From positions 4,700-68,699 of the forward strand of contig JAAXWO010000014.1 of assembly GCA_013334965.1 (NCBI GenBank): DNA of 64,000 nt. The letters run 5' to 3'. The DNA comes from Chlorobiaceae bacterium (GTDB lineage: Bacteria; Bacteroidota; Chlorobiia; Chlorobiales; Chlorobiaceae). A model generated the notes under the pieces. The model saw only the letters and a program-made list of their open reading frames with translations, was not told where the DNA came from and made no database searches. Within the stretch, counting starts at the first letter, position 1. Each line of letters starts with the position of its first letter. Below, piece by piece: positions 1 through 64,000 of the stretch. A program made the translations under genes and the position numbers.

Positions 1-690
1 TTCGTCGTCGTCAGCGTCGTGCCGACGCCCAGTGTCACGTCGTCATTGTAGGTCTGCGTGCCGCTCGTCGTCACACTGCCGCCGTTGATCGCCGTCGTGC
101 CGCCTGCGTTCGTCAACACGCTCGCTGCCGTCACCGCGCCGCCCAGCGTCGTCGTGTTCGTGCTGTTCAGAACCAATGCGCCCAATCCCTGGGTCACGCC
201 AGATCCAACCGCACCCGTCAACGTGATCGCGCCGCTTCCAGCAGAGATCGTCAGACCATTGCCTTCCGTTGCTTCGCTGTCTACCTTCGAACCGAACAGA
301 ACCGCACTGTTCGTCGTCGTCAGCGTCGTGCCGACGCCCAGTGTCACGTCGTCATTGTAGGTCTGCGTGCCGCTCGTCGTCACACTGCCGCCGTTGATCG
401 CCGTCGTGCCGCCTGCGTTCGTCAACACGCTCGCTGACGTCACCGCGCCGCCCAGCGTCGTCGTGTTCGTGCTGTTCAGAACCAATGCGCCCAATCCCTG
501 GTTCACGCCAGATCCAACTGCACCCGTCAACGTGATCGCGCCGCTTCCAGCAGAGATCGTCAGACCATTGCCTTCCGTTGCTTCGCTGTCTACCTTCGAA
601 CCGAACAGAACCACACTGTCCGTCGTCGTCAGCGTCGTGCCGACGCCCAGTATCACGTCGTCATTGTAGGTCTGCGTGCCGCTCGTCGTC
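1..690 (-). repeat. 309-bp in-frame tandem repeats inside the exoprotein gene
   Basis: Two full copies with a 309-bp period (about 1-309 and 310-618) plus the start of a third boundary near 619-690 are seen. They differ at only a handful of positions. 309 is divisible by three, so each unit adds 103 residues. The array continues past the left edge, so total copy number is unknown. Such near-identity indicates recent expansion or gene conversion. Confidence 0.9.
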
Positions 691-3056
691 ATGATTGACG
701 TATTGATAATGATGCCTGAAGGACCAGTCAGGTCGACACTGCCAGCGTTTATGGTATTGTTAAGTGTCAGAGTTGAAGCAACTCCAGCATCTGCCTTAAG
801 AAGACCAGTAATCGAAACCGTGTTGAGCGACATTAAATCCGTATCAGTCAATGTCACATCTTTACCGCTTGATATGGTAACAGCACCACCAAAATTGTTG
901 CCAGCATTTGACAGATCAATATCGTTGCCTGCGCCAGCGTCAAACGTCGACGCCCCCGTTACGCTCAGCGTCGCGGCAGGCGCCTGTGAGATTTTGCCTG
1001 CAGCCTTAGCACTCAGAGTGCCACCAACACTCGATGTACCAATTACTATACCGACAGCATTTTCCGTAAGGGATACATTGGTGAGACCAGTCGTGATTAA
1101 CGTACCTGCGGAATATCCGAATGTGGCGCCGCCAGCAATTGTCATTGACATATTGGCTGGATTGGCGAGCCCCGTATCATACTTAACGTTGACTGTTACA
1201 TTTTTTAGCGCACTTGTCGCATCAATGTACATATCATATCCAGCCCCTGTAATTGTTGCATCAAGGGTTTGGGTATCAATGTAAACCGGCGCACCAAACG
1301 TTCCGATGCCCTGTGAGGAGGACAATGTCACTTTACTAGCAGTAAGCGTTCCTGACGTTTGGGTGATCGAGCCGCCCCCATCCGCAGTCAGAAGAATATT
1401 CCCGGCAGTTGAAAGCGAAGCATTTAAAGAAACGTTATGTCCTGCGCCTAAATATATTTGGCCTATACCAGTATTTGTAATGGCATCATTAACGATAATG
1501 TCATGCCAAGAACCGAGGGTCAAACCAAAAGGACTTGACCAGCTGACAGGAGATCCAGCGGCGACAGTTATAACTCCATCTCCGCCACCACTAGTTTGAA
1601 CAAGAACATCAGACATGCCAAGTGCAGACGTCAGAGTTACGGTGTTAAGATTCGATGAAGCAGCACTGGGTGTGAATGGTGTTGCTCCACTGATATTGCT
1701 GTTAGCTGCTGTACTGATAGTAACTTCTGAAGGATCGAGCAACAACGTTCCCGTTGTACCATGCGTTGCACGAAGGTCCGTGAATCCCTCATAGTCGAGA
1801 TATGCTTTACCCGACACCTCGGCAAATCCACCGTTGCCGCCGAGCTGGCCGCCTCTTGCGCTGATATTTCCATAGAACTGTGTGCCGTCGTTCGACCAGA
1901 GGATGACCTTGCCGCCGTCGCCGTACGAGATCGCGTCGGCGTTGATCTGCGCATCGATGCCGACATAGGCCCGGCTGGCGTTCAGTACCCCGGCGTTCTT
2001 GCCCTGGTAGTCGCCGCCGACCAGCACCGTCCCGCCGCCAGCTTCACCCGATGCGTCGATGCGCGTGCCGTCAAACAGCCCGACCTTCTCGCCGAGCACT
2101 TCCACGACACCTCCCGCCTGCCCGGCTCCCTTGCCGGAAACGTCGATGGTACCGCTGTTCTGCGTTATGCCTTCGTCTCCGCCCGAAAGGATGACCGTGC
2201 CGCCATCGACATCGAGCGCCGTGGCTTCGATGACGCCGCTGTTGTTCACCACCGAGGAGAACACGTTGCCGCCTGCGTTGCCCACCAGCACGACCTCTCC
2301 GCCTTTGGCCGAAATGGCGCCGCTGTTCTCCACGCCTGCGCTCATCGGCTTGCCGTCAGGGCCGATCACGCTCTCCAGCACCTTCCCCGAAACCGTGTAG
2401 GTCATCAACCCGTCACCGTTGAAGTCGAGCGTCAGATCCTTCCCTGAGGCCATCACCACCTTGCCGAGTTGGGCCTCGATCCTCCCCTGATTGCTCACCC
2501 CGGGAGCGACCAGGAAGCAGAAGCCGTTGTCCGCAATATGGATTTCACCCTGGTTCACCACCCAGCTGTTCGCCTTGCCGAGTTCCTGCGTGAAGAGGTT
2601 GCGACCGCTCATGAAATCGTCGCTGTCGATCGACAGGGTCGTCGCCACCAGGCCTGCCACGTCGATCTTCGCTCCGGCGCCGAACAGGATGCCGTTCGGA
2701 TTGGTGATGAACACCCGCCCGTTGGCCGAGAGCTGGCCGAGTATGCTCGTCGGATCGCCGCCCGTAACCCTGTTGAGCGCAACCGAGCTGGCGCCGGGCT
2801 GGTTGAACCTGACCAGTTCGTTGGAATTTATATTGAAGCCTCGCCAGTCTATCACCGCCCGCGTGCTCGCCTGGTCGATGGTGGTCGCCGTGCCACTCTG
2901 GGAAATATTGGCTGACCCCTTGACCACCAGGCCGTTGGTCGGCGCAGTGAAGGCGAACATCGGATAGAAAAATAGCATCGCTGTGGCTGAAACCATACTG
3001 ATCAGCGGTTTCCTCATGTAAGGAAGAATGCGGGCGGAGTGGAATGAGTGCCTCAT
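1..3056 (-). CDS. Two-partner-secretion exoprotein (haemagglutinin-like adhesin), 3' end outside window
   Basis: The reading frame is open from an ATG at 3056 to the left edge (over 1000 residues) without a stop, so the gene is cut by the window. The N-terminus has an extended signal peptide ending near AFTAPTNG, followed by a TPS/haemagglutination-activity domain with the family hallmarks (a VxGSANISQSG start, VALNRVTGGDPTSILGQL, and NPNGILFGAGA at about residues 100-130). The rest is a Ser/Thr/Gly/Asn-rich beta-helix-type passenger. The last ~230 visible residues are near-identical 103-residue repeats. A weak SD (GAGAGA) lies just before the 3056 ATG; an ATG at 3017 is an alternative start. 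Proteins of this family are exported by Sec and then by a TpsB outer-membrane pore; no tpsB lies in the window. Likely a surface or released adhesin; its ligand is unknown. Confidence 0.85.
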   Translation of the reverse strand, partial: MRHSFHSARILPYMRKPLISMVSATAMLFFYPMFAFTAPTNGLVVKGSANISQSGTATTIDQASTRAVIDWRGFNINSNELVRFNQPGASSVALNRVTGGDPTSILGQLSANGRVFITNPNGILFGAGAKIDVAGLVATTLSIDSDDFMSGRNLFTQELGKANSWVVNQGEIHIADNGFCFLVAPGVSNQGRIEAQLGKVVMASGKDLTLDFNGDGLMTYTVSGKVLESVIGPDGKPMSAGVENSGAISAKGGEVVLVGNAGGNVFSSVVNNSGVIEATALDVDGGTVILSGGDEGITQNSGTIDVSGKGAGQAGGVVEVLGEKVGLFDGTRIDASGEAGGGTVLVGGDYQGKNAGVLNASRAYVGIDAQINADAISYGDGGKVILWSNDGTQFYGNISARGGQLGGNGGFAEVSGKAYLDYEGFTDLRATHGTTGTLLLDPSEVTISTAANSNISGATPFTPSAASSNLNTVTLTSALGMSDVLVQTSGGGDGVITVAAGSPVSWSSPFGLTLGSWHDIIVNDAITNTGIGQIYLGAGHNVSLNASLSTAGNILLTADGGGSITQTSGTLTASKVTLSSSQGIGTFGAPVYIDTQTLDATITGAGYDMYIDATSALKNVTVNVKYDTGLANPANMSMTIAGGATFGYSAGTLITTGLTNVSLTENAVGIVIGTSSVGGTLSAKAAGKISQAPAATLSVTGASTFDAGAGNDIDLSNAGNNFGGAVTISSGKDVTLTDTDLMSLNTVSITGLLKADAGVASTLTLNNTINAGSVDLTGPSGIIINTSIMTTSGTQTYNDDVILGVGTTLTTTDSVVLFGSKVDSEATEGNGLTISAGSGAITLTGAVGSGVNQGLGALVLNSTNTTTLGGAVTSASVLTNAGGTTAINGGSVTTSGTQTYNDDVTLGVGTTLTTTNSAVLFGSKVDSEATEGNGLTISAGSGAITLTGAVGSGVTQGLGALVLNSTNTTTLGGAVTAASVLTNAGGTTAINGGSVTTSGTQTYNDDVTLGVGTTLTTT

Positions 3057-4328
3057 GATCTGATCTCTCAATTATTGTTGAAGAAATATTGGTTACCGCC
3101 TGATTGAAATCTGGAAATAGAGCTCAACCATGTCAACCGACACCTGCTCGACGACTCAGCGGAAAGCCTTCGACAGGATGAACATTCGAACGACACCGAG
3201 AAATGCTGAAAATGAACCGGTTGAATGCATATCCGTAAACGAAAAACTCTTGCAGGTTGCAGTAGATCCTTGCTGTCCACAGGGGTTGCCCGAAGAAGGA
3301 CGCCTGCACGGGGCCCCCGGTTGCCAACGCGCATTGCATTGCAAATAGCCGTAAAAAGCCAACGCGCCCTGCGGAAAGAGCTTCAGCAGCCATGATAATG
3401 TCTTGCGACCATGTATCGAAAAAGTGGGGAAATGACGTCTGAAGAGCGGAAGAGTGGCGTACTCGGGATTCAAATCGAAGTTGTCGTTACCAGCGGCAAT
3501 TGTTGCAAGTGGCAACGATAACGCTGGGAGCGAAAGGTTCATAAATGGACTGAATCGTCTTCTCGTCCTGCTGCAGGACGAGGCTGTAGTTTTCTTCATG
3601 ACACGACACCAGCGCTATGATGAAAAGTCCGCCGTCAAGGCATCAAAGACCAGTCAACGAAATTGTAACAGCATCGATTGGTATTGACGAAACAATACCG
3701 CCTGACCGTATCAAACCATCGTCACGTTCATGATATCTGTCTTCAGCTTACCTTCAGGAGATCATGTTCATCATCATCGTCAGGTACATATCATCAAACC
3801 ATCAGTCCCAACGCCGCCTGTGTAATAGAAATAATCCGGGTTGCACACCCATTTTGCCTGATAAGGATTGCACATCGAAGAGATTCCACTGTAGCCTGCT
3901 GGATATAAACTCCAACACGAGTCCGGCCACCTGGCATGCTTTTCGAAATGCTCCTTGACTGCAACGGAGAACCGGATATGTGAAGCATGAATGCTTTATC
4001 ATTATTCTCGTCTCAAAAATCAAGAACAGCAGTAAAGAGATGATACTCCGGCTGCGTGGCGCCGAAAATCATCCCCACACGCGAGAGAGAAACCACCTAC
4101 GTCACTTTAGAAGTAATATATATATCAAGGCGTAATTTACACGCGGAAAGTGTACAAATAATTTCGTCATTCACTCTAAAAAGTATAGATGAAGCACGAA
4201 AACCCACAAAACACCTATACAGAATACCTGCTGTGTGAAAGAGAGAAAAGAGCGCTTACTCAGGGGTGCAGGCCATGACGGGTACTGTCATGGAATAAAG
4301 GGCGGAGAGCGTAAACAGGAGGAGCGGA
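3057..4328. other. Gene-poor region upstream of the exoprotein gene
   Basis: About 1.27 kb lies between the exoprotein start and the msrB stop. No reading frame here looks like a protein: the short ones overlap on both strands and lack family motifs or good ribosome sites. Visible structure: nested inverted repeats at about 3490-3527 (CCAGCG/CGCTGG outside GTTGC/GCAAC) and a perfect 9-bp stem with 3-nt loop at 3562-3582 (CTCGTCCTG/CAGGACGAG) followed by a T-rich stretch. The part from about 3960 to 4230 is clearly more AT-rich than the surrounding genes. It probably holds the long leader and promoter of the exoprotein gene. Confidence 0.5.
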
Positions 4329-4886
4329 TCAATGTTTTCCCGCCTCGTCAGGTTCGAATTCAAGTGAAACTGAGTTCATGCAGTACCGTTTTCCCGTTGG
4401 AGGGGGACCGTCGTCGAAAAGGTGGCCCAGATGCGCGCCGCATCGGCCGCAAAGCACTTCAGAACGCACCATCCCGAAGGAGGTGTCTTTCCTGTAGGTG
4501 ACGCTTCCCGGCCGTACCGTTTCGAAAAAGCTGGGCCAGCCGCAGGTAGTGGCGAATTTGGCATCAGAACGAAACAGCGGATTCCCGCAGGCAGCACAGT
4601 AGTATGAGCCTTTCCCCTCATAATCCCAGTACCTTCCTGTAAATGCCGCTTCGGTAGATCCGTGTCGGGCAATCGAGTAGAGTTGGGGGGAGAGCACCTT
4701 TTTCCATACATCGTCGGGAAGCTCAAGCTTTCTGGCGTCTGTACGAGAATAATATGGATTGAATGATTGGCTGTGACTGCTCATGGCGCCTCCCGCTGTC
4801 GTTTTCGATCCCCTGGAGTCCGGACCGGCCAGACAGGCAGATGTCGCCATCAGTACAATAAGAGATACGGCTACTGCCCTTGTCAT
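4329..4886 (-). CDS. msrB: Peptide-methionine (R)-S-oxide reductase, exported
   Basis: MsrB reduces methionine-R-sulfoxide in proteins using thioredoxin-type electrons. The 185-residue product has a hydrophobic N-terminal export signal with a possible lipobox Cys18 (ATSAC), then the full SelR domain from about residue 45. Visible are the two zinc CxxC pairs (Cys97/Cys100 in YYCAACG and Cys146/Cys149 in LCGRCG), the resolving Cys115 in TTCGWPSF and the catalytic Cys169 in RYCMNSVSLEF. The signal means it acts outside the cytoplasm, repairing envelope proteins. The upstream MFS gene ends 49 bp before it on the same strand, so the two may be co-transcribed. Function is well supported; lipoprotein status is uncertain because the lipobox is weak. 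Confidence 0.93.
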   Translation of the reverse strand: MTRAVAVSLIVLMATSACLAGPDSRGSKTTAGGAMSSHSQSFNPYYSRTDARKLELPDDVWKKVLSPQLYSIARHGSTEAAFTGRYWDYEGKGSYYCAACGNPLFRSDAKFATTCGWPSFFETVRPGSVTYRKDTSFGMVRSEVLCGRCGAHLGHLFDDGPPPTGKRYCMNSVSLEFEPDEAGKH

Positions 4887-4935
4887 ATCGGTTTTGTTTC
4901 ACACAATAACAAAAGGGCTTCCGAAAGGGTTCCTG

Positions 4936-6237
4936 TCATGCGGCAGCAGAGTCCTGGTATTCGTCCCAGGCCTGTCCGATCTGCTTGCGTGACATGACGA
5001 GGAAAAGCGTGGCTGCCATGGTGACTGCCACACCGACCCTTATGGCGACCTCCGTGCCGAAATGCTCCGACAGGAACCCGACCTGGAGATTGCCGAGCGG
5101 CATGAGCCCCATGAGCACCATCAGATAGATGCTCATCACCCGTCCGCGGTATCGGTCCTCGACCAGTCGCTGCACCGTCGCTGTCATGGTGGCAAAGGCA
5201 GAGAGCATGCCGAGCCCGGAAATAAAGAGAAAACAGAGGGCAAGCGGTACATTCGTCGTGAAGGTGAACGCCAGTAAAGCGAACGTGAAGGTCAGTATTC
5301 CACCGACCACCATGGCGCTGGCCCTGATCCTGCCGCTGGACATCGACACGAAAAACGTCGCCGAGAGAGAGCCGAGACCAAAGGCCGAAAACAGGGTGCC
5401 CATTCCAGACGCGCCGAGGGCGAACGTCCGCTTTGCAACGACAGGGAGCATCGCCATGAACGACCAGCCGAATATTGATACTACCGCAACGAACAGCACG
5501 ATCGTCCTTATGAGCGGATGGCTCCACGTGTAAACGATCCCGTCCCGTATAGCCTGCAGGGGATTTTCGTTATCTGTACGTGCAGGAGCGAGGCTCGTGG
5601 TGATGGCCAGCAGGGAAGCGATGGCGGCGATGTAACTCACGCCGTTGGCCACGAACGCGCCTCCGGTGCCGACCCATGAAATCATAAGACCTGCAATCGC
5701 AGGGCCGATAACCCTCGACGCGTTGAAGATCGCGGAGTTGAGCGCGACAGCTGAATGAAGCTGGCTTCGGTCGACCATTTCGCTTAAAAAAGCCTGAATG
5801 GCAGGCGTAGCCACTGCGCCCACACAGCCGAGCATGAAAGCAAGCACGAGGATGACGGGTATCGTGACGGTCCCTGTCAGTGTGAAAATGCCCAGGATGA
5901 AGGCAAGTCCCATCGACAATGACTGAGTCCAGAGCAGGATGGTCCTGCGGGAGTATCGGTCAACGATAACCCCTCCGATGAGCGAAAGAAAAAGGGTAGG
6001 AATGGTCGACGCCGCTGCCGTGACGCCGACCCAGAATGCCGAATTGGTCATCTCAAGCACAAGCCATCCCTGCGCCACCATCTGCAGCCAGGTGCCGATC
6101 ATCGAGACGATCTGCCCGATGAAGTAAAGCCGGAAATTCCTGCTGCGGAATGCAGGAAAAGCTGCCAGAATCTTATTCCGCATCCCTGCGGGCTCAACAT
6201 TTTGAGGGGCTGCCTGTTCGTCAGTCGATACGTTCAT
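4936..6237 (-). CDS. Major facilitator superfamily exporter (EntS/MFS_3 type)
   Basis: A 433-residue membrane protein with about 12 predicted membrane segments. It resembles the enterobactin-exporter-type MFS branch: an RNFRLYFIGQIVSMIGTW start, a GGVIVDRYSRR loop between helices 2 and 3 and a later DRYRGRVMS loop. I chose the ATG at 6237 because AGGAAGAA lies upstream; the frame is open to 6375 but the added residues look like leader sequence. The substrate cannot be read from the sequence. It is transcribed divergently from the acetate-permease-family gene at 6536. Confidence 0.85.
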   Translation of the reverse strand: MNVSTDEQAAPQNVEPAGMRNKILAAFPAFRSRNFRLYFIGQIVSMIGTWLQMVAQGWLVLEMTNSAFWVGVTAAASTIPTLFLSLIGGVIVDRYSRRTILLWTQSLSMGLAFILGIFTLTGTVTIPVILVLAFMLGCVGAVATPAIQAFLSEMVDRSQLHSAVALNSAIFNASRVIGPAIAGLMISWVGTGGAFVANGVSYIAAIASLLAITTSLAPARTDNENPLQAIRDGIVYTWSHPLIRTIVLFVAVVSIFGWSFMAMLPVVAKRTFALGASGMGTLFSAFGLGSLSATFFVSMSSGRIRASAMVVGGILTFTFALLAFTFTTNVPLALCFLFISGLGMLSAFATMTATVQRLVEDRYRGRVMSIYLMVLMGLMPLGNLQVGFLSEHFGTEVAIRVGVAVTMAATLFLVMSRKQIGQAWDEYQDSAAA

Positions 6238-6535
6238 TGCTGTATTTCTTCCTGCGTGTCGGTGATTGTCAGCACCAATGTATGAAAATTCATGCTGGTT
6301 ATGGCAGGCATGACGCAGGGACTTTGGTATTGCATAAAGAGAAGTACTGTTCACCGACAGTGCTTGCAAGGTCATCGGGAGTGCTTGCAGAGGCTTGAAT
6401 TTCCTGACTGAAAAAACTCTGGCTGATGTGTTAACAACATTAACGTATATTCGGCCACATTTTCTGGAAAATGCCGACGTGATTGGACAGGAATTGTACA
6501 GTAATCAGTAACAATTAAAAAAAGGAGTTCTTCCG

Positions 6536-7081
6536 ATGAATGTAGTAAATCCGGAAGCGATCGGAGTGTTCGGGCTGATAGTGACCGTTTGGGTATTCGG
6601 TCTTGAGCAGCTCGGATTCGGGATTAACAAGGAGACAGACCATGCAAAAATGGTGAGAAGCCTAGCGCATGTCGCGCTCTATTTCGGCGGGTTCACACAG
6701 ATTTTCACGGCTGTCTGCCTCTACCTGTTCGATGTGGGGATGCCTCCAGAGAGCAGGGTTTACCTGGGAACCGTCTTTGCGACCTATGGAATGTTCTGGG
6801 TCGTGGTCGCCAAGCACTTCTACAATCCCGGCGACAAGAAGGTTTACGCCCACTTCTTTCTCGGCATTTTCTTCATGACTGCGCTCTTCAGCTACAAGGC
6901 GATCATGCTCGGCAAGATCTGGCCACTCGGCACGGTGCTGCTGCTGATCAACGGCTTGACGATCCTCCTGCCGTTCACCTGGTACAAGCACAATGACATC
7001 ATCACCAAACTCTGTGGTGCGCTGAATGTCGCCATCGGCGTCTGCGCTGTGCCGATCCTCATGCACGCCCTCGGAATTTAA
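6536..7081 (+). CDS. GPR1/FUN34/YaaH (SatP) family acetate/succinate permease
   Basis: A 181-residue protein with six predicted membrane helices. It opens with the family signature NPEAIGVFGL, and the length is normal for the family. Family members carry acetate, succinate or other small monocarboxylates across the inner membrane. Green sulfur bacteria photoassimilate acetate with CO2, so acetate uptake is the natural inference. A good ribosome site (AAAGGAG) lies just before the ATG. The gene stands alone, divergent from the MFS gene and closed by a strong stem-loop. Confidence 0.85.
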   Translation: MNVVNPEAIGVFGLIVTVWVFGLEQLGFGINKETDHAKMVRSLAHVALYFGGFTQIFTAVCLYLFDVGMPPESRVYLGTVFATYGMFWVVVAKHFYNPGDKKVYAHFFLGIFFMTALFSYKAIMLGKIWPLGTVLLLINGLTILLPFTWYKHNDIITKLCGALNVAIGVCAVPILMHALGI

Positions 7082-7094
7082 CCGATCTGGCTTA

Positions 7095-7128
7095 CCGGGC
7101 CGTTCCTTGCGATACCTGAACGGCCCGG
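7095..7128 (+). terminator. Stem-loop after the acetate-permease gene
   Basis: A perfect 11-bp GC-rich stem (CCGGGCCGTTC / GAACGGCCCGG) with a 12-nt loop starts 14 bp after the stop. There is no clear T-run, so it may be a weak intrinsic terminator or a 3' stabilizing hairpin. From 7129 to 7468 I see no convincing gene. Confidence 0.6.
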
Positions 7129-7468
7129 GGGAACCCACACCGCCCGGTCGTACTCATTCTCCCTCAAGCATTCCCGATCCAGGCCTTTCCAGCGAACCGG
7201 ACAGCTCCTGCTTTTCTCCGGCACGGTCAGTACCGGCCTCTTCTGCAAATGATGCGTTGCCGAAAGATGTCATTGCCTTGCGGTCAGTCATCCCGTCAGC
7301 GGATTTCGCCCTGCGGGAAGCATTAAGCTGGCAACGGTAAAAAAATGGCGAGCAGTTTTCAGGCTCCATGGTTCGTTCTTTATTATTGAAAACCTGATTC
7401 AAACATCAAGGCAACATGTAATCCTCTTCATCGTCACAGTATCGTCGACACCATACAGGTTCGAACCT

Positions 7469-7903
7469 TCATCGGCCAGCGGACAGGATTCCGCTTGCGG
7501 CCACGAGAAGGACGATCACCTGCAGGAGCGTGATGGCTGAATATAGACGCTTTTTTTCCCCGATGAACACCAAAAATGCTGAAACCAGGCAAATCAGTGT
7601 CGCCAGGGAGAGGAATATCACCGAGATATAGCTGACGATGTCTCCGTGAAAAATGCCTTCGGGCCTCGTAAAACAGCTCCATCCGGAGGCCAGGTGAAGC
7701 TTGGCCTGTAGCCTGGAGGCACTGAGATGCCAGTTCCCGGCAATCGTCTCGATCGGCACGGAAAGCGGCAAAAGCCCGGTCAGATACAGGAAATACCCTG
7801 CTGCCATCACGATGATGACCGAATGGGCGACGTAATCGAGCGTCTTTGCATAGGCCAGTTGCACCCTGTCGGCGTATCCGCCTTCTCTTTTCATGTCGGT
7901 CAT
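7469..7903 (-). CDS. DUF1634 family membrane protein
   Basis: A 144-residue protein with three to four hydrophobic segments (around VAHSVIIVMAAGYFLYLTG, IVSYISVIFLSLATLICLV and ITLLQVIVLLVAASG). The pattern fits DUF1634, a small family usually encoded next to TSUP (TauE/SafE) transporters. Here it overlaps the TSUP gene by four bases (ATGA), so they are translationally coupled. Its biochemical role is unknown; an accessory subunit of the transporter is the simplest inference. It is the last gene of the leftward soe-like operon. Confidence 0.75.
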   Translation of the reverse strand: MTDMKREGGYADRVQLAYAKTLDYVAHSVIIVMAAGYFLYLTGLLPLSVPIETIAGNWHLSASRLQAKLHLASGWSCFTRPEGIFHGDIVSYISVIFLSLATLICLVSAFLVFIGEKKRLYSAITLLQVIVLLVAASGILSAGR

Positions 7904-8856
7904 ATCCCAAACCCCTTGAGCAGTGAACGGAAACCGGAAAGGGCAAGTATGGTGATGACGATCGTCCTGATGGTCCTGGTATCTACCTTCGGGAGCAGTT
8001 TGGCACCGATCTTCGAGCCAAGCATCATCCCCCCGATCGAGGGAACGGCGATCAGCGGAATTACGGCGCCTTTAAACATATAGACCCATACGGCAGCCGA
8101 ACCGTTGATTGAGAGGACGAGTCCGCTGGTTGCCACGGCAACCTTGAGCGGCACTCCCATAAGCAGATTGAATACCGGCACGTTGGCAAACCCGGCGCCG
8201 AGCCCGAACATGCCGCCGATAAAGCCGATCACGAAAAACAGCAGCAGCCCCACTGGAGTCCGGTGAATCTGCCATGAGACTTCGTGCTTGCCGAACTCTT
8301 CGTAATACAGCCCGGATATCTGAAGCATCTGCGACAGACGGTCGGGCTGGGCGACCTCAGGATAGCCGGATTTACCCGCCTTGATCATGATGCCAGCAAT
8401 GCTGATGATGACGATACCGAGCAGGAGCTGAACGTTCTGCGCCGGCATGGCAAGGCCGACAAGCGCCCCGGCGATTGAACTGATCGATCCGACAAACGCC
8501 ATGGGCAGGCCAAGCTTCAGGTCGGCAAGTCCCTTTCGAAGGAGAGGCGGCCCGGCTGAAAGTGCCCCGGCCAGCGCCACGAGCAGGCCTGCTCCCCGGA
8601 CGAAATCGAGATGAAACGGGAAAAAGCTGCTCACGATCGGCACAAACAGCACTCCTCCGCCGACGCCCGCAAGGACGGCGACGATGCCGAGCACAAAGGA
8701 AAACACAAACAACGCCAGCACCCAGACCCACCATGCGGTGACTCCGTCCGGCTGGGCCGAGGCGGCAAGCAGCGGCATCGCCGGTATCAGCAGCATGAGG
8801 AGGGCGCCTGCTGCCGCCGCCGGAATCACCAGGCGGCGGGGTACTGAAATCTTCAT
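7900..8856 (-). CDS. TSUP family (TauE/SafE-type) sulfur-anion exporter
   Basis: A 318-residue membrane protein with about eight predicted helices and the duplicated TSUP hallmark: VLAGVGGGVLFVPIV near residue 65 and GGMFGLGAGFANVPVF near residue 215, the two half-repeats. TSUP proteins move sulfite, sulfoacetate, thiosulfate and other organic or inorganic anions. Here it follows the Soe-like catalytic subunit by 28 bp, which suggests export of sulfite or sulfate formed in the cytoplasm. Direction and substrate are inferred from context only. Confidence 0.85.
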   Translation of the reverse strand: MKISVPRRLVIPAAAAGALLMLLIPAMPLLAASAQPDGVTAWWVWVLALFVFSFVLGIVAVLAGVGGGVLFVPIVSSFFPFHLDFVRGAGLLVALAGALSAGPPLLRKGLADLKLGLPMAFVGSISSIAGALVGLAMPAQNVQLLLGIVIISIAGIMIKAGKSGYPEVAQPDRLSQMLQISGLYYEEFGKHEVSWQIHRTPVGLLLFFVIGFIGGMFGLGAGFANVPVFNLLMGVPLKVAVATSGLVLSINGSAAVWVYMFKGAVIPLIAVPSIGGMMLGSKIGAKLLPKVDTRTIRTIVITILALSGFRSLLKGFGI

Positions 8857-8884
8857 GGATGGACGGTTGTTGATGACTCGTTCA

Positions 8885-11752
8885 TTATGCCTTGTCGATA
8901 TAGAATGTCGATTCGTCGGGCCTGAAGGGCCGGTTCATCCAGAGCGGACGGCGCAGGCCGCCAGGGCCTGGCGCAGGTCTCGTCATGGCGAGCCACTCCT
9001 TGTAGATCGCGAACGACTTGTCGGTATCTACGAACACGTCGCCATACTGGTCTTCCTCATGGGCCTTTTCGATCCTGACCTTCTGGTGCCAGCAGTGCAT
9101 GCCGCTGATCGGGTCAGGATGAACCGGGAAGGTGATGTTCTGGTGCACCCCGCCGTCAGACCAGAAGATCCTTGATGTGTCAGGATCGTTGCTTTCGAAC
9201 GGTTTGATGCTCTCTTCGACGCGCATCTTCCACTTGCCTTTGCCCTCTTTTTTGATGCTGACCTTGTTGGTAGCCCAGCGGTTGCAGTCGGCATCCTGCT
9301 CGCGACGCCAGCGGCCGATATGGTGTGAACAGGCCACAACGCCCGGCCGGATCCCTTCAGTCACCCATGCGCGGTTGATGAAGTAGCCGATGTCGGTGTT
9401 CACCCTGATGAGGTCGCCGTTCTCGATGCCCAGCATTGCGCCATCGTTAGCGTTGATCCAGACCGGATTGCGGTTGGCGATCTCGGCAAGCCACTTGGCG
9501 TTGCCTGAACGCGAATGGATCAGCACCGGCAGGCGGAAGGTCGGCACGAGCACGAACTCGCCTTTGCTGTGGTCCATCTTCTCTTCGTGGATGTGGCTCT
9601 TGATGTAGCCAGGGAGCTTGTATTCCGGCCACTTCCAGTCGACCATGGTCTGGGAATAGAACTCCTGCTTCCTGGAAGGAGTCGGAAATCCTGTGCAGGC
9701 CTTGCCGTTGACCTCAACGCCGACGGTCTTCCCGTTCTTCCTGATGAGGCCAGTCTCCGGATCCACAGAAGCGCCTTCGGCATCGGATGGCGGCACCGGT
9801 TTTTTGTTGACGTCATACACAAGGGTCTCGATCTCAAACGCGCCATACTTCTTCATGTATTCAAGCGGGTTGAGCCCTTCTGCGGCGGCGGCTTCAGGAA
9901 GCTTCGGCACGCGTTCGAAAATGTAGCGGTAGTACTCGTCGATGGTGATCTTCTGGCCTGGACGGTAAGGAGACATGCAGTACTGCCTGATGCCCATGCT
10001 GCCGTCTGGATCGATTCGCCATGTCAGTTCGATCCAGAACTCATCCTCTTCCCAGACTTCGCCGACGTTGGCCTGCCAGGTATATTCGACCGGGCTTCCC
10101 ATCCTCTCGTGGGCAACGCGCAGGACCGGCTGGCGGAAGGCTATCCATTTTCCGGCATGGGTCTCGTAGCTGATGATGTCGTGCCGTTCCGGGGCGTGGC
10201 CCATCGGCAGCACGTAATCAGCGAAGTATGCCGTTTCGCTCCATGTCGGGGTAAGCGCGGCGTGAAGGCCGATTTTCGTTTCGTCTTCGAGCGCCTCCAT
10301 CCAGGAGAATCCGTCGGGATAGGTCCAGACCGGGTTGAACACCCTGGTGAAGTAGACGTCCAGCTTGCCTCGTCCCTCTTTCAGGAAGTGGGGAAGCAGG
10401 AAGCTCATCTCGAAGTGGGCGAGCGGGTATTCGTTCGGAAGGTGAAGCTCGTTCCAGTAGGTCTGCGGCTTGGGCTCAGCAGGCACCTGCGGCTTGAACT
10501 TGTTCCAGGCGCTCGGGGCCGTGCCGCCGACGGTGCCGACGCTGCCGGTCAGGACGTTAAGGAAGTGCAGGGTCCGTGAGACTTCCCAGCCGCCAAGGTT
10601 GGCGCTGCTGGCGCTGCGCCAGACATGCGTCGAGAACTGGCTGCCGGCTTCGCCGATCTTGCGTGCCACCTCGATGATGGTGGCTGCCGGAACCCCGCTC
10701 TCCTTCTCGGCATATTCCGGAGTGTATGAGGCGTACTCCTTTTTGAGGGCCTCGATGAAGTTTTCGAACAGGGCCGGGGTGCCGAGATAGTCTGCCCGGA
10801 GGTACTCCTGCCAGTTTACCCAGTTTTCGAGGTAGTCGCGGTTGTATATACCTTCGTCAAGGATCACCTTCGCCATGGCAAGCATCACCGCCGGTTCCGT
10901 ACCGGGGTAGCTGGGCATCCAGTAGTCCGACATGCTGGCCGTGTTGGAGAGGCGCGGATCGAGCACTGCAAGCTTGGCCCCCTTCATGCGGGCCTCAACG
11001 ATGCGCTGGGCATGGGGATTGAAGTAGTGGCCAGACTCGAGGTGTGCGCTGATCAGCAGGATGAACCGGGCGTTGGCGTGGTCAGGCGAAGGGCGGTCGA
11101 AACCTTCCCAGATCGCATAGCCGAACCGGGCCCCGGAGGAGCAGATGTTGGTATGGCTGTTGTGGCCGTCGACGTTCCACGCCCTGAGCACCCACTCCAT
11201 GAATCCTTCATGGCCCGGGCGACCGACATGGTATGAGATTTCGTTGTTGCGCTTCTCCTGGATTGCCTTGCGCATCCTTGCTGCGATGTCGTCGAGCACG
11301 CTGTCCCAGCTTACCCGCTCCCACTTTCCGGCTCCTCTCTCACCGACCCTTTTCATCGGATAGAGCACCCGGTCCTGATCCTCGACCTGATTGAGGGTCG
11401 CCGGGCCTTTGGCGCAGTTGCGTCCACGGCTGGCAGGATGGAATGGATTGCCGACCAGCTTGCGCATCGTCATCGTCTCTTTGTCGACGTAGGCGAGCAG
11501 GCCGCATCCGGCCTCGCAGTTGAAGCAGGCCGTCGGCACGAGCATATAGGCGTTCTCCTTGCGCTCAGGCCAGCTTTTCGAGTCGAGCTCGACCCAGTGG
11601 TCCCAGTGTTCCGGAGGAGGGCAGGCCTGCTGGGCTTCCCCTTCAGCGACAGGTTGGGCGTTCTTTGCCGGTGCGTCCCGATGCAGATCAGGAATGATCT
11701 TCAGCTTCTCTGCCAGGGTTTCGATGACTGATGGTTTATGCTTGTAACTCAT
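8885..11752 (-). CDS. soeA: Molybdopterin oxidoreductase catalytic subunit, SoeA / PSRLC3-type
   Basis: A 955-residue DMSO-reductase-family catalytic subunit. It has an N-terminal [4Fe-4S] site (Cys76, Cys79, Cys83, Cys113), a probable Cys204 molybdenum ligand in NICSSGARFG, and a C-terminal molydopterin-dinucleotide-binding domain. There is no Tat signal, so the active site should face the cytoplasm, unlike periplasmic polysulfide reductases. That matches SoeABC, the membrane-bound cytoplasmic sulfite-oxidizing enzyme of purple sulfur bacteria, and the polysulfide-reductase-like complex 3 noted in some green sulfur bacteria. The order is fused FeS/anchor gene, 17-bp gap, this gene, TSUP exporter. 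Sulfite oxidation to sulfate is the favoured role; polysulfide or thiosulfate chemistry is not excluded. Confidence 0.8.
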   Translation of the reverse strand: MSYKHKPSVIETLAEKLKIIPDLHRDAPAKNAQPVAEGEAQQACPPPEHWDHWVELDSKSWPERKENAYMLVPTACFNCEAGCGLLAYVDKETMTMRKLVGNPFHPASRGRNCAKGPATLNQVEDQDRVLYPMKRVGERGAGKWERVSWDSVLDDIAARMRKAIQEKRNNEISYHVGRPGHEGFMEWVLRAWNVDGHNSHTNICSSGARFGYAIWEGFDRPSPDHANARFILLISAHLESGHYFNPHAQRIVEARMKGAKLAVLDPRLSNTASMSDYWMPSYPGTEPAVMLAMAKVILDEGIYNRDYLENWVNWQEYLRADYLGTPALFENFIEALKKEYASYTPEYAEKESGVPAATIIEVARKIGEAGSQFSTHVWRSASSANLGGWEVSRTLHFLNVLTGSVGTVGGTAPSAWNKFKPQVPAEPKPQTYWNELHLPNEYPLAHFEMSFLLPHFLKEGRGKLDVYFTRVFNPVWTYPDGFSWMEALEDETKIGLHAALTPTWSETAYFADYVLPMGHAPERHDIISYETHAGKWIAFRQPVLRVAHERMGSPVEYTWQANVGEVWEEDEFWIELTWRIDPDGSMGIRQYCMSPYRPGQKITIDEYYRYIFERVPKLPEAAAAEGLNPLEYMKKYGAFEIETLVYDVNKKPVPPSDAEGASVDPETGLIRKNGKTVGVEVNGKACTGFPTPSRKQEFYSQTMVDWKWPEYKLPGYIKSHIHEEKMDHSKGEFVLVPTFRLPVLIHSRSGNAKWLAEIANRNPVWINANDGAMLGIENGDLIRVNTDIGYFINRAWVTEGIRPGVVACSHHIGRWRREQDADCNRWATNKVSIKKEGKGKWKMRVEESIKPFESNDPDTSRIFWSDGGVHQNITFPVHPDPISGMHCWHQKVRIEKAHEEDQYGDVFVDTDKSFAIYKEWLAMTRPAPGPGGLRRPLWMNRPFRPDESTFYIDKA

Positions 11753-11769
11753 GATATATGGGGACGCGT

Positions 11770-13347
11770 TTAGCTTAACGGGACTGACTGAGGAGCCTGG
11801 ACCCAGACTTTCTCGGTAAAGAATACGCCGATAAGGCCAAGCACTGCGGCCACAGCGACCACTGCCGGCGACGGCGCGATATAGACGGCAATCATCGGCA
11901 ACACGTTGCCGACCAGGACGCTGCCTGTCCAGAACTGCTGCCTGAGAGCACCGTGAATGATGATTTCAGCTGTACGCTCTGCGTTGGCGGAAGGATGTTT
12001 TCCGAACAGTTCTGCTGCCATGACGATCAGGTGCAGGGCAAACCAACCGGCAAGAAGGCGTGCGAGGATTTCGGCAAGGGCCGCATCCATACCGGTCACG
12101 ATTCCGAAAACCGACATTGCCGACCCGCCGGCGATCATGGAGTTTACAAGCATGTGCAACCAGAGCAGGGGACTCTGCCAGAAATCACGCCCCTTGGCCG
12201 AACCAAACAGAAACGCAGTGTATACCGCCGTCAGGATAGCCATCGCCGATCCGGCCCAGAGTGCAGCCGTTTCGAGGCCGTGCAGCCCAAGGAACTTGCT
12301 GGCGCCCCACAAGGCCAGGAACGCACCGTAACCGGTAATGGTAAACCCGCCACGGACAAGCCATGAACCGAACTGGGGGCGGAGCATCACCAGCGTGAAT
12401 CGGTCAGGACGATCAAGGTCCTTGACCAGCAGCGCGCCGGTCAGCGAGAGGAAGAGCAGCGAAACGCCCCATACTGCCCACTGAAGGGTGTCCGGCATTG
12501 AGACGCCCATAATGGCGGTAAGCAGGAAAAGCGTCAGGAACGAACCTGCGGAGACGGCTTTCGACCAGACGTATGCGGGAACTTCCCAACCCCAGACAGA
12601 GCCTTTTGACGGTGCATCGTAGACCCGGCGTGCGGCAGCCGGACGGTCGGATGTTTTGGCCGGCCTGCGAATTGCTTTGGCCGGAGCCCCATGATGCGAC
12701 TGTTCAGGATCGAGCCCGTATTTGGCGAAATGGCCGACGCCGCGCGCCTGCGAGCTCCAGTGGTACTCCTTGTCCGGAGGAGCCTGCAGCGGATCAAGCG
12801 AGGCTCCGTCGCCGTTGATATAGAACAGGTTGGGGTGGGTCCCTTTCTCGGAACGACGCACCATCGTCTGCTCACTGGCAACCAGCTTCGCAATGGCGCT
12901 CGACGGATCGTCAAGATCGCCGGAAACGATCGCCTGCTGTGGGCAGATCACCACACAGGCCGGTTTCAGCCCGACCTCTTTGCGATGTGCGCAGTAGTTG
13001 CACTTCGCCGATGTTTTTGTTTCAGGGTCAATATAGAGCGCACCGTAAGGACAGGCCTGGGCGCAGGCCTTGCAGCCTATGCAGCGGCGGGAGTCGAAAT
13101 CAACGATGCCGTCGTCCCTCCTGTGGAGCGCTTCGACAGGGCAGATATCAACGCACGGAGGCTCTTCGCAATGGTTGCATCGCAGGACGGTGAAGTACCT
13201 TCGGGTATTGGGAAAGCTCCCTTTTTCTACATACTTGACCCAGGTGCGGTTCACTCCGAGCGGCACCTGGTTCTCGGACTTGCATGCTACCGTGCACGCA
13301 TGGCATCCTATGCACTTTCGTGCGTCAATGACAAAACCATAGTTCAT
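11770..13347 (-). CDS. Fused ferredoxin-type FeS subunit and NrfD-type membrane anchor (SoeB-SoeC fusion)
   Basis: A 525-residue fusion. Residues 1 to about 190 form a four-cluster ferredoxin subunit: Cys12/15/18/22, then CNHCEEPPCVDICP, CIGCKACAQACP and CNYC...PACVVICP. A linker of about 60 residues rich in Ala/Arg/His follows. From about residue 250 there are eight or so membrane helices of the NrfD/PsrC type. In Allochromatium-type systems these are separate proteins, so electrons from the catalytic subunit here pass to quinone through one polypeptide. No export signal precedes the FeS domain, consistent with a cytoplasm-facing module. It heads the leftward operon; the start has only a weak ribosome site. 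Confidence 0.85.
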   Translation of the reverse strand: MNYGFVIDARKCIGCHACTVACKSENQVPLGVNRTWVKYVEKGSFPNTRRYFTVLRCNHCEEPPCVDICPVEALHRRDDGIVDFDSRRCIGCKACAQACPYGALYIDPETKTSAKCNYCAHRKEVGLKPACVVICPQQAIVSGDLDDPSSAIAKLVASEQTMVRRSEKGTHPNLFYINGDGASLDPLQAPPDKEYHWSSQARGVGHFAKYGLDPEQSHHGAPAKAIRRPAKTSDRPAAARRVYDAPSKGSVWGWEVPAYVWSKAVSAGSFLTLFLLTAIMGVSMPDTLQWAVWGVSLLFLSLTGALLVKDLDRPDRFTLVMLRPQFGSWLVRGGFTITGYGAFLALWGASKFLGLHGLETAALWAGSAMAILTAVYTAFLFGSAKGRDFWQSPLLWLHMLVNSMIAGGSAMSVFGIVTGMDAALAEILARLLAGWFALHLIVMAAELFGKHPSANAERTAEIIIHGALRQQFWTGSVLVGNVLPMIAVYIAPSPAVVAVAAVLGLIGVFFTEKVWVQAPQSVPLS

Positions 13348-13939
13348 GAACAGGACTTCTCTAATTATTTGGCGCTGCTCGCGCAGCAGACGATTCAGGG
13401 GGAAACCAACTGAACATTCAGCACATGGCCGGCGACTGCCGTCCTGATGCGAAACCCTTGCCGGACCGATTCCTGCCGTGACGGACAGAGGCTGTCATCT
13501 CATTAATGCGCGCCATGGATCAACCGGGTAAAACAGGGGAGAACCTCTTCCGGAATCCACCGGACTGTCGACCAGAATGACGATCTTCAACGATGGAAAG
13601 GAGATTGGAACACACAGGGAAACACCGGCTACCGAATCCGGCTGGTCACCATATACCCATATAACCAATCAGTAATATAATAATGCAACTTCTCGACACT
13701 CCCAAAAAAAATCAGTCCGCTCCGCGGCACGTTCCTGTTGTGTGGTAAAATCCGGCATATGGCTGTATTATTTACTCTTAACACACAGCGAAAAGCAGAG
13801 CCCGATACACATGTTTTTCATAAAAAACGGAACACAAGGATTTTTTTACTGTTGAGAACCCTATTTTCCAGTATGGATGAAGGCAATTGCTTTGCAGGCC
13901 AACCCATGGATTCCATTAACACCTTAACGTCATACCGCC
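13348..13939. other. Divergent promoter region between the soe-like operon and dodecin
   Basis: About 590 bp without a gene. The right third is AT-rich. It contains the motif listed at 13659-13679, which lies 312 bp upstream of the soe-like operon start. No stem-loop or ncRNA of a known class was recognised. Confidence 0.5.
13659..13679. promoter_or_regulatory. Candidate operator shared with the dsr region (site 1)
   Basis: A 21-bp AT-rich element reading ATATAAC-C-A-A-TCAGTAATATA. It matches the element at 38918-38938 at 19 of 21 positions. The core is an imperfect dyad AT-N-ACC-N4-AGT-N-AT. Related half-sites occur upstream of dsrC. A shared regulator of sulfur genes is inferred, not shown. 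Confidence 0.4.
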
Positions 13940-14152
13940 ATGAGCGCACACATTTATAAGAAAGTAGAAGTCGTCGGATCGTCGACGAGCAGCATCGAAG
14001 ATGCCGTCAATAACGCCGTCGCCAAGGCCGCGGAATCGATCAGGAACATCCGCTGGGTCGAAGTGGTAGAAACCCGTTGCCATGTGGAAGACCAGAAGAT
14101 CGCCTACTGGCAGGTCACCGTCAAGATCGGCTTCACACTCGACGATAACTGA
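13940..14152 (+). CDS. Dodecin family flavin-binding protein
   Basis: A 70-residue protein with the normal dodecin length and beta-alpha-beta-beta pattern. The family signature is visible as SSTSSIEDAVNNAVAKA and IRWVEVVETR, followed by a VEDQKIAYWQVTVKIGF strand. Dodecins assemble into hollow dodecamers that store or buffer FMN, riboflavin or FAD; the Trp in RWVEV is the residue that stacks on the isoalloxazine ring in characterised members. It is monocistronic, with a stem-loop terminator 30 bp downstream. A housekeeping flavin-buffer role fits a flavoenzyme-rich phototroph. Confidence 0.9.
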   Translation: MSAHIYKKVEVVGSSTSSIEDAVNNAVAKAAESIRNIRWVEVVETRCHVEDQKIAYWQVTVKIGFTLDDN

Positions 14153-14181
14153 GCGGCCCCTGACTGAATCAGGCTAATTAC

Positions 14182-14219
14182 AAGAGGCTGTCCTGGTATT
14201 GCTCCTGAGACAGCCTCTT
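14182..14219 (+). terminator. Rho-independent terminator after dodecin
   Basis: A perfect 11-bp stem (AAGAGGCTGTC / GACAGCCTCTT) with a 16-nt loop, followed by a T-containing tail. The same GAGGCTG/CAGCCTC stem recurs at 62287-62331 after the flavodiiron gene. Confidence 0.75.
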
Positions 14220-14392
14220 CTGCTTATTGCTAAAAACCCGGACGGACACCGGTGGCCGCCCCTGCAAGGCCATAAATACGGGCGCTTCACGCCCTCTTCC
14301 TGTTCAGGATTCGCCGCTGCGCCATCCTTTCTTCCTGAACCCCTTACCTCCTTCCGCTCCTTAGCTTCTGTGCCCTGCAATTTTATTCACAA

Positions 14393-14420
14393 AAAAAGCG
14401 GGCATCGCGGCCCGCTTTTT
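14393..14420 (-). terminator. Bidirectional terminator at the pckG 3' end
   Basis: A stem AAAAAGCGGGC / GCCCGCTTTTT with a 6-nt loop. A-run and T-run on either side allow function in both directions. It lies 20 bp beyond the pckG stop. Confidence 0.85.
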
Positions 14421-14440
14421 ATCAATGGGAATTCTACCTC

Positions 14441-16306
14441 TCAATGTTCGCCAGAATAGCGCTCGGGCGCCATCTGCCAATGCTTGGGCGACATCCAGAG
14501 CGTCGAAAGCATCAGCTCGCGGATATGGGTGAACTCCTTTGGAAGCTTGTCGTAAAGCTTCTCCAGCAGCTCCTCATGTGAGAATAGCTCCTGCTTCCAT
14601 GCTTCGCGGTCGACAGACATGAGTTTGGTGAACTTTTCCCTTGTGAAATCGTCCTGGCCCCTCCAGTCGATCGATTCATACTTCGGCATCCATCCAAGAG
14701 GGCTTTCGACAGCTGCGGAACGACCATGGACTCGTCCGATGATCCATTTCAGCACACGCATGTTCTCGCCGAATCCGGGCCAGAGGAACTTGCCGTTCTC
14801 GTCCTTGCGGAACCAGTTGACGCCGAATATCCTCGGCGGATCCGACAGGGTGCGTCCGACCTGCAGCCAATGGGTGAAGTAGTCTCCCATGTGGTAGCCG
14901 CAGAAAGGCAGCATGGCGAACGGGTCACGGCGTACGTCGCCGACCTTGCCGGCTGCCGCGGCGGTTTTCTCGGAACCCATCGTGGCGGCCAGATAGACGC
15001 CGTAATACCAGTTGGCCGACTGATAGACGAGCGGAATGGTATCGCCCCTGCGCCCACCGAAGATGAAGGCCGAAATCGGCACGCCGTCCGGATTTTCCCA
15101 ATCGGGATCGATCGAGGGACACTGGCTTGCCGGCGAGGTGAAGCGCGCGTTCGGATGCGAGGACGGACGACCGCAGTCGGGAGTCCATGGCTTCCCCTGC
15201 CAGTCGATCAGGGAGGGCGGTGGTGTATCAGTCATGTCCTCCCACCAGACGTCACCGTCGGGGGTCATTGCCACGTTGGTGAATATGCAGTTGGCGTACA
15301 GGGTGGCCATGGCGTTCGGGTTGCTTTTCACCGAGGTGCCAGGCGCGACACCGAAGAAGCCGTACTCGGGGTTGATCGCATGAAGCTTACCGTCCTTGCC
15401 GGATTTGATCCAGGCGATATCGTCTCCGATCGTGGTGATCTTCCAGCCTTCCATCTGCCCAGGAGGAATCATCATGGCGAAATTGGTCTTCCCGCAGGCG
15501 CTTGGGAAAGCAGCCGCGACATAATCCTTTTCACCTTCAGGAGACTCGACGCCGAGAATCAGCATGTGTTCGGCGAGCCAGCCTTCGTCACGCGCCATCG
15601 ATGATGCGATGCGCAGTGCGAAGCATTTCTTGCCGAGCAGGGCGTTGCCGCCATATCCGCTGCCAAAGGAGACAATGGAGCGCTCTTCAGGGAAATGGAC
15701 GATGTATTTGGTATCGTTGCACGGCCACGGAACATCCTGCTGGCCAGGTTCGAGCGGAGCTCCGACCGAATGCAGGCACGGCACGAATTCGGCATCCTCA
15801 TCAAGCAATTCGACAACCTGGCGTCCCATCCTCGTCATGATGCGCATGTTGGTGACGACGTAGGGCGAATCTGAAATTTCGATGCCGATGTGCGCGATAT
15901 GGGAACCGAGCGGCCCCATGCTGAACGGGATAACATACATGGTGCGCCCCTTCATGCAACCGGCGAAAAGCTTGTTCAGGGTAACCTTCATCTCCTTGGG
16001 TGCGACCCAGTTGTTGGTCGGGCCGGCATCCTTCTTGCGGATGCTGCAGATGTAGGTCCTGTCCTCGACCCTGGCCACGTCGCTCGGATCCGAACGACAG
16101 AGATAGCTGTTCGGACGCTTCTCTTCCGAAAGCTTGATGAAGGTGCCGTTTTTTACCATCTCCCCGCACAAACGGTCGTACTCCTCCTCGGAACCGTCAC
16201 ACCAGTAAACCGAATCGGGCATGCAAAGCTCGGCGGTCTCTTTGACCCATTGGAGAAGTTTGCGGTTCCTGACGTAGGCAGGAGCATTGATTGAAATCGG
16301 TTCCAT
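14441..16306 (-). CDS. pckG: Phosphoenolpyruvate carboxykinase (GTP)
   Basis: A 621-residue GTP-type PEPCK that interconverts oxaloacetate plus GTP with PEP, CO2 and GDP. Length matches the GTP class (the ATP class is about 540). The phosphate-binding loop [13 protein letters not shown] carries the active-site Cys of the family. Other conserved blocks are [26 protein letters not shown] and [14 protein letters not shown]. In a reductive-TCA autotroph it balances oxaloacetate and PEP pools. It is divergent from, and about 1 kb from, atpDC; a pckG-atpDC neighbourhood is typical of green sulfur bacteria. It is monocistronic, with its own terminator. Confidence 0.96.
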
Positions 16307-16366
16307 AATGATAAATGATCGATTAGAAAGTGTGTTTACTGAAAGAATTTCAAACTGAAAATGAAA

Positions 16367-16394
16367 CGCCCCGGCAGGAAATTCCCCCGGGGCG
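16367..16394 (-). terminator. Terminator after the TlpA-like gene
   Basis: An 8-bp GC stem (CGCCCCGG / CCGGGGCG) followed, on the minus strand, by a T-rich tail. It lies between the TlpA-like stop and the pckG start and separates the two units. Confidence 0.75.
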
Positions 16395-16460
16395 CTTGAA
16401 CTGAAGAACCTTGTCGATCGTCACGTGAAGGGAGCTTCGATGCTGACTTGAGAAATGCCA

Positions 16461-16994
16461 TCAGTTCCCTGCCTTACGGCTGATTGCGGAATTGATGATC
16501 TGCTCGAACGCTTCCTTGCTTCTCGGGCCGACGATGGCAGATGTAATGTTCCCTGATGAATCGACTATGAAAGAGGTTGGAATCCCTGTGATGCCGCCAT
16601 CGATATAACGGTTGAATGTCCCGACGAGAGCTGGTGTGGCCATAAGCACCGGATAGTTGATCCCTTTGCTTTTCATGAAGCTCTTCACCGTAGGCTCCTT
16701 CTCGTTGACGGCGATGCCTATGAAGGTGAAGCCCTTTGCGGCATATGCTTTCTGAAGCACAACCATGTCGGGAATTTCGGACCTGCATGGCGGGCACCAG
16801 GTAGCGAAGAAATTGACAATGTAAGCCTTGCCTTTAAGCGAGGTCGATGAAAAGGGCTTTCCGTCAATGGTGACGCCGGAAAATGACGGGGCGGCAACCG
16901 GGACGGCCGAAGCGCTGCCTGAAACCACAAGATTGGCTGCCAAAAGAAATAGCGCCAGGCAGGCGATGCTCAGCGGTGATGTGATTTTCTTCAT
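16461..16994 (-). CDS. Exported TlpA/ResA-type thioredoxin-like disulfide reductase
   Basis: A 177-residue protein with a clear signal peptide (MKKITS to about residue 30, cleavage after ASA) and a thioredoxin fold with the redox motif WCPPC (Cys67, Cys70) and the cis-Pro loop GITGIPTSFIVD. The ATG at 16994 is preferred over an upstream GTG at 17012 because it gives a standard MKK signal. TlpA/ResA proteins reduce apocytochrome c cysteines or envelope disulfides. In a cytochrome-c-rich sulfur oxidizer (DsrJ, FccA), a c-type cytochrome maturation role is plausible but no ccm gene is adjacent. Confidence 0.88.
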   Translation of the reverse strand: MKKITSPLSIACLALFLLAANLVVSGSASAVPVAAPSFSGVTIDGKPFSSTSLKGKAYIVNFFATWCPPCRSEIPDMVVLQKAYAAKGFTFIGIAVNEKEPTVKSFMKSKGINYPVLMATPALVGTFNRYIDGGITGIPTSFIVDSSGNITSAIVGPRSKEAFEQIINSAISRKAGN

Positions 16995-17187
16995 AATTAT
17001 TCGTGATTGCACGGTAATGTAACGAAAGTTGAGATGTTTTATCCCCGATTCAAGATTAACAATATAGATATGATTATCCGATTTTTCCCCCTTTGATCGA
17101 GCCGGATAATTCTTTGTGTTTTGAAAACAAATAAACTATATTTCGGCTTAAATTTTGTTGCCTGCGGGCATGATCAGCCTTTTACAA

Positions 17188-17260
17188 GCCACCTTAGCTC
17201 AGTTGGTAGAGCAACTGTTTCGTAAATAGTAGGTCGTGGGTTCAAGTCCCTCAGGTGGCT
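17188..17260 (+). tRNA. tRNA-Thr (anticodon CGT)
   Basis: A full cloverleaf is readable: acceptor GCCACCT/AGGTGGC, D-arm GCTC...GAGC, anticodon stem ACTGT/ATAGT around the loop TTCGTAA (anticodon CGT, reading ACG), T-arm with GGTTCAAGTCC, discriminator T. CCA is not encoded. Confidence 0.95.
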
Positions 17261-17351
17261 CTCATCCCTGAACCCAAGCCGGGGAAACAAGAAACAGAAA
17301 GTAACAGCGGGAGAGGACTATCCCGGCCACAAACGTTTGAGTACAAACTAA

Positions 17352-18761
<1,410 letters not shown>

Positions 18762-18775
18762 ACCAACAGGAAGAC

Positions 18776-19042
18776 ATGGCCAGTTCAGAACACGCATTTA
18801 CGATTGATATCGTTACGCCGCAGAAGCTTTTCTTTTCGGGAGAGGTCAGCAGCGTCATAGCACCCGGCCAGGACGGACTGTTTCAGATCCTCAAGGGTCA
18901 TGCCCCGTTGCTTGCTGCGCTGAAAAAAGGAAAGGTCAAACTTTCCCTCCCCGACAAGTCGGAGCAATCCTTCGAGATTGCTGACGGCTTCTTCGAAGTG
19001 AGCAACAACAAGGCAATCCTGCTTTCCGAGGACGTGTCCTAA
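18776..19042 (+). CDS. atpC: F1 ATP synthase subunit epsilon, short form
   Basis: An 88-residue epsilon subunit with the N-terminal beta-sandwich ([39 protein letters not shown]). It stops before the C-terminal two-helix arm found in the usual 130-140-residue form. That arm can insert into F1 and block ATP hydrolysis, so this enzyme cannot be inhibited that way. It still joins the gamma subunit to the c ring. A stem-loop terminator follows, so the operon is atpD-atpC. Confidence 0.95.
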
Positions 19043-19066
19043 AAACGGGAAGCCTAACCAAGTCAA

Positions 19067-19106
19067 AACATCAGCAGTACCCATAAGTGCTGCTGATGTT
19101 TTTTTG
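19067..19106 (+). terminator. Rho-independent terminator after atpC
   Basis: An 11-bp stem (AACATCAGCAG / CTGCTGATGTT) followed by a run of T. It ends just before the ldcA start. Confidence 0.9.
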
Positions 19107-19111
19107 CTTCC

Positions 19112-20059
19112 ATGAAAATCCAGGTCCCAAAAGCGCTTCGCAAGGGAGACGTCGTCGGCCTGATCTCGCCATCGTCAACCTGCGCCGAGGCTGAAAAAAT
19201 CGAACAGTCAGTCACCTACCTTGAGCGCAAAGGCTACAGGGTAAGGCATTCGCGTTACCTGAACCAGGCTGAACACGACCCGGCCCACACCGACCGATAC
19301 AAGCTTCACGACATTCACCAGATGTTCGCTGACCCCGAGGTCAGAGCCCTGTTCTGCCTGCGCGGCGGAGCTGGAGCGACCCGACTCCTCGACCGCATCG
19401 ACTACAACCTTATCGGCGCCAACCCGAAAATCCTCGTCGGTTACTCCGACATCACCGCCCTGTCGCTTGCGGTGTTCAAGAGGACCGGACTGATCAATTT
19501 TTCAGGCCCGATGGCCGCCACAGAACTCTACGATCCCAGTGACTACACCGAAGAGCACTTCTGGGGAATGCTCACCGATCCGGGCTACTCAAGAACCCTG
19601 AAAAATTTTTCGGGCCATCCCGTCTCATGCATCAAACCTGGAAGCGCCACAGGAAGAGTGATCGGCGGAAACCTTTCGGTACTCTCCTCGATGGTCGGGA
19701 CGCCCTACCTGCCATCGTTCAACGGAAGCCTCCTTTTTGCCGAGGATATCAACGAGCCAGCCTACCGCATCGACAGGATGCTGTCGCACCTGTTCAACGC
19801 AGGCCTGGCCCAGAAGTGCCGTGGATTGATGTTCGGACAATTCTGCAAAAACCCCTCCGACGAAAACAGGGATTACCGCTTCGACAAGATGTTTGCCTAC
19901 TATGCAGACCGGATGCACGACGGCACCCCAGTAATGACGGGACTCTCCTACGGCCACATCAGGGAACTGATGACCATTCCGGTAGGAGCTCGATGTCGGC
20001 TTGAGGTTTCTCCCGAAGGTTTTTCTTTCGGGGCGGTGGAAGATGTCGTATCAGCCTGA
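19112..20059 (+). CDS. ldcA: LD-carboxypeptidase (muramoyltetrapeptide carboxypeptidase, peptidase S66)
   Basis: A 315-residue S66 family enzyme that removes the terminal D-Ala from tetrapeptides during peptidoglycan recycling in the cytoplasm. The catalytic Ser is in GYSDITAL, the Glu in LLFAEDINEPAYRIDRML and the His in YGHIRELMTIPVG, which together form the family triad. No signal peptide is seen, in line with a cytoplasmic recycling role. It starts immediately after the atpC terminator, so its promoter must overlap that element or rely on read-through. Confidence 0.92.
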   Translation: MKIQVPKALRKGDVVGLISPSSTCAEAEKIEQSVTYLERKGYRVRHSRYLNQAEHDPAHTDRYKLHDIHQMFADPEVRALFCLRGGAGATRLLDRIDYNLIGANPKILVGYSDITALSLAVFKRTGLINFSGPMAATELYDPSDYTEEHFWGMLTDPGYSRTLKNFSGHPVSCIKPGSATGRVIGGNLSVLSSMVGTPYLPSFNGSLLFAEDINEPAYRIDRMLSHLFNAGLAQKCRGLMFGQFCKNPSDENRDYRFDKMFAYYADRMHDGTPVMTGLSYGHIRELMTIPVGARCRLEVSPEGFSFGAVEDVVSA

Positions 20060-20110
20060 GCTCTACGGCACGGCTTGCCGAAAATGCTTCGGCGACATAA
20101 ATTGATATGA

Positions 20111-20443
20111 ATGTTTATGACACTGAAAACGCAACCAATGGACATGATCTGGCTCAACGAAGGCGGAACTCCCGAGTCCCGTCCTGAATTACACCCCGAC
20201 GATACCGAAATCCTCGACGCCTACCGTGTCGTGCTCTTCAACGACGACGAACACACCTTCGACGAAGTGATCTTCCAGATCATCAAGGCGGTACGCTGCA
20301 CTCGCGTAAAAGCCGAAAAGCATACCTGGGAGGTCCACAACAACGGCAGCTCGATCGTCTATTCCGGTAACATCGCCAACTGCATCCGCGTCAGCGCCAT
20401 CCTCGAAGAGATCGCCCTGAAAACCGAGATCCAGACCGGTTAG
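20111..20443 (+). CDS. clpS: ClpS-type adaptor of the ATP-dependent Clp protease
   Basis: A 110-residue protein with the ClpS core from about residue 38: [20 protein letters not shown], then a segment of helix and strand with [20 protein letters not shown] and EEIALKTEI. ClpS binds the ClpA/ClpC N-domain and delivers N-degron substrates. The NDD and the helix after it line the pocket for the N-terminal residue. The start is uncertain because several ATGs lie close together; the ~37-residue N-terminal extension is variable in the family. It follows ldcA by 51 bp on the same strand. Confidence 0.85.
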
Positions 20444-20456
20444 CCCATGCTTACCA

Positions 20457-20996
20457 TCATCGCTGACCCGGCATAACATGGTATGGCTGTTGAAGGGCGA
20501 ATCTGAACGGTATGGTTATCCAGGCTTTAACTTTTTCGCCGTTTTGTTGTCCGGGGACAAAAGAGGATGACATCGCGCTCTCCAGAGCTGCCTTATCAAA
20601 AACGGTGCATTGTTGTGGAACCCGCTTGACAATTTCTGCTTTTACCGGTACCCCCTGTTCATCGACGAGAACATGAACATAAACCCTCCCTTGAATTTCG
20701 GCCAAAAGGGCCAACTTCGGGTAAACCGGCTCCGGAACAGATACAATGGCCGGCGGGACCTCACACCAGCGATACCCAATATCCCCCATTTCAGATTGAA
20801 CATCACTTGTTTCGGCCTCGGCATGCGCGATCGCCACGCTCATCCAGACGACGAAAACAATTGCCACACGAAGGGCTCCGAGTATTCGACACGACAGGAG
20901 TCGCGCCGATGAAAGGTTTGGCACCATCGATAGTTTGTTCATGATAGGGGTCATGAAGTTATGAATAGGCAGCTGTTCAGTATTATCATCAACCAT
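20457..20996 (-). CDS. Exported TonB C-terminal-domain protein
   Basis: A 179-residue protein with an N-terminal hydrophobic segment (residues about 36-58, ILGALRVAIVFVVWMSVAIAHA) that is a signal peptide or anchor. It is followed by a TonB C-terminal domain (PVYPKLALLAEIQGRVYVHVLVDEQGVPVKAEIV ... IPFRFAL, here given in part). The long proline-rich spacer of true TonB is missing, and no ExbB/ExbD or receptor gene is near. It may be a periplasmic TonB-domain protein rather than an energy transducer. The start at 20996 is tentative; ATGs at 20954 and 20942 are possible. It converges on clpS. Confidence 0.75.
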   Translation of the reverse strand: MVDDNTEQLPIHNFMTPIMNKLSMVPNLSSARLLSCRILGALRVAIVFVVWMSVAIAHAEAETSDVQSEMGDIGYRWCEVPPAIVSVPEPVYPKLALLAEIQGRVYVHVLVDEQGVPVKAEIVKRVPQQCTVFDKAALESAMSSSFVPGQQNGEKVKAWITIPFRFALQQPYHVMPGQR

Positions 20997-21221
20997 GACA
21001 GACTCTTGAATGAGGGCGAATCCTCAACAAGAAACCATCGGGGTCGAGACAATCTGCATACCAATAATAGCGCATTATTCCGAAACAAGGAAACTTAACG
21101 TACGGTATTGTTGACGAGGAAATACTGAAACAAGGGGGAGGGGGCGGTGGCAACTTCGTCGAAAGCATCAGCAGCAGCGCAATCCCAAAGGGATCGCGCT
21201 GACGAATGAGATCAGGAAGGG

Positions 21222-22628
21222 TCAGGTTCCGGCCCCGAACTGTGCTCGCAGTTCATCCGCTGTACGTTCGTCGGCGGGAGTGATTTTTATTCGTTCCGGA
21301 ATCGAGCTGTAGAGGCTCCTGAAGTTCCTGACGCATCCGGGAGATGAGAAGTAGATCTCGTCGATGAAATCGAGGTCGATGGCGTCCTCCTGCTGCTGGG
21401 TGCCGTGCACGTAGACGCCCAGCGGGGTCACCCTGTTTCCTGCCTCTCGAAGCTCCGCAGCCACAGACTCGTCCACGTTGCCTGAGCAGGGCAACAGGAT
21501 GTGCTGATGAGCCAATCCCTCCTTGTCGAGCATTCCCGATAATCCCAGGCCTGCAGATGAGCTCGATTCAAGGCAGCAGTCGGGGATAATTCCGTAGGTA
21601 AGCAGCTCCGCAGCGGCAGCGCGGCCTGAGGTGCAGATGGACATGTGGGCCAGGTGCCGAACGTCCCTCCCATGTTCGAAGAGGTACTGGAAAAAGTATT
21701 TGACCGCAGACTTGTTCTGGAAAAAGAGCATCGAGAAGTCGTCGATGCCTTCAATGCACGCCTTGACGGCATCGAGGTCGGCCCCCGCGACCTGGCGGCA
21801 GGGAAAGTTTACGATGATGTAGTCGGTGTTGCGGTAGCGTCGTGAATCACCGCCGGTCATGAGCACCTTCTTCTTGCGCGAGTACCAGTTGTTCTCGATA
21901 AACTGGCTGATGTTGGCGCCGATGATCAGCAGGGCGGGCGAATAGACCGCCTTATCGCGCCTCCGGAACTCGTCGAGGGTACCGGTGAAGGTCTGCTGGT
22001 TATATCGGGTGGCGTTCTGGATGACGGCGACCCTGGTCTCCGGGCTCCGTCCTTTAGCGGCAACCGCGTCGAGCACGTCGTGTACGGATGATGCGACCAT
22101 GTAGTAAACGATCGTGTCAGTGTCGGGCACCTGGATTTTGCTGACCGGGTGGCCGGTGCAGAACGCGACCGAGGAGGAGACCTTGCGCATGGTCAGGGGA
22201 ATCTCGGTATAGGCGCTGGCGCCGTGGGCAGCTGTGATGCCGGGAACGATCTCGTAATCGATGCCGTACTGGCGAAGCGTGTCGATCTCTTCGCCTCCAC
22301 GCCCGAAAATGAAGGGATCGCCACCTTTGAGACGGACGACCTTTTTACCTTTGAGGGCGTGTCGGACGATCTCCTGGTTGATCTCCTCCTGTTCGAAGTG
22401 GTGGCTGTCCTTGCGTTTGCCGGTATAGATCTTCTCGGCGCCGTACTGCTCAACAAGATCGGGGCTGACCAGGTCGTCGTAGAGGATGACGTCGGCCTCG
22501 CGAAGCGCCCTGTCTGCCTTGATGGTGAGAAGTTCAGGATCGCCGGGCCCTGCTCCGACTATGTAGACGTATCCCTTATGTGCAGGATCCTGCGTCTGGC
22601 CGGACCCGGAATTGGTCGAAACGGTCAT
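21222..22628 (-). CDS. dsrW: Uroporphyrinogen-III C-methyltransferase fused to uroporphyrinogen-III synthase-like domain (DsrW)
   Basis: A 468-residue two-domain protein. Residues about 18-260 form the SUMT domain that makes precorrin-2 with [41 protein letters not shown], and [19 protein letters not shown]. Residues about 265-460 resemble HemD uroporphyrinogen-III synthase. It follows the precorrin-2 dehydrogenase by 21 bp, so the pair supplies siroheme for DsrAB. The name dsrW follows usage for green sulfur bacterial dsr clusters. It is the last gene of the island. Confidence 0.88.
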
Positions 22629-22649
22629 GTTTGGTACTTCTTTACAGCG

Positions 22650-23111
22650 TTAATCGTTGCTATCCGGCCATCCGTTCATCACGATCTCCCTGAGCCTGTT
22701 TCGCCACTCCACCGATTTCTTGACGTTCTGGCCGTTCGATGAGATCGCGATGGTCATTTCGTCCTGCTTTATGATCGCAGGAGAGATGAAGTCGGACAGT
22801 TCGCGGTTGTCGACGACGTTGACCATGATCCCGCGTGCCTCCGCATCATCCCTGATGCGACGGTTGACTTCGGTGTCGTTGGTCGCCGCGTAAACGAGGA
22901 AAAAGCCGTCGAGGTCCGAAGATTCGTACTCTTTGTAGATCTCGGTGAATCCTTTGCCCTTGAGCTCTTCGCTGATGAATGGCGCAAGGATGGTGATGTT
23001 CCGGGTATACTGTTCGACGGTCTGGATCTTGTGCAAGGCGATCTTTCCTCCGCCTACGAACAGCAGCTTCCTGTTGTCGACCCTGATGTTGAGCGGGAGA
23101 AATACCTTCAT
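22650..23111 (-). CDS. dsrV: Precorrin-2 dehydrogenase / sirohydrochlorin ferrochelatase-like (DsrV), short
   Basis: A 153-residue protein with the N-terminal Rossmann domain of Met8p/CysG ([33 protein letters not shown], and MTIAISSNG). It oxidizes precorrin-2 to sirohydrochlorin with NAD+. Met8p and the CysG N-domain are usually above 200 residues, so the C-terminal dimerization/chelatase part is shortened and iron insertion may need another enzyme. It is separated from dsrP by the 2.5-kb repeat array, yet keeps the dsrP-V-W order. Confidence 0.85.
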
Positions 23112-23273
23112 GGATGGATTCGTTTTGATAAGTATGAACGGTCGCCCTGCCGGCTCAGTTCCCGAAAAGGCTGCTTGTTAACAAGGTAATCATTGGAAAT
23201 GGATATTGTCCGCGAACCCGATGGGATAAAAGATCCTGGGCGTCAATTGATTGGGCCAATGCGCTCTATATGA

Positions 23274-25797
23274 TTGCATTTTCTTCAGTTGCCCCGGACT
23301 TCAGTCCGGGGTTAGTGCTCCCAAAATATCATGGACTTCAGTCCAATATCTTCTTGCGAACTTTCGCGTCCACTTCATGAATCAGCAGTTCATCCCGCAG
23401 TCCATGTCATTTCCCGATTTTGGACCGGAGTGAAGATTTTGGACTGAAGTCCAGGAATTTTATTCATTTAAATCTCTCTCCCCCCGGGTTGAAACCCGGG
23501 GCAACTGGGATGTAAGATGTCTTAATGTCCGGAGGGTTAAAACCATCCTGAATTTGGGACGCTGAAACGGATCCGAGGAAACTATGTTCTTGCATTTTCT
23601 TCAGTTGCCCCGGACTTCAGTCCGGGGTTAGTGCTCCCAAAATATCATGGACTTCAGTCCAATTTCTTCTTGCGAACTTTCGCGTCCACTTCATGAATCA
23701 GCAGTTCATCCCGCAGTCCCTGTCATTTCCCGATTTTGGACCGGAATGAAGATTTTGGACTGAAGTCCAGGAATTTTATTCATTTAACTCTCTCTCCCCC
23801 CCCGGGTTGAAACCCGGGGCAACTGGGATGTAAGATGTCTTAATGTCCGGAGGGTTAAAACCATCCTGAATTTGGGACGCTGACACGGATCCGAGGAAAC
23901 TATGTTCTTGCATTTTCTTCAGTTGCCCCGAACTTCAGTCCGGGGTTAGTGCTCCCAAAATATCATGGACTTCAGTCCAATATCTTCTTGCGAACTTTCG
24001 CGTCCACTTCATGAATCAGCAGTTCATCCCGCAGTCCCTGTCATTTCCCGATTTTAGACCGGAGTGAAGATTTTGGACTGAAGTCCAGGAATTTTATTCA
24101 TTTATCTCTCTCCCCCCCCGGGTTGAAACCCGGGGCAACTGGGATGTAAAATGTCTTAATGTCCGGAGGGTTAAAACCATCCTGAATTTGGGACGCTGAC
24201 ACGGATCCGAGGAAACTATGTTCTTGCATTTTCTTCAGTTGCCCCGGACTTTAGTCCGGGGTTAGTGCTCCCAAAATATCATGGACTTCAGTCCAATTTC
24301 TTCTTGCGAACTTTCGCGTCCACTTCATGAATCAGCAGTTCATCCCGCAGTCCATGTCATTTCCCGATTTTAGACCGGAGTGAAGATTTTGGACTGAAGT
24401 CCAGGAATTTTATTCATTTAAATCTCTCTCCCCCCCGGGTTGAAACCCGGGGCAACTGGGATGTAAGATGTCTTAATGTCCGGAGGGTTAAAACCATCCT
24501 GAATTTGGGACGCTGAAACGGATCCGAGGAAACTATGTTCTTGCATTTTCTTCAGTTGCCCCGGACTTCAGTCCGGGGTTAGTGCTCCCAAAATATCATG
24601 GACTTCAGTCCAATATCTTCTTGCGAACTTTCGCGTCCACTTCATGAATCAGCAGTTCATCCCGCAGTCCCTGTCATTTCCCGATTTTGGACCGGAGTGA
24701 AGATTTTGGACTGAAGTCCAGGAATTTTATTCATTTAACTTTCTCTCCCCCCCGGGTTGAAACCCGGGGCAACTGAGATGTAAGATGTCTTAATGTCCGG
24801 AGGGTTAAAACCATCCTGAATTTGGGACGCTGAAACGGATCCGAGGAAACTATGTTCTTGCATTTTCTTCAGTTGCTCCGGACTTCAGTCCGGGGTTAGT
24901 GCTCCCAAAATATCATGGACTTCAGTCCAATATCTTCTTGCGAACTTTCGCGTCCACTTCATGAATCAGCAGTTCATCCCGCAGCCCGTGTCATTTCCCG
25001 ATTTTGGACCGGAGTGAAGATTTTGGACTGAAGTCCAGGAATTTTATTCATTTAACTCTCTCTCCCCCCGGGTTGAAACCCGGGGCAACTGGGATGTAAA
25101 ATGTCTTAATGTCCGGAGGGTTAAAACCCTCCTGAATTTGGGACGCTGACACGGATCCGAGGAAACTATGTTCTTGCATTTTCTTCAGTTGCCCCGGACT
25201 TCAGTCCGGGGTTAGTGCTCCCAAAATATCATGGACTTCAGTCCAATATCTTCTTGCGAACTTTTGCGTCCACTTCATGAATCAGCAGTTCATCCCGCAG
25301 TCCCTATCATTTCCCGATTTTGGACCGGAGTGAAGATTTTGGACTGAAGTCCAGGAATTTTATTCATTTATCTCTCTCCCCCCCCGGGTTGAAACCCGGG
25401 GCAACTGGGATGTAAAATGTCTTAATGTCCGGAGGGTTAAAACCATCCTGAATTTGGGACGCTGACACGGATCCGAGGAAACTATGTTCTTGCATTTTCT
25501 TCAGTTGCCCCGGACTTCAGTCCGGGGTTAGTGCTCCCAAAATATCATGGACTTCAGTCCAATTTCTTCTTGCGAACTTTCGCGTCCACTTCATGAATCA
25601 GCAGTTCATCCCGCAGTCCATGTCATTTCCCGATTTTGGACCGGAGTGAAGATTTTGGACTGAAGTCCAGGAATTTTATTCATTTAACTCTCTCTCCCCC
25701 CGGGTTGAAACCCGGGGCAACTGGGATCTGAGATATCATAATGTCCGGAGGGTTAAAACCATCCTGAATTTGGGACGGTGAAACCCGGGGCAACTCA
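23274..25797. repeat. Array of eight ~317-bp palindrome-rich (REP/MITE-like) tandem repeats
   Basis: Eight units start at about 23274, 23590, 23908, 24224, 24541, 24858, 25174 and 25490, with periods of 316-318 bp. Each carries CCCCGGACTTCAGTCCGGGG, then TGGACTTCAGTCCA, TGGACTGAAGTCCA, and a CCCGGGTTGAAACCCGGG hairpin; a GGAGGGTTAAAACCATCC element lies in the spacer. The ~230-bp core of each unit is bracketed by inverted ends AGTTGCCCCGG and CCGGGGCAACT, as in a small non-autonomous element, with ~85 bp of spacer between cores. Length changes come from a C-tract next to the last hairpin. The array ends in an isolated right terminus at about 25781-25797, seven bases before the dsrP stop. There is no open reading frame of note and no transposase in the window. 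Confidence 0.95.
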
Positions 25798-25803
25798 GAC
25801 AGA

Positions 25804-26955
25804 TCAATCCTGCATCTTGACACTGATGGCGACCTTGAGCAGGACGGTGAGCACCAGCAGGCCGATTGACCATATGCCGAGGGTGACCGACAACTCTGTC
25901 AGGGTGGGCATGTAGTCGACGATAGCATCGAGCGGGGTGGGGATGAAGCCTCCGATGACGAGACCTACGCCCTTGTCGATCCATATGGAAAGCACCAGGC
26001 CGATGCCAGCGGCAATCATCCACGCGTTCTGACGGCGTAGCGGGGGCGTCAGGAATACGGCCACAGAGGCAAGGCCGAGAATAAGCGAAAACCACATGAA
26101 CGGCACGAGGGGAGCGTGGCCTTCAAGTCCGAAGTAGAGGTACTGAAAGCTGTGCATGTGCCCGGGGATGTTGCTGTAGAACGCCGTGAAGAACTCCGTC
26201 CCGAGCAGGAAGAAATTGGCCAGCCCTGCGTAGGCACAAAGCACGACGAGCTTTTCGCGCGCTTCCCTGCCTGCGTCGTAACCGGCCACATTCTTCAGAA
26301 TGAAGCTGATGAGGATCAGGATGGCCGTTCCTGCCGCAAAGGCAGATGCGAGGAAGCGGGGAGCAAGCACCGCCGTGAGCCAGAGATGACGCGAGGGCAG
26401 TCCTGCGAAGAGGAACGCGGTGACCGTATGGATGCTGAACGCCCAGGGAATCGAGAGGTAGATGAGCGCCTTGGTCCAAGAAGGAGCGGGAACGCCTTTG
26501 CGCTCGGCGCCGAGCACGGCCCAGCCACTGATGATGTTGAGCATCAGGTAACCATTGAGCACCATCACGTCCCAGAAGACCATGGAGTGGGGCGAAGGGT
26601 AGCGCAGGACGTTGAGCACCCGCTGCGGCTTGCCCATGTCGGCAAGGATGAAGAGCATGCACATCAGGGCGGCAGAGACGGCAAGGAACTCGCCCACGAT
26701 GACCATTTTACCGAACGCCTTCTGGTTGTGCAGGTAATAGGGCAGGACCACCATCACGGCCGAAGCCGCCACGCCGACAAGAAACGTGAACTGTGAAATG
26801 TAGACCCCCCAGCTGATGTCGCGTCCCATGCCGGTGACCCCTAGCCCGAGGTTCAGCTGCTGGCTGTAACCGGTGATGCCGATCCCAATGAACACAAGCA
26901 GCAGGGCAACCCATGCCCAGTAGGCGCGATTTCCTTTGAGCGCTTTCTCGATCAT
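25804..26955 (-). CDS. dsrP: DsrP, NrfD-type integral membrane subunit of DsrMKJOP
   Basis: A 383-residue membrane protein with about ten predicted helices, NrfD/PsrC family. DsrP exchanges electrons between the menaquinone pool and the periplasmic DsrJO part of the complex. It starts 9 bp after dsrO on the same strand and is the last gene before the repeat array; the first palindromic unit is only a few bases past its stop, so the array could form the 3' end of the dsr transcript. Confidence 0.93.
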
Positions 26956-26964
26956 GGCTTCTCG

Positions 26965-27741
26965 TTAGATGATGTAAAAAACTGACGGCAGCGTGCCGAG
27001 TTCCGGCTTGCGCTGCATGGTTTCGTTGGCATGGAGCATCGTACGGATCTCCGATTTCGGATCGTTCAGGTCTCCGAAGGTGAGCGCCTTTTCAGGACAG
27101 GTGTCGACGCATGCCGGCAACTGACCGTCGACCAGTCGTTCTGAACAGAAGTTGCACTTTTCGACCACGCCCCTCTCCCTGGTGGGATAGGTATCGCTCA
27201 GCTCCCTGATGCCCGGTCGAGGATCCTGCCAGTTGAAGCTTCTTGACCCGTAAGGGCATGCTGCCATGCAGAAACGGCAACCGATGCAGCGATGGTAATC
27301 CATGGACACGATGCCGTCCCAGCGCTTGAAAGTCGCTTCGGTCGGGCATGCGCGGGTGCATGGAGGCTCGGTGCAGTGGTTGCAGAGGGTCAGCACCTTG
27401 CGCGACTTGACATCGTCGCCCTGGAACTGCTGGCTCGCAGTCGGGAAAGCCTTTTCGTACGGGCTTTTCCATATCCACTTGACCTGGTTCTTCGAGTTGC
27501 CGAAATCGGGCACGTTATGGGTGTGATGGCACGCGGCGATACACTGGGTGCAGCCTTCACTGCACTTGCGGGTATCAATGAGCATGCCCCACCGGGTCTT
27601 GCCCGGCATCGGTTTTTCGGGAAAAATCGACAGGTCGGTCTTTTCGAGGGCTAATGCCGGGAAAAGTCCCGCGGCTGCGCCAAGTCCGGCAAGGGCTCCG
27701 AGTCCGGCCTTTTTGAGGAATTCTCTACGTTGTTGATTCAT
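26965..27741 (-). CDS. dsrO: DsrO, periplasmic FeS subunit of DsrMKJOP
   Basis: A 258-residue ferredoxin-like protein with a Tat signal (RREFLKKAG, residues 5-13). The four cluster motifs are visible, including [40 protein letters not shown] and CNFC...CVDTCP. The ATG at 27741 overlaps the dsrJ stop by four bases (ATGA) and starts the Tat signal directly; the frame is open further upstream but that part is dsrJ sequence in another frame. It passes electrons between the DsrJ hemes and DsrP in the periplasm. Confidence 0.95.
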
Positions 27742-28160
27742 TTCTGCGTCTCCATGGGCGACAGATGACAATTCCAGCATGTCGGCTTGACGTTGGCATA
27801 CTGGTGACACATAAAACAGAACATCGGATTCTGCGCGTGGCAGCCGAGACAGGTTTTGAGGCTCTTGTCGAAGTGACGCCCGTCGGGGGTCACGAAGGTG
27901 CGGGCGCCGCTGCGCACCGAGTCGAAACGCCACTTGTCGAGCACCCGCATGTGATTGGCCCTCATATACTCGGCAGGGGCGACACACTTGGTGCTGTCGA
28001 TCGGGATTGCTTTGGTCACCGCGGATTTAACCGGTGCGGATTCTGCTGCTGCGCGGGCAGGAGTCACTCCTCCGTGGCCTGCGTGCACGAAGAACCATGC
28101 GGCAGCGAATACGGCTATTCCGGCCACTATGGCCACCAGGGTCTGGCGAAGCTTATTCAT
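27738..28160 (-). CDS. dsrJ: DsrJ, triheme cytochrome c of DsrMKJOP
   Basis: A 140-residue membrane-anchored periplasmic cytochrome with three CxxCH sites close to the C-terminus: CLGCH, CFMCH and CWNCH. An N-terminal hydrophobic helix ([17 protein letters not shown]) serves as anchor. The ATG at 28160 is chosen over a GTG at 28169 because GGAGG lies 9 bases before it. The start overlaps the dsrK end by 8 bp. Family work shows an unusual Cys-ligated heme; a candidate Cys is in [10 protein letters not shown]. Confidence 0.95.
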
Positions 28161-29802
28161 CGTCGTCACCCTCCCCGAAACCGGCCATCGGGTTCTCCCT
28201 CAGGTCTTCGGTTCTTTTCTTCTCACCCTCCATGACGAGGGCGTTGCCGACCAGTTCGTGCAGCCCGTAGACCGACACGCCGGGATTCCAGTATTTCATA
28301 AGCGTTGGAAGGCTGGCGCGGTCGATGGCGCAGATCGTGACGAGCGAATCGACCTTGTGCTTTTCTTTGACATACTTTACTGCGTTGGCCCGCGGGAATC
28401 CTCCGCGCATGCGGATGTCCATGAACTCCTCCGCGTTCAGGCCGCTGCCCGAACCGCAGCAGAAGGTCTGTTCCCTGATGGTGTTCTCGGGCATTTCATG
28501 AAACACGTTGCACACCTTGTTGAGCACATACCTCGGCTCTTCGAACATGCCCATGCCGCGGGCGACGTTACACGAATCGTGGAAGGTGGTGCGGAGGTGG
28601 TCGTTGCGCTTGGGATCGAGCCTGAGCTTGCCGTGCTTGATCAGGTCGGCCGTAAACTCTGCGATATGGACCATCCTGGTCGACTTCGCATTGGTGAACT
28701 TCGTTCCGGTAATCGGGGATACCGGCTCCTTCAGGAAGTCCGCCGGGCCGTTCATGGTCTCCATGTACTGGTGGACGACGCGCCACATGTGGCCGCATTC
28801 GCCGCCGAGGATCCACTTGACGCCGAGCCGCTTCGCCTCATGGTACATCTTGGCGTTCAGCTTCTTCATCATCTCGTTGGAGGTGAACATGCCGAAGTTG
28901 CCGCCTTCCGATGCGTAGGTGCTGATGGTGTAGTCGAGCCCGATATGGTGGAAGAGCAGGAGGTACCCCATCATGGTGTAGACCCCGGGGTCGCCGAACA
29001 GGTCGCCGGACGGGGTGATGAACAGGATTTCGGCCCCCTTGCGGTTGAAGGTCGGGTTCACCGTCACGCCGGTCAGCTCCTCGATGTCGTCGACCAGCGA
29101 CATGACGTTCTGCTCGAAAGTGTGCGGCTCGATGCCGAGATGGTTGCCGGTGCGGTTGCAGTTGGCCACCGGAGCCATGATCCAGTTGTTGTTGACGCCG
29201 ATGAGATTGAGCAGTTCACGGACCATCATGGTGATCTCGGCCGTATCGATGCCCATGGGGCAGAAGACCGAACAGCGGCGGCACTCGGTGCACTGGTTGA
29301 AGTACATGTGCCACTCCTTGATCACCTCGACAGTGAGCGTCCTCGACCCGGAAAAGCTTTTCAACAGCTTCGCCAGCGCGGTGAAGTCATTACGGTAGAC
29401 TGAGCGGACCAGTTCGGCCCTGAGCACCGGCATGTTCTTGGGATCGCCCGTGCCAAGGAAGAAGTGGCATTTGTCTGCGCAGGCTCCGCAGCGCACGCAG
29501 GTGTCCATGAAGAGCTTGAAGGAACGGAACCGCTTGAGGCGGCTCTTCATCCCCTCCCTGATCGTCTTCTCCCAATCCTTGGGCAACTGCCAGTCCGCAT
29601 CGGTGGCAGCCCATTTTCTGGGGTTCGGGAACCCGATCTCCTCGAGGACCTCCGGCTTGGCGGGGAAGCACCAGTTACCGTCGCGGAACTCAACCGGCAG
29701 GTCCCACCAATCCTTGCCTGCGAACTCACCCTTGAGGATGCGCGGCTTTTTCTGTTCGAACTCCTTGTTGAGCTCGTCTGGTTTAAGGGCGTATTTGGAC
29801 AT
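28153..29802 (-). CDS. dsrK: DsrK, cytoplasmic HdrD-like FeS subunit of DsrMKJOP
   Basis: A 549-residue protein related to the HdrD subunit of heterodisulfide reductase. It has two [4Fe-4S] ferredoxin motifs ([13 protein letters not shown] and [12 protein letters not shown]) and two CCG-type domains (HDSCNVARG and FCCGSGSG), which in the family hold the noncubane cluster. It is the expected partner of DsrC: it handles the DsrC trisulfide or disulfide and passes electrons to or from DsrM. It starts 6 bp after dsrM. Confidence 0.96.
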
Positions 29803-29808
29803 AGTTGG

Positions 29809-30804
29809 TTATTGCTTTTCGACCGGGATGCCCGCCTTTTTCATTTTCTCACGGTAATCGTCCTCATACTCCGCATAGGTCCTGAACTTGATGTCAGGGT
29901 TCCACGGATTGACATGTCGCTTTGCCCGGCTGTCGTTCGGGAGGTTGCGTGTCGGGCTGAGGAATATGCCCCCCATGTGCATGAGCTTGCTGAACGGAAT
30001 GTAGCAGAGCAGCACACAGACCAGGAAAAGGTGCACGTAGAAGAGCGCGCCGATCGGCGACGGAGCGTCAAGGCTGAAGCTGGCGAGACCCAGTGCAAGC
30101 GCCTTGATCGGCATAACGTCGACCTTCGTCACATAGCGCATGCTGACGCCGAGGATCGCGATGGTTCCGATCAGGAAGAGCGGGAAGTAGTCTGTCGCAA
30201 GTGAGATCAGTCGCACCTTCTCGTCCTGAATCCGGCGAACCACCAGGAAGGTCACGGCTGCAAGGGCGATGCCGTCGGTGATATAGAGAGCAGGAACGGT
30301 GACGTCGAGGAACCGGTCAAATGCCTCGATCAGCTCGATCGGAGCAGGAAGGGTATCGAAAAAGAATCGGGCGTGACGGATCACGATGATCAGCAAGGAC
30401 CAGTGGAAAGCCAGGCCACCGAGCCAAAGCCATTTATGCGATCCGTAGGCGAGCTTCGAACCGCCGTGTAGCTCGGCTTTCGTGTTGCGGAACAGTGAGC
30501 GGAACAGCAACACTTCGGAGAGCACCCTGACGGCCGCCATGAACGGGTTGGAAGGACTTTCGAGCGGGTTGTCCTTGATCCAGTCAAGAGACTTCTCCTG
30601 GCCGCAGGTGGTCGGAATCCTGAACGGGACGGGCCGCCTGAGCCAGTCGACAAGCTTGTAGAGAAAACCGAGCAGCAGGATTGCGACCGATGCGTAGGGA
30701 ATAATGACCCCGAAAAGGTAATCGAGCTTGCCGAAGGTGATGCCTGCGTAGGGAATGATTGCGAGCACCATCACCATGATGAAGGGAATGAGCACTTTTT
30801 TCAT
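29809..30804 (-). CDS. dsrM: DsrM, membrane cytochrome b (NarI-like) subunit of DsrMKJOP
   Basis: A 331-residue membrane protein with about six helices and conserved His residues for b-type hemes (GSHKWLWLGGLAFHWSLLIIVIRHA and YVHLFLVCVLLCYIPFSKLMH, shown in part). It couples DsrK in the cytoplasm to the menaquinone pool. Its ATG overlaps the stop of the preceding dsrT-like gene (ATGA), so the two are translationally coupled. Confidence 0.94.
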   Translation of the reverse strand: MKKVLIPFIMVMVLAIIPYAGITFGKLDYLFGVIIPYASVAILLLGFLYKLVDWLRRPVPFRIPTTCGQEKSLDWIKDNPLESPSNPFMAAVRVLSEVLLFRSLFRNTKAELHGGSKLAYGSHKWLWLGGLAFHWSLLIIVIRHARFFFDTLPAPIELIEAFDRFLDVTVPALYITDGIALAAVTFLVVRRIQDEKVRLISLATDYFPLFLIGTIAILGVSMRYVTKVDVMPIKALALGLASFSLDAPSPIGALFYVHLFLVCVLLCYIPFSKLMHMGGIFLSPTRNLPNDSRAKRHVNPWNPDIKFRTYAEYEDDYREKMKKAGIPVEKQ

Positions 30805-31241
30805 GCCTCGACCCTCCTGAGCGCCATGTGCATCCTGCGTCGGCCTTCATCCACCTTGAGCTGATAGATCGCCTCACGATGCTTCATATAGCTGTCAAAA
30901 GCCTGAAGGGTAAGCTCTTCGAGCCTGTCGCGGAACGGTTCGCCGCACGCTGCCGGCAACCCGTCGACCAGGCCCTTGAGCCCGAAGAGGATTGACAGGG
31001 CTTTTGAAGGGGGGAGATCCTGGACGGCAAGGATCCGCGTAATGCGGACGATCGGCTCAGTGGCCGACAAGCTGCGGTCGGAGACGGCGTCCAGCAGACC
31101 GCCGAGCTCCTCTGCGATCGCCGCTGCGACCAGCGAGCCGTGGTTCAGGCTGCCGGGAAGCATTGCTATGACCGACGTTGTCCATCGGTCGAGCACCGCC
31201 TGCCGGTTCTCCTTGATTATCTGTTCCCACGCTCTCGTCAT
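30801..31241 (-). CDS. dsrT: DsrT-like protein (RsbRD N-terminal-type domain)
   Basis: A 146-residue soluble, helical protein. The pattern WEQIIKENRQAVLDRWTTSVIAMLP with a long C-terminal helix fits the RsbRD_N / globin-sensor-like domain often found just before dsrM and named DsrT. It overlaps dsrM by four bases. Its function is not established; a sensory or assembly role next to DsrMKJOP is inferred from linkage. The name rests on position and fold type. Confidence 0.65.
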   Translation of the reverse strand: MTRAWEQIIKENRQAVLDRWTTSVIAMLPGSLNHGSLVAAAIAEELGGLLDAVSDRSLSATEPIVRITRILAVQDLPPSKALSILFGLKGLVDGLPAACGEPFRDRLEELTLQAFDSYMKHREAIYQLKVDEGRRRMHMALRRVEA

Positions 31242-31321
31242 AAAGCTGCAAATAAGAGGTTGTTTCTGTTTCGAGCGGAATCGGACTCAGTGTCGACGGA
31301 CAAGGTCGCCTCCCGTTGCCG

Positions 31322-31684
31322 TCAGGAGCAGCAGGAGATGAGCGCTTCGTAGACCGGGAGCCAAGTCCTTGCCTGCCCTTCAAATGGCTTTTCGAGGTAC
31401 TGGCAGAGATAGAGCGCATCGGCAGCGGCTGGACAGTTGCCCGTCTTCAGGGCTGCCAGGGCCTTGCGTCCCGACTCGGCCGTATCGCATCCCGTCAGGC
31501 GGACCTGCTTCCAGTAATTGACGGCCTCTTCACGGCTAACCACGTTCCTCGGCAGCGCTTCCGCCGATTTCAGGTTGGGGACCTCGATGTTTCGAGGTCC
31601 GAAAGTGGCAGCCCAGCCCGTTTCCGCCCAGTGCGAAGAGCTCTCAATGGCCTTTTCGACCATCACGATCAGATCATCCATCAT
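31322..31684 (-). CDS. dsrU: Hypothetical protein after dsrL (DsrU position)
   Basis: A 120-residue soluble protein with no signal or membrane helix and no family motif that I recognise. It has three Cys near the C-terminus (a LYLCQYLEK segment and the final CCS) plus one in TGCDT and one in TGNCP. It sits between dsrL and dsrT, the place occupied by dsrU in other green sulfur bacteria, where dsrEFH usually follows. It is not a DsrE/F/H homologue by eye: the beta-alpha fold and conserved Cys contexts are missing. The name rests on position only. Confidence 0.6.
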   Translation of the reverse strand: MMDDLIVMVEKAIESSSHWAETGWAATFGPRNIEVPNLKSAEALPRNVVSREEAVNYWKQVRLTGCDTAESGRKALAALKTGNCPAAADALYLCQYLEKPFEGQARTWLPVYEALISCCS

Positions 31685-31726
31685 AGCGATGCTCTCTCAT
31701 TGAAGTTGCAAATTCTGCTGCCGGAA

Positions 31727-33463
31727 TCAAAGTCCGTCCCCCATGCCCATCTGGATGAAGCCGCATGGGCAGACCAGGTGGCACAGGTGGCAGCCGACGC
31801 ATTTGGAATAGTTTGTATAGACTTTTTCCCCTGCAGGGTTGTCGCGAAAACGAACAATCGCCTCCTGCGGACAGAACGATACGCACTGCTTGCAGTCAAA
31901 GCAGAAACCGCAGCTCATGCAGCGCTCAGATTCGGTTTTGGCTTCTGCTGGCTTGAGGGCTACGAGCAACTCGTCATGGTTGCCGACAACCACATCCAGC
32001 TCGATGGTTTTCCGTTTCGCCTGTGGCGACGGAAGGAAGTAGAGCAGGTCCTGCCTGCTGGCTTTGGTGATTTCGCGGTATTGCTGCTCAGGCATCGGTT
32101 CACCGTTAAGGAACGCATCGATCGCCATGGCCGCTTTACGGCCGTGTCCGACCGCTGTGGTGATGAGATCGACCTTGATTGCGTCACCGCCTCCGAACAG
32201 CTTTTCGCGCCCGGGAATGCGGAAGTTGCGATCGACCCTGAGCCACGGGCTGGAGCCTGCGATGCTCTCGAGGCCAGACATGTCAGTCGACTGGCCGATT
32301 GCGGCAACGACCATGTCGGCTTCGATCTCGAAGCTCTCGTCAGTGCTCTTGTAGCGAAGGAACGGAATCGGAGAGTTCCACCCCTCTTCGCCCTTCTGCT
32401 TTTTGGCCATCTTCGAGCAGACCAGCGCGCTGACACCCGAGGTTCCTCCGACCACTTCGACAGTTCCGGCCATATAGTGCATTTCGGCACCCTCGCGCAG
32501 CGCATCGTCGAACTCGTCCTTGAAGCAGGCCATCTCTTCCCGCGGCACGCCGGAAACGACTGCAGCCTGGGAACCGAGGCGCAATGCAAGCCTGGCGACG
32601 TCCATGGCGACGTTGCCGTCGCCGATGACGACAACCTTTTTCCCGACAGGGACGTCGTCGCCCAACACCTCGTAGTTCCGGAGGAAATCGATGGCGTTGG
32701 TAACCCCCGGTGTTCCGGAGCATCCCGGTACCGGCAATCCACGACCGACCTGGGCTCCTACGCCCACGAAAACGGCGTCATATTCGGATTCGAGCTGTTC
32801 GAGGCTCACATCTTTTCCTACGCGGACACCCATCTTCGTCTCGACTCCGAGATCGATGATGCGTGCGATTTCAGCCTCCAGCACCCTGCGGTCGACGCGG
32901 TAGCCCATGATGCCGTAGAGCACCATGCCGCCGAGCTTCTCGTTGGCGTCGAAAATCGTCACCGCGTGGCCTTTACGGCGTAGCTGGTATGCAGCGGATA
33001 GACCTGCCGGTCCGCCGCCGATGACGGCGACCCGCTTTCCGGTATCGGGTCCGGGGCCATGAAGCTTCAGGCCTGCCTCGATCCCATAGTTTCCGAACGC
33101 CTGTTCGATCGCGTTGATGGCGACGCTCTCGTCATGCTGGCCGCGGTTGCAGCCGCCCTGGCACGGGTGTGGGCAGATCCTGCCCATGACGGCAGGAAAA
33201 GGATTGGTGTCGACAGCCGTTTCCCAGGCTGATTTCATCGGATCGTCGGACTTGTCGATGCCGTTCAGGAATCGGTTGATCTGACGGATATCCTCGCCTG
33301 CAGGGCACTCTGCCGTGCAGGGAGGGGTCTGCCGGACATATACCGGACATTTGTGGCTATGGTCACCGAAGGCGACGATCTTGTCTGTCCCGGTAAGTTC
33401 GCTGAACTCAGGGAAGACATACTCCGTCGCAAAATCGAGAATCGGATTTGATTCTGCTTTCAT
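31727..33463 (-). CDS. dsrL: DsrL, FeS flavoprotein NAD(P)H:acceptor oxidoreductase
   Basis: A 578-residue protein related to the GltD subunit of glutamate synthase. N-terminal Cys cluster (CTAECPAGEDIRQIN, CPHPCQGGCNRG), FAD site [22 protein letters not shown](P) site KVVVIGDGNVAMDVARLALR and a C-terminal ferredoxin pair (CMSCGFCFDCKQCVSFCP, CVGCHLCHLVCP). In sulfur oxidizers DsrL takes electrons from DsrAB and reduces NAD(P)+. It is shorter than the ~650-residue Allochromatium form. A strong ribosome site (AAAGGAG) precedes the ATG. dsrB ends 24 bp upstream. Confidence 0.93.
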   Translation of the reverse strand: MKAESNPILDFATEYVFPEFSELTGTDKIVAFGDHSHKCPVYVRQTPPCTAECPAGEDIRQINRFLNGIDKSDDPMKSAWETAVDTNPFPAVMGRICPHPCQGGCNRGQHDESVAINAIEQAFGNYGIEAGLKLHGPGPDTGKRVAVIGGGPAGLSAAYQLRRKGHAVTIFDANEKLGGMVLYGIMGYRVDRRVLEAEIARIIDLGVETKMGVRVGKDVSLEQLESEYDAVFVGVGAQVGRGLPVPGCSGTPGVTNAIDFLRNYEVLGDDVPVGKKVVVIGDGNVAMDVARLALRLGSQAAVVSGVPREEMACFKDEFDDALREGAEMHYMAGTVEVVGGTSGVSALVCSKMAKKQKGEEGWNSPIPFLRYKSTDESFEIEADMVVAAIGQSTDMSGLESIAGSSPWLRVDRNFRIPGREKLFGGGDAIKVDLITTAVGHGRKAAMAIDAFLNGEPMPEQQYREITKASRQDLLYFLPSPQAKRKTIELDVVVGNHDELLVALKPAEAKTESERCMSCGFCFDCKQCVSFCPQEAIVRFRDNPAGEKVYTNYSKCVGCHLCHLVCPCGFIQMGMGDGL

Positions 33464-33487
33464 GAAGTTTCTCCTTTGGAGTTCAGC

Positions 33488-34567
33488 TTAAAAACGAACG
33501 TGGGCCGACTGGTTGAAGGTCGTCCTTGCGTGACGATAGCTGTCGATCATGTTATCGTCGAACGTGAGGCCGGTCTCTTCGAAGAAACGCTTCCAGCCGA
33601 TGCGTGCAATCCACTCGCCGACGCGCTCCCATGGGCGGCCGCCAGCCTTGTATGCCGTCAGGATCCGGCCGATCACATCGGTGACTTCCGGCCAGCGAGG
33701 CGGGTTGTTCGGGAGGTTGTGGGCCACGATGCTCATGGTCGAAGGCTTCGAACGGGCGTTGCTGTTCTTGCCGCCGACCCAGATGGCGAACTTCGAGTGC
33801 TCGGGATGGTTGATCTCCATTGCAGGGCAGGCACCGAAACAGGCGCCGCAGCAGATGCACTTGGCCTCATCCACCATGAGCGAACGCTTGCCGTTGACCA
33901 CTGTCGGGCGAATGGCTGCAACCGGGCAACGCGCCACGGCTTTAGGAAGCTCGCAGATCGTCGAGAGGTGGTCGTGGTTGACGCGCGGAGGACGGGTGTG
34001 CTTGACGACGACCGCGATATCCGCCTGGCCGCCGCAGTTGATGGCGCAGCAGGAGGTCGAGAGCCTTACCTTGTTGGGCATCTGCATGTCCTTGAACTCA
34101 CGATAAAGCGTATCCATCATCGATTTGACGACGCCCGATGCATCGGTTGCCGGAATGTCGCAGTGCAGCCATCCCTGGGTATGGGAAACCGAAGAGACGC
34201 ACATGCCGGTGCCGCCGACGGGGAAGCCGAGCGATTCGAGCTCCTGGATCATCGGCTCCACGTTCTCCTGGTTGGGAGTGAGGAACTCGACGTTGTTGCG
34301 AACCGTAAAGCGGAGGAAGCCGTCGCTGTACCTGTCGGCCACTTCGCACAGGCGGCGCAGCATGTCGACCGTGTCCTGGCGAGGCGTACCGGCCCTGACC
34401 GTCCAGATCGCGTCTCCGCTCTCTGCGACGTGCTTCAGCACCCCCGGTTTGGGGATCTCATGGTATTTCCACTTTCCGTAATTCTTCCTGACCACGGGAT
34501 GCAGCGCCTCCTCGTAGGTATGGGGGCCGGACTCTTTGGTCTTCCACGTTCTTTCCTGACTGCTCAT
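33488..34567 (-). CDS. dsrB: Dissimilatory sulfite reductase beta subunit
   Basis: A 359-residue siroheme subunit. The siroheme-[4Fe-4S] ligands lie in STSCCAINCGG and the inserted ferredoxin domain in CICCGACFGACPAMEI. The partner alpha subunit is encoded upstream, but with 154 bp between them instead of the usual short gap. With DsrA it forms an alpha2beta2 enzyme that, in this direction, oxidizes DsrC-bound sulfane sulfur to sulfite. Confidence 0.97.
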   Translation of the reverse strand: MSSQERTWKTKESGPHTYEEALHPVVRKNYGKWKYHEIPKPGVLKHVAESGDAIWTVRAGTPRQDTVDMLRRLCEVADRYSDGFLRFTVRNNVEFLTPNQENVEPMIQELESLGFPVGGTGMCVSSVSHTQGWLHCDIPATDASGVVKSMMDTLYREFKDMQMPNKVRLSTSCCAINCGGQADIAVVVKHTRPPRVNHDHLSTICELPKAVARCPVAAIRPTVVNGKRSLMVDEAKCICCGACFGACPAMEINHPEHSKFAIWVGGKNSNARSKPSTMSIVAHNLPNNPPRWPEVTDVIGRILTAYKAGGRPWERVGEWIARIGWKRFFEETGLTFDDNMIDSYRHARTTFNQSAHVRF

Positions 34568-34721
34568 GCTGTTTCCTGTATGTTATGGCGTACCGGCGCC
34601 GCTCTGGGCGCCTGCACGGCGGTGAATTTTCTGGAAATCAGGTGAGCCCGATCAGTGCACCAGGACGATTCGACGCAAATGAAGCCTTCGATGTCCGGTA
34701 AAGCTTGATCAGGCTATCCTG
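34568..34721 (-). other. 154-bp spacer between dsrA and dsrB with a GC hairpin
   Basis: A GGCGCC / GGCGCC stem with a 6-nt loop lies at 34595-34612, about 30 bp upstream of the dsrB start. No T-run follows on the minus strand. It could be a processing or attenuation element; no gene fits in the spacer. Confidence 0.4.
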
Positions 34722-35975
34722 TCAGTATTTTGCCTTGAAGTAAGGGTTGTCCCTCGGACGCGTCACCTGGTTGATGTCATACTCGATGCCTGCGCCTTCG
34801 AGGAACTGCTTCAGGCCGACGCGCTCGATGGTTTCGCCGATGCGCTCGTGATCGAGGCCCGCGTCGTCCCACCAGTCGATGATCTCGTCGATCATCTCGA
34901 GGAAGGTTTCGATGTCGTCGTCATCCTCCATCTTCATGAACGGCACGATCAGGGAGCCCATGTTGACGCCTACCTTAAGGGTGTTCTTTCCACCCATGAG
35001 CAGAGAGATGCCCCGCTCCTTTCCGGGAGAGAGCGCTTTCGGCATGGCGTTCAGGCAGTGCATGCAACGGACGCAGTCGCGGGTTTCGATAACCATGTCG
35101 CCATCTTTCAGCGAAATGGCCTTGGTCGGGCAGTGGTTGATCACGTTGTTGACCAGCGCGTCCACGCCACGCTCTTCGATCCACGCCCTGACTTCATCGC
35201 GGTCGACCTGGATGGCGTCCCTCCATGTACCGATAACGGCAAGGTCGGAACGCATGATCGCGTTGGTGCAGTCGTTGGGGCAACCTGAGAACTTGAATTT
35301 GAGCTTGTAGTTCCATTCGGGGCGATGAACCTGTCCGACATAGTGCTGAAGCGCCTTGAGGTGCAGTTTCAGGTTGTCGTAGCAGGCGTTCTCGCAACGA
35401 CCGGGCCCGATGCAGGAGACGCCGGTACGCATGCCGGCTCCGGCTCCGCCGAGATCCCATCCCGCCTGGTTCAGTTCGTCGAAACACTCCTGGACCTTGT
35501 CCTGCTCGATGCCCTGGAGCATGATGTCGCCGGTCTGTCCGTGAAGTGCGATGATGCCGCTGCCGTGCTTTTCCCAGATATCGCAAAGCTCGCGAAGCAT
35601 CGACGTATTGTAATGCAGGCCAGGCGCAGGCTGGATGCGCATGGTGTGGAACTCGGCTGCTTCAGGGAACTTGTCCTTGATCATCGAGTAGCGCGTGATG
35701 ATTCCGGCGCCGTAGCCGTCGACCGTCACGAGACCGCCTTTCCAGTAGCCCATCTTCGTGTTGTAGGAGTATTCGAGCTGGTCGAGTACGCCACGCAGCA
35801 TAGGCTTTTTCGTTCTTTCCGCCAACTCCTTGAAGCCGGAAATGAAACTCGGCCACGGGCCGCTTTCCAGCTGGTCGAGCATCGGCGTCGGGTTCAGGAA
35901 TGTTCCGTTACCGTCCGATCCGCACCCGTTGCACTGACACGCGCCTTTCATAGCGCTGTCGTTAGCACCATCCAT
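34722..35975 (-). CDS. dsrA: Dissimilatory sulfite reductase alpha subunit
   Basis: A 417-residue subunit with the siroheme-cluster motifs CIGPGRCENAC and CPNDC (in FSGCPNDCTNA) and an inserted ferredoxin domain (NHCPTKAI, CVRCMHCLNA). The N-terminus has an extra Cys-rich stretch (ACQCNGCGSDGNG). The oxidative-type enzyme is inferred from the neighbouring dsrL and dsrN and the lack of sulfate-reduction genes, not from the sequence alone. The leader AACCAAAGGAGG gives a very strong ribosome site, shared with dsrC. Confidence 0.97.
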   Translation of the reverse strand: MDGANDSAMKGACQCNGCGSDGNGTFLNPTPMLDQLESGPWPSFISGFKELAERTKKPMLRGVLDQLEYSYNTKMGYWKGGLVTVDGYGAGIITRYSMIKDKFPEAAEFHTMRIQPAPGLHYNTSMLRELCDIWEKHGSGIIALHGQTGDIMLQGIEQDKVQECFDELNQAGWDLGGAGAGMRTGVSCIGPGRCENACYDNLKLHLKALQHYVGQVHRPEWNYKLKFKFSGCPNDCTNAIMRSDLAVIGTWRDAIQVDRDEVRAWIEERGVDALVNNVINHCPTKAISLKDGDMVIETRDCVRCMHCLNAMPKALSPGKERGISLLMGGKNTLKVGVNMGSLIVPFMKMEDDDDIETFLEMIDEIIDWWDDAGLDHERIGETIERVGLKQFLEGAGIEYDINQVTRPRDNPYFKAKY

Positions 35976-36039
35976 GTTGCCTCCTTTGGTTCTCGATATG
36001 GAGGCCGGCTTGCCGCCGGCCGATTCTTAAAGGGTAGCC

Positions 36040-36375
36040 TTAAACGCAGCCGGTAGGTTTGGGCAGGCCGGCGATCTTGCATGCCTGAAGTGCCGGGCCT
36101 TTCGGGAACAGGCCGTAAAGGAACTCCGAAGCCTCTTTCTTGTCCATGTTGCGCTCGGTTGCGACAGCCTTGGTCAGAATCTTGACAGCCGGAGCGATCT
36201 GGTACTCTGCATAGTAGTTCCTCAGGAACTTGACGAGATCCCAATGCGCCTCGTCCATGGTGATGTCCTCGCCTTCGGCAAGCTTCAGCGCCACATCTTC
36301 GTTCCAGTCTTCAAGATTGACAAGGTAGCCGTTCTCGTCGGTGTCGTAGCTCCTGCCGTTGATTTCTATAGCCAT
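36040..36375 (-). CDS. dsrC: DsrC sulfur carrier protein
   Basis: A 111-residue protein with the swinging C-terminal arm and both conserved cysteines: Cys99 in ACKIAG and the penultimate Cys110 in PTGCV, eleven residues apart, as required for the trisulfide chemistry with DsrAB and DsrMKJOP. It starts behind the AACCAAAGGAG leader. A 409-bp gap without a gene lies upstream and holds a duplicated 35-bp block, so dsrC probably begins the dsrCABL transcript. Confidence 0.96.
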   Translation of the reverse strand: MAIEINGRSYDTDENGYLVNLEDWNEDVALKLAEGEDITMDEAHWDLVKFLRNYYAEYQIAPAVKILTKAVATERNMDKKEASEFLYGLFPKGPALQACKIAGLPKPTGCV

Positions 36376-36784
36376 GTTGATCTCCTTTGGTTAGGTATGA
36401 TGTTTACATTGAGCATCGACACTCTCGAAACAGGGAAAAGGCCTCTATTTCGAATAATATCGATATATGGTTATGTAGTTAATTCTTTAATTGCAATTTA
36501 TCAACCCTTCAGACGATTTTTCTGATTTTGGGACGACATCAGGAAACGATATACCGCATCCGATGTGAAAGTCCATCTCATGAAACAGTCAGGGCAACTC
36601 AGCTAAAGACAGGGATAACTCCTTGATTCAAAACGGAATATCAACTCATACAGGAGGATGCGACAACTCAACTCCAAAACAATTCAATCGCATAGTTATA
36701 TAGTTAAAAAAATATCAGCTATTTATCAAGCAATTTCGATCGAATCAAGGGCATCTCCGGGATGTATCGACAAGAAATTCACGG
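36376..36784 (-). promoter_or_regulatory. dsrC upstream region with a duplicated 35-bp block
   Basis: Two blocks at 36470-36504 and 36695-36729 match at 25 of 35 positions and keep the same spacing: GTTATRTAGTTAA, 13 variable bases, then ATTTATCAA. On the minus strand this reads TTGATAAAT, then TTAACTAYATAAC, which resembles two copies of a promoter-and-operator unit. The 11-mer TAGTTATATAG at 36693-36703 also occurs in reverse complement at 38916-38926. No gene or known RNA element was seen here. Confidence 0.5.
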
Positions 36785-38182
36785 TCACACGCCGCAGCTT
36801 CCGGCACTGAACTTCCGGGCGAGCGAGACGAAGCGCTCCGCCCAGCCGGGGGTGGCGGCGGCATGAACATGGGCATAGGAGGCGAAGAGGTTCCTGTACA
36901 GGATGCCGTCGCTCGTTCCTGTCAGCCCGAACCCCCTTGAGACATTGAACTGACAAACCTGGCTGATCGATGCCGAGGGCTTCGAATAATGGAATTCGTG
37001 GGCCCTGATCTTTTCGCCGTTGTTAAACCATGCCGAGTCGACGCCGCTTTCGAGCTCGAGGTAGCCGCAGCCTGCCGGGCGGCGCTGATACTCGATGTCG
37101 ATCGGGAGAATCCCGGCAAGCGGCCAGATGCCGTCGCCATAGGTTGCGCTTCGGCAGAGGTAAATCAGTCCGCCGCACTCCGCCCAAGCGGGCATGCCTG
37201 CCTCTATCTTTTCACGGACATCCCTGAGGAGCCTGTGGTTGCCGCTCAACTCCGGGAAAAACGATTCCGGGAACCCGCCGCCGATATAGAGCCCGTGCAC
37301 GTCGGGCAGGGATGAGGTATGGAATGTGTCGATGAAAACAAGTTCGGCTCCGCTCGAACGCAAGGCGTCGAGATTGTCCGGATAGTAGAAGCAGAACGCC
37401 GCGTCGCGGAATACGCCGATCCGGGGCCTCGCAGAGGCCGGGCACAACGGGATGGCATGGCCGGGCGCCTCAAGCGGAGGAGCGCCGTCGAACAGCGAGC
37501 GGATAGCGCCTATATCGCAATACCGCCCGACCCTGTCGGCGGCGGCGCTGATGAATGCCTCGGCATCTGAGGCCTCTTCGACGGTCACCAGGCCGAGGTG
37601 ACGTTCAGGGAGCGCCAGCGATTCATCAGCCGGGATCGCCCCAAGCACAGGCAGGTTGCAGAAGGTTTCTATAGCCAGTCGCTGCTTCCCTTCCTGGCGG
37701 GAGCTTGCCACATGGTTGAGGATCACTCCGGCGATGGTTACCTTTGGCGGCATAGCCTGCAGGCCGAGCACCTGTGCCGCAACCCCGCGGTTCATCCTGC
37801 GGCTGTCGACGACCAGCAGCACCGGTGCAGAAAGAAGCGAAGCGAGTCCTGCGCTGCTGTCGGCGCCGCCGATATCCATGCCGTCATGCAGGCCGTGGTT
37901 GCCCTCGATCAGCGCAATGCCCCCCTCGTTCCGGGCACATGCCTTCGTAAACGATTCAAGGCAGGCCTCCGGCCCCATCATCCAGGTGTCGAGATTGTGG
38001 CATTCACCCCTGCCGGCAACTCGGTGCCACATGGGATCGATGTAATCCGGCCCCTTCTTGAAGCTCGTGACCGGGATGCCCCTTTCGGCCAGAAGACGGA
38101 GAAGCCCGAGGCTGACCGTGGTCTTGCCGGCGCTTTTCCATGAAGCCGAAATCATCAGCCGCGGAACAGTCATCTTAGGCAT
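36785..38182 (-). CDS. dsrN: DsrN, siroheme amidating glutamine-dependent synthase (CobB/CbiA family)
   Basis: A 465-residue protein with an N-terminal P-loop ATPase (SASWKSAGKTTVSLGLLRLL) and a C-terminal glutamine amidotransferase domain whose nucleophile is in WAECGGLIYL. It resembles cobyrinic acid a,c-diamide synthase but lies in a dsr cluster, where DsrN is the amidase that makes siroheme amide for DsrAB. The start follows a small rhodanese gene by 171 bp on the same strand. Confidence 0.92.
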   Translation of the reverse strand: MPKMTVPRLMISASWKSAGKTTVSLGLLRLLAERGIPVTSFKKGPDYIDPMWHRVAGRGECHNLDTWMMGPEACLESFTKACARNEGGIALIEGNHGLHDGMDIGGADSSAGLASLLSAPVLLVVDSRRMNRGVAAQVLGLQAMPPKVTIAGVILNHVASSRQEGKQRLAIETFCNLPVLGAIPADESLALPERHLGLVTVEEASDAEAFISAAADRVGRYCDIGAIRSLFDGAPPLEAPGHAIPLCPASARPRIGVFRDAAFCFYYPDNLDALRSSGAELVFIDTFHTSSLPDVHGLYIGGGFPESFFPELSGNHRLLRDVREKIEAGMPAWAECGGLIYLCRSATYGDGIWPLAGILPIDIEYQRRPAGCGYLELESGVDSAWFNNGEKIRAHEFHYSKPSASISQVCQFNVSRGFGLTGTSDGILYRNLFASYAHVHAAATPGWAERFVSLARKFSAGSCGV

Positions 38183-38353
38183 TTGAAAATCTCCCTCCGC
38201 CCGGGCATCCGGCGGACGCTTATGGGCATCGACATGTAATTTGTTCTGAACCCCGAATGATCTGGCGCTTGAAGAAACGCACCTTCGAAATATAATGGAA
38301 ACATCGTGCGATTGATGATCGCGGGACGGACGAAGGACGATTTCCGCCCATCT

Positions 38354-38827
38354 TCACCTGTCGGCCACAGGAGCCCGCTGTTCGGGCCTGACTTTCGACA
38401 GAAAGAAGTCGTCTGCGATCTCTGCGTCTACAGTTTCACCTGCGCCGTTTTGAAGCGGTTCCTCGTAATCGTTCCACCCCCTGAGGCCGGTCTTGAGCGA
38501 GGCTACGCTGGCATACCCCAACTGCTGCATGGTCCATGCGGCAAAAGCGCTGCGACGGCCCGACCGGCAAACCACGACGACTTCGCGCTCCCGTGCCAGT
38601 ACCAGCTCCGGTACGGTATCCTCGAAGTCCCATTCACAGGCGGACTCCAGGACGCCGCGCGGCACATTGATCGAGCCTGGGATATGCATCGCCGCGAACT
38701 CCTTCGGCTCACGAACGTCGAGAATGAGCAGTTCAGGGTTCTCCTTCATCCTGTCGACAAGGTTCCAGGGCATGATTTCCCTTATTTCGGCACGGCATCT
38801 GCCGACCATATCATTGACACGCATCAT
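38354..38827 (-). CDS. Single-domain rhodanese, putative sulfurtransferase of the dsr island
   Basis: A 157-residue protein with one rhodanese domain: LLILDVREPKEFAAMHIPGSINVP and an active-site loop CRSGRRS with the persulfide-forming Cys, then a C-terminal extension of about 40 residues. No signal is seen, so it is cytoplasmic. In sulfur oxidizers, rhodanese and TusA/DsrE proteins relay persulfide to DsrC. Here it is the first gene on the leftward dsr strand and sits near the candidate operator. It may partly fill the role of the missing DsrEFH; this is inference. Confidence 0.85.
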   Translation of the reverse strand: MMRVNDMVGRCRAEIREIMPWNLVDRMKENPELLILDVREPKEFAAMHIPGSINVPRGVLESACEWDFEDTVPELVLAREREVVVVCRSGRRSAFAAWTMQQLGYASVASLKTGLRGWNDYEEPLQNGAGETVDAEIADDFFLSKVRPEQRAPVADR

Positions 38828-38917
38828 CTTTTCGAAGCTCTTTGTTGCTGATATCTTCAGACACGCATCAGGGTCAGTTTAACCCAACGCCCAAACAATG
38901 GCACCCAAAGAATAGCT

Positions 38918-38938
38918 ATATAACTATTCAGTAATATA
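38918..38938. promoter_or_regulatory. Candidate operator upstream of rhodanese-dsrN (site 2)
   Basis: An element reading ATATAAC-T-A-T-TCAGTAATATA that matches the soe-region element at 19 of 21 bases. Here it is a near-perfect palindrome, with GCTATAT and ATATAGC as outer arms and AT-N-ACT-N4-AGT-N-AT as core. It is 91 bp upstream of the rhodanese start, within the divergent region (38828-39106) shared with glyS. Confidence 0.5.
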
Positions 38939-39106
38939 GCAACAAGCACGTATCACAATCAAGAGATTCAACGACGTTTTTCGCATGGACGATGATATGG
39001 CATAGCTTCGGGCAAGCACGTTAAATCATCATTGTTTGTTATATTTGCCATTCGGCCTCCCGATCGAGGCGCCCAATACCGTTTCCCTCAACTTCTCTTA
39101 CGAACG

Positions 39107-40582
39107 ATGAGCAATTCCGAACAAGCACGGGTGCAGAGTCAGAACATCTCCCCGGATAAAGTTATGCACAAGCTGGTTTCACTGGCCAAAAGACGCGGGT
39201 TCATCTTCCCGTCGTCCGAAATCTATGGGGGTCTTTCCGCCTGCTTCGATTACGGCCCGCTTGGAAGCGAGATGAAAAAGAACATCAAGGATCTCTGGTG
39301 GACATCGATGACGCGCCGGCACCAGAACATTGTCGGCATCGATGCGTCGATCATGATGAACCCTACGGTCTGGGAAGCCTCCGGCCATGTGGCGAGCTTC
39401 AACGACCCGATGATAGACGACCGGACGACCAAGCGCCGCTATCGCGCAGACCACCTGATCGAAAACCATATCGGCAAGCTGGTGCGCGACGGCAAAGAGT
39501 CGGACGCTGCCCGTGTCAAGGCGGCCTATGAGGCAGCGGCGACGTCCGGGGATTCGAACAAGGCGCTCTATGAGATCATCACCGGAGAGGCGATCAAGGC
39601 CCCCGACACCGGCTCGGGTGACTGGACCGACGTCCGGCAGTTCAACCTGATGTTCCAGTGCAGCATGGGCGCTGTGGCCGATACGGCCGGCATCGTCTAT
39701 CTCCGCCCTGAGACAGCACAGGGCATCTTCGTGAACTTCCACAATGTCCGCGAAGCTTCGCGCATGAAGGTTCCGTTCGGCATCGCCCAGATCGGCAAGG
39801 CTTTCCGCAACGAGATCGTCAAGGGAAACTTCATCTTCCGGATGGTGGAGTTCGAGCAGATGGAAATGCAGTACTTCCTCAAACCAGGCACACAGCTCGA
39901 AGCCTTCGAGGCCTGGAGGGAAGAGCGCTTCAACTGGTACACGGAAAGCCTCGGCATATCGAGGGAGAAACTGCACTGGTACCAGCACGACAAGCTGGCG
40001 CACTACGCCGACCTGGCTTACGACATCAAGTTCGAGTTCCCGTTCGGCATCGAGGAGATCGAAGGCATCCATTCGAGGACCGATTTCGACCTCAAACAGC
40101 ACCAGGAGTATTCCGGCAAGAACATGGAGTACATCGACCAGACGACCAACGAGCGCTACATCCCGTATGTCGTCGAAACTTCGGCAGGATGCGACCGCCT
40201 GTTCCTGGCCCTGCTTTCCGACGCCTATCATGAGGATGTGATCGACGGCGAGCCACGCGTGATGCTGAAACTCTCCCCGAAGGTCGCCCCGGTCAAGGCG
40301 GCAGTCCTTCCGCTGATGAAAAAGGGGGAGATGGGCGAAAAGGCAGAGCAGCTCTGCCGCGATCTGTCCGACAACTTCCTCGTCCAGTACGACGATGCGG
40401 CCTCCATCGGCAAGCGTTACCGTCGGCAGGACGAGATCGGCACGCCGTTCTGCTTCACAGTCGACCACCAGACGATCGAAGACGGTTCGGTGACCGTCCG
40501 CTACCGGGATACGGCAACCCAGGAGAGGATCGACATCTCGAAGGCAGGGGAGTTCCTTGCAGCAAAGCTCGTCAAAGCCTGA
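39107..40582 (+). CDS. glyS: Glycyl-tRNA synthetase (dimeric, class II)
   Basis: Charges tRNA-Gly. The 491-residue protein is the single-chain alpha2 type with class II motifs: motif 2 in [10 protein letters not shown] and motif 3 in [11 protein letters not shown]. The ATG at 39107 (MSNSEQ) gives the expected N-terminus; the frame is open upstream to 39032. No clear ribosome site is seen, as with several genes here. Confidence 0.95.
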
Positions 40583-40599
40583 AAACCATAAGTGATTCA

Positions 40600-41739
40600 A
40601 TGCATTACGATGTCGCAGTCATAGGAGGAGGGCCGTCCGGCGCCGTTGCCGCTGCCGAGCTTGCAAAAGCCGGGCATTCGACCATCCTCATCGAACGGAA
40701 CCTTGCCAACGTCAAGCCCTGTGGGGGTGCGATCCCCCTGGGGCTGATCGAAGAGTTCGCCATCCCCGATGAACTCGTCGAGAAAAAGTTGACCAGGATG
40801 AGCGTGCGGTCGCCGCAGGGCAGAATGATCTCCATGCATATGCCGAACGGCTACGTCGGCATGGTTCGCAGGGAGCGGTTCGACCGGTACCTGAGGGACG
40901 AGGCCGTAAAGGCGGGCGCGGAGCTGACGGAGGCGCTCGTGAAGAAGATCGAGCAGTCTCATGACCGCTTCACCATCCATCTCTCAAAAGAGCTCCCTCC
41001 GGTGCAGGCGACCTATATCATCGGCGCAGACGGTGCGAACTCAAAAACGGCCGACGAATTGGGATTTCCGCCCAATGACCTGAAGGTGATCGCCATGCAG
41101 CAGCGGTTCCACTACTGCGAGGAGCTGAAGCCTTATGAGGAGCTGGTTGAGATCTGGTTCGACGGAGAGGTTTCCCCTGACTTCTATGGGTGGATATTCC
41201 CGAAAACCGACCACATCGCCATCGGCACGGGGACCGAGGAGCATCGCCACAACATCAGACAGCTGCAACGGCGATTCGTGGAAAAGATCGGCATCAAGGA
41301 AAAGCCTTACCTGGACGAGGCGGCAAAAATCCCCATGAAGCCTCGCCGCTCATTCACGCAGGAGAGGGCGATCCTTGTCGGCGACGCAGCCGGCCTGGTG
41401 ACCCCGGCAAACGGCGAGGGGATCTTCTTCGCCATGCGTTCGGGCAAGCTCGGAGCCCTTGCGATGATCGACAGGATTCGTAACCGGACACCGCTTGCAG
41501 AATACGAGAAGAACTTCAGGAAGCTCTACTCCCCCATCTTCTTCGGACTCCAGATGCTTCAGTCGGTCTACTACAAAAACGACCGCCTGCGCGAAAGCTT
41601 TGTCGCCATCTGCAAAGACAGGGACGTACAGGAGATCACCTTCGATTCCTACCTGTACAAGAAGATGGTGCCTGCACCGTGGAGCGTCCAGATGAAGATC
41701 ATGGCCAAGAACATCTATCACCTCGCCAGGGGCTGCTGA
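40600..41739 (+). CDS. bchP: Geranylgeranyl reductase of bacteriochlorophyll synthesis
   Basis: A 379-residue flavoprotein of the BchP/ChlP type. It has an N-terminal FAD site ([23 protein letters not shown]), a CGGAIP motif and a second FAD block ([19 protein letters not shown]). It reduces geranylgeranyl to phytyl on bacteriochlorophyll a or on the diphosphate with NADPH. This gene marks the organism as phototrophic. It starts 17 bp after glyS and ends directly at the next gene. Confidence 0.92.
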
Positions 41740-42411
41740 ATGCTGCTCTCACTGCCCAACTGGATCATCCATCTCTTCTCGGCCCTCGAGTGGGGAGTGG
41801 CGGTCGTGATGCTCTACCGTTACGGTCGGCTGATCGGCAGAAGGGATGTAAGCCGATTCGGCCTGTTCATGATCCCTCACTGGATAGGGAGCTGGTTCGT
41901 ACTCTCCTATCACCTGACGGGGGACGCCGTTCCGCAACTGCTCGACATGTCCGAGCTGATAAACCTTGTCGGCAGCATCTGCCTGCTCAACGCCACCATT
42001 GCGATACTGAAACACACCCGCGGCAAAGAGGTCGCCGTCGCGGGTGCAGTCATCGGTGGGATAGCCGTGAGCGGCCATCCGCAATCCTACATGGGAAACA
42101 ACATCTTCGACGCCATCCTGCAGGTTTCGAGCGTCGTCTACATGGTTTTTCTTGTGCTGCTGCTGAAGGTAAGAAAACGGGATCCTGAAGTTTTTTCAGG
42201 CTTGACCGTGGGCGGGTTCTGGTTCGTGCTGGTCTTTATTTCGGTGACGGTCTTCTGTATGTACCTGGCTACAGAGGTTAGGGGATACATGACGCTCTCC
42301 CATGACGACCTGCTGCACGGCATGGCGGAAAGCCTCCTGAGCATAAGCAACCTGATGATCGTGCTCGGCATCCACCAGCAGACCAGAAGGCACCTTCAAA
42401 AAATATCGTAA
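41740..42411 (+). CDS. DUF2499 (Ycf49-like) membrane protein
   Basis: A 223-residue membrane protein with about six helices. The first third (LSLPNWIIHLFSALEWGVAVVMLYRYG) matches the DUF2499/Ycf49 pattern known from cyanobacteria and plastids. The second half is a separate set of helices around FDAILQVSSVVYMVFLVLLL. The ATG directly follows the bchP TGA, so translation is coupled. Function is unknown; the linkage to bchP suggests a role in photosynthesis or pigment membranes. Confidence 0.75.
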   Translation: MLLSLPNWIIHLFSALEWGVAVVMLYRYGRLIGRRDVSRFGLFMIPHWIGSWFVLSYHLTGDAVPQLLDMSELINLVGSICLLNATIAILKHTRGKEVAVAGAVIGGIAVSGHPQSYMGNNIFDAILQVSSVVYMVFLVLLLKVRKRDPEVFSGLTVGGFWFVLVFISVTVFCMYLATEVRGYMTLSHDDLLHGMAESLLSISNLMIVLGIHQQTRRHLQKIS

Positions 42412-42436
42412 GCTGTTGACGTGGAAGGCAAAGGGC

Positions 42437-44155
42437 TCAGGGCTTGAGCAGCGCCCGGTAACCATTCGGATCGCTGAGCAGCCGGAACGCCTTGGCCACG
42501 ACAGAATCATCCTCGATGGCAGCCCGCTTTGCCGCACGTTCGTCGTAATGGCGTATAACCTCCCTTCTTGCGGCTGACGTTATCCTGGTTGAATCCTGCG
42601 CAATCTTCTTCCTGTTCATCACGCCAAACTCCTTCTCCAGGACATCCAGTTTTCCGGAAAGCGCGTCCGGGTCCATCCCGCCCTCCTTTTGGATAAACAC
42701 CCTCAGGCTGTCCAGCCCCTGCTGGGGTTTGGAACGGTATGAGAAGCGCTCGCTTTCGACAAAGCGGCTGAAATCATCGAAAAGGGGAATCGACTGCAAT
42801 CTCGTGACCTGATAATCAGGATGCGCCCTGTGAAAGCGTGAAGCATACCTGAAAAACATACCGTTTTTCTCCAGCGCCTGCTCGTAGTCCGAAGGTACGA
42901 CGGCAGACGCGGTGATGTCCGGCCTGACGCCTCCGCCTCCGTAGACCTTTCGCCTGTTTCGGGTATAATAGACTTTGGTCGAATCGTACGCCCCGCCTGC
43001 CGTCAGCACCTTGCGATGCCCCTCTGGATGCGTGAGCGGTTTCTGGATGAGCCTCCCGGACGGCGTGTAGTATTTGGCGGTCGTCAGCTTGAGCATGTGG
43101 TCATAAGGCAACGAAATAACGGACTGCACCAGACCCTTGCCGAAAGATCCCTCGCCAAGGATGACGCCACGATCATGCTCCTGGATCGCTCCGGCAAGGA
43201 TCTCGGCTGCTGAGGCGCTGTCCCCGTCGATCAGGACAACCATGGGCAGTGATGGAACAAGCGGCTCGTTCGTGGTTACGAAAACCTGCTCGCTCTCAGC
43301 GGTTCGACCTCGGGTGGATACTACCCTGCTGCCCTTTTCGACAAACAGTGCGGCGGCATCCACGGCAGAGGTGAGCAGGCCGCCCGGGTTGCCGCGGAGG
43401 TCGAGCACGATTCCCTTCATGTTGACCCTCTCTTTTTCAGAACGGCTCTTCAACGACTCAAGGGCATTGCGAAGCTCCTCTTTCGAGTGCTCCCCGAAAC
43501 TGTTCATCTCCACATATCCGATCGAGTCGAACATGCTGTAATAGGGGACGGTGCTTACCCTGACCTCCTCCCGCTTAAGGGTATAGAGCTTGTCGCCTCC
43601 TTCGCCGTCCCGTTTAACCGAGAGCTTGACGATCGTCCCGACCGATCCCTTGATCAGCGCCTTGACATCGTCGACGGATTTATTGCCGACCGAAGTACCG
43701 TTGACGGCTACGATCCTGTCGCCGACCCGCAAGCCGGCTTTTGCCGCCGCCTGGCCATCGATCACCGAGGAGATGAAAACATCCCCTGAAATGACGCCGA
43801 TCATGATACCGATGCCTGCGTACTGCCCGCTGGTCATTTCATCGAGTTCGTCTGACTGCGCCTCGTCGAGAAATGAGGTATAGGGATCAAGATGGTCGAG
43901 CATGCCGTCGATGCCTGAAAACATGAGCTCACTGACATTGACGGAATCGACGTAGTTCTCCGACACCTCCTTGTACACCTCTCCGAGAAGATCGATGCTT
44001 CGGGCGACTGAAAAATAGTCCGTTTTTGCCTTGGTTACCGCGAAGCCGCGACCGGGAAGCATGGTGACGAGCAACGCCGCTGAAGAAAAAACGACGGCAA
44101 ACCTCGCCCCCCGGGAAACAGCGCGGAAGATTCCGCAGGAAGGGGCCTCACTCAT
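42437..44155 (-). CDS. C-terminal processing peptidase (S41 family)
   Basis: A 572-residue tail-specific protease with a signal sequence (AVVFSSAALLVTMLPGRGFA), a PDZ domain at about 110-180 and an S41 domain with a catalytic Ser in DGDSASAAEILAGAI and a Lys in GSFGKGLVQS. It trims C-termini of envelope proteins; in phototrophs the D1 maturation protease is related, but there is no photosystem II here. The ATG at 44155 is chosen; a GTG at 44167 overlaps the dapD stop. It follows dapD, probably in one operon. Confidence 0.9.
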   Translation of the reverse strand: MSEAPSCGIFRAVSRGARFAVVFSSAALLVTMLPGRGFAVTKAKTDYFSVARSIDLLGEVYKEVSENYVDSVNVSELMFSGIDGMLDHLDPYTSFLDEAQSDELDEMTSGQYAGIGIMIGVISGDVFISSVIDGQAAAKAGLRVGDRIVAVNGTSVGNKSVDDVKALIKGSVGTIVKLSVKRDGEGGDKLYTLKREEVRVSTVPYYSMFDSIGYVEMNSFGEHSKEELRNALESLKSRSEKERVNMKGIVLDLRGNPGGLLTSAVDAAALFVEKGSRVVSTRGRTAESEQVFVTTNEPLVPSLPMVVLIDGDSASAAEILAGAIQEHDRGVILGEGSFGKGLVQSVISLPYDHMLKLTTAKYYTPSGRLIQKPLTHPEGHRKVLTAGGAYDSTKVYYTRNRRKVYGGGGVRPDITASAVVPSDYEQALEKNGMFFRYASRFHRAHPDYQVTRLQSIPLFDDFSRFVESERFSYRSKPQQGLDSLRVFIQKEGGMDPDALSGKLDVLEKEFGVMNRKKIAQDSTRITSAARREVIRHYDERAAKRAAIEDDSVVAKAFRLLSDPNGYRALLKP

Positions 44156-44163
44156 GGAGCCTG

Positions 44164-45024
44164 TCACCTGAGGGCGCTTTCAAGGGCTGTGGCGCTGTCT
44201 GTCCGATCATCGCGGTATTTCACGATGATCGGTGTGTAGATCGAAAGGCCGTGCTCATTGGCGAAATCGCCTTTCACCTGGCGGGACCCTGCGACGACGA
44301 CTGCGCCCTCCGGAATGACAAGCGGAGATTCGGAAGTTTTCCTGAGGATGGTCCCGTTCACGAGGTCGTAAACCGGTGTAGAGCCGTTCAGGATGACCCC
44401 TGTGCCTATCACCGCGCGCTTCCTGACGATGGTCCCTTCGTAGATGCCGCAGTTGCCTCCGACCATGACCTCGTCCTCAATGATGACCGGCATGGCGCCG
44501 ATCGGCTCAAGCACGCCACCCACCTGCACCGCGGCAGAGAGATGGACTTTTTTGCCTACCTGGGCACAGCTTCCGACAAGCGCATGGGAGTCGATCATGG
44601 TGCCTTCGTCCACCCATGCCCCCACGTTGACGTATGCCGGCGGCATCATGACCACCGACGGTGCGAGGTAGGCGCCGTCGCGCACCGACGAACCACCGGG
44701 CACGATCCTGACGTTATCTGCGGCAGTGAACTGCCTGAGGGGGTAGGTGTCCTTGTCGATAAAGGAGAAACTGCCTGTACCGGCAAGCTCGACATGGCTC
44801 TCGTGGAGCACGCCGAGCCGCATGCCGACGAGGATCCCCTGCTTGACCCACTGGTTGACCGTCCAGCCGCTACCGGAAGGCTCGGCGGCACGGATAGAGC
44901 CTTTGTTGAGAAGCTCCTTGAATCGACCGAAAACGACCCGGACCTCCGGATCAGCCTTGAGCTGGTCGGCGTTGAGTGACGAATATGCGAGAATCTGTTC
45001 CCTGACCTGCTGGTGCTGTTCCAT
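44164..45024 (-). CDS. dapD: 2,3,4,5-tetrahydropyridine-2,6-dicarboxylate N-succinyltransferase
   Basis: A step in lysine/diaminopimelate synthesis that uses succinyl-CoA. The 286-residue protein has a helical N-domain and a left-handed beta-helix with hexapeptide repeats ([30 protein letters not shown]). [12 protein letters not shown] is a family motif. It lies between the RNase E/G gene and ctp, all leftward, with dapD starting 26 bp after rng. Confidence 0.94.
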
Positions 45025-45050
45025 ATACTTCGATGCTTCTTTGCTGTTGT

Positions 45051-46754
45051 TCAGTTGTACTCTGCTGTTATGTCGCTGCTTGTTTTCCTGTTGTAGAACC
45101 GGAAGTCGTCGCTGCGAAGACTTTCATCAGGCTTGATCCTGACGAAGATCATGTGCTGCAGGAACCACTTCAGTTCGGTCTTCATGTCGCTGTTGCGCAT
45201 GGGCTCGAGAACTGTCGGGCTGACGTGGAGATCGAGCTGCTGGAACTTGACCTTCTGGCGCAAAGCGTATTTCCTGAGCCAGCGTTCGATCTGGTTGATC
45301 GTCGTGAATCTTGCCTGGACCACGCCTGTTCCTCCGCATGCCGGACACTGGTCGCCCATCCTCTGCATGAGGCTGGGACGTATCCTTTCACGGGTGATCT
45401 GCATGATCCCGAAATCAGAAAGCGGAAGGATATTGGATTTTGCGCGGTCGTTGCGAAGCTCGGCCTTCATGGAATCGTAGACCTTCTTCGAGTTTTTCGG
45501 ATCGATCATGTCGATGAAATCGACGACGATGATGCCGCCGATATCCCTGAGCCTGAGCTGGCGCACGACCTCTTTGGCCGCTTCGAGGTTGGTCTTGAGC
45601 GAGTTCTCCTCCTGTTCGCGCTTGGCTGCGTAGCGGCCGCTGTTGACGTCGACGACCACCATAGCCTCGGTATGTTCGATGATGATGTAACCACCGGACT
45701 TCAGCCACACCTTCCTCGAAAAGATCGATTCGACATCCTTGGCGATACCGTACCCTTCGAAAAGGGGAAGCTTGCCCTGATGGAGCGACACGTTCCTGAC
45801 CATGTCCGGAGCGGCCCACTGGATGTAGTTGAGCGTTTCGTTGTAGATCGAGTTCGAGTTGGCAACGATTTCGGTGACGTCCGTGGTCAGCGAGTCGCGC
45901 AGCACGCTCGAAATGATGGTATCCTCCTTGAATATCAGCTGCGGAGGCGCGGCATCCTGAAGCTTCTCCTCGATCTGCTTCCATTTGGAAAGCAGTTTTT
46001 CGAGATCCTGCTGCAGGAGCGTCTCCTCCTGATGCTCTGCGACCGTCCTTATGATCGCGCCGAACCCTTCGGGCAGCATCGAGCGCACGAGCTTCTTGAG
46101 GCGAGCGCGCTCCTTGCGCACCACGACCCTTCGCGAAACGGCGATCTGGCCTCCGCCGAACGGAAGCAGGACCATGAAACGACCGGCAATGGTGATATCC
46201 GAGGTAAGACGGGAGCCCTTGCTGCCGATAGGCTCCTTGATGACCTGGACAAGGATGGAGTCGTTCGGTTTCAGCTTGCTGGCGATCATCTGCGTATATG
46301 ACTGTCGGCGGGCCTCAGCCTCCCTGGACGTTGTCGGACGGGGTTCGCCCTTTCCGGGCCCCGAAGGCCGTGCCGCGTCCCTCGCTGGTGCCGGGGCAGT
46401 ATCTTCGGCATCGATATCATCGCCCTCTTCGTCTTCGATCTCGCCTTCATCGACCGCCGACTCGTCGTCGTCATCGTCCTCGATCAACGCGCGATAATCT
46501 TCGCTGGTCGTTCCCACATCGGAAAAGTGGAGGAAACCGTCGGACTTCTGCCCGATGTCAACGAATGCCGCCTTGAGGCCTTCGACCACCTTGTGCACCC
46601 TTCCGAGATAGATGTCCCCGATGCTTCTCATGCTTTCAGGGCGCTCTATGATCAACTCCGCAAGACGTCCCTCTTCGACGAGGGCGACCTGGATCTCGTC
46701 TCCAGTCTTGTTCATCAGGAGCTGCTTCTTCACATTCTTCTTCATTACCTGCAT
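45051..46754 (-). CDS. rng: Ribonuclease E/G family endoribonuclease
   Basis: A 567-residue RNase G-sized protein that cleaves single-stranded RNA in rRNA maturation and mRNA decay. It has an S1 domain from about residue 35, the RNase E/G catalytic core ([26 protein letters not shown]) and the zinc-link CPACGG. The S1 domain is split by an acidic, low-complexity insert at about 90-150 ([20 protein letters not shown]). It lacks the long RNase E degradosome tail. Confidence 0.9.
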
Positions 46755-46886
46755 CTATTAATGGTTATTCCTTAAAAAATATAACACTTCCGGACTTTGT
46801 CCGTTGCCTGATTCATCGAACATTTTTGTCGATTTTCCGAATTTTCGCACCTTGTATTCTGCACCCCCTGAAACCTTGATCCATTC

Positions 46887-47504
46887 ATGCTCACAACAGC
46901 TTACGAAATCCCGCTCTGGCAGGAACTGAACCGCGTCTGCGGCATCGATGAAGCCGGACGGGGACCGCTGGCAGGCCCGGTTGTCGCGGCCGCTGTGGTA
47001 TTTCCCCGCCATTTCAGGCCAGAGGGCATCCTGGAACGTCTCGACGACTCAAAAACCCTTTCGGCTGAACTCCGCAGCAAACTGGTGCCGGCCATCCATG
47101 AGGCCGCAGAGGCATGGGCCGTCGGCATCGTCGACGCTGAAACTATCGACCGGATCAACATCCTTCAGGCAACCATGCTCGCCATGAACATGGCGGTTGA
47201 ATCGCTCGGCTCGATGCCGGAGCTGCTGCTCGTGGACGGCAACAGGTTCAGCCCAAGCCTCCCGGTGCCTTACCGGACCATAGTGAAAGGTGACTCGAAG
47301 GTGTTTTCCATCGCAGCCGCATCAGTGCTTGCAAAAACCTGCAGGGACGAACTGATGACCGCATATGCGGAACAATACCCCGGATATGGGTTCGAGCTGC
47401 ATTTCGGATATCCGACGACCATGCACGTCGAGGCCATAGCCGCCCGCGGACGCTGCACAATCCACAGGAAAAGCTTCAAGTTACGTAAATTGGGGGAAAA
47501 ATAA
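46887..47504 (+). CDS. rnhB: Ribonuclease HII
   Basis: Removes ribonucleotides from DNA. The 205-residue protein has the catalytic acids in [15 protein letters not shown] and in LLLVDGNRF, then the family C-terminal HFGYPTTMH block. It is divergent from the RNase E/G gene and followed by yraN, a common rnhB-yraN pairing. Confidence 0.96.
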
Positions 47505-47517
47505 CCTTTCCGTGGCC

Positions 47518-47904
47518 ATGAATGCCCAACACAGGCTCGGAGCCGAAGGCGAAAAGCTTGCAGCAATGCATCTTGCGGGCAAGGGATACAGGATCGTGGC
47601 CCGCAATTTCCGCTTTCACAGAAACGAAATCGACATCGTCGCTCATGACGGCGACGAACTCTGCTTCATCGAAGTGAAAACCAGGGCGTCTCTCGACAAG
47701 GGACACCCTGCCGAAGCGGTCACTCCAAGGAAGCAGAAGGAGATCGCAAGGGCTGCTTCCGGCTATCTCGCAGGACAGAAAAACCCATGGGTGAACTGCC
47801 GTTTCGACGTCATCACCATCATCGCAAAACATATGGACGGCGCGTCGATTCTCGACTATGAACTCGAGCATTTCAAGGCGGCCTTCATGGCTGGAGAGGG
47901 TTGA
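47518..47904 (+). CDS. YraN family (UPF0102) endonuclease-like protein
   Basis: A 128-residue protein with the nuclease-fold motif RNEIDIVAHDGDELCFIEVKTR, which carries the acidic residues and Lys seen in Holliday-junction-resolvase-like folds. Its cellular role is not established. The ATG at 47518 is used; a GTG at 47512 is as likely. It lies 13 bp after rnhB. Confidence 0.9.
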   Translation: MNAQHRLGAEGEKLAAMHLAGKGYRIVARNFRFHRNEIDIVAHDGDELCFIEVKTRASLDKGHPAEAVTPRKQKEIARAASGYLAGQKNPWVNCRFDVITIIAKHMDGASILDYELEHFKAAFMAGEG

Positions 47905-47911
47905 TAAATAG

Positions 47912-51226
<3,315 letters not shown>

Positions 51227-51429
51227 AACGTACTGGGTTTGCTTTTGGGGGTTCCCCCATGCATGAAACAACTTTCCGATTCGGCGAACGTTGTGGCGAC
51301 ATCAAAAGCCAGTCCCTCATGGATGGACATGACGGCCGTTCGAGCCATCGAAAGCACAACATACAGAGAATCTGCCTTACGGACAAGAGGTGAGATCGGG
51401 GATCAGTGCGGAGAAATCGATCGGAGCTT

Positions 51430-51469
51430 ACGCATCCATGAGGCAATAAAAGCGGACTCATGGATGCGT
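51430..51469. terminator. Stem-loop between secF and the PPIase gene
   Basis: A perfect 12-bp inverted repeat (ACGCATCCATGA / TCATGGATGCGT) with a 16-nt loop lies 15 bp past the secF stop. No T-run follows, so it may be a 3' hairpin rather than a classic terminator. The rest of 51227-51483 has a short GGGGG-TT-CCCCC hairpin and nothing else evident. Confidence 0.55.
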
Positions 51470-51483
51470 GGGCAAAAATAACG

Positions 51484-52410
51484 TTATGCGCCCCTGAGCT
51501 TGATGGCGCTGTTGGCTCTCTTATGCATGTCGAATACGAGAGGAGCCGCGACGAAAATAGAGGAATAGGTACCGATAAGAATGCCTGCAAACATGGCAAA
51601 TGCAAATCCGCGGATTGCAGGGCCTGCGAAAAAGAAGAGCACCAGGACTGAGATCATGACGGTACCGGAGGTAATGATGGTCCGGGAAAGCGTCTGGTTC
51701 ATGCTCTCGTTGAAAATCCGCTCATAATCGGCAGGCTTCTGGCCGCGGACACGCTCACGGATACGGTCATAGACGACGACCGTGTCGGTTATCGAATAAC
51801 CGGCGATGGTCAGGAACGCGGCAATGATGCTCTGGTCCACTTCGAGAGGCATGAAATCAAAAATACCGCCGAGAAGGCTGAACAGGCCAAGAACGGTCAG
51901 CACGTCATGAAAGATAGCGACGACGCCTGCCGCTGCGAACTTGAACTCGAACCGTATGCTGACATAGAGCAGGATACCGATCATGGCGGCAACCAAAGCC
52001 TTGATGGCAGAAAATTTCATGTCCGACGCAATGCTTGGACCGACAGCCTGGATGCTGAGGATCTGGGCGGGATTGCCCTGAAGGCGAGATGCGAGGGCAT
52101 TGGTAATCAGGGCTTTAAGGTTTGTCGTTTCGCCATGAAAATCGGTACGCAACAAAACCGCACTGTCCTTTCCATACTGTTTGACGGACCCGTTAACCCC
52201 GGCACTGGTGAGAATGGCTCTTACCGCACCGACATCGACAGGTTTGTTGAATCCGATCACCACCTCGGAACCGCCCTTGAAATCGATTCCGTAATTGAGC
52301 CCCCTGGTGAAGAGGGAGACCAGGCCCGAAACAAGAAGCACGCACGATATGATATAGGCAACCTTGCGATGCTTGATGAAGTTGAAGTTTGTCTTTTTGA
52401 AAACCCGCAT
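51484..52410 (-). CDS. secF: Protein translocase subunit SecF
   Basis: A 308-residue membrane protein with six helices, the periplasmic P1-like domain between helices 1 and 2, and the conserved YSITDTVVVYDRIRE motif. With SecD it pulls exported proteins forward using proton motive force. It starts 21 bp after secD. Confidence 0.97.
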   Translation of the reverse strand: MRVFKKTNFNFIKHRKVAYIISCVLLVSGLVSLFTRGLNYGIDFKGGSEVVIGFNKPVDVGAVRAILTSAGVNGSVKQYGKDSAVLLRTDFHGETTNLKALITNALASRLQGNPAQILSIQAVGPSIASDMKFSAIKALVAAMIGILLYVSIRFEFKFAAAGVVAIFHDVLTVLGLFSLLGGIFDFMPLEVDQSIIAAFLTIAGYSITDTVVVYDRIRERVRGQKPADYERIFNESMNQTLSRTIITSGTVMISVLVLFFFAGPAIRGFAFAMFAGILIGTYSSIFVAAPLVFDMHKRANSAIKLRGA

Positions 52411-52431
52411 ACCAGCTGATGTGTTGAATAT

Positions 52432-54294
52432 TTATCCGAAACTTTTTTCAGTCATGAATTTGCCGCCGAGCAGCAGATCAAAGATCACCCGGGTCACCAC
52501 GACTGCCGTAAACAGGCTCGCACCGGTTCCGATCATGAGCGTCACAGCAAAACCCTGGATCGGTCCGATACCGTATACATAAAGGAGAAACGCAGCCGAC
52601 AGGGTCGTGACATGCGAGTCGAGGATAGAGGAGAACGCCCTGTTGTACCCGGCATCGACGGCAAGGCGAAGGCTCTTGCCCTCATCGAGCTCTTCCCGGA
52701 TCCTTTCGTAGATCAGTACGTTTGCGTCGACGGCCATACCCATGGTCAGAACGATACCGGCGATACCGGGAAGCGAGAGCGCTGCGCTGAAACCGGCAAG
52801 CACGGAAATGACGATCAGTATGTTGAGCACGAGAGCAATATCAGCAGCGATGCCTGCCTTGTGGTAGTATACGATCATGAACACGGCGACCGCAGTAAAT
52901 CCCCAGATCAGCGACAGCAGGCCGGAACGGATATAGTCCGAACCGAGCGACGGGCCGACGGTACGCTCTTCGAGAATCCTTACTGGTGCAGGCAGGGCGC
53001 CGGCCTTCAGGATGATTTCAAGATCCTTGGCCTCATCGAGTCCTGAAATGCCGTTGATGACCGAGTTGCCGCTCGGAATCCTGGACTGGACGACAGGAGC
53101 GCTGTAGACTGTCCCGTCGAGCACGATGGCAATCTGCTTGCCGATATTGGCTCCGGTGATACGGGCCCATTTGGAGGTACCCTCTTCGTTCATCGACATG
53201 AGGACTTCAGGCTGCGAGTTCTGCGCACCGAACGTCGCCTTCGCTTCGGTGATCACTCCGCCGGTGAGTTCCGGAGTCTTCTGTACGAGATAGATTGGAT
53301 AATACTTTTCGCCCTTTTCCGTCTGCAGCGGCTTGGCGGACAACAGCAGTTCGGTATCCTGCGGCAACAATGCGCGGATATCTTCACGGTTCAGCGTCGA
53401 AGCGACATAGTCGCGGGCATAATCGGGAGTGAAGACAAGGCCGTTCTGCATAACGCCGATAACATCGGATAGTTTTCGGGGAGCCTTGGGTGCGGCGGAT
53501 GGAGCTGCATTGTCGGCTACTGTCGCTGCGGATGCCGCAGGGGCTTCGGAAGGCTTTGCCGCAGCCATGGCTGAATCGGCCGGCGCCTGCGGGGATGAGG
53601 CCTGAATCTGCGCCGAGTTGAGACGCTCAATGGTCCTCAGAAGCAATTCCGGTTCCTTTACCAGCCTGAACTCCAGCTTGGCGGTACCTTTCAGAAGACG
53701 ACGGACGCGGGCTTCGTCAGTGACGCCGGAAAGCTCGATAATGATTCGCCGTGAGCCCTGGGTTTGAATAACCGGCTCTGCGACGCCGTACTGGTCGATA
53801 CGGTTCCTGATGATCTCCTTGGCCCTGACAAGGGCATCCTGGGACTCCTTGTTCAATTTTCCGACGATCTCCTGATCGGTGTTCCGGATATCATAAAAAT
53901 AACGGCTGAGACGGATGTTCTCCTTTTTGAACTCAGCGGCAAGAAGGTCAACAACGTTATCGCTGGAGTTTCCAGAAGCGCTCCGGAGCTTTGCCATGAT
54001 GCGATAGAAGTTGGCGTCCTTGTTCCATGCCTTCTGCTCTATGAGATCGAACAGGTCAACCTCCATCACGAGGTGCATGCCGCCCTTCAGATCGAGACCG
54101 AGCTTCAGGCTTTTATCTTTTGCATGCTCTATTTCGGTTCGATGCTCCAGGGCATATTTCAGGCTGTCTTCGCCTGAACGAAAACTTCCCAGTTTTTTGG
54201 TAAATGCATAATCACGGTAAGTCGGCCATATCGACCATACCGAAACCAGCGCAACCACGGCGATCAGAATGAGTTTAAAGCTGTTGTTTTTCAT
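52432..54294 (-). CDS. secD: Protein translocase subunit SecD
   Basis: A 620-residue SecD with an N-terminal helix, a large periplasmic P1 region and a six-helix block with the conserved [14 protein letters not shown] motif. A low-complexity Ala/Pro/Ser insert ([20 protein letters not shown]) near residue 235-275 extends the periplasmic domain. It is transcribed with secF. Confidence 0.97.
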
Positions 54295-54409
54295 GAAAAA
54301 ATGCCGTTACGCACGATTGATAAAGTTTAGCCAATATATGAAACCGGGCCCTGATTAACAATCAGGACGACGGCCTCCCGCCACACCGGCAATCGACATT
54401 ATGGAAATG

Positions 54410-54437
54410 AAAAACCCGGACGGAAGCCCGGGTTTTT
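54410..54437 (-). terminator. Terminator after fccB
   Basis: A 10-bp stem (AAAAACCCGG / CCGGGTTTTT) with an 8-nt loop and a T-run on the minus strand, 20 bp after the fccB stop. It separates fccAB from secDF. Confidence 0.9.
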
Positions 54438-54456
54438 ATCAGATCATGCCGCGATG

Positions 54457-55743
54457 TTAACCCCAGATATCCTTGACGATATTGTTGTACCAGCCGCGGG
54501 CATACATGGCCTCCTGCATGAGCTGGTCGTCACCGGCGTCGATCGGGGTAAGCCCTCCGGAATTTGGCACCTCGACGATCCCCTCTGCGGAAATCTTGTA
54601 GACACCGGCAACCGATATACCGTAACCCGGTGCGAGAAGACTGTAACAGGTATTGACCAGGGATGGCGAGACCGGCTGCTTGCCGCGGAGCAGCCTGACG
54701 ATAGCTGCGGCGGCCACCTTCCCCTGACTGCTTGCTGCAAAACCTGATTTCGGCATGGGGCCCGCAACACAGGCGTCGCCGATGACATGAACACCGGGGC
54801 GCAAGGTTGATTCGAACGAAACGGGATTGACGGGGCACCAACCGCTCGCATCGGAAAGTCCCGAATCGAAAGCGATCCGACCTGCTTTCTGCGGGGGAAT
54901 GATATTGACGACATCTCCCTTCAACACCTCGAGTTCCGTCGTTACGGTCATCGCAGCCGAATCGACCGCCTGGACCTTGCCGCCCTTCGCGGCGCCTCTC
55001 CACTCTATCATTCCAGGATAGAGCCTTTCCCAGCCTTTCTGGAACAGTGCCTGTTTGGAGAATTTATCCTTGGCATCCAGAATGAGGATTTTGGATTTCG
55101 GCTTATGCTCTTTCAGGTAATAGGCGATAATACTGGCACGTTCATATGGGCCTGGAGGGCAGCGGAACGGATTCGCAGGCGGACAGATCAACACGGTTCC
55201 GCCGTCTTTCATCATCTGGAGCTGGCGATTGAGCAATACAGTCTGCGGCCCTGCCTGGAATGCATGAGGCATCGTCGCTTCAGCGACCTCCTGACTGTAT
55301 CCCTGGATTGCATCCCACTTGAAATCAATCCCTGGCGAAACGATCAGACGGTCATAATTCAGGACGGCGCCACCCTTGAGCGTCACCGTCGATCTGGCCG
55401 TATCGATTGAAACGGCCGTATCGGCCATGACCTTGACTCCGTAGCGGGAAGAGAGGTTCCCATAGGTCTGGGTGATCTCTTCCATGGTCTTGAGGCCTCC
55501 AAGTACCCAGTTGCTGAAAGGGCAGGTAATATAGGCGGCTTTCGGCTCGACCAGCGTCACCGACAGTGAAGGATCAAGTTTTTTGAGATATTTTGCGGCC
55601 GTTGCGCCTCCGAACCCCCCACCGATGACAACCACTCTGTTCTTTGCTGCGTAAGCATTCCCGATCCCGCCGAAAACGCCGAGTGCAGATCCGGCGATGC
55701 CGGAAACAATGAGTTTATTGAAGTCACGTCGAGATATGTTCAT
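54457..55743 (-). CDS. fccB: Flavocytochrome c sulfide dehydrogenase, flavoprotein subunit
   Basis: A 428-residue periplasmic FAD protein with a Tat signal (SRRDFNKL). FAD site [17 protein letters not shown]; Cys74 in YITCPFSN corresponds to the family's covalent FAD-linking Cys; further Cys187, Cys195 and Cys303 lie near the sulfide site. The ATG at 55743 has GGGAG upstream; a GTG at 55749 is an alternative. It oxidizes sulfide and passes electrons to FccA. Confidence 0.94.
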
Positions 55744-55757
55744 GGTCACTCTCCCGA

Positions 55758-56123
55758 TTATTTATTTTTTGTCCATACCGTTCCAAAATATTCTGCGATC
55801 TGATGGATCTCCTCGTCGGAATACCCTTTGGCATGTCGTCCCATTATCGAAGAGAATCGGGCGCCTGACTTGAAATCCTTAAGTGCGGCTTCAAGGTACT
55901 CCGGCGATTTCCCATAAAAACCGGGGATGATTCCTACACTTTTCCCATCAGTGCCATGACAGCCGGCACACGAAAACGCAAGAACCTGACCTCTCGGATC
56001 GACATCTGCGGCTTTCGACCTCTTTGCAGCGCGGGTACCGGCAGCCACGGCCTCCATGGAAGCAGGCAAAGTTCCGGATAACACAACGCATGCCGTAAGA
56101 ATAATCTGCATTTTAGAGGGCAT
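55758..56123 (-). CDS. fccA: Flavocytochrome c sulfide dehydrogenase, cytochrome subunit
   Basis: A 121-residue class I cytochrome c with a signal peptide (residues 1 to about 28) and one heme site CAGCH, with a downstream Met in [10 protein letters not shown] as likely axial ligand. One-heme FccA is typical of green sulfur bacteria, unlike the two-heme Allochromatium form. It is directly upstream of fccB (14-bp gap) and takes electrons from it. Confidence 0.93.
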
Positions 56124-56566
56124 ATCTGTTCCTCCTGTATTTTACTTGGCTTGACGAGATAATTTCAATCCGGCGGGAATGGGCTGGGCATCAGAAGGCT
56201 GATGTCCAATAATTAAAACGTACAAAAAAGTGCGACAAGCACACACACCCAAACAGCGCATCGGATGCATTATACGCGTAAATCTTTATCAGATAAAGAC
56301 ATATGATGTATGCACAGAATTTCGCGACTTGATCCGCAGATACCGTAGCGGCACGTATGGACGGTAAATGGCTAACCCATGTAATCAGGCGCTTATTCAG
56401 CTAATATAACGAAATACGCAAGTAGTACATATCAGTGGAAGTCCAAAAATTTATTCTGCCAACCGGAAATCTCTTTTTTTGCAATTTTATATTAAGCTGG
56501 GTTCATATCGTCAAGGATCGCTTTGCTTTGCAAAGCTGTATTATAAAGAGTCACCTGAAACGCCAA
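56124..56566. other. Divergent region between fccA and mnmG
   Basis: About 440 bp without a gene. It contains a weak partial match to the sulfur-gene motif (ATATAAC at 56404-56410) and a small GCTTTGCAAAGC hairpin near 56530. Promoters for fccAB and mnmG should lie here. Confidence 0.4.
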
Positions 56567-56582
56567 TGTTTCACGTGAAACA
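56567..56582. promoter_or_regulatory. parS centromere site (1)
   Basis: TGTTTCACGTGAAACA, an exact match to the 16-bp ParB-binding palindrome known from many bacteria. It lies 12 bp before the mnmG start, so it could also affect mnmG expression. Confidence 0.9.
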
Positions 56583-56594
56583 TTCCCATCGACC

Positions 56595-58460
56595 ATGTAT
56601 GATATTATAGTTGTCGGTGCCGGTCATGCCGGCTGTGAAGCAGTCCTCGCAGCAGCGAGGAGCGGGGCGTCCTGCCTTCTCATCACTTCGGACCTGACCG
56701 CCGTTGCGAGGATGTCCTGCAATCCGGCAATCGGAGGGGTCGCAAAAGGGCAGATGACGAGAGAGATCGACGCACTTGGCGGAGAGATGGGCAAAGCCAT
56801 TGACTCGACAGGGATCCAGTTCAGGCTGCTGAATCGAAGCAAGGGTGCTGCGATGCACTCCCCCAGGGCACAGGCCGACAAGACGCAATACAGCATGTAC
56901 ATGCGGGGGGTTATCGAACGCGAAAGCCGCATCGACCTTCTTCAGGATACGGTAATTGGCGTCATCGCGTCAGCAGGTGTTTTTAACGGTGTAACCGTAA
57001 GCTCGGGCAGAGTGATCAGGGCCAGAGCTGCTGTATTGGCTTGTGGGACGTTCCTTAATGGACTGATACACGTCGGGATGAATCACTATCCTGGGGGCCG
57101 GACAGTCGCCGAGCCCCCCGTAACGGGGTTGACTGAATCACTCGTGTCATTGGGCTTCACCTTCGGCAGACTCAAGACAGGTACCCCACCGAGAATCGAT
57201 GCAAGAAGCGTGAATTACGATAACCTTGCCGAGCAACCGGGCGACACTGAACCGGTACCATTCTCATTCAGCACTGACGACGTATCGCACAGGAACCTCG
57301 TAAGTTGTTTCATGACGAAAACGACGAGTGAAACGCATGAAATCCTCAGGACAGGGTTCGACAGATCACCGCTCTACACGGGCAAAGTTCAAGGGGTTGG
57401 GCCACGCTATTGCCCATCGGTCGAAGACAAAATCTTCAGGTTTCCGGAGAAAGAGAGCCATCACATATTTCTTGAACCGGAAGGGATCGATACGTTAGAG
57501 ATGTATGTAAACGGTTTTTCGACTTCGTTACCGGAAGATGTACAGATAGCCGGCTTGCGATCGATTCCCGGACTTGAGCAGGTCAAGATGATCAGGCCTG
57601 GGTATGCAATTGAATACGACTTTTTCCATCCATGGCAGATCAGGGCGTCCCTGGAAACACAGCATGTCGAAAACCTCTATTTCGCTGGCCAGATCAACGG
57701 GACCTCGGGTTATGAAGAAGCTGCCGCCCAGGGACTTGTCGCCGGCCTTAACGCTGCCCGCAAAATCTCTGGCAAACAGCCGTTGATCCTTGGCAGAAAT
57801 CAGGCGTATATCGGGGTACTCATCGACGACCTCATAACAAAAGAGACAAAAGAGCCCTACAGGATGTTCACCTCATCTGCTGAACACCGGCTGGTGCTTC
57901 GTCATGACAATGCGGATATCAGGCTCACTCAAACCGGATACGAATGTGGGCTGGTCGATGCAGGGAGATATGAGCGCACCGTTGCGATAATTGATGGAAC
58001 AGAGCGGTGCATAAGCATGCTCCATGAGATAAAGGTACCGCCGTCAGAGATCAACAAACTTCTTTCAAGCAAAGGTTTCCCGGAACTTAAGGCTCCTGTC
58101 AGGGCGTTCGCCATCATCAAGAGGCCTGGAATCGAACTGCTTGATGTTGTTCAGTGTTCTGATACAGTAAGGGCGGCTATTGGGCAGTTTTGCGCAGACA
58201 AACGAATAGCTGAACAGGTTGAAATCGCCATCAAATATGAAGGGTATATCAAACGCGACCAGATGATGACTGAAAGGATATCCCGTCTTGACGCGCTGCA
58301 CATTCCTGATAATTTCAATTATACCTCACTGAACTCTCTTTCAAGCGAAGGTATGGAGAAGCTTATCAAACACAAACCATCGACGATCGGGCAGGCTTCG
58401 AGGATACTCGGGGTGTCTCCTGCAGACGTTTCAATACTGATGATAAGGCTTGGTCGTTAG
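56595..58460 (+). CDS. mnmG: tRNA uridine-5-carboxymethylaminomethyl modification enzyme MnmG (GidA)
   Basis: A 621-residue FAD protein. With MnmE it modifies the wobble uridine of several tRNAs. FAD site [20 protein letters not shown]; conserved [13 protein letters not shown] and CGTFLNG; the [17 protein letters not shown]-type motif is present as [17 protein letters not shown]. Length is standard. It is bracketed by parS sites and is followed by the polymerase gene. Confidence 0.97.
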
Positions 58461-58469
58461 GGCCTACGA

Positions 58470-58485
58470 TGTTTCACGTGAAACA
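58470..58485. promoter_or_regulatory. parS centromere site (2)
   Basis: A second exact TGTTTCACGTGAAACA, ten bases past the mnmG stop. The distance to the first is about 1.9 kb. ParA/ParB genes are not in the window. Confidence 0.9.
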
Positions 58486-58524
58486 TTGTTCGAGGTTTCA
58501 ATAAACTCCGTCGTTTTCAATCCC

Positions 58525-60921
58525 ATGAATAAAGTGACCGATCCTTCGCTTTACAACGAATTGCTGTTCGGAAAAGACCGTGAAGAGGGAATCGTTGGGG
58601 CCTATCAGCTTAACGATTCACAGATTCGTCTCTTTATCCGGTCGAATGACGGTGTCGTGAAACGTGACGAGCCTTTCTACCCGTTCTTTTTCCTTTCGGA
58701 CAGTGAGCTCCTGGATGGATTCATGCCGCAGGACCGGGAGAAGTACTGGCTGATTCCACTCGAAGGCGCTAACTATTTCCGACACCTCGCCATTTTCAGG
58801 AGCTGGAAGAACTATCGAGCTGCTCTCGATCATGCAAACAGCGGCAGCCAGGACTCTTCAGGAGGAAACGAGTTCCCCAATCCGGCAGGGACGAACAGTC
58901 ACCTCACCTATAATCGGGGCGATGTCATCTCGCAGTATCTCCTGCAGACAGGCAAGACCATGTTCAAGGGAATGCTGCTTGAGGACCTGCACAGACTCCA
59001 GCTTGATATAGAGACCTATTACAGGCCTGATAAAAACACCGGGAACAAGGATGCCTTCGGTGAAGACCCTGTAATCATCATCTCACTCAGCGACAATCGA
59101 TCGTGGGAACATGTCATCCATTCAAAAGGCAGGACCGAAAAAGCGCTTCTCGAAGAACTTGTTGCAATTCTTCGGGAAAAAGATCCCGACGTTATCGAAG
59201 GACACAATATTTTCGGGTTTGATCTGCCCTATCTCCAACGCCGATTTGAGTTGAATGGCGTGCCGTTCAGGATTGGACGCGACGGGCTCGTCCCAAGATC
59301 TTTTCCTGCAAGCATCCGCTTCGCCGAACGAATGATCGATTACCAGTTTTTCGACATACCCGGCAGGCATGTGATCGACACCTATTTCCTTGTCCAGAAT
59401 TACGACGCTTCAAAACGAACGTTACCAAGTTATGGACTGAAAGCCGTCGCGAAATTCTTCGGGTTCGCATCCCCGAACAGGACATATGTAGATTACAAGG
59501 ATATCGCCTCCACCTGGGACAACAATCCTGAAACCCTTCTTGCCTATGCCCTTGACGATGTCAGGGAGACAAGGGAGCTGGCCTCAATGCTTTCTGGAAG
59601 CAATTTCAGCATGACAAGCATGTTGCCATACAGTTACGCAAACACCTCGAGGCTTGGGCCGGCAGCAAAGATCGAGGCGTTGATAGTGAGGGAATATCTT
59701 AAGCGCAAGGTATCTATACCCAGGCCATCGATCGGCCAGCAGCATGCTGGTGGATTTACGGAAGTGTTCATCAAGGGGATTCTGGGACCGATTATCTATG
59801 CTGATGTGGAATCTCTTTATCCCTCGATCATGCTTTCATACGGCATCTGTCCAAAAACCGATTCCCTGAAGGTATTTCCCTCCATTCTGAAGAACCTCAA
59901 GGATCTCCGTTTCGCTGCAAAACACAGATCAGAAGAGGAGCAGTCAAAAGGGAACAGCTCCCTCGCGGCAAACTTCGATGCCATGCAAAGTTCATTCAAG
60001 ATCATCATCAACGCCATGTACGGATATCTTGGCTTCGGAAGCGGGATATTCAACGATTTCGAAGAGGCTGACAAGGTGACGATGAACGGCCAGGAAATTG
60101 CCAAATCGATGATCCGCGAGTTTGAATCAAAAGGTGCAAAAGTTATAGAGGTCGATACTGACGGCATATTCCTTGTTCCCCCGCCGGAAGTCCGTACAGA
60201 GGAAGAGGAACGACGCCTTGTCAACGAGGTGTCGCAAAAAATGCCAGCAGGAATAAAGATCGGATTTGACGGAAGGTTCAGGAAGATGATCTCCTACATG
60301 AAGAAGAACTATGTCCTCCTCGACTATAACGACAAGCTGAAACTGAAAGGCTCCTCGCTCATCAGCCGTAGCGGAGAAAAGTTTGGCCGGGATTTCGTCA
60401 GGGAGGGATTCATCCTGTTGCTCAGGGAGGATATCCAGGGGCTTCACGACCTCTACATCAGATACAGGAACAATCTCATGCATCATCGATTCGACATAAG
60501 CGAGTTTTCCAGAACAGAGTCCATGAAAACCTCCCTTGAGCAGTACATTAGCGATGTAAGATCTGGAAAACGTTCCAAATCAATCACTTATGAGATCGCT
60601 ATCCGTCAGGGAATCCAAGTCTCAAAAGGGGATCGAATGACCTACTACGTTTCCGGAACAGGGAACGCCTCATCCTATATCGACAAAGGGCGCCCTGCAG
60701 ATGAGTGGAATAAGGCGCAGCCTGATGAAAACACCTATTTCTACCTTAAACGACTCGATGAATTCGCACAGAAGTTCATACCGTTTTTCAAGCCACAGGA
60801 TTTCAGTACGATCTTTTCTGCCGATACACTGTTCGCTTTTTCTCCTGAAGGTATAGATGTTGTGAGGGAAATTCGTCATCTTGAAACTGATTCGCTCTAT
60901 CAGGAAGAGAGTCCTTTTTAA
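58525..60921 (+). CDS. Family-B DNA polymerase
   Basis: A 798-residue polymerase with 3'-5' exonuclease motifs ([36 protein letters not shown]) and polymerase motifs A ([13 protein letters not shown]), B ([13 protein letters not shown]) and C ([12 protein letters not shown]). The ATG at 58525 is preferred; the frame runs upstream through the parS site to 58450. In this group motif C has DTDG rather than the usual DTDS. It is probably a repair or translesion polymerase, since the replicase is PolC-type/DnaE elsewhere. Confidence 0.9.
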
Positions 60922-60956
60922 GAGTAATTCATGTTTTATTAAGGTGTTTATTTATT

Positions 60957-60975
60957 GTATCTTAATTTAAGACAC
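60957..60975. promoter_or_regulatory. 19-bp palindrome upstream of the flavodiiron gene
   Basis: GTATCTTAATTTAAGACAC is symmetric apart from the centre base and one mismatched pair (GTRTCTTAA-N-TTAAGAYAC). It lies 33 bp before the start codon, in the right place for an operator. It does not match a Fur, PerR or Rex box that I know exactly. Confidence 0.5.
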
Positions 60976-61007
60976 TTTTTGTCCTTTATAACTTAATTTT
61001 CGCAGAT

Positions 61008-62231
61008 ATGATCGATAATAGAGTTCTTCCGATAACAGATGATGTAACCTGGATAGGCGTTCTTGACCCTGGGCTGATCACTTTCGACATCGTTATGGAG
61101 ACCAAGTACGGTACTACCTATAATTCGTACTTCATCAATGCCGATAAAAAAACGGTCGTCGAAACCACCAAAGTAAAGTTCTGGCCGACCTACCTCGAAA
61201 AATTGAAACAGGTGGTCAATCCTGAAGAGATTGAGTACATCATCGTCGACCACACGGAACCTGACCATTCCGGCAACGTACACAACCTCCTGTCGGTTGC
61301 CCCGAATGCCACGGTGATCGGCAGCGGCAACGCCATCAAGTTTCTTCGTGACCAGACCGGACACGATTTCAGGCATCGCGTCGTCAAGAACGGAGACAAA
61401 CTGGATCTCGGCAACAAAACCATCCATTTCATCGGGGCCCCAAACCTTCACTGGCCAGACACTATCTACTCCTGGCTTGAGGAAGACAGGGTATTGTTCA
61501 CCTGTGATTCATTCGGAAGCCACTATTGCAACGAAGCGATGTATGACGATCTCGTCGGCGACTTCGACGATGCCTTCAAGTACTATTTCGATGCCATCCT
61601 GAGACCGTTCAGCAAGTATATGCTCCAGGCTATCGAAAAAATCCGCCCTCTCGACATCAGGGCCATCTGTCCTGGCCACGGGCCGATTCTCAGATCTGAC
61701 TGGAAAAAGTATGTCGACCTTTCCCAGCGCTACTCCCAGAAGGCCATTGCAATGCCCAATGAGAAGAACATTCTCATTGCATACGTCTCTGCCTATGAAA
61801 ACACAGGACTTCTCGCCAACTATATCGCAGAGGGATTGAGGAGCTCATGTGATTTCAATGTCGAGGTCTGTGACATAGAGAACGTCTCTTCAGCAAAGCT
61901 TGAGGACAAGATCGCTCACGCCATGGGAATCATTATCGGGTCGCCGACCATCAACCAGAACATCGTCCATCAGGTTTACAACATCTTTGCCGTGCTCAAC
62001 CCATTGCGAGACCGCGGAAAACTCTGTGCTGCTTTCGGTTCCTACGGATGGAGTGGAGAAGGGGTCAGGATCATTGAGAACAACCTGTCGAACCTGAAAC
62101 TCAAAGTGTTCGAAAAGAACCTCATGATCAAGTTCCAGCCCCACGAACCGGAATTCGAACTGTGCAGGGAGTTCGGTAAAGGTTTTGCCGAAAGAATGAT
62201 AGAAATGCACAACCTGAGCTGCAACCTGTAA
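61008..62231 (+). CDS. Flavodiiron protein (FprA-type oxygen/NO reductase)
   Basis: A 407-residue protein with a metallo-beta-lactamase-like diiron domain (HTEPDHSG, i.e. HxExDH; later His and Asp in CDSFGSHYC and CPGHGPIL) and a C-terminal flavodoxin domain ([34 protein letters not shown]). It reduces O2 to water or NO to N2O with electrons from rubredoxin or a similar donor, protecting an anaerobe from oxygen. No rubredoxin domain is fused. Confidence 0.93.
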
Positions 62232-62286
62232 CCTATCTTATTATATATCTATAATTTATAGGTATTTGTAAAGCCAGTTAGAATAC

Positions 62287-62331
62287 AAAAAGAGGCTGCT
62301 TCTCATGAGTATGTTGAGACAGCCTCTTTTT
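62287..62331 (+). terminator. Terminator after the flavodiiron gene
   Basis: A 12-bp stem (AAAAAGAGGCTG / CAGCCTCTTTTT) with a 21-nt loop. A- and T-runs allow bidirectional use, so it may also end the recF-dciA transcript. The rest of 62332-62502 shows no gene. Confidence 0.85.
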
Positions 62332-62502
62332 CTTGTTCCATGGCACCGGAGAAGTTGGCTGTTATGCTGGTGAGAAGTGGTGTCTCTATTGTGGGGGGTC
62401 TGTTTTTTGAGTACAAACGCAGGTCCGTGTTCCGTGGAAATGAAGATGCGCTGTTTCATCATTGCCTCCTGAACGCCTTGTGTCCTATTGGTCCTGTCCC
62501 TT

Positions 62503-62796
62503 TTACCTGAAGATTATGCTCCTGATCATTTCCGTCCCTATGGCCCTGTTCATGCGGGATGTTATATCTTTTTTCCTGAAATTCAGCTCCATACGCCATG
62601 ATGCATTTCTGACCTTTACATAGAGGTCTCCGTCTTTCAGTTTCTCGACCATGGTCACCTTCGCAATGGTTTCACCAACGACACTCTCCCATATCTGAAG
62701 CGTCTTGTACTGCTCGTAGGCATCTGTCATGCCTATTGAACGGCACATATCAGCCATTACGGAATTAAGGTTCCTTGGTGCTTTGGTTCGTGTCAT
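62503..62796 (-). CDS. DUF721 / DciA-type protein
   Basis: A 97-residue protein of the DUF721 family (LQIWESVVGETIAKVT ... LYVKVRNASWRMELNFRK), the KH-like domain of DciA, which loads the replicative helicase in bacteria that lack DnaC/DnaI. Overlap of 4 bp with recF indicates translational coupling and fits an origin-proximal replication gene. Only the core domain is present. Confidence 0.8.
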   Translation of the reverse strand: MTRTKAPRNLNSVMADMCRSIGMTDAYEQYKTLQIWESVVGETIAKVTMVEKLKDGDLYVKVRNASWRMELNFRKKDITSRMNRAIGTEMIRSIIFR

Positions 62797-63893
62797 GACT
62801 CTCCAATCGCATGTTCAATCGAAAATGAGGTCACTTCGCTTCCTGACTTTTCGTTTGTCGAAGTAATCAGTACCTGACCGGATGTTGAGAGGGCCGCGAG
62901 CATCAGTTCGGAAACAGGATCATCCAGCTCACTGAACAGGTCATCCAACAGGCTTATCGGCCGTTCTCCTGACATTTCATGCAGATAGCGATGCATGGTA
63001 AGCTTCATGGCTACAAGATAGCCTCTCTGCTGCCCCTGGGAGGCATATTTCCGGATGTCATGTTTATCGAGGAAAAAATGGAGATCATCCCTGTGTGGAC
63101 CAGCCAGCGTCTGCTTCCTCACGATCTCCTGGGCTCGTATCTCATCGTATTTTTCGATGAAACATTGTTTCAGCTCTTCTTCAGAGACTTCATTGCCGAC
63201 TGTCCTGAGCGAACAGTGATAGGTTAACGACGGCTCATTTCCTCCCGGAAGCCATGTGTAGACATTACGGAACATCTCCCTGAACCTCTTGATGAACAGT
63301 ATCCTTGCACCTACGATCGATGCGGCATAACCTGCCAGCTGATCAGTCCATATTTCCAGTCCTGCGTGACTCGATGTGTAATCGTCAAATGTCGAAAGAA
63401 GCGAATTTCTCTGCTGGAGGATCCTCCTGTACTGAAGAAGGTCCGACATATATTTTCTGTCGTACTGGCAGATTGCCGTATCGATGAACCGCCTTCTTTC
63501 AGATGGCGGGCCATTGACGATGGAAAGCTCATGCGGCGAAAACGTGACACAGGGAATTACTCCGATATGCCTTGAAAAGGTTTGCAACTCCTGTTCATTG
63601 ACAAAAATCTGTTTCTCGGTTTCAGGGCTGTAGGCTACCCTGATATTTGTTCTCGAACCGTAATCGCTGACAAATCCTGCACGAATGGTGAAATAATCCT
63701 GACCGAAAGAGAGGCAATCCCGGTCCGAACTGCCGGAAAAACCCCTTGTCAAAGCGCAGAAATGGATCGCTTCGAGAATGTTTGTCTTTCCGGAGCCGTT
63801 TCGCCCGAAAATATTTGTTATGGAAGGCCCTGGCTCAAATTCAAGAAGCCTGTGGTTCCTGAAATTGGCAATTCTTATCGTTTCGAGTCGCAA
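62793..63893 (-). CDS. recF: DNA replication and repair protein RecF
   Basis: A 366-residue SMC-like ATPase with Walker A in GRNGSGKTNILEAIHF, a Q-loop/signature region (GQQRGYLVAMKLTMH) and Walker B (PISLLDDLFSELDD). RecF loads RecA at gaps. It lies 15 bp after dnaN, giving dnaN-recF-dciA on the minus strand. Confidence 0.96.
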   Translation of the reverse strand: MRLETIRIANFRNHRLLEFEPGPSITNIFGRNGSGKTNILEAIHFCALTRGFSGSSDRDCLSFGQDYFTIRAGFVSDYGSRTNIRVAYSPETEKQIFVNEQELQTFSRHIGVIPCVTFSPHELSIVNGPPSERRRFIDTAICQYDRKYMSDLLQYRRILQQRNSLLSTFDDYTSSHAGLEIWTDQLAGYAASIVGARILFIKRFREMFRNVYTWLPGGNEPSLTYHCSLRTVGNEVSEEELKQCFIEKYDEIRAQEIVRKQTLAGPHRDDLHFFLDKHDIRKYASQGQQRGYLVAMKLTMHRYLHEMSGERPISLLDDLFSELDDPVSELMLAALSTSGQVLITSTNEKSGSEVTSFSIEHAIGES

Positions 63894-63908
63894 GGCCCTT
63901 TTGTTCCG

Positions 63909-64000
63909 TCAATTATTGATTCTTACCGGCATAACCAGAATGATGAGGTCTTCCTGGCGATCTTCATGTTTAGGCTTGAAAATCACGGCTGTCGTAGGAC
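63909..64000 (-). CDS. dnaN: DNA polymerase III beta subunit (sliding clamp), C-terminal fragment
   Basis: The last 29 or so codons, ending in the conserved DnaN tail (DLIILVMPVRINN then TGA). The 5' part lies beyond the window. Identity rests on this tail and on the dnaN-recF order. Confidence 0.85.
   Translation of the reverse strand, partial: PTTAVIFKPKHEDRQEDLIILVMPVRINN

Follow-up and report, generated by a model that had tools for sequence, protein, structure and literature searches.

We found that the gap between dsrP and dsrV in a Chlorobiaceae bacterium holds eight composite hairpin units in tandem, and we put at about 80% the probability that this array arose by local amplification of a composite REP (REPIN/MITE-like) element belonging to a genus-wide family, the element being most likely a non-autonomous relative of a tnpA unit, since the same hairpin ends bound a single-copy tnpA elsewhere. 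The array lies in a stretch of 64,000 nucleotides that was analysed as a whole (the window); C numbers below denote clusters of the repeat in the same genome, L numbers loci and G numbers genomes.

The array and its units

An earlier note on this DNA had claimed a tandem array between dsrP and dsrV, and this was borne out: tandem repeat finding (TRF) delimits a head-to-tail array at 23274-25781 (period 316, 7.9 copies, 97% matches), in which we count eight units of 316-318 bp, the final one having 292 bp, a copy number that comes from one draft assembly (20 contigs). The note had described near-identical 317-bp units; the units run, in order, to 316, 318, 316, 317, 317, 316, 316 and 292 bp, all eight are distinct, and any two differ by 3-12 substitutions. 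The hairpins, inverted ends and C-tract length changes that it had described were all seen: GTTGCCCCGG / CCGGGGCAAC inverted ends and GGACTTCAGTCC hairpins are present, with single-base changes in some units, and the C-tract measures 6-8. Variants are shuffled across the units, with four combinations in 6/15 informative site pairs. An extra H1' foot (CCCGGGGCAACT) terminates the array 73 bp past the last H1', with its end near 25796.

Each unit consists of a 218-bp element, in which inverted hairpins are nested and both outer feet carry GTTG, followed by hairpin P4 and a spacer, so that ~98 bp of each repeated unit lie outside the element. The orientation of the element (plus for unit 1) is taken from the tnpA locus elsewhere in the genome. 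The features are as follows.

21222..22628, minus strand: dsrW-like gene (uroporphyrinogen-III methyltransferase + HemD fusion)
22650..23111, minus strand: dsrV-like gene, CysG-N-like (siroheme synthase N-terminal domain); in the dsr sense it lies downstream of the array
23274..25797, plus strand: array of eight composite REP-type units and terminal H1' foot
23274..23589, plus strand: unit 1, 316 bp
23590, 23908, 24224, 24541, 24858, 25174, 25490, plus strand: starts of units 2-8
23288..23505, plus strand: 218-bp REPIN/MITE-like element of unit 1, GTTG-H1 ... H2 ... core ... H2' ... H1'-CAAC
23288..23311, plus strand: left REP, with GTTG tag at 23288-23291 and H1 CCCCGGAC-TTCA-GTCCGGGG at 23292-23311
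23332..23345, plus strand: hairpin H2, TGGAC-TTCA-GTCCA
23346..23439, plus strand: core
23440..23453, plus strand: hairpin H2', TGGAC-TGAA-GTCCA
23482..23505, minus strand: right REP, inverted, with H1' CCCCGGGT-TGAA-ACCCGGGG at 23482-23501 and CAAC at 23502-23505 (GTTG on the minus strand)
23531..23548, plus strand: hairpin P4, GGAGGGTTAAAACCATCC
25804..26955, minus strand: dsrP (NCBIfam DsrP 456 bits vs. a cut-off of 350), its stop adjoining the array

The edge of the window (1-691) also carries 2.2 copies of a 309-bp repeat in tandem (98% matches, TRF), perhaps part of a repetitive gene.

The repeat family and its partner transposase

The earlier note had proposed searching the genome for further copies of the unit and for a RAYT gene. 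With one array unit as query, the first search returned 147 matches in the same genome; the second found a RAYT (C12, L025:1108-1821; NCBIfam REP_Tyr_transpos 91.9 bits, cut-off 80), which stands apart, with none of the array's repeats nearby. An HMM scan (LE, MOD) of the window and of 19 regions of the genome picked from the 147 matches gave 103 LE and 167 MOD hits, grouped in 26 clusters, which sit between called genes (heuristic caller, some distant neighbours). TRF arrays occur in 16/26 clusters, with composite periods of 286-444 bp, modules mostly of 68-80 bp and one site of 116 bp; by eye, arrays C3, C7, C15 and C18 and the C19 copy have a common hairpin plan and differing cores. The commonest part among the matches listed in other genomes is H1' with P4 (unit about 211-282, a ~72-bp module). 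At L036 6758-7987, a 72-bp array of ~17 copies, with an unread stretch, adjoins a 760-aa open frame, and at L043 2154-2234 the heptamer GATAATG is repeated 11.6 times.

The family runs through the whole genus. The pattern RTWG-CCCC-N4-TTYA-N4-GGGG was found in 21/21 genus genomes (4-96 copies each; 70 in the genome studied here) and in 1/60 genomes of the sister genus, as one copy, and a reversed control pattern gave none in the genus and one match in one other of the 60. When a single unit served as query in a DNA search that scored up to 9 candidates per genome, the family turned up in 20/21 genus and 0/60 sister-genus genomes. An Rfam search of 22000-27000 at E <= 1 gave no match, and we did not find this repeat family described in the literature on Chlorobi and green sulfur bacteria, covered mainly through openly readable papers.

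The hairpins, each with an 8-bp stem and a 4-nt loop, show both covariation and polarity (RTWG tag, TTYA loop). Among 169 anchored instances, 136 have inner arms with full complementarity (shuffles: mean 51.5, maximum 68), the instances coming from own and related loci after removal of the duplicate loci L086, L137 and L139, many of them from the same arrays and not independent; with duplicate loci included, the count is 143/180 (shuffles: mean 53.7, maximum 67), and on that set loop polarity is 180 TTYA vs. 0 opposite. Among 281 hairpins, each counted on both strands, the tags are GTTG (96), ATTG (25), GTAG (11) and ATAG (5). Stem and loop agree with the rule for REPs (stem >=7 bp, loop 2-5; PMC6006769, in part), and the family is high-copy and extragenic, as REPs are; the 5' GT[AG]G foot of REPs is lacking, and one foot bears an RTWG tetranucleotide instead.

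Five Y1 genes were found in the genome, and only that at C13 (tnpA, L036:3823-4281, minus strand) is surrounded by these repeats; the other four had no LE or MOD hits nearby. Three longer Y1 proteins (L022, L023 and L024; frames of 328-336 aa) have none of these repeats nearby, and the L023 and L024 genes, 1158 bp apart, are near duplicates by appearance. Read in the tnpA sense, the C13 locus runs from unit 11-80 through tnpA to unit 153-286, the order and orientation being those of the element, and on this alignment the array unit looks like the tnpA element minus its gene. Orthologues of tnpA occur in 11/21 genus genomes including this one, the other ten being 61-72% identical to it. With flanks read by eye, H1 lies <=260 bp 5' of tnpA in 10/11 and H2' with H1' lie 3' of it in 8/11; the exceptions are G028 (degenerate), G010 (5' side only) and G030 (without the 3' pair).

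Judged by NCBIfam, a PDB profile search and its Y-x3-Q motif, TnpA is of IS200/IS605 type. It scores 71.7 bits with transpos_IS200 (cut-off 55) and 21.5 with REP_Tyr_transpos (cut-off 80), and thus falls below the NCBIfam cut-off for a classical RAYT (TnpA_REP); at E <= 0.001, transpos_IS200 matches 11/11 orthologues and REP_Tyr_transpos, more weakly, 10/11. The best PDB matches are 2xm3, 2xma and 2xo6, with 2a6m (ISHp608 transposase) fifth, and E. coli TnpA_REP (4ER8) is absent from the nine PDB sequences at E <= 0.01. Y-x3-Q is the signature of subclass 1.1 (PMC6006769, in part). The REP/MITE reading of the earlier note is therefore supported by palindromes, inverted ends, genome copies and a Y1 gene with the same ends, and it fails as to the RAYT partner, which is of IS200/IS605 type.

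The gene does not behave as a multicopy mobile IS gene: there is one match per genome in 10/11 genus genomes, with a second, 38% identical, in G026. Its surroundings are common to G000 and G028, to G002, G008, G024, G032 and G034 (linked through one flank or the other), and to G018 and G030, with G026 and G010 as singletons; since neighbouring DNA is common to related genomes, tnpA has for the most part kept its position, as a REP transposase does. What is found is thus a REPtron arrangement, namely a single tnpA flanked by its own REP family and not moving as a unit. Hairpins are in weak excess in genomes with tnpA (one-sided Mann-Whitney p 0.029, uncorrected for kinship), and they also occur in the 10/21 genus genomes where tnpA was not detected, among them G004 with the maximum count of 96.

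The dsr neighbourhood

The gene dsrP is present in 18/21 genus genomes, and we measured the dsrP-dsrV gap in 16 genus relatives and five loci outside the genus sample, after dropping L046 and L047 as apparent duplicates of G002 and G016; in G032 dsrP is present and the contig ends short of dsrV. The gap is <=156 bp in 12/16 genus relatives and 340, 400, 541 and 802 bp in the other four; at the five outside loci it is 163-287 bp. Comparing this interval in relatives, as the earlier note had suggested, we found the 317-bp unit in 0/21 gaps and a diverged piece of the repeat family in two only (G034 and G038). In the sister species G028 (DsrP 96%), the gap contains two oppositely oriented copies of another REP-like hairpin, and a scan of it gave no LE or MOD hits. 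At L051, in a relative outside the genus sample, part of the gap is taken up by a run of AACCAGCT octamers.

The earlier note had suggested that the array could end the dsr transcript, stabilise its 3' end or uncouple dsrVW expression. The array begins 6 bp beyond the dsrP stop, and one might suppose that it is a selected regulatory insert, with hairpins that terminate or buffer transcription of the dsr genes and so separate dsrVW expression from that of dsrMKJOP. Its position fits such a role, as does a neighbouring gene context in which at least one 3' end was called as facing the cluster in 25 of the 26 clusters: heuristic calls, with a few neighbours far off, gave 12 convergent, 13 codirectional and 1 divergent (vs. 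23, 94 and 24 of 141 background pairs), and the sole divergent call (L036 14971) is at odds with an open frame. However, neutral insertion would also be expected to avoid 5' sides. Terminator-like sites in 22600-26100 are in excess (25 vs. 4.5 in shuffles), with eight in the dsr sense, one per unit, and predicted folding is strong on both strands; yet the sites in the dsr sense are weak (5-bp stems with 3 G-C pairs), and the promoter-like sites (9 vs. 2.9 in shuffles) all lie on the plus strand and point away from dsrVW. With the unit also missing from the gaps of all 21 relatives, we regard selection for a regulatory role as unlikely, while the array may have some influence on the dsr transcript, through mild polarity or protection of the 3' end.

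Growth of the arrays and comparison with known systems

Under the preferred reading, that of a locally amplified composite element, TnpA would cut and move the single-stranded hairpin form; one founder would have inserted between dsrP and dsrV, a position just past the dsrP stop where it probably does little harm; and this founder would have multiplied in place via slippage or unequal exchange between copies. We sought the flanks of 14 clusters of this genome in the sister species G028 and placed both flanks for nine. Two composites in tandem were found in the sister at 0/10 compared sites (the nine intervals and dsr). The sister carries one composite at each of C7, C8 and the second C9 site, and at C8 two adjacent modules as well; it has one pair of modules at the L033 site, remnants at C3 and at one C13 site, and no LE or MOD hits at the first C9 site, the L032 site and C15. 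At the five comparable sites with tandem composites in our genome (C3, C7, C8, C15 and dsr), the sister thus has one composite in 2/5, a remnant in 1/5 and none in 2/5.

At C7 the cores of the two species score 44 (shuffle maximum 19) and, by this alignment, are the same by descent; a tandem array here against a single copy with the same core in the sister favours amplification in place. The second C9 site has modules only in our genome, against a composite in the sister, and this composite together with the paired C8 modules in the sister means that change was not one-way. A precise empty site was not found in the sister, whose flanks differ by ~12-24%. The middle of the dsr core (unit 86-150) is spanned by 9/147 matches in the genome, namely the eight array copies and C19. 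The C19 copy, which matches the unit at 73% over 281 bp, was considered as sharing the dsr core and dropped, the cores alone not being alike: although C19 is the nearest other copy over its length, its core scores 12 against that of dsr (shuffle mean 14). No relative of the dsr core was found among the 147 matches beyond the array, and, the dsr and C19 cores being unlike, the comparison does not support recent movement from a master copy.

Alternatively, the copies could stem from an element that inserted again and again next to itself through target preference, with no local duplication. IS200/IS605 transposases do choose sites via a tetranucleotide beside the hairpin (PMC6006769, in part), but the repeated unit takes in the ~98 bp beyond the element, in other arrays the repeated block comprises several modules, and the dsr copies are 97% alike whereas the arrays compared by eye have cores that look different; we consider this origin improbable. 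That the copy number is an assembly artefact is less probable still, for although the assembly is a draft and the C13 array contains an unread stretch (X in translations), no two of the eight units are the same and the contig is continuous through the array into dsrP and dsrV.

The RAYT has a REP-like family of its own, with three hairpins inside the RAYT open frame; this frame was read stop to stop, and the start codon may lie downstream of the first hairpin. A REP family within the transposase reading frame has been reported for subclass 2.4 (PMC6006769, in part). Strict copies of this second family, with the pattern GGGAACGC-NNAGC-NCCA-GCTNN-GC, number 18 in G028 and 3 in G000, and 12/21 genus genomes have matches to it. 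In G028 it occupies three intergenic sites whose counterparts in our genome hold the first family, and it also stands beside the single composite at a fourth; its sites there are L105 2730-2868, L134 435-545, L133 511-651 and L128 721-744. We propose tentatively, at somewhat less than even odds, that in this genus an IS200-type (class 1) transposase was independently domesticated into a REPtron, at a stage intermediate between insertion sequence and REP system, whose composites are multiplying in place in one species, with the RAYT-linked second family in some of the same sites of the sister (dsrP-dsrV, C15, and C13 beside first-family remnants).

Elements of the IS200/IS605 family resemble this system in their Y1 HUH TnpA with Y-x3-Q, a gene between inverted hairpins and gene-less copies with the same ends, and PATE is the name for their non-autonomous derivatives. 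Unlike these, the present family has one tnpA per genome (with the 38% relative in one genome) at sites common to related species, its gene-less copies stand in tandem arrays, and a precise insertion site was not found. REP, REPIN and BIME clusters (PMC3733652 and PMC6006769, in part) share with it a short hairpin, a tetranucleotide at the 5' foot, inverted pairs, an intergenic position, many copies and tandem clusters reiterated with flanking DNA. Since tandemly reiterated REP clusters are already in print, the earlier note's view of tandem amplification as unusual was overstated. The present family differs from those clusters, as described in the same parts of these papers, in its tag (RTWG, mostly GTTG or ATTG, vs. 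GT[AG]G), in a second, untagged hairpin on each side and in its IS200-type partner transposase. Nor is its tag CGTC, as in the repeats reported in Chlorobi (PMC3733652, in part). Class 3 TnpA_Y1 systems (PMC6006769, in part) are alike in combining an IS-like Y motif with REPtron-like surroundings and many hairpins, and differ in Y-x4-Q and a CnGA foot vs. Y-x3-Q and RTWG here. The array family is therefore of REP/REPIN type: it adds a member to an already known class of repeats, one whose partner transposase is unusual, and does not represent a new kind of system; the descent relation of IS200/IS605 and REP transposases is treated as open in PMC8266576.

The genus offers a tractable case of a single-copy, place-keeping IS200-type TnpA amid a large family of hairpin repeats, and arrays that differ between sister species could reveal how REP clusters grow. 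For the dsr genes, the array is a natural test of how much 2.5 kb of hairpins between operon genes matters.
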